Below, in pieces: positions 1 through 24,373 of a stretch of DNA of 24,373 nt. A program made the position numbers and the translations under genes. Origin of the DNA: an uncultured Bacillota bacterium (GTDB taxonomy: Bacteria > Bacillota > Clostridia > Peptostreptococcales > Anaerovoracaceae); NCBI GenBank assembly GCA_946408315.1, contig CAMJRV010000003.1, positions 1 through 24,373 on the forward strand. The letters run 5' to 3'. Positions within the stretch are counted from its first letter, which is position 1; each line of letters begins with the position of its first letter. The notes under the pieces were generated by a model. That model saw only the letters and a program-made list of their open reading frames with translations, ran no database searches and was not told the origin of the DNA.

Positions 1-5
1 AATAT

Positions 6-1265
6 ATGAAAACGTTCGTGGTCACCCTGCATGAGCTCCTGTCCTGCCTGTCCAAAGCGCAGGATCTGGTTTCTCCCGTGCTCTCAAACCATCATGAAAG
101 GGTTGCCTATCTGTCTATTCGCCTGGCGGAACAACTGAAGCTCCCGATCGAGCTGCAGAAGGATATCTTTCTGGCGGCTCTCGTCCACGACATCGGCGCG
201 CTTTCGCTGGATGAAAGATTGGAAACGATCGAATCCGAGCCTCAGTTCATACACACCCATGCAAGGAGGGGCGCAAAGCTCTTTGAAGGGTTTTCCCCAC
301 TCCAGCGGTCGACTCAGATCATCAAGTACCACCATATGCCCTGGAACGGCGGAAACAATCAGAGCCATAAAGGAGAGCCCGTTCCCTACGCCAGTCATGT
401 CGTCCATCTTGCAGACCGGGTCTGCGGATTGATCGATTCGTCACAGAATATCTTGATACAGATTCCGCAGATTCTGACGGAAATCAAACAAAATATAGAC
501 ACGGTCTATGAGCCGGACCTGGTGGAAGCCCTGTTTCAGATGAGCAAAAAAGAATATGTCTGGCTCGACTTGATCTCCTCCTCCCCCATTTACAATATCC
601 CGGAGATCGGCTTCTATGACAGCCTCGCTCTGGAAATCGACGATATCACCGATCTTACATACGTATTTTCACGGATTATCGACTTCAGAAGCCGGTTTAC
701 CGCGCGTCATTCCGCAGGGGTCGCCGGGACGGCGGAGAGCCTTGCAAAACTCATCGGTTTTTCACCCCTGGAATGCAAGATGATGAAGATTGCCGGTTAT
801 CTGCACGATCTGGGAAAGCTTGCAGTAAAAAACTCCGTTCTGGAAAAGCCCTCCAGGCTGGACGAGGAGGAATTCAACGAGATACGCTGCCATACATACT
901 ATACCTATCAACTCCTCGATTCGATCGATCAGTTCAGCACCATAAAGCTGTGGGCTTCCTATCATCATGAGAAGCTGAACGGGAAAGGCTACCCGTTTCA
1001 GATTGAAGGAGACAATCTGACGATGGGATCGCGGATCATGGCCGTGGCAGACGTATTCACCGCGATTACGGAAAACCGGCCCTACCGGGACGGAATGGAG
1101 AGCGCCAGCGCCATAGAAGTGATGAGAAACATGGTGAAAAACGGTTCTCTCGACGGAAAGGTCGTAGACCTCCTGATCAAAAACTTCGATGAAATCAATT
1201 TACTGAGAGATCAGGCCCAGGAAGAAGCTTCCGCGAGATACGCCAGCTTCTTAGATACAGAATAA
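6..1265 (+). CDS. Tandem HD / HD-GYP domain phosphohydrolase
   Basis: Predicted metal-dependent phosphohydrolase of the HD-GYP group, whose characterised members degrade cyclic di-GMP or related cyclic dinucleotides. The 419-residue protein has two HD-type domains. The N-terminal one (about 25-145) has H29/H30, H61-D62, H83/H85, H109-H110 and D137. The C-terminal one (about 215-390) is a canonical HD-GYP domain: H235, H267-D268 in HDLGK, H296, H320-H321, G328-Y329-P330, D349 and the NRPYR motif at 357-361. No membrane segment or receiver domain is seen, so it is probably cytosolic. The ATG at position 6 lies too near the window edge for its ribosome binding site to be seen, so a start further upstream cannot be excluded. 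It converges on the ATP synthase operon and has no visible operon partner. HD-GYP assignment is firm; substrate is inferred. Confidence 0.88.
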   Translation: MKTFVVTLHELLSCLSKAQDLVSPVLSNHHERVAYLSIRLAEQLKLPIELQKDIFLAALVHDIGALSLDERLETIESEPQFIHTHARRGAKLFEGFSPLQRSTQIIKYHHMPWNGGNNQSHKGEPVPYASHVVHLADRVCGLIDSSQNILIQIPQILTEIKQNIDTVYEPDLVEALFQMSKKEYVWLDLISSSPIYNIPEIGFYDSLALEIDDITDLTYVFSRIIDFRSRFTARHSAGVAGTAESLAKLIGFSPLECKMMKIAGYLHDLGKLAVKNSVLEKPSRLDEEEFNEIRCHTYYTYQLLDSIDQFSTIKLWASYHHEKLNGKGYPFQIEGDNLTMGSRIMAVADVFTAITENRPYRDGMESASAIEVMRNMVKNGSLDGKVVDLLIKNFDEINLLRDQAQEEASARYASFLDTE

Positions 1266-1437
1266 AAAGAAAAGCAGAATAGCAAGCAAGAAAAATAAAA
1301 AAGCAAAGACCAAAGAATAAAAGACCAAAGAATAAAGAACAAAAATAAAGAGCAAAGAATAAAGACAAAATCAGAATAGCAAGCAATCAGAATATAAGGC
1401 AAAAAGAATATCAAACAAAAAGATAAAAACAAAAAAA
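1264..1437. repeat. A-rich imperfect tandem repeat, intergenic
   Basis: Strongly A/G-rich stretch on the plus strand directly after the HD-GYP stop codon. A 15-base unit, AGACCAAAGAATAAA, occurs twice head to tail (1307-1321 and 1322-1336). Degenerate copies follow to about 1375. A separate 15-base direct repeat, CAGAATAGCAAGCAA, sits at 1275-1289 and 1372-1386. No credible gene is present: hydrophobic reading frames on the minus strand here are only the T-rich complement of the repeat. With the hairpin that follows, this accounts for the whole 1266-1571 gap between the convergent genes. Confidence 0.8.
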
Positions 1438-1543
1438 CTACGCCCCGTTAGGTGTATCTTCGCAGAAACCTGAAACCAATCACCATTTTTATGCGTTAGC
1501 ATATAAAAATGGGAGTTTCCAAGGAGATACACCTAACGGGGCG
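1431..1543 (-). terminator. Large composite hairpin terminator of the atp operon
   Basis: A perfect 19-bp inverted repeat has arms 1441-1459 (CGCCCCGTTAGGTGTATCT) and 1525-1543. Nested inside are a GAAAC/GTTTC pairing (1465-1469 or 1472-1476 with 1515-1519) and a 12-base stem CCATTTTTATGC (1483-1494) pairing with 1499-1512 with a two-base bulge. On the minus strand the outer stem is followed by TAG and a run of seven T, as expected of an intrinsic terminator for atpIBEFHAGDC. On the plus strand it is followed only by a weak T/A-rich tail, so it may also stop HD-GYP transcription. It is far larger than an ordinary terminator. Confidence 0.8.
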
Positions 1544-1571
1544 CTCATTATTATTATGATTATTTTTGATT

Positions 1572-4280
<2,709 letters not shown>

Positions 4281-4348
4281 GCCGTCACCTCCTTTGCTTG
4301 TTAATTTTGTGCAATGCTGCGCAAGCTAATTCTTCATAGGCCGCCGTC

Positions 4349-5854
4349 TTAGCTTCTCATCTTTTTGAATTCATCAATGGCGGCTTTCAGTTTTTCTTCC
4401 GTATCCCCTTCCAGCTTTCCGGTGGATTTGATTTCCTTGCCGATTTCCGGGTGATGCGTATCGACGAAGTCATAGAACTCCCTTTCGAAGACTTTGATCT
4501 CTTCTACCGGGATGTCCGCCAGATAATGGTTGGTCGCAGCAAAGATGATCATGACCTGGTGTTCGACCTTAACCGGGGAATACTGAGGCTGTTTTAAGAT
4601 CTCCATCAATATGATGCCGTGATCCAGTCTGGCTCTCGTATCCTTATCCAGATCGGAACCGAACTGGGAGAAGCTGGCGAGCTCTCTGTACTGAGCCAGC
4701 TCCAGCTTAACCTTGCTGGAAACCTTTTTCATGGCCTTGATCTGCGCATTACCGCCGACACGGGATACCGAAATACCGGCGTTGACGGCCGGTCTCTGTC
4801 CGGTGAAGAACAGCTCCGATTCCAGGAAGATCTGGCCGTCCGTAATGGAAATTACATTGGTCGGAATATAGGCCGACACGTCGCCTGCCTGAGTCTCGAT
4901 GAGAGGCAGCGCGGTGATGGAGCCTCCGCCCATCTCGTCGGAAAGCTTAGCCGCCCGCTCCAGCAATCTGCTGTGCAGGTAGAAGACGTCTCCCGGGTAA
5001 GCTTCTCTTCCCGGCGGTCTGCGAAGCAGCAGGGACATAGCCCGGTAAGCTACCGCATGTTTTGACAGGTCATCGTAGATAATCAGCACATCCTTGCCCT
5101 GATACATGAATTCCTCCGCCATAGCGCAGCCCGCGTAAGGCGCGAGGTACTGCAGCGGAGCAACTTCACTGGCTGTGGCTGAAACTACGATCGTATATTT
5201 CATAGAACCTTTATTTTCTAAAGTCTGAACCAACTGGGCGACGGTGGATTTCTTCTGCCCGATGGCAACGTAGATGCAGATAACATCCTCTTCCGCCTGA
5301 TTGATGATCGTATCGATGGCAATGGCGGTCTTTCCCGTCTGTCTGTCGCCGATGATCAGCTCTCTCTGGCCTTTTCCGATAGGAATCATGGAGTCGATAG
5401 CCTTGATACCCGTCTGGAGCGGCTGGTTGACCGATTTTCTCTGCAGAACGCCAGGCGCCCTGTTTTCAACAGGTCTCATCTTCGTCGTATTGATCGGTCC
5501 CTTGCCGTCGATGGGCTGCCCTAAGGCGTTGACGACACGGCCGATGAGCTCCGGTCCCACAGGAACCTCCACGACTTTGCCGGTAGGCTTTACGACGTCC
5601 CCTTCCTTGATCTCTTTATCAGGGCCCATGATTACCGTACCGACGTTATCTTCTTCCAGATTTAATGCCATTCCGTAAATTTCGTTCGGAAACTCCAAAA
5701 GCTCTCCGGCCATACACTGGTCAAGGCCGTAAATTCTCGCGATGCCGTCGCCAACCTGTATTACCGTCCCGAAATTGGAGATCTCCAGTTCATTTTTATA
5801 TTGCTTTATCTGTTCTCTGATGACTGCACTTATTTCTTCTGGTCTTAAATTCAT
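4349..5854 (-). CDS. atpA: F-type ATP synthase alpha subunit
   Basis: Alpha subunit of F1, which binds nucleotide without catalysis and supplies the arginine finger to beta. The 501 residues include a Walker A motif GDRQTGKT (169-176), a Walker B segment VLIIYDD (256-262) and the arginine finger in ISVSRVGG (R365). The N-terminal region (about 1-25), which contacts delta, is intact. The ATG at 5852-5854 has a GGAGG about 11 bases upstream. Length and motif order are standard. Confidence 0.98.
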
Positions 5855-5918
5855 AGGTGCAATTTCCTCCTTCCTGTTAGCTCGCCTACTCTATAAGCAA
5901 GCTGCAGATTTCTGCTGC

Positions 5919-6452
5919 CTATCCCAGGCTTTCTCTCAGGTCATTGAGACGCTTTCTGATGGTGGCATCAATTACCTTGCCCTCTATAAATATTCTTACT
6001 CCGCCTATGATCGACGAACTCGTTTTATTCTCCAGCTTGACGTTCTTTCGGATCAGTTTCCCCGTCTTTTCCTCAAAGGTTTCCAATTGCTCCTTGGATA
6101 GGGGATTTACCGAATAAATCGTCCCGATGGAGAAGCCGTGGCTTTCGTCCATAAGCTTTTTATATTGCCTTACAATGCTTTCAAATGCACCGGCTCTTCG
6201 TTTGTCAACTAAAATGTAGATCAGATTCAGCAGTTCAGCGGAAATCCTCCCTGAAAAGATCGTTTCGATCACCTGCTTTTTTTCCGCAGCGGAAATTATG
6301 GGAGTTTTTATGAACTCGCCCAAATCCGGATTCGCTTGAAAAATCTCCAGCATTTCCAGGGCTTCCTCCAAAATGATTTCCGATTTGTTCACGTCGGCGG
6401 CCGCTTGAAAAAGGGCCTTTCCGTATGTCATTTCAACTGTTAATTCTGCCAT
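5919..6452 (-). CDS. atpH: F-type ATP synthase delta subunit
   Basis: Delta subunit of the peripheral stalk, joining the b dimer to the top of F1. The 177 residues match the family length. The N-terminal helical domain binds alpha, and the C-terminal signature GGVRIFIEGKVIDATIRKRL is clear. Its ATG (6450-6452) lies inside the end of atpF (13-bp overlap) with no good ribosome binding site of its own, so translation is probably coupled to atpF. Confidence 0.95.
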   Translation of the reverse strand: MAELTVEMTYGKALFQAAADVNKSEIILEEALEMLEIFQANPDLGEFIKTPIISAAEKKQVIETIFSGRISAELLNLIYILVDKRRAGAFESIVRQYKKLMDESHGFSIGTIYSVNPLSKEQLETFEEKTGKLIRKNVKLENKTSSSIIGGVRIFIEGKVIDATIRKRLNDLRESLG

Positions 6453-6952
6453 TCCGAATTACCTGCCTGATCAATGACTCGCTGTATGATCTCATCCTGG
6501 CCCGAAACGTCAAGCTGTCTCTCGATGATCTTTTCCGCAGCATACACGGCCAGGCCGGCAATCTGCTCCTTCATTTCGCTGACAGCCTTGATCCTCTCTC
6601 TTTCAATTTCTCTCTGGGCCTGCAAAATCATTTCGCTTGCTTTTTTATTCGCTTCATCCACAATTTCCTTGGCCTGGGCATCTGCCTTGATTTTGGCTTT
6701 CTTGATAATTTCTCTGCCTTCTTCTTCCATTCCTGCAAGCTTCTTTTTGTATTCGCCCAGTCTGTCGTCGGCCATTTGGTTGGTGCGCTCCGCCTGGTCA
6801 AAGGCATCCTTTACGGCATTCTGCCGGTCAAGCATGAAATGATGCACTTTCTCGAAGAAGAAATGCTTGAGAATTACATATAAAATCAGAATGTTTACCG
6901 CAACCATCAAAAGAGTCCAGTCAAGATGGATCAGATCTGCGTATTTTTCCAA
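6440..6952 (-). CDS. atpF: F-type ATP synthase b subunit (TTG start)
   Basis: b subunit of the peripheral stalk: one membrane helix at about 12-33 (WTLLMVAVNILILYVILKHF) and a long charged coiled coil to residue 170. The start appears to be TTG (6950-6952). It has a perfect AGGAGG eight bases upstream, while the only nearby ATG is out of frame and the first in-frame ATG falls inside the membrane helix. A single b gene implies a homodimer. The end overlaps atpH by 13 bp. Confidence 0.94.
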   Translation of the reverse strand: MEKYADLIHLDWTLLMVAVNILILYVILKHFFFEKVHHFMLDRQNAVKDAFDQAERTNQMADDRLGEYKKKLAGMEEEGREIIKKAKIKADAQAKEIVDEANKKASEMILQAQREIERERIKAVSEMKEQIAGLAVYAAEKIIERQLDVSGQDEIIQRVIDQAGNSEWQN

Positions 6953-7007
6953 GTCATTTCCCTCCTTCCTTGCTTATACTTTAATAATATCATTGCCCAA
7001 ATTCCGG

Positions 7008-7274
7008 CTACAGCATATTAATGAAAGGATTTGCAAACAGGAGCACGATGGATACGATGAACGCGAAGATTCCTGTCGTTTCAGCTACTGCCTGACCGAC
7101 GAGCATTACCTTCAGAATATCTCCCTGCGCTTCCGGTTGTCTTGCCACGCCCTCTACCGCCTTACCGGCAGCAAAGCCCTGGCCGATACCGATACCCAGG
7201 ATACCGATCATGACGATCGCTGCTCCAAGAGCTGACATACCCAATACAAAAGCTTCCGGTGTTACTAATGACAT
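7008..7274 (-). CDS. atpE: F-type ATP synthase c subunit with a sodium-type ion site
   Basis: Proteolipid c subunit that forms the rotating membrane ring. The 88 residues make two membrane helices joined by the polar loop ARQPEAQGD (44-52). Helix 1 has a glycine motif (G27, G29, G31, G33), which packs helices tightly in the ring. The ion-binding carboxylate is E65. Around it Q32, V63, T66 and T67 occupy the positions that coordinate Na+ in the Ilyobacter tartaricus ring (Q32, V63, E65, S66, T67, Y70 there); position 70 is Phe here. This points to Na+ coupling, which is inference from motif. The ATG has AAGGAGG about 8 bases upstream. Confidence 0.96.
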
Positions 7275-7323
7275 AATAATTTCCTCCTTAATACGATTGT
7301 TTGCTTTTCGCTTTTATTTTATA

Positions 7324-8028
7324 TTAATGGTGATCTTGCGCTGACATTCCATTTGCAATGAATACCATTGTTAACATAGTGAAGATAAATGCCTGGAGCC
7401 CCGCTTCAAATATATCGAAAAAGAAATTGGCGGGAAGCGGGATGCCGATGAGCAGGAATGGAATTGTGATTTCCATGTTTTCCGTAATCCCTTCCAGTCC
7501 GTTGAACAGCAGCATCATGATGATGACGCCCCCTGTGATGTTGCCGAAAAGTCGGAAGGAAAGCGACAGCGGAAAGGCCAGTTCTCCGACAAGGTTGATC
7601 GGAAGCATGAACGGATAGGGGTCCGAAAGATGCTTGATATATCCTTTCAGCGTCTTGGTGCGGATCGCGTTGTAGTGGATCAGCACAAAGGTGATCCCCG
7701 CCAGGGCGAAGGTCGCGTTCAAATCTGCAGTAACCGGCCTTTGCTCAAATAATCCCAGGGAGTTTCCGAAGACCAGAAACAGGAACAGCGTTCCGATGTA
7801 CGGTGCAAAATTCGTATTCTGCTTTCCCATGGTGTTCCCGACCAGATTATAAATGAATTCGACGATCAGCTCGGCAAACGCCTGGGAGCCCTTGGGAATC
7901 CGCTTCATATTTCTCGTGGAAATCAATGCGAAGGCGATCAGAATGAGGCTGACGATCCAGGCATAGCAGACCGTTTCCGTAACGTTTACGCCGCCGATAC
8001 TGAATATAATTCGTGGCCCTAAATTCAT
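7324..8028 (-). CDS. atpB: F-type ATP synthase a subunit
   Basis: Membrane stator a subunit, which provides the two ion half-channels next to the c ring. The 234 residues are highly hydrophobic with about five membrane helices. The essential arginine is R159 in LSFRLFGN. The preceding conserved DLNATFALA segment (102-110) and the C-terminal GLQAFIFTML helix (210-219) are present. The ATG at 8026-8028 has AGGAGG about 11 bases upstream. It lies 23 bp after atpI. Confidence 0.96.
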   Translation of the reverse strand: MNLGPRIIFSIGGVNVTETVCYAWIVSLILIAFALISTRNMKRIPKGSQAFAELIVEFIYNLVGNTMGKQNTNFAPYIGTLFLFLVFGNSLGLFEQRPVTADLNATFALAGITFVLIHYNAIRTKTLKGYIKHLSDPYPFMLPINLVGELAFPLSLSFRLFGNITGGVIIMMLLFNGLEGITENMEITIPFLLIGIPLPANFFFDIFEAGLQAFIFTMLTMVFIANGMSAQDHH

Positions 8029-8051
8029 AGTAATTTCTTCCTCCTCTTATA

Positions 8052-8501
8052 TCAGTCTATCTCATCATTTTCTTTGTAATCATACCAATGCTTTTTCGGC
8101 TGAAGTTCCTCCGGCTCTTCCCGCACCGTCCTCCCCTTGGAGAATTTCGCTTTGAACCCGTGGAGATAAAAAAGGGCAAGCTTCAGCGTCAGAAACCCGA
8201 GAGCGGTGCCTAGCGCACTGACGAGGCCGATCCGGATTGACATATAAAAAACGATACCGTAAATGACCAGCCGCACGAAAAATCCGACGACGGCAATACT
8301 GCTTTTTCTGAGCTCCAGCGTCCACCGGAACGTAAGCTCCATCAGGTTAAAGTTGACAATAGCGACGGCCGTGCCCAGTGCAAGACCATAGAAAAACTGA
8401 ACATCCACACCCAGAAAAGGCAAAGATGCCAGTTCAAAAAAAGCTGCTATCAAAATCCCTGCTTTGTATATCTCATTTTTGAAGGACGTCAGACCATCCA
8501 T
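8052..8501 (-). CDS. atpI: ATP synthase assembly protein AtpI
   Basis: Small membrane protein with four predicted hydrophobic helices, first in the atp operon. In related Na+-type enzymes AtpI helps assemble the c ring. The C-terminus is charged and cytosolic. Two starts are possible. The ATG at 8508-8510 abuts the AAGGA site too closely, whereas the ATG at 8499-8501 lies nine bases from it, so the shorter 149-residue form is chosen. The family is poorly conserved in sequence, so position upstream of atpB and topology weigh heavily in the call. Confidence 0.85.
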   Translation of the reverse strand: MDGLTSFKNEIYKAGILIAAFFELASLPFLGVDVQFFYGLALGTAVAIVNFNLMELTFRWTLELRKSSIAVVGFFVRLVIYGIVFYMSIRIGLVSALGTALGFLTLKLALFYLHGFKAKFSKGRTVREEPEELQPKKHWYDYKENDEID

Positions 8502-8537
8502 TTCGTTCATTCCTTAGGCATTACATGGTATTCCTTT

Positions 8538-8565
8538 ATTATAGACCTAAATTTTTAAAAGTAAA
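8538..8565 (-). promoter_or_regulatory. Promoter of the atp operon
   Basis: On the minus strand a perfect -10 box TATAAT (8538-8543) is preceded, after a 16-bp AT-rich spacer, by TTTACT (8560-8565), which matches four of six consensus -35 bases. The likely start point is about 30 bases before the atpI start codon, giving a short leader with no room for a riboswitch. This supports atp as a transcription unit separate from the upstream wec/MATE genes. Confidence 0.7.
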
Positions 8566-8607
8566 GTATCGTTAAAAAATAAACATTCTGAAAATTGTGC
8601 ATACGTC

Positions 8608-8655
8608 AAAAAAACCGCGCCAATCCATTGATTTCAACCGGTTTGGCGGGTTTTT
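8608..8655 (-). terminator. Terminator after the MATE gene
   Basis: On the minus strand, arms CCCGCCAA (8643-8650) and TTGGCGCGG (8615-8623) pair with one bulge around a loop of about 19 bases, followed by seven T. It closes the yhbY-to-MATE run before the atp promoter. A T run on the opposite side also makes it potentially bidirectional. The rest of the 8511-8768 gap holds only the atp promoter. Confidence 0.75.
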
Positions 8656-8768
8656 CCACATTTTAGGCCATGCTAAATTCCGAGAAATAATTCTAAAATC
8701 TAACCTTTTTGCTATATTTAAGACACAGGGCTGCCATAGTGCAATTTTGCAGCTGCGAGAGTCCCTTT

Positions 8769-10136
8769 CTACATATCGTGCACCAGGTTGTTCAGCCATT
8801 TTTTAGAGCAGAACCGCATCCTGCAAATGATGATTTTTACCACTTCCTCCGTCTGGGCCATCAGCACCACGAAATAGATCGGCAGCGACAGGTAGAGAGC
8901 GCCGAAAAACACCAGAGGCACCCCAATCAGCCAGACAGAGCCTACCTCGACGCACATTGCGAATCTGGTATCCCCTCCGCACCGGAAGGTTCCTACGATA
9001 TTCAGGCCGCTGTATACCTTGAGAGGCATGAAGGCGCCGTAAATGCACAGGATAAAGAGTGCGTAGCGCTGCCCTTCCGCCGTGAAATTGAACAGCAGGA
9101 TGATAAACCTCGACGTCAGGATCAGAAGGCCGCCCGAAACGATGCCGACGAAAAACCCGATCCTCAGGAGCCGTTTCGCCAGGGCAAAGGCATAGTCCAT
9201 CTGCCCCATGCCGATCCGCTGGCCGACAAGGATGAGCAGAGCGTCTCCCAGGCTGAATATGGCCAGAATAAAGAGCGTATTCAAGGTATTGCTCGCCTGG
9301 ACGGCGGCAAATTCCGTAATCCCCATTCTGCCGTAAGCGGCATTGTAGGTAGCCATACCGAGGCTCCACATCGTCTCATTGATCACGACGGGAACCGCCG
9401 TGATCAGGATTCTCGTCACCATCGGTCTGGCCCAGCCGAAGAATTCTCCGAATTTCCCGGAGAGCAGGTTTTTCCGTACAAAGATCACGTAGAGATAAAG
9501 GCAAAGCTCGGTAAGTCGTGCGATGGCGGTGGCCGTTGCCGCTCCTTTTACTCCCATGGCCGGAGCGCCGAAGTACCCGAAGATCAGGATAAAATTCAGC
9601 ACGGTGTTGATGGAAAAGATCACAGCGCTGATCTTCAGCGGAATGCTGGTCTGCTGGGTCGCCCGCAAGGACGCCGACAGGGGATAGGTGATCCCCAGCG
9701 TTAAAAAGCATATGGCTGCGATTCTGACGAAATCTTTGCCCAGGTCGATGACCTCCGGGATATCGGTAAACAGCCGCAGGACCTTTTCCGGAATCAGGAC
9801 GGCGGGAAGGAAGAACAGCATGCTGATACTGAAACAGACCAGAACCGCAAAGCCGACTACCTTCCTGATGCTTACCAGATCCTTCTTTCCCCAGAACTGG
9901 GCCATAAAGGCCGAAGAGCCGCTGGCAAATCCGAACATGACGCCCAGATGCACAAAGAACAGCTGGGTAGAAAGCCCTACGGCAGCCAAATCCACCTCTC
10001 CGAGACTGCCGACCATCAGGTTGTCAAGCAGGTTCAGCGAAGAAGTAATCAGGCTTTGCAGGGCGATGGGCAGGGCCACTCTTGCGAGGGTCCTGTACAG
10101 TGATTTATTTTCTATTATAATTGGCTTGGTTTCCAT
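8769..10136 (-). CDS. MATE family multidrug/metabolite exporter
   Basis: Integral membrane antiporter of the MATE (NorM/MepA-like) family, which exports cationic or other compounds in exchange for Na+ or H+. About 12 membrane helices fill its 455 residues in two homologous halves; near the N-terminus the family pattern PIALQSLITSSLNLLDNLMV is clear. The frame opens at 10172, but the METKPII start (10134-10136) is preferred because the longer version adds a polar stub unlike the family. Even so it overlaps the end of wecB by 32 bp with no strong ribosome binding site, implying coupled translation. Substrate unknown. Its place after the wec genes may mean only shared transcription, although flippase-like roles cannot be excluded. 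Confidence 0.88.
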   Translation of the reverse strand: METKPIIIENKSLYRTLARVALPIALQSLITSSLNLLDNLMVGSLGEVDLAAVGLSTQLFFVHLGVMFGFASGSSAFMAQFWGKKDLVSIRKVVGFAVLVCFSISMLFFLPAVLIPEKVLRLFTDIPEVIDLGKDFVRIAAICFLTLGITYPLSASLRATQQTSIPLKISAVIFSINTVLNFILIFGYFGAPAMGVKGAATATAIARLTELCLYLYVIFVRKNLLSGKFGEFFGWARPMVTRILITAVPVVINETMWSLGMATYNAAYGRMGITEFAAVQASNTLNTLFILAIFSLGDALLILVGQRIGMGQMDYAFALAKRLLRIGFFVGIVSGGLLILTSRFIILLFNFTAEGQRYALFILCIYGAFMPLKVYSGLNIVGTFRCGGDTRFAMCVEVGSVWLIGVPLVFFGALYLSLPIYFVVLMAQTEEVVKIIICRMRFCSKKWLNNLVHDM

Positions 10137-11235
10137 AACGCAACAGGATTTCGGTAATTCGTTCACAAGCATGGCCGTCGCCGTAGGGATTGACTGCCCG
10201 GGCCATCCTGCCGTAAGCCGCTTCGTCGGTCAGAAGCTCTTTTGTCATTTGATAGATCGTATCCCGTTCCACTCCCGCCAGCTTGACGGTCCCCGCTTCC
10301 ACGGCCTCCGGCCGCTCGGTCTCTTTTCTCACCACCAGTACAGGCTTTCCAAGGGAAGGAGCTTCCTCCTGAATTCCGCCGGAATCGGTTATGATGAGAT
10401 AGGACCTGGCCATCAGGTTGGAAAAGGGCTGGTATTGCAGCGGCTCGATCAAGTGAATCCGCCCGGTGTTTCCCAGCACCCGTCCGGCCGTCTCTCTGAC
10501 TTTCGGGTTCATGTGAACAGGATATATGATTTCCGTATCTTCAAATTCCTCGGCAATGTCTCTGATCGCCAGGAAAATCTGTTCCATGTTTTCGCCCAGA
10601 TTTTCTCTGCGGTGACAGGTTACCGTAATCACTCTCCTCTTTTCAAAATCAATTTTCTTTAATGTTTCGTCCTCAAACTCGTAGGGTTTGTCGGCCACCT
10701 GAAGCAGCGCGTCGATCACCGTATTTCCGGTGATAAAGACCGCCTCGTCGGGAATCGCTTCCCGCAGCAGATTCTGACGGTTTCGCTCTGTCGGGGCGAA
10801 GTGCAGATCCGCAATACGGCCTGTCAAAATCCGGTTCATTTCCTCCGGATAAGGGGAATATTTGTCGTATGTTCTAAGACCGGCCTCCACGTGTCCGACC
10901 CGGATCTGCTGATAAAAAGCCGCCAGAGAAGCGGCAAAGGTCGTCGTCGTGTCGCCGTGAACCAGCACTATGTCCGGCTTCTCCTTTTTAAATACCTCTT
11001 CCAGACCCATCAGAACGTTAGAGGTGATCTGGCTTATGGTCTGGTTTGGTTTCATAATATTGAGATCATAATCGGGAATCAGCCCGAAAAGTTCCAGTAC
11101 CTGGTCCAGCATTTCCCGGTGTTGGGCCGTCACGCACAGGATCGAGTCGATTTCCGGCTCTTCGTTCAGTTTCTTTACCAGCGGCGCCATCTTGATCGCC
11201 TCCGGTCTCGTTCCAAATACAGTTATGACCTTCAT
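10105..11235 (-). CDS. wecB: UDP-N-acetylglucosamine 2-epimerase (non-hydrolysing)
   Basis: Interconverts UDP-GlcNAc and UDP-ManNAc in the cytosol, providing ManNAc for envelope polymers such as teichoic acid linkage units or capsule (the Gram-positive name is mnaA). The 376 residues have the typical GT-B-like fold and key motifs: GTRPEAIKMAPL (8-19), HGDTTTT with D94, HVEAGLRT with E117, PEEMNR with E131, TCHRREN with H208 and TDSGGIQEE (283-291). The ATG has a GGGAGG six bases upstream, and the stop of the wecA-like gene is one base away. Confidence 0.96.
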   Translation of the reverse strand: MKVITVFGTRPEAIKMAPLVKKLNEEPEIDSILCVTAQHREMLDQVLELFGLIPDYDLNIMKPNQTISQITSNVLMGLEEVFKKEKPDIVLVHGDTTTTFAASLAAFYQQIRVGHVEAGLRTYDKYSPYPEEMNRILTGRIADLHFAPTERNRQNLLREAIPDEAVFITGNTVIDALLQVADKPYEFEDETLKKIDFEKRRVITVTCHRRENLGENMEQIFLAIRDIAEEFEDTEIIYPVHMNPKVRETAGRVLGNTGRIHLIEPLQYQPFSNLMARSYLIITDSGGIQEEAPSLGKPVLVVRKETERPEAVEAGTVKLAGVERDTIYQMTKELLTDEAAYGRMARAVNPYGDGHACERITEILLRYGNQANYNRK

Positions 11236-11236
11236 G

Positions 11237-12310
11237 CTACGCCTCCCTTTTCTTTTCTTTCTTTTCCAATACTTCTGTGTTTACTGCCTTCAGGTTCAGC
11301 CCCGTACTGTTGGGATCGGTGAGAAAGACGTAGATAAAGGTTGCAGCAATGATGATGAGCAGCCCGGATTCTATAAACAGGTCCCTGCTGATCAGGATCG
11401 CCGCAACTCCCATGATGCCGCTGATCCCGTAAAGGGTCAGCACCGTTCTTCTCTGACCGAGCCCCGCCGCCATAATGCGGTGGTGCAGATGACCTTTATC
11501 CGCCTCCATGATCGGCCTCTTGTTGACCAGTCTTCGCAGAATCGCGAAGGTTGTGTCAAAGATCGGAAGACCGAGAACCAGGACGGGAACTACCGTCGCA
11601 AGCATGGTGGCGCTCTTCATCGGATTCATGACGGACAGCCCCGCAAGCATAAAACCCAGAAACAATGCTCCGCCGTCCCCCATAAAGATCTTTGCCGGGT
11701 TGAAGTTGAAGGGAAGAAAGCCCAGCGCTCCTCCCGCGATAGCGAGCATCGCCATGCAGGCCGTCGGATTGTTGCCGATAAAAGCGGTATATGCAATGGC
11801 GATGGACGCGATGAAGGCGACGCCGCCGGCCAGCCCGTCCAATCCGTCGATCAGGTTGATCGTGTTGGTGATTCCCACGATCCAGACTACCGTCACCAGC
11901 AGACTGACGATCCATGGGAAGAAATAATATCCTTCTCCGAAGGGATTCCCGATAAAAGAAATCTTGACGCTGAACTGAAACAGGATAAACGCGCATAAAA
12001 TCTGGCATATCAGCTTTACCTTCGCAGGCAGATTTCTCAGATCATCGATGATGCCTACGAGGAAAATCAGCGTGCCTCCGGCGATCACCCCCATCAGCTG
12101 TGTACTGAACGGGAGGAAGATCAGCATGGAAGTCACAGTTCCGATGTAGATCGCCATCCCCCCAAATCTCGGCATCGCCTTCGTATGCATCCTCCGGTTG
12201 TCCTTCGGAATGTCCACGGCTCCGATCTTCGGCGCGATTTTAATCGCAACCGGCGTGAACACAAACGCTAAGGCAAACGCCGCTATAAATATAGATAGAT
12301 ATTGATTCAT
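11237..12310 (-). CDS. Undecaprenyl-phosphate GlcNAc-1-phosphate transferase (WecA/TagO family)
   Basis: Polytopic membrane enzyme that transfers a sugar-1-phosphate from a UDP-sugar to undecaprenyl phosphate, the first step of teichoic acid or polysaccharide assembly. The 357 residues contain about ten or eleven membrane helices and the family motifs: D89-D90, NTINLIDGLDGLAGG (149-163), MGDGG (210-214) and HLHH (274-277). The HLHH motif near the C-terminus favours WecA/TagO over MraY. The frame is open from a GTG at 12325, but the ATG at 12308-12310 fits the family start and a GAGGGG site seven bases upstream. The C-terminus ends in a Lys/Glu-rich tail. It is adjacent to wecB, which makes a precursor for the same polymers. 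Confidence 0.93.
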   Translation of the reverse strand: MNQYLSIFIAAFALAFVFTPVAIKIAPKIGAVDIPKDNRRMHTKAMPRFGGMAIYIGTVTSMLIFLPFSTQLMGVIAGGTLIFLVGIIDDLRNLPAKVKLICQILCAFILFQFSVKISFIGNPFGEGYYFFPWIVSLLVTVVWIVGITNTINLIDGLDGLAGGVAFIASIAIAYTAFIGNNPTACMAMLAIAGGALGFLPFNFNPAKIFMGDGGALFLGFMLAGLSVMNPMKSATMLATVVPVLVLGLPIFDTTFAILRRLVNKRPIMEADKGHLHHRIMAAGLGQRRTVLTLYGISGIMGVAAILISRDLFIESGLLIIIAATFIYVFLTDPNSTGLNLKAVNTEVLEKKEKKREA

Positions 12311-12321
12311 CTCCTCGCCCC

Positions 12322-12771
12322 TCACTCGTTGAACATTTCTATTTTAAGACCGGCTTCCTCGAGGATCTCCAGAGACAGCTCGTCGGGATATCCCTCCTTG
12401 ACCACGATCCTGGTCAATCCGGCATTGATAATCATTTTCGCGCAGATCACACAGGGCTGGTGGGTGCAGTAAATCGTTCCCCCTGCGATGCTCTGTCCCA
12501 GATGGGCCGCCTGTATGATGGCGTTCTGCTCCGCATGAAGCGCCATGCAGAGTTCATGCCTCTGCCCCGACGGTACGTTCAGCTTCTGGCGCAGGCAGCC
12601 TCCGCGCTCTTCACAGTGCTTGATCCCGATCGGCGCTCCATTATAGCCCGTCGCCATGATCCTTCTGTCCTTGACGATCACCGCTCCGACCTGCCTTCTC
12701 ATGCAGGTGGATCTTTTCTGCGTAATTTCAGCCATCTCCATAAAGTATTGATCCCAACTTGGTCTTTCCAT
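12322..12771 (-). CDS. dCMP deaminase (ComEB-like)
   Basis: Zinc-dependent cytidine deaminase family protein predicted to convert dCMP to dUMP for dTTP synthesis. The 149 residues carry the catalytic zinc site H79-A-E81 and PCVIC (C107, C110). The nucleotide-binding region [20 protein letters not shown] (28-47) is typical of dCMP deaminases. Cys/His residues at 53, 59, 72 and 75 probably form a second zinc site seen in this family. The chosen ATG (12769-12771) follows an AAGGGGG site by eight bases; the longer frame from 12807 adds twelve non-conserved residues. It sits beside wecA/wecB near the atp operon, as in many Firmicutes. Confidence 0.92.
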
Positions 12772-12852
12772 ACTACTATCCCCCTTGCTTGTTAATTTCC
12801 TGCGCAACTGAAACTTAATTGCTTTGCAATGCTTTGTTGCCTTGCGTAAAAT

Positions 12853-15342
12853 TTATTGTTCATTTTTGAAAACGCGGTTTGCCGCCCGGACCGTGTCCAT
12901 GGCATCCTTACAGTAGAAATCGGCGCCGATCTTTTCCGCATATTCCGCGGTGAGCACCGCTCCCCCCACAGCCGTAACGCATTCCAGCTCTGCGGCCTTC
13001 AGCGCCTGGATCGTCTTTTCCATGTTTGCCACCGTAGTAGTCATGAGTGCGGAGAGTCCGACCATCTTTATATTTTCATTTCTGGCCGTCTCAACCACCG
13101 TTTCGATGGGAACGTCCTTGCCCAGATCGATCACATCGTATCCATAGTTCTCCAGCAATACCTTCACGATATTCTTTCCGATATCGTGGATATCGCCCTG
13201 AACGGTGGCGAGAATCAGCTTTCCATAGGAGATCATTCCTCCCGTCGCCTTCATCGCCTCCTTTAAAACGACGAAGGCAGCCTTCACCGTATCGGCGGAT
13301 TTGATGAGCTGAGGGAGAAAGGTAGCTCCGCTTTCATATTCCTTTCCGACGATTCCAAGCGCCGGAATAACGATCTGCTCCACAATCTCCAGAGGCGTCT
13401 TCGTCTTTAAAAGCTCTTCCGCAGCTTTTGCAGCGCGATCCTCATAGCCTTCGACGATGATCTCTTCCAGGGAGATCTCCTTCACCCCGGCCTCTGTCTT
13501 TGCCGACGCTTTGTCCATATTTTTCGCGTCTGCAGCCCCCGGACGTTTGCCTTCCGCGCCGCCCTGTCCGCCGTAGAGCCGGATATAGTCCTTCGATTCG
13601 ATATCTTTGCAGCTCAGCGCTTCAAAGGCGTGGATCGTATCTGCATACTCCGGGACGAGAGGATCGGTGATGGGCGCATCCAGTCCCGCCGAAAGCGCCA
13701 TGGCGAGAAAGGTCCTGTTGAGCAGCTTCCGCTCCGGCAATCCGAAGGAAACGTTGCTTGCTCCCAGAGTCGTCTTAACTCCAAACTGTGCCTTCACCCG
13801 GCGAATGGCCTCAAGGGTATCCCGGCCCGCATTCTGCTGGGCCGACACGGTCAGCGTCAAACAGTCGACGATGATTCTCTCCCGTCCAATCCCGTACGCT
13901 TCCGCCGTTTTTATGATCCGCTCCGCAATGGCAAGGCGTTCGTCGGCGTTCTCCGGCAAGCCCTTTTCATCCAGCGTCAGAGCGATGACGCAGGCGCCGT
14001 ATTTTTTGACGATGGGAAAGATCGCCTCCATATTTTCCCGCTTGCCGTTTACGGAATTGATGATCGGTTTTCCATTATAATACCGCGCAGCAGCCTCTAT
14101 TACCCTCGGATCCGCGCTGTCGATCTGAAGCGGAGCGGCCACCACAGAGGAAACCTTTCTGACCGCTTTCAGCATCATATCGTATTCATCGATATCAGGA
14201 AGGCCCACGTTGATGTCGAGAATCTCCGCACCGGCCTTTACCTGATCGATGGCTTCATTTTCTATATAGGACAGGTCTTTTGCCTTCAATGCTTCCTTTA
14301 AAAGCTTCTTGCCTGTCGGGTTGATCCGTTCTCCGATGATCCGGACCCTGTCATCGAGGATCACCGTCTTTGTGGAGGAGCTTACCGCCGTCATGGCCTT
14401 TGCCCCCCTACGCCTGCCGGCGTCGGCGGACAGAGCGGGATAGTCCCGATCCCGGATGCTCTCTGCAAGAGCGGCGATGTAGTCGGGACTCGTACCGCAG
14501 CAGCCTCCCGCGATGGCGATGCCTGCCTGGAGCAGTTCCTGCATCGCTTCCACGTATTCCTCGATATCGACATGGTATACCGTCTCACCGTCCACGATGG
14601 CCGGAAGTCCCGCATTGGGCTGGACCAGCACCGGCAGCGTGGAGTATTCCAAAATTTCCCTGGCAATGCCGGCCATCTGCTTCGGCCCCAGAGAGCAGTT
14701 GAGCCCCAGAGCGTCGATGCCGAGATCCTGCAGGATATTTACGGCTGTGAGGGGATCGGTCCCCATGAGCATCCGGCCGTCTTCCTGAAAGGTGACGGAA
14801 CAGAATATGGGAAGATCGCAGTTCTCTTTCGCGGCCAGGATTCCGGCTTTGATTTCGTAAATGTCCGTAAAGGTTTCAAACAGGATCAGGTCCGCGCCGG
14901 CTTCTGCCCCTGCAATCACCTGCTCCTTAAAAATATCATAAGCTTCGTCGAAGGAGAGATCGCCGACAGGCGCCATCAGCTTTCCGATGGGCGCCACATC
15001 CAGGGCGACGAACTTCTCACCGGGCGTCTTTCCCCGGCGCTTCTCGTCCTCTGTCACACGGATCGCCGCCTCTTTGGCCAGTCTCACGGCCTGGGCAATG
15101 ACCTCTTTCACCGTATGTCCGGTGCCCGCAAGCTTGTAGCGGTTGCATCCGAACGTATTGGAGGACACAAAATCGCTGCCTGCCCGGAAATAAGCCTCAT
15201 GAATCTCTATAATAACTCTGGGATCGGTGAAGTTGAGAAGCTCCGGAAGTCCGCCTTCCTTTAATCCATACTTCTGCATCATCGTGCCCATGGCGCCGTC
15301 GCATATGATAATCTTTTTTCCTATTAAATCGCTGATCCTCAT
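12853..15342 (-). CDS. metH: Cobalamin-dependent methionine synthase, short form
   Basis: Transfers a methyl group from methyl-THF through cobalamin to homocysteine. The 829 residues contain, in order, a homocysteine-binding domain (about 1-300, zinc ligands C216, C281, C282), a pterin-binding domain (about 330-585), a Gly/Ala/Lys linker (590-620), a B12 cap region (about 625-700) and a B12-binding domain (705-829) with GDIHDIGKN, where H719 is the lower axial cobalt ligand. The C-terminal AdoMet-binding reactivation domain of the roughly 1,200-residue E. coli enzyme is absent, so reductive reactivation must come from another protein. The ATG overlaps the metF stop as ATGA, with AGGAG nine bases upstream. 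No cobalamin or SAM riboswitch is visible. Confidence 0.95.
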   Translation of the reverse strand: MRISDLIGKKIIICDGAMGTMMQKYGLKEGGLPELLNFTDPRVIIEIHEAYFRAGSDFVSSNTFGCNRYKLAGTGHTVKEVIAQAVRLAKEAAIRVTEDEKRRGKTPGEKFVALDVAPIGKLMAPVGDLSFDEAYDIFKEQVIAGAEAGADLILFETFTDIYEIKAGILAAKENCDLPIFCSVTFQEDGRMLMGTDPLTAVNILQDLGIDALGLNCSLGPKQMAGIAREILEYSTLPVLVQPNAGLPAIVDGETVYHVDIEEYVEAMQELLQAGIAIAGGCCGTSPDYIAALAESIRDRDYPALSADAGRRRGAKAMTAVSSSTKTVILDDRVRIIGERINPTGKKLLKEALKAKDLSYIENEAIDQVKAGAEILDINVGLPDIDEYDMMLKAVRKVSSVVAAPLQIDSADPRVIEAAARYYNGKPIINSVNGKRENMEAIFPIVKKYGACVIALTLDEKGLPENADERLAIAERIIKTAEAYGIGRERIIVDCLTLTVSAQQNAGRDTLEAIRRVKAQFGVKTTLGASNVSFGLPERKLLNRTFLAMALSAGLDAPITDPLVPEYADTIHAFEALSCKDIESKDYIRLYGGQGGAEGKRPGAADAKNMDKASAKTEAGVKEISLEEIIVEGYEDRAAKAAEELLKTKTPLEIVEQIVIPALGIVGKEYESGATFLPQLIKSADTVKAAFVVLKEAMKATGGMISYGKLILATVQGDIHDIGKNIVKVLLENYGYDVIDLGKDVPIETVVETARNENIKMVGLSALMTTTVANMEKTIQALKAAELECVTAVGGAVLTAEYAEKIGADFYCKDAMDTVRAANRVFKNEQ

Positions 15343-16220
15343 CCACTTATTCTCCTGATGTTTTCGATATTACCTATGATTCTTTTTGCCGTATCCGCCT
15401 TGTTCATCGTATACAGGTGGACGCCCCGGACGCCCCAGGCCATCAGATCGATGATCTGTTCGATGGCGTAAGCCTCCCCCGCCTCTTTCAGCGCGGCCGG
15501 GTTGTCTTCGTACCGGTCCAGGATTCTCCTGAATTTTGACGGCATATTACAGCCGGCAAGCTTCGTGATCCGGATGATCTGGTTTTTATTCAGCACTGGC
15601 ATGATGCCCGCCGACACGGGAAGATCGATCCCCGCAAGGTCGATTTCCTCCATGAACCGGTAAAACAGTTCGTTGTCGAAAAACAACTGAGAGATTAAAA
15701 AGTCTGCTCCCATATCGGCCTTTTCTTTCAGGTATTTGATATCTTTTACCTTGCTTTCGCAGTCCACGTGCCCTTCCGGGTAGCAGGCCGCGCCGATGCA
15801 GAAGTCCTTTTCCGCCCTGACCTCGCGGATCAGATCGGCAGCGTGCTCGTACTGAAGGGGATTCGGGAAATCAAAATCAGGATCTTCCGGAATATCCCCC
15901 CGCATCGCAAGAATATTTTCGATGTTATTGTTTCTCATCTCCGCGAACGTATCTTTAATCTGCGTTTTTGTGGCGGAAATGCAGGTCAGATGCGCCAGGC
16001 TTTCTATTTTATATTCATTTTTAATTTTTGAAGCGATTTCAACCGTCCTGTCCTTGGCCTTTCCGCCTGCGCCGTAGGTTACGCTGATAAAGTCCGGATT
16101 GATATCCGAAAGCTCGTCCAGCGTTTTATAGACCGTCTCCACCGGAGAATCCAGCTTCGGAGGAAAAATCTCCAGTGAAATCACTGTCTTCTTCTTATCA
16201 AACAGCTCTCTAATCTTCAT
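15339..16220 (-). CDS. metF: Methylenetetrahydrofolate reductase
   Basis: Flavin enzyme reducing 5,10-methylene-THF to 5-methyl-THF, the methyl donor for MetH. The 293 residues are normal for bacterial MetF and show SLEIFPPK with E17, TYGAGG (48-53), LAMRGD (104-109), GAACYPEGH (143-151), QLFFDN (178-183) and GVHLYTMN (266-273). The reading frame extends 68 codons upstream into truA, but the true start is the ATG at 16218-16220, with AGGAG five bases upstream and the family's usual N-terminus. The two enzymes of the methyl branch are translationally coupled here. Confidence 0.96.
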   Translation of the reverse strand: MKIRELFDKKKTVISLEIFPPKLDSPVETVYKTLDELSDINPDFISVTYGAGGKAKDRTVEIASKIKNEYKIESLAHLTCISATKTQIKDTFAEMRNNNIENILAMRGDIPEDPDFDFPNPLQYEHAADLIREVRAEKDFCIGAACYPEGHVDCESKVKDIKYLKEKADMGADFLISQLFFDNELFYRFMEEIDLAGIDLPVSAGIMPVLNKNQIIRITKLAGCNMPSKFRRILDRYEDNPAALKEAGEAYAIEQIIDLMAWGVRGVHLYTMNKADTAKRIIGNIENIRRISG

Positions 16221-16230
16221 ACTTTCTCCT

Positions 16231-17133
16231 TTACCCGTCGCTTCCGCAACCTCCGGCAGAATTGCCGTATCCTTCCGCCGCCTTGTGCAGCGATTCACTA
16301 TCATAGTATATTTCCGCAAGATACAGTCCTTGCGGGGGCGCCGTATGACCGGCCCGTATCCTGTCCCTGCCCGCGATGACCTCCGGCAAGTCGTCCGGAT
16401 CTTTTTTCCCAAGGCCCACGTCAACCAGCGTGCCTGTGATAATCCTTACCATATTATAAAGGAACCCGTCTCCGATGATCTCAAAGGCGATGACTTTTTC
16501 AGAACCTGCCGATGCCGGTCCTGGCAGCCCGCCTTCCGGTGGGATCTGTCCCGTCCCGTAACCCGACGCAGAGATTCGGGCGCTGTAAACGGTCCTTACG
16601 GTAGTCTCCAGTTCCTTCCCTCCTGCCGCCTGAAAGCATTTGAAATCCTGAGTTCCGACCAAATATGCGGCGGCCCGCTTCATCGCTTCCAAATCCAGCG
16701 GCCTGCCGACCTGATAGCGGTAATTTCGGCCGAAGGGGTTCGGCTTCCCTGAATTATCAATTTGATAGATATATTTCTTTCCTGCCGCGTCAAACCTGGC
16801 ATGAAACCCGGGGTCCACTTCCTCGGCCGCTAAAATGGCCACATCCCCGGAAGCCTTTCTCCATCGCTCCGATGCGGCGGAGGCGAAGATTCCGTTGGCG
16901 ACCAGCGGAATTTTTTCAACGGGAATGCTGAAATCTGCGGTAAAACTTGCCCTCTGCCCATATGCGTGAACACCTGCGTCGGTCCTGCTCGTTCCGTTGA
17001 TCCGGATCGGCTGAGCACAGACGATGGAAAGGGCTCTCTCCACTTCCTCCTGAACGCTCCGCTGGCCGGGCTGCTTCTGCCACCCGCAAAAATCCGTCCC
17101 GTCATATGCGATTGTCAAAAGGACATTTTTCAT
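16231..17133 (-). CDS. truA: tRNA pseudouridine(38-40) synthase
   Basis: Converts uridines 38-40 in the anticodon stem of tRNA to pseudouridine. The 300 residues carry the catalytic aspartate D52 in the motif NGTSRTDAGVHA (46-57), the YDGTDFCGWQ start (10-19) and the GDGFLYNMVRIITGTLVDVG segment (221-240). It is longer than the usual ~250 residues because of a Gly/Pro-rich insertion at about 189-212 and a Gly-rich C-terminal tail after 280. The ATG at 17131-17133 is chosen over one eleven codons earlier because it has a GGGAGG five bases upstream and the family start MKNVLLTIAYDG. Confidence 0.94.
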   Translation of the reverse strand: MKNVLLTIAYDGTDFCGWQKQPGQRSVQEEVERALSIVCAQPIRINGTSRTDAGVHAYGQRASFTADFSIPVEKIPLVANGIFASAASERWRKASGDVAILAAEEVDPGFHARFDAAGKKYIYQIDNSGKPNPFGRNYRYQVGRPLDLEAMKRAAAYLVGTQDFKCFQAAGGKELETTVRTVYSARISASGYGTGQIPPEGGLPGPASAGSEKVIAFEIIGDGFLYNMVRIITGTLVDVGLGKKDPDDLPEVIAGRDRIRAGHTAPPQGLYLAEIYYDSESLHKAAEGYGNSAGGCGSDG

Positions 17134-17149
17134 CGCGCCTCCCTGCGGC

Positions 17150-17827
17150 TCAATCGTGGCTTGCAAGCCCGCTTCCGTTGATGGGAATCGTTTCTCCCAG
17201 ATAGGTCGGCTTCGCCTTTATGATCGTCTTGATAAAGTCTTTATCCCGGGCGAGTATTTCCCGGATATCGCGGTATTTCTGCCCCGCGTAAGTTCTCGAT
17301 ACAGGAATCACGCCCCAGCTTTCCATGCCAAGGCCCCGGGCTGTGTAAATCGCCCTGTACTGGTGATATTGCTGCGTTATAATAATTGCCTTTTTCACAA
17401 GAAAAATATCCCGGGCGCGGTACATGGACTCATAGGTGGAAAATCCCGCATGATCCAGAAAGATATCTTCCGACGGTACGCCCGCGTTCAGAGCGTACTC
17501 CTTCATGGCATTGACCTCGTCGTACTCCTCCTGGCCGTTGTCGCCGCTGAGCAAGAGCTTGGGCGCAACCCCGGCGCGATACAGTTCGATCCCCTTGTCC
17601 AACCGGTCCTTCAGCATATAGTTGGGGGTACCGTCAGGCCTCAGCCCCGCTCCGAGCACAAGAATACAGTCCGCGCCAAGATCGGCGGCTGCGGCTTCCG
17701 TAATCAGATACGGTTCTGCGGATGCTTTCACGTAAGAGCTGATCGCCAGCGGAGCCGCTGCCAGCACGGCGGCGGCCAGAACCCATGCTCCGATCCAAAT
17801 TGCTCTCTTTCTCTTCTTTCCTGTCAT
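17150..17827 (-). CDS. SanA/YdcF-like DUF218 membrane protein
   Basis: A 225-residue protein with one N-terminal membrane helix (about 9-31) and a DUF218 domain outside or at the membrane. Recognisable blocks are DCILVLGAG (53-61), MLKDRLDKGIELYRAG, KLLLSGDNG, YDEVNAMKEYAL, the HAGFSTYESMYRAR segment and IITQQYHQYRAIYTARGLGM. SanA proteins affect envelope permeability (vancomycin sensitivity at high temperature in E. coli); biochemical function is not established. It lies 6 bp after yhbY and 16 bp before truA. Its ribosome binding site is weak, so translation is likely coupled. Confidence 0.87.
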   Translation of the reverse strand: MTGKKRKRAIWIGAWVLAAAVLAAAPLAISSYVKASAEPYLITEAAAADLGADCILVLGAGLRPDGTPNYMLKDRLDKGIELYRAGVAPKLLLSGDNGQEEYDEVNAMKEYALNAGVPSEDIFLDHAGFSTYESMYRARDIFLVKKAIIITQQYHQYRAIYTARGLGMESWGVIPVSRTYAGQKYRDIREILARDKDFIKTIIKAKPTYLGETIPINGSGLASHD

Positions 17828-17833
17828 CTCTAT

Positions 17834-18127
17834 TTATCTCGGAAGCTCGATCTGCTTATGATCCTTCGACTCGCGGTAAAGCGTAAACTTTCTCCCGATC
17901 GCCTGTACATATTCTGCGTTTAAACGGGCCGCCAGTTCATTGGCGACGTCTTTGGGAGACAGCTCGCAGCCTTCCTGAAGCTTTACCTTTACCAGCTCCC
18001 GATATTCCAGCCCTGTTTCCATCTCTTTGATGATATTTTCGGTAAGCCCCGATTTTCCCATATATACGGTAGGTTCCAGCTCATGGGCCAGACTTCTCAA
18101 AAAGCTCCTCTGTTTGCTTGTAATCAT
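17834..18127 (-). CDS. yhbY: Ribosome assembly RNA-binding protein YhbY (CRM domain)
   Basis: Small RNA-binding protein associated with pre-50S ribosomal subunits. The 97-residue protein is one CRM domain: SKQRSFLRSLAHELEPTVYM, GKSGLTENIIKEM, ELVKVKLQEGC and the end segment AIGRKFTLYRES. The ATG at 18125-18127 fits the family start and has an AAGGG eight bases upstream; the frame runs 14 codons further upstream into the promoter leader. It is first in the nine-gene run. Confidence 0.93.
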   Translation of the reverse strand: MITSKQRSFLRSLAHELEPTVYMGKSGLTENIIKEMETGLEYRELVKVKLQEGCELSPKDVANELAARLNAEYVQAIGRKFTLYRESKDHKQIELPR

Positions 18128-18183
18128 CTTCTTATCCCTTTTATCCTTTCGGCTTTGCCTGATTTGCAAATTTATATCAGAAT

Positions 18184-18213
18184 ATTATACTATTATTTAC
18201 ATTGCCTCGTCAA
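18184..18213 (-). promoter_or_regulatory. Promoter of the yhbY-to-MATE gene run
   Basis: On the minus strand, TTGACG (18208-18213, five of six -35 bases) and TATAAT (18184-18189, perfect -10) are separated by 18 bp. The leader to yhbY is about 50 bases. This is the strongest-looking promoter in the window and the only clear one found for the nine genes that follow. Confidence 0.8.
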
Positions 18214-18333
18214 ATCCATTTCCACTCCAGGTCAGGATCATCCTGAAAGGTGGATATAATTCACAGTCGCTGCAACGGCGGCCGTGAACAACGGTATATT
18301 TTTATAATATTTAGAATATTTAATAAATAACGA

Positions 18334-18362
18334 TTGATCCCGACTCGCGCAGGTGTTAAAAT
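18334..18362 (+). promoter_or_regulatory. Candidate promoter of the TRAP binding-protein gene
   Basis: TTGATC (18334-18339) and TAAAAT (18357-18362) are separated by 17 bp, matching four and five consensus bases. This gives a leader of about 37 bases to the preferred start at 18406. A second TATAAT at 18303-18308 lacks a convincing -35 box. The 278-bp region 18128-18405 otherwise holds only the divergent yhbY promoter. Confidence 0.45.
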
Positions 18363-18405
18363 TACTTCACAGGATACAGCCGTTAATCATGCGGGAGGAA
18401 TGGAA

Positions 18406-19464
18406 ATGAGAAATCTAACTTTCATTGCAATCTCACTATCATTAGCGCTTATCCTCTCCGTCTTTGCCGGCTGTGCCGACAAGAGCGAGGATGAAGAAGC
18501 GGGGACGATCCCTGTGAAGCCCCTTGTTTTCAAGCTTGCATCGGATGCGCCGATGGAGCATATGGCATCCGAGCTGAATCAGGAAGCCTGCGAAAAGATC
18601 AAGGAAAGGACCGAGGGCAGAGTCGTCATCCAATATTATCCCGAAAGCCAGCTGGGCAGCTACGAAACCGCCTATGAAAAGATCGTCGCGGGCGACATCG
18701 ATATCGGCCAGATCAGCGTTCCCGACTTTCTGGACCCCCGGCTGGGGGCGGCCTATCTGCCCTACTATGCGATCAGCTTTGAGGAAGCAAAAATCCTGTA
18801 TGCTCCCGAATCCTATATGAGTCAGATTTTCAGCGAATTGACGGCGGAAAACGACGTAAGGTTTATGGGCTGGCTTCTGGAAGGCTTCGTCGGGATCGGC
18901 GTCGTCAAGGAGCCCACAAAGCCGATGGTTCCGGGCGCCGACAAGGGCATCCGATTGAGGGTCCCGACAATAACAAGCTTCCGGTACGCGGCGGAGGACC
19001 TGGGCTATGAGCCGGTCACAATCACCTACGCGGAGGTGCCCACAGCCATGAGGACAAACGAGGTCGACGGCTGGCTCGGAGGGACCTCCAACATGAACTA
19101 TGCATGGGTGGGAGATATCATCAATAAACTGTATGTAAATTACATCTCTGCGGAAGCTACCTGCTATGTGATGAGTGAAAAAAGTCTGGCGAAGCTTTCC
19201 GAAGAGGATAGGCTGACTGTAATCAACGTATTCCGCGAACAGAGCCTCCAAAGCTTTGAACGCGCCAAAGCCAACGAAGAGCGATATAAAGAGAAGCTTC
19301 GGACGGATTACGGCGTCGAAGTAATAGAGCCGTCAAAGGACGAACTCGCCGCCAACGCCGAATACATCCGGAATAAAACCTGGACCAGGTTGGAAGAGGT
19401 TTTTACCCCCGAATTGATCGAAGGCTTCCGTGCTGAGGTGGAAAAGCTGAACACACCGAACTGA
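18406..19464 (+). CDS. TRAP-type solute-binding lipoprotein (DctP family)
   Basis: Extracytoplasmic binding protein of a tripartite ATP-independent (TRAP) transporter, which captures organic acids such as dicarboxylates. The 352 residues begin with a lipoprotein signal (hydrophobic 4-20, box VFAGC, lipidated C23) and continue as a DctP fold: LASDAP, YYPESQLGSYETAYEKIVAGDIDIGQ (77-102), GIRLRVPTITSF with the probable carboxylate-binding R185, and ANAEYIRNKTW near the end. The ATG at 18406-18408 is preferred because GGGAGG lies seven bases upstream; an in-frame ATG two codons earlier abuts that site, and frames further upstream begin in the promoter. No DctQ or DctM membrane subunit gene is nearby, so it is an orphan in this window. 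It has its own terminator. Confidence 0.9.
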   Translation: MRNLTFIAISLSLALILSVFAGCADKSEDEEAGTIPVKPLVFKLASDAPMEHMASELNQEACEKIKERTEGRVVIQYYPESQLGSYETAYEKIVAGDIDIGQISVPDFLDPRLGAAYLPYYAISFEEAKILYAPESYMSQIFSELTAENDVRFMGWLLEGFVGIGVVKEPTKPMVPGADKGIRLRVPTITSFRYAAEDLGYEPVTITYAEVPTAMRTNEVDGWLGGTSNMNYAWVGDIINKLYVNYISAEATCYVMSEKSLAKLSEEDRLTVINVFREQSLQSFERAKANEERYKEKLRTDYGVEVIEPSKDELAANAEYIRNKTWTRLEEVFTPELIEGFRAEVEKLNTPN

Positions 19465-19514
19465 TCCACCGACATCCTATTGAATACCACTACTCCATTA
19501 AACTCATACAACAA

Positions 19515-19564
19515 CGCAAAGAGAGGATAACCTGCCCCGGTTATCCTCTCTCTGCGTCTTTTCG
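19515..19564 (+). terminator. Terminator between the TRAP gene and the export operon
   Basis: A perfect 13-bp stem (19520-19532 with 19539-19551; right arm GGTTATCCTCTCT) has a 6-base loop TGCCCC. An outer ACGCA/TGCGT pairing may extend it. On the plus strand it is followed by CTTTT, which suits the TRAP gene. It lies between convergent genes and may serve the export operon as well. Confidence 0.8.
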
Positions 19565-19591
19565 ATCCTCTTCATTGCCCGAATCCAGCGT

Positions 19592-20734
19592 TTACCCGAT
19601 CTGTTTCATCGTCCTGACCTTGCCGCGGTAGATCCACATTCCCACAGGCAGCCAGAAGGCCGCAAAGAACGCGCCTCCCAGGAGGAAATGGCCGAGAACG
19701 CCGAACCCGGCTCCCTTAAGCAAAATCTCCTTTAACGGATTGCTGTAGAAGTAAAGAGGCCACAACAGTTTCATCCCTGCGGCAAAGCCGGGCGCCATCA
19801 TAAACTCGGGCCAGCCATACCCGCAGGACAGCATGGTGGGGATCGCCAAAAACATGATAAACTGCGCGCAGTGCGTCACATCATCAAAAATCGCAGCCAG
19901 GATAAAGGCCATTCCGGTCAGGCAGGTCAGAAAAATCACCTGAATGAGCAAAATCAGCAGCAAACTCCCCTTCAGCGGATAGGAAAACAGCCAGTGAGCG
20001 ATCAGCAGACAGGACAGGGAGCAGAGAAAGGACATTCCCCCATACCGAAAAAACAGAGGCATCATTTCTCGCGCCCGAATCCTTCTCGACAGAAGGTCCA
20101 TCGGCATGTGTTTCAGCCGTTCCTTTTCCTTGAGCAGAACCGGCGTCAGCACGTTCAGATAGGTCTGCTGAATAAAAACTCCAAGCAGCCCCGGATAGAG
20201 GTAATAAAAGTATCCGAGCTGCGGATTGTACATCGTCCTGTCGACCAGCGCCAGCGTGTCGAGACTTTGCTCGGAAGCATAGGCAGCGACGCCACCGGCT
20301 TCCAGGTAAGAAATCTGGAGTTCGCTGTTCTTGGCGGTAAAAATCTTATTGGCATACAGCATGAGATTATTGCCGACCAGAAAATTGGAACCGTCCATCA
20401 GCATCAGCGCCTTCGTCCCCTTATGGGACCCAATGGACTTTCCGAAGCCGTCAGGAAGAACGAGTCCGCCTTTGATCGTCCCCATCAGAATCTCTTCCCG
20501 GATCTCCTCTGCGGAAGACGCCGCATCCACGATCTGGAAGACTGGGCAGGCCCGGAATTCATCGACGATCTCCCGGGACGCATCGGATTCATCCAGGTCC
20601 AGTATCACGATCGGGATATCCTCCACGAAAATAGGGCTCATCGCCCCGCCGAACAGTAGGGTAAAACCGATGGGAATGAAGACGAGGATGAGAATCGGCT
20701 TGTATTTTTGAATCAGTCCCACGATCCATTTCAT
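19592..20734 (-). CDS. ABC-2 type export permease (second of pair)
   Basis: Membrane permease of the ABC-2 (ABC2_membrane_3, YhhJ/YbhR-like) type. The 380 residues have an N-terminal membrane helix (about 12-32), a large outside domain (about 35-180) containing VILDLDESDASREIV, and five or six membrane helices at the C-terminal end, with the GYGWPEFMMAPGF loop in the second half. It follows the first permease with a 4-bp overlap (ATGA), so the two probably form a heterodimer. No nucleotide-binding domain is fused to it and none is encoded downstream. Substrate unknown. Confidence 0.88.
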   Translation of the reverse strand: MKWIVGLIQKYKPILILVFIPIGFTLLFGGAMSPIFVEDIPIVILDLDESDASREIVDEFRACPVFQIVDAASSAEEIREEILMGTIKGGLVLPDGFGKSIGSHKGTKALMLMDGSNFLVGNNLMLYANKIFTAKNSELQISYLEAGGVAAYASEQSLDTLALVDRTMYNPQLGYFYYLYPGLLGVFIQQTYLNVLTPVLLKEKERLKHMPMDLLSRRIRAREMMPLFFRYGGMSFLCSLSCLLIAHWLFSYPLKGSLLLILLIQVIFLTCLTGMAFILAAIFDDVTHCAQFIMFLAIPTMLSCGYGWPEFMMAPGFAAGMKLLWPLYFYSNPLKEILLKGAGFGVLGHFLLGGAFFAAFWLPVGMWIYRGKVRTMKQIG

Positions 20735-21861
20735 GCGCTCACCCCCTTACGCTGCACCAGAAAGAGAAGTCCAAGCTCCACAGCTCCAAAGATGCACATC
20801 ATTTCGATGGCGGGCAGCAGATGATGGAATTCCAGCGGCTTGAGACAAAGGTTTCTGACCGCCTCTCCATAATAATAGAACGGCAGGAACCGGGCAAGCT
20901 TCTGAAAAAACGCCGGCATTGCCAGCACAGGCCAGGTGTAGCCCCCCAGAATGGTGGTGGGAAGCACGATAACGGCTGCAATCTGCGTCGCAAGAGTTCT
21001 GTCCGTAATTACCGTGCCGACGATATAGCCGGCCATCAGCGTCACCGTGGAAAACAGCAGGGTAACGGCCGCGCCTCCCAAAAGCGTCCCTTTATAGGGC
21101 ATATCGAAAAACAGGTATTGCTCCGCCAGGGTCAGCGCGATGGAAATCGCTCCGAGCAGACCCCAATGGCAGATGGTTCTGATATGCGCCAGGAAGGGAG
21201 TCGTTTTCTCCCTCATTTCCCCGGCGCGCTCCGCTCCCATACAGGCGATTCCCACCTGAATCAGGGCGGCCAGCATGCCCGGCAGGATAAAGTTCCTGAA
21301 GTTTCTCGTCGGATTGAACAGCAGGCGGTAGGTAACGTCGATGGGGATCGCGTGATTTCTCACATCCGCCGGCACCACGCCAAGCTTTCCTTCATAGATT
21401 TTCATCATATAACCCGTTTTCAGGGTCAGCAAGATTTCAGTCATTGCCGACTTGGATGAGGACATGACGGCCAGCGTCGAACCGTCATAGACGGTAAGAA
21501 TTTTCGGAGCCTTTCCTTCCCGCATATCGCTGTAGAAGCGCTCGGGGATAATGATGCCGACATAGGCTTGCTGCCTGTAGAGCATTTCCTCGACCCGCCC
21601 GTCGTAGTCCGCCTGTTCCACGACCTTAAAATACTCGCTTTCCTCCACGTACTTCACGAAGCTGCGGCTGAAGTCGGAATGATCGTGATCCACCACCACG
21701 GTGGGAATGGACATGGCTACGTTGCTGCTCATCTCATAGCCCAGAATCAATCCTGTCGCCAGCGGTACCAGGATAAAGACGAGAAAAGTCATGACCCGTT
21801 TCGGATGTCTCTTCTTATACCGGTAAAAGAATGCCGCAAAACCTTCAAGCCGCTGTCTCAT
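20731..21861 (-). CDS. ABC-2 type export permease (first of pair)
   Basis: Paralogue of the adjacent permease with the same plan: 376 residues, N-terminal helix (about 24-42), outside domain with TVVVDHDHSDFSRSFVKYV (54-72), then about six C-terminal membrane helices including the GGYTWPVLAMPAFF loop. The matching loop (GYGWP) and DxDxSDxSR motif in both proteins show common descent by duplication. It overlaps the HlyD-like gene upstream and the second permease downstream by 4 bp each. Confidence 0.9.
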   Translation of the reverse strand: MRQRLEGFAAFFYRYKKRHPKRVMTFLVFILVPLATGLILGYEMSSNVAMSIPTVVVDHDHSDFSRSFVKYVEESEYFKVVEQADYDGRVEEMLYRQQAYVGIIIPERFYSDMREGKAPKILTVYDGSTLAVMSSSKSAMTEILLTLKTGYMMKIYEGKLGVVPADVRNHAIPIDVTYRLLFNPTRNFRNFILPGMLAALIQVGIACMGAERAGEMREKTTPFLAHIRTICHWGLLGAISIALTLAEQYLFFDMPYKGTLLGGAAVTLLFSTVTLMAGYIVGTVITDRTLATQIAAVIVLPTTILGGYTWPVLAMPAFFQKLARFLPFYYYGEAVRNLCLKPLEFHHLLPAIEMMCIFGAVELGLLFLVQRKGVSA

Positions 21862-22820
21862 TGCTGTTTCCCGTCGATTTTTCCAAGGTTGACCATGACC
21901 GTCATTCCCGGGTAGACGTCCTTATTCACGTCGAGCAGCTCAATTTTAACTCCGTAGGAAAGCACGTCAAACTCTCCGTTGTTGTTCGTCGCCCGCTTCG
22001 TTGCAAAATCTGGTTTTTGATTTACATTTACGATCTTCCCCTGAAACGTATTGTCCGGATATGCCGCAATCGTAACTGCGACCTCTCCGCCCCGGTGTAC
22101 CATTCCGAGATCGGTTTCCTTTACGTTGATTTCAATATACGGCTTTTCCTTGCTTGTCAGGGTAGCCAGCGGCATTCCCGAGGAAATCAGCTCCCCTTCG
22201 CTGACATTCAGCGAAGTGATGGTTCCGTCCATAGGCGCTTTGATCACTGCGTCATTCAGATAGCTCTGCACTTCCTGCTCTGCCGCCTTCGCCTGGGCGA
22301 CCAGCGCTTCCGCAGCCGCCTTATCCTCTTCCCGCGCGCCCTGGGCCGCCATCTCATAGGTTTCCTTCGCCGCGGTATACTGGGCAAACGCCTGATCATA
22401 TGTATTTGCAGGAACGGCTTCCTGCTCATAAAGTGTCTTGATCCTCTGATACGTCTTCTCCGCCAGATCAAATCCCGCCTTTGCCTGAGCAACCTCCTGG
22501 CTTCTGGCTCCGTTCAGCGCCTTCTCGTACTGGGCCTGGGCCGCAGACGCAGCGGCCTCCGCCTGCTGCTTTTTTGCCTGGATGCTCTCGCTTCCGATCA
22601 CGATCAGCGTATCGCCCTTTTTGACCTCCTGGCCTTCTTTCACCAGGGCCTGTTCGATGATCCCCGGGATTTTCGCGGTCAGATCGATTTCCTCCGTCCG
22701 AATATTGCCCTGAACGATGAGTTCATCCTGTCCGGACCCGTGGACCTGAACGAGGGCGAAGATCGCACACAAGACGATTACAACAGAAACGATGAGAACC
22801 GGCGTCCTGTATTTTTTCAT
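21858..22820 (-). CDS. HlyD-family membrane fusion (adaptor) protein
   Basis: Periplasmic or extracytoplasmic adaptor of a tripartite-type exporter, linking inner-membrane permeases to a TolC-like conduit. The 320 residues have one N-terminal membrane anchor (7-26), a split lipoyl domain (GKIPGII-type half at about 48-76 and AVIKAPMDGTI at 191-201), an Ala/Gln/Glu-rich coiled-coil hairpin (about 77-187) and a beta-barrel domain (about 225-312). The hairpin is long enough to engage a TolC-type helical tip. AAGGAG lies nine bases before the ATG. The stop overlaps the permease start. Confidence 0.93.
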   Translation of the reverse strand: MKKYRTPVLIVSVVIVLCAIFALVQVHGSGQDELIVQGNIRTEEIDLTAKIPGIIEQALVKEGQEVKKGDTLIVIGSESIQAKKQQAEAAASAAQAQYEKALNGARSQEVAQAKAGFDLAEKTYQRIKTLYEQEAVPANTYDQAFAQYTAAKETYEMAAQGAREEDKAAAEALVAQAKAAEQEVQSYLNDAVIKAPMDGTITSLNVSEGELISSGMPLATLTSKEKPYIEINVKETDLGMVHRGGEVAVTIAAYPDNTFQGKIVNVNQKPDFATKRATNNNGEFDVLSYGVKIELLDVNKDVYPGMTVMVNLGKIDGKQQ

Positions 22821-22864
22821 ATAATTTCACTCCTTTTTCAAATGCTAAAACTGTGATGGTCTGA

Positions 22865-24079
22865 TTACAGCGGCAGTCTCTGGATTCCGACGTCCTCCGC
22901 ATACCCGAAGGCGTACACCGCCAGATCATAATCCGAGGTGGCGGCAGCTACGGCAAGCCCCGCCTTATAGACGTTGCCCTGGGCGGTCTGAAGCTCCGCC
23001 AGAGTCGACATGCCGGATTCATAGGAGATGCGAATCAGCCGGCAGCCCTCTTCCGCGTAGGTCTTCACCGCTTTTGCCGCTTCCAGCGCCGCCTTTTTAT
23101 CCTCCAGCTCCGCAGCCTTGTTTCGAATATCGATTTCAATCTGAACGGGAGCATCCTTAGCTGCTTTTTCGGCAGACAGCAGCGCGACCTGCTCTTTCAT
23201 ATAGGTGGACGAGTTGGTCGGATATCTCGATTCCAGGTTATCTAACAGAACCTTATGCACCTCTACCGCAAAATTTGCTCCTTTTATTTCATTCCTGTTT
23301 TCCAGCGCTTTTTTGATCGAATCTTCCACGGTGATGGCCGGAGGCGTCACGGCGGTCAGCGAATCCGTAAAGATTACCGTCTGGGTTGCTTCATATCCCA
23401 GGAGGTAGTTGAAGCTCATCTTCGCGTATTCCAGTTTGGTCTCCGCCGCCCGCACTCCGCTTTTGGCCGACGTGACTGCCGACTCGGCGGAAAGTACGTC
23501 TTTCTTTGCAAGCATGCCCGCCTGGTATTGGGCCTTCGTATTCTTCAGGATATCCTCCTGGGTTTTCAGGTTATCCCGCTCCGTCTTCAGGTTCTCTGAA
23601 GCCAGAAGCACACCGTAATACAGCTTTAACGTATCGTACTCGATCTGGTTCATTTCCGACTTATAGTTCGGCTCCATCTGCTGCTTTGCAAAATCCCGGC
23701 GCAGCCGCAGTACGGCCCGGTTCGCCTTTGTAGCCCCTGCATTCTGGGCCTCCCAGCTGGCCGACGATGCGAGGGATGGCGCTGCGCTGTTCAGAAAATC
23801 CAGGGTCCTCAGCGTCTCGTTGATCGTCTGAATCGTCTCCGTGTACCCTTCGGCGATTGCCCGGTCGGCTTTTTTGTTCAGCTCTGCTGTCTGGGCTCTG
23901 GCGCCTGTGGTCTGCATGATTTTGACCGCTTCCGCAAGGGACAGCTTGACGTCCGCCTTGGCCGGCTGTTCCTTCTGGACCGGCTGCTCCGCCTTGACCG
24001 GCTCATCGGCGTAGGATGCGGTAGCGCTGAAAATCAACAATAACGCTGCGGCGCAGCAGCATATTTTCTTCTTCATCAT
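22865..24079 (-). CDS. TolC-family efflux conduit protein, barrel strands apparently lost
   Basis: A 404-residue TolC-like protein (OEP family). It has a signal peptide (cleavage probably after ASYA, residue 24), a Lys/Glu/Pro-rich linker (25-44) and two helical repeats. Each repeat has the family's helix-turn tip: YQAGMLAKKDVLSAE (185-199) and YESGMSTLAELQTAQ (353-367). Between the helices, where TolC has pairs of long beta strands that form an outer-membrane barrel, the first repeat has only a Ser/Ala-rich stretch (about 97-115) and the second a short segment (283-297). The GTG nine bases upstream is rejected: an AAGG site fits the ATG at 24077-24079 with an eight-base gap. It is first in the operon. 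Confidence 0.85.
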   Translation of the reverse strand: MMKKKICCCAAALLLIFSATASYADEPVKAEQPVQKEQPAKADVKLSLAEAVKIMQTTGARAQTAELNKKADRAIAEGYTETIQTINETLRTLDFLNSAAPSLASSASWEAQNAGATKANRAVLRLRRDFAKQQMEPNYKSEMNQIEYDTLKLYYGVLLASENLKTERDNLKTQEDILKNTKAQYQAGMLAKKDVLSAESAVTSAKSGVRAAETKLEYAKMSFNYLLGYEATQTVIFTDSLTAVTPPAITVEDSIKKALENRNEIKGANFAVEVHKVLLDNLESRYPTNSSTYMKEQVALLSAEKAAKDAPVQIEIDIRNKAAELEDKKAALEAAKAVKTYAEEGCRLIRISYESGMSTLAELQTAQGNVYKAGLAVAAATSDYDLAVYAFGYAEDVGIQRLPL

Positions 24080-24145
24080 TCTTTTCACCTTCTTTGTTTG
24101 TCAACACATGACGACTATCTTTACAGACGTGCAAATATAATTTAT

Positions 24146-24174
24146 ACTATAGCTATCGGGAGTGCAAGCGACAA
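24146..24174 (-). promoter_or_regulatory. Promoter of the TolC-HlyD-ABC2 operon
   Basis: On the minus strand TTGTCG (24169-24174) and TATAGT (24146-24151) are 17 bp apart. The -10 box overlaps a perfect 8-bp palindrome ATAGCTAT (24149-24156). The -35 box lies in one arm of an inverted repeat GCGACAA (24168-24174) / TTGTCGC (24214-24220). Both are candidate operator elements for the divergent TetR-family protein. Confidence 0.55.
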
Positions 24175-24248
24175 AAAAGCCGTATCTGTATATTAAATTT
24201 CATTTTTCGTAAATTGTCGCCAAAAATAATCGAAAGGAATCTGAGAAC

Positions 24249-24373
24249 ATGACGGAATCAAACAAGAATAAGAAAGAAGACTTGCGAGTGCGAAGGACCC
24301 ATAAGCTTTTATCCCAGGCCCTGCTGTCCCTTCTTTTGGAAAAGCCTTTTGAAGAAATCTACGTTACGGATAT
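24249..24373 (+). CDS. TetR/AcrR-family regulator, N-terminal fragment
   Basis: Only the first 41 codons lie in the window. After a basic, Lys-rich start comes RVRRTHKLLSQALLSLLLEK then PFEEIYVTD, the first helix and the lead into the helix-turn-helix of TetR-type repressors. An AAAGGA lies about ten bases before the ATG. It is divergent from the TolC-HlyD-ABC2 operon across 169 bp, the usual arrangement for a local repressor of an efflux operon, so control of that operon is the most likely role (inference). The gene continues beyond the window. Confidence 0.8.
   Translation, partial: MTESNKNKKEDLRVRRTHKLLSQALLSLLLEKPFEEIYVTD

Follow-up and report, generated by a model that had tools for sequence, protein, structure and literature searches.

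A TolC-like gene and its exporter cassette

The window analysed here is a stretch of 24,373 nucleotides from an uncultured Bacillota bacterium (Anaerovoracaceae), in which a TolC-like gene, an adaptor gene and two permease genes follow one another on the reverse strand, next to a divergent regulator. The genes, and the segments of the TolC-like protein that bear on its function, are as follows.

24249..24373, (+): divergent regulator, start only, cut by the window end; TetR-like by eye
22865..24088, (-): TolC-family (OEP) protein, no barrel strand pairs modelled; 407 aa when read from GTG
24008..24079, (-): signal peptide MMKKKICCCAAALLLIFSATASYA, residues 4-27, no lipobox; by eye
23945..24007, (-): Pro/Lys/Glu linker DEPVKAEQPVQKEQPAKADVK, residues 28-48; by eye
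23729..23851, (-): repeat-1 counterpart of the strand pair, residues 80-120, rich in Ser/Ala, modelled as helices of low confidence and differing between relatives; alignment and model
23492..23524, (-): hairpin tip 1, QAGMLAKKDVL, residues 189-199, conserved; alignment to TolC
23210..23230, (-): repeat-2 strand-pair equivalent, the 7-residue turn SRYPTNS, residues 287-293; alignment and model
22991..23023, (-): hairpin tip 2, YESGMSTLAEL, residues 356-366, conserved; alignment to TolC
21858..22820, (-): HlyD/RND-type adaptor with hairpin tip RIKTLYEQEAVP; Pfam and motif
20731..21861, (-): ABC-2 type permease (ABC2_membrane_3); Pfam
19592..20734, (-): second ABC-2 type permease (ABC2_membrane_3); Pfam

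The adaptor gene begins 44 bases after the TolC-like gene on the same strand, and the permease genes overlap their neighbours by a few bases. This is the composition of an ABC-2 tripartite exporter, a HlyD adaptor with two ABC-2 permeases, and it is shared with the YbhG/YbhFSR and YhiI-RbbA-YhhJ exporters, which combine a HlyD adaptor with ABC2_membrane_3 permeases. The adaptor scored far under the cut-off of its best NCBIfam model, NF002939; both permeases matched the RbbA model, again below cut-off. The regulator at 24249 resembles, by eye, a protein assigned to TetR by Pfam in a same-genus genome (L045:8565-9191). A promoter and terminator scan was uninformative, with 5 promoter-like sites where 3.3 were expected. 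Between the cassette and a YhbY-like gene lies a TRAP-type solute-binding gene (18334-19464, (+); DctP-like, by eye), and in L045 only ~420 bases are found at its place.

Unlike the YbhG/YbhFSR and YhiI-RbbA-YhhJ exporters, the cassette had no recognised ABC ATPase nearby in any of nine distinct loci (the window, L037, L043, L045, L048, L078, L080, L082 and L083; L074, L075 and L077 repeat L043, L037 and L048, and each pair was counted once), some of them cut by contig or window ends, when these were searched with a regular expression and a profile built from four MacB-type ATPases. A Walker-A protein that adjoins the permeases in L083 was unmatched by the profile. A dedicated ATPase in the operon, as in YbhG/YbhFSR, was thus not found in the nine loci; an ATPase may act in trans, and the energy for the exporter would come from an ATPase encoded elsewhere or from another source. 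The TolC-like gene is first in most cassettes and last in L048 and L078; in L080, L082 and L083 it is separated from the other cassette genes and lies behind the regulator. Two of these split cassettes have a small protein with no Pfam match (L080:7858-8166 and L082:7838-8200; 102 and 120 aa) that separates the regulator from the HlyD gene. Several pump types share this kind of duct, since the same genus also has sets of a TolC-like protein, a HlyD protein and an ABC ATPase (L034, L036, L042 and L046; MacB-type by eye).

Strand segments of the TolC-like protein

The original prediction placed the TolC-like gene at 22865..24079, and these coordinates are correct: position 24079 is an in-frame ATG, giving 404 aa, and is more likely than the GTG at 24088 to be the start because AAGGTG precedes it at a plausible ribosome-site distance. 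The protein belongs to the OEP/TolC superfamily, as it matches PF02321 in two stretches (E 3.6e-17; 63.2 bits against a curated cut-off of 22) and has two OEP repeats and the helical stave fold of TolC; phmmer against PDB sequences gave no match. The signal peptide and the charged Pro/Lys/Glu linker that had been predicted were both recognised by eye, and both helix-turn tips align to their TolC counterparts, alongside which the long helices are retained. A Pfam scan recognised no wall-binding domain in this protein.

Two hairpin repeats, helical staves and tip regions are thus common to the window protein and to E. coli TolC (1ek9), CusC, MdtP and OprM (the last compared as a fold match only), whereas the strand pairs that build the 12-strand outer-membrane barrel of those proteins were not modelled in it. 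In repeat 2, R265 and G359 lie 94 residues apart, compared with 134-145 in five references (TolC, 145; CusC and MdtP, 135-136; two OEPs of bin G017, 134-135), and the two long strands of TolC are replaced by the turn SRYPTNS alone. This turn is not a product of chance, because Y289, S293 and Y296 are near-invariant (at least 90% of 26 rows); Y289 is invariant in a 23-row set. Repeat 1 is less clear. Its spacing (141) is close to that of TolC (145) and its Ser/Ala-rich segment came out of the modelling as helices of low confidence (pLDDT 52-60) plus two isolated bridge residues; this poorly modelled stretch of TolC-like length counts against our main reading. The original observation is thus confirmed with one correction: of the two inter-helix segments that it calls short, the Ser/Ala-rich one of repeat 1 has a length like that of TolC. 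Across the family and order set, repeat-1 spacing ranged from 101 to 171 and did not separate the groups; the case for a deletion therefore rests on repeat 2.

Single-chain structure models were made for two proteins, the window protein and its relative L087. That of the window protein contains no barrel strand pairs, and in L087 the repeat-1 segment is predicted to be a 9-residue turn between two long helices (pLDDT 73-78). The four strands per protomer of an outer-membrane factor in the strict sense, from which a 12-strand barrel would be built, were accordingly absent from the single-chain model, in which repeat 1 is of low confidence. The prediction that barrel strands would be unrecognisable is borne out by this model and by the recurrence of the repeat-2 deletion in relatives, and the models suggest that the outer-membrane part of TolC is gone altogether in this protein.

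The deletion is close to universal in the Clostridia sampled. Repeat-2 spacing was 89-99 in 46 of 47 Clostridial proteins of the family and order set, from which ORFs of ≤330 aa, those with masked X and those whose last 200 residues were identical to another's had been left out; the sole exception, L058 (spacing 21), is a broken ORF. The class set comprised 20 stretches from 20 of 58 OEP-positive genomes, picked to span many families, and yielded 29 ORFs at E≤1e-5, of which the 26 at E≤1e-10 were counted (not counted: L102, spacing 141; the second ORF of L117, 76; and the second ORF of L109, 149). Spacing was 84-100 in 25 of the 26, the exception being L119 at 164. This last protein (L119:1085-3268) is a 728-aa OEP protein from G133, a genome without SLH or CW_binding_2 matches. 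Among the matches listed, OEP was matched over nearly its whole profile in G145 (L102, on a 3.3-kb contig; spacing 141), and the whole profile was matched in one repeat in G078 and G077, where repeat-2 spacing is 94 (L103 and L104). Long repeat-2 segments that align with strands were confined, among the matches listed and of the sequences fetched, to G145 and G017 (L069 and L070), the latter being the single genome of the relatives set with an Omp85 match. The long-segment OEPs of both bins, and the Omp85 of G017, look like contamination by Gram-negatives.

A probable barrel-free exit duct and its alternatives

The original prediction of a helix-only tube through the wall of a cell with one membrane is supported in part. 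We consider it likely that the TolC-like protein serves a tripartite-type exporter as its barrel-free exit duct, in a Clostridial cell with one membrane, and works as a trimeric tube docked on HlyD. Behind this reading stand the predicted single-protomer fold, the repeat-2 deletion, the gene cassette and the absence of outer-membrane markers in relatives, while the trimer, the docking, the substrate path, the position in the wall and the substrate class are parts that we infer. Three copies would most likely form a helical tube of ~100 Å, the length of a helix of 64-69 residues at 1.5 Å per residue by simple arithmetic; such a tube would bridge the gap beneath the wall and reach some way into it, less surely through all of it, and would fall short of crossing a thick wall on its own. 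It would dock by its proximal tips on the adaptor's hairpin tips, and the adaptor would be seated on the paired ABC-2 permeases. The permeases would load the substrate, possibly a small molecule or lipid-like compound whose export is TetR-regulated, into the duct, and its blunt distal end would open in the wall or S-layer zone. A tube of this kind, lacking a barrel, could assemble without BAM machinery.

Tip-to-tip docking is the natural reading because the duct tips are conserved and the adaptor tip carries a motif of the RLS type, a docking motif known from MexA-type adaptors (PMC4446572). Of 11 Clostridial adaptors, 9 have the pattern R-x3-L-x6-S/T, the exceptions being L083 (A) and the window adaptor itself, in which P stands in the S position. 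The latter counts against the duct reading, as do the lack of a recognised ABC ATPase at the cassette, the lack of a recognised wall-binding domain in the window protein, and the five OEP-positive class genomes, listed below, in which neither SLH nor CW_binding_2 was matched.

A different placement has been proposed for Clostridioides difficile (PMC8809574), in which a residual hydrophilic end resembling a barrel would anchor the TolC-like protein in the S-layer lattice. SLH genes are indeed enriched in OEP genomes, although PF02321 also matches adaptors weakly, so that the OEP-positive counts may include adaptor-only genomes. In the relatives set, SLH was found in 36/36 OEP-positive and 9/25 OEP-negative genomes (Fisher p 1e-8) and in the class set, among the matches listed, in 50/58 and 73/138 (p 9e-6); with CW_binding_2 included, the class counts, again among the matches listed, become 53/58 and 80/138 (p 2e-6), all three tests ignoring shared ancestry. 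Our own host has S-layer type proteins, with 77 SLH matches in its genome. Five of the 58 OEP-positive class genomes (G093, G133, G199, G201 and G246) have, among the matches listed, neither domain, and an S-layer of the SLH or CW_binding_2 types is therefore, by these markers, a strong tendency and no strict requirement. Those five genomes speak against the lattice placement, as do the general repeat-2 deletion and the two models, in which no strand pairs are left for a barrel end; we regard this placement as doubtful, while giving it a real chance of being right.

Fused members of the family offer a further link to the wall. SLH repeats lie in front of the OEP part in L051, L054, L055, L058 and L087, and a Cu_amine_oxidN1 domain does so in L066, L068 and a paralogue from the host's own genome (L031:9980-11452, contig C12); both occupy the place of the window protein's Pro/Lys/Glu linker. 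The Pfam scans for fused and neighbouring domains covered two sets of 10 chosen proteins each. On a 71-row tree the SLH label changes at least three times, even on starred branches alone, and the Cu_amine_oxidN1 label once, as counted against all 71 rows with L063 placed in the latter group by likeness to L068. The three SLH changes may be one gain and two losses.

Alternatively, the protein could lengthen the adaptor in the space between membrane and wall, as an extracytoplasmic stalk or scaffold with no open duct that serves, for example, as a substrate shield or sensor. Gram-positive adaptors without an outer-membrane partner have been described (PMC5985334 and PMC4446572), and our trimer is drawn from single chains. 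We think this unlikely, as the staves, the pair of tips and the symmetry between repeats that a closed 12-helix tube requires are all kept in the protein.

The duct reading supposes a cell with one membrane, and the host is very probably monoderm, because Omp85, LptD and LpxC are absent from its own genome, from the sets of relatives, or from both. The genome search for BamA, LptD and lipid A genes that had been proposed, with the first two as signs of an outer membrane, found neither Omp85 (0/1) nor LptD in the host genome (a fragmented draft of 589 contigs, 67% complete, 3% contamination), the LptD result being a weak negative with its control positive in 2/14 known genomes. Neither outcome named beforehand as a refutation of the original prediction, a modelled 12-strand barrel or BamA/LptD in the same genome, was thus encountered. 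Omp85 was likewise missing from the same-genus genomes (0/8, one of them a single contig), from 60/61 genomes of the relatives set and from the class set (0/196), with a control positive in 7/14 known genomes, so that the outer membrane with Omp85 assembly that goes with an outer-membrane factor in the strict sense was not encountered in host, genus or class. LpxC was found in 0/61 genomes of the relatives set (control positive in 4/14). Named relatives include Sinanaerobacter, Bacilliculturomica, Anaerovorax and Clostridium aminobutyricum. A diderm host with a hidden or degenerate barrel was rejected as very improbable: the incompleteness of the host genome weakens its own negatives, but against such a host stand the genus, class and LpxC counts and the repeat-2 deletion, which is the same across the class set. 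That the window is a mis-binned contig of another organism is barely credible for all the fragmentation and contamination of the draft, because the four cassette genes, the TetR gene and the next genes stand in the same order in L045, a one-contig same-genus genome (cassette, YhbY-like, YdcF-like, TruA, MTHFR and MetH; from cassette to TruA also in L037; names outside the cassette by eye), and the cassette is thus a native resident.

Known systems and wider meaning

TolC-like proteins of monoderm Firmicutes were described in 2022 (PMC8809574) from 12 examples that are secreted, lie in pump operons and occur without BamA; the suggestion that the tripartite design has been re-used in a Gram-positive is therefore already in print. 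The window protein is of this kind, being a secreted OEP protein (signal peptide by eye) with pump partners in a BamA-less Firmicute, and shares with those examples the OEP repeats, a noted barrel omission and the association with S-layers, alongside which, the same paper remarks, such proteins only occur. Its C. difficile homology model has a barrel omission and keeps a hydrophilic barrel domain placed in the S-layer, whereas no strand pairs were modelled in ours. Beyond the accessible content of that paper, whose main text does not use the words "SLH" or "fused", are the modelled absence of all strand pairs, the near-universal repeat-2 deletion among the sampled Clostridia, the SLH and Cu_amine_oxidN1 wall-domain fusions, the count-based SLH test with its exceptions, and a cassette in which no ATPase was recognised.

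MacAB-like Gram-positive systems (YknXYZ and SpMacAB; PMC5985334) also join an adaptor and a transporter in a monoderm cell, but no exit duct is described in the available parts of that source, whereas our cassette has a duct gene. A table in PMC9145396 gives an OEP Pfam domain in a protein of Filifactor, a Gram-positive. In the accessible parts of the literature searched (including PMC9145396, PMC5985334, PMC8277102, PMC4827864 and PMC4446572; preprints and most subscription journals lay outside the search), we found no account of a barrel-less monoderm TolC beyond PMC8809574.

More tentatively, Clostridia may possess a whole lineage of barrel-free TolC wall ducts. SLH or other wall domains, as fusions or as partners, would hold these ducts at the mid-tube, and some ducts would be served by a pair of ABC-2 permeases that has no ATPase of its own. 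Such ducts could descend from TolCs that shed their barrel along with the outer membrane, or be relics of a time before the barrel, midway between adaptor and outer-membrane factor. PMC8809574 asked how TolC-like proteins are assembled where BAM is lacking; a complete absence of the barrel would dissolve that question, as there would be nothing to insert, and loss (or late gain) of the barrel becomes a possible marker of the transition between monoderm and diderm Firmicutes. The proposed exit duct would also show, in concrete and testable form, how exported compounds may cross the wall and S-layer of cells with one membrane.
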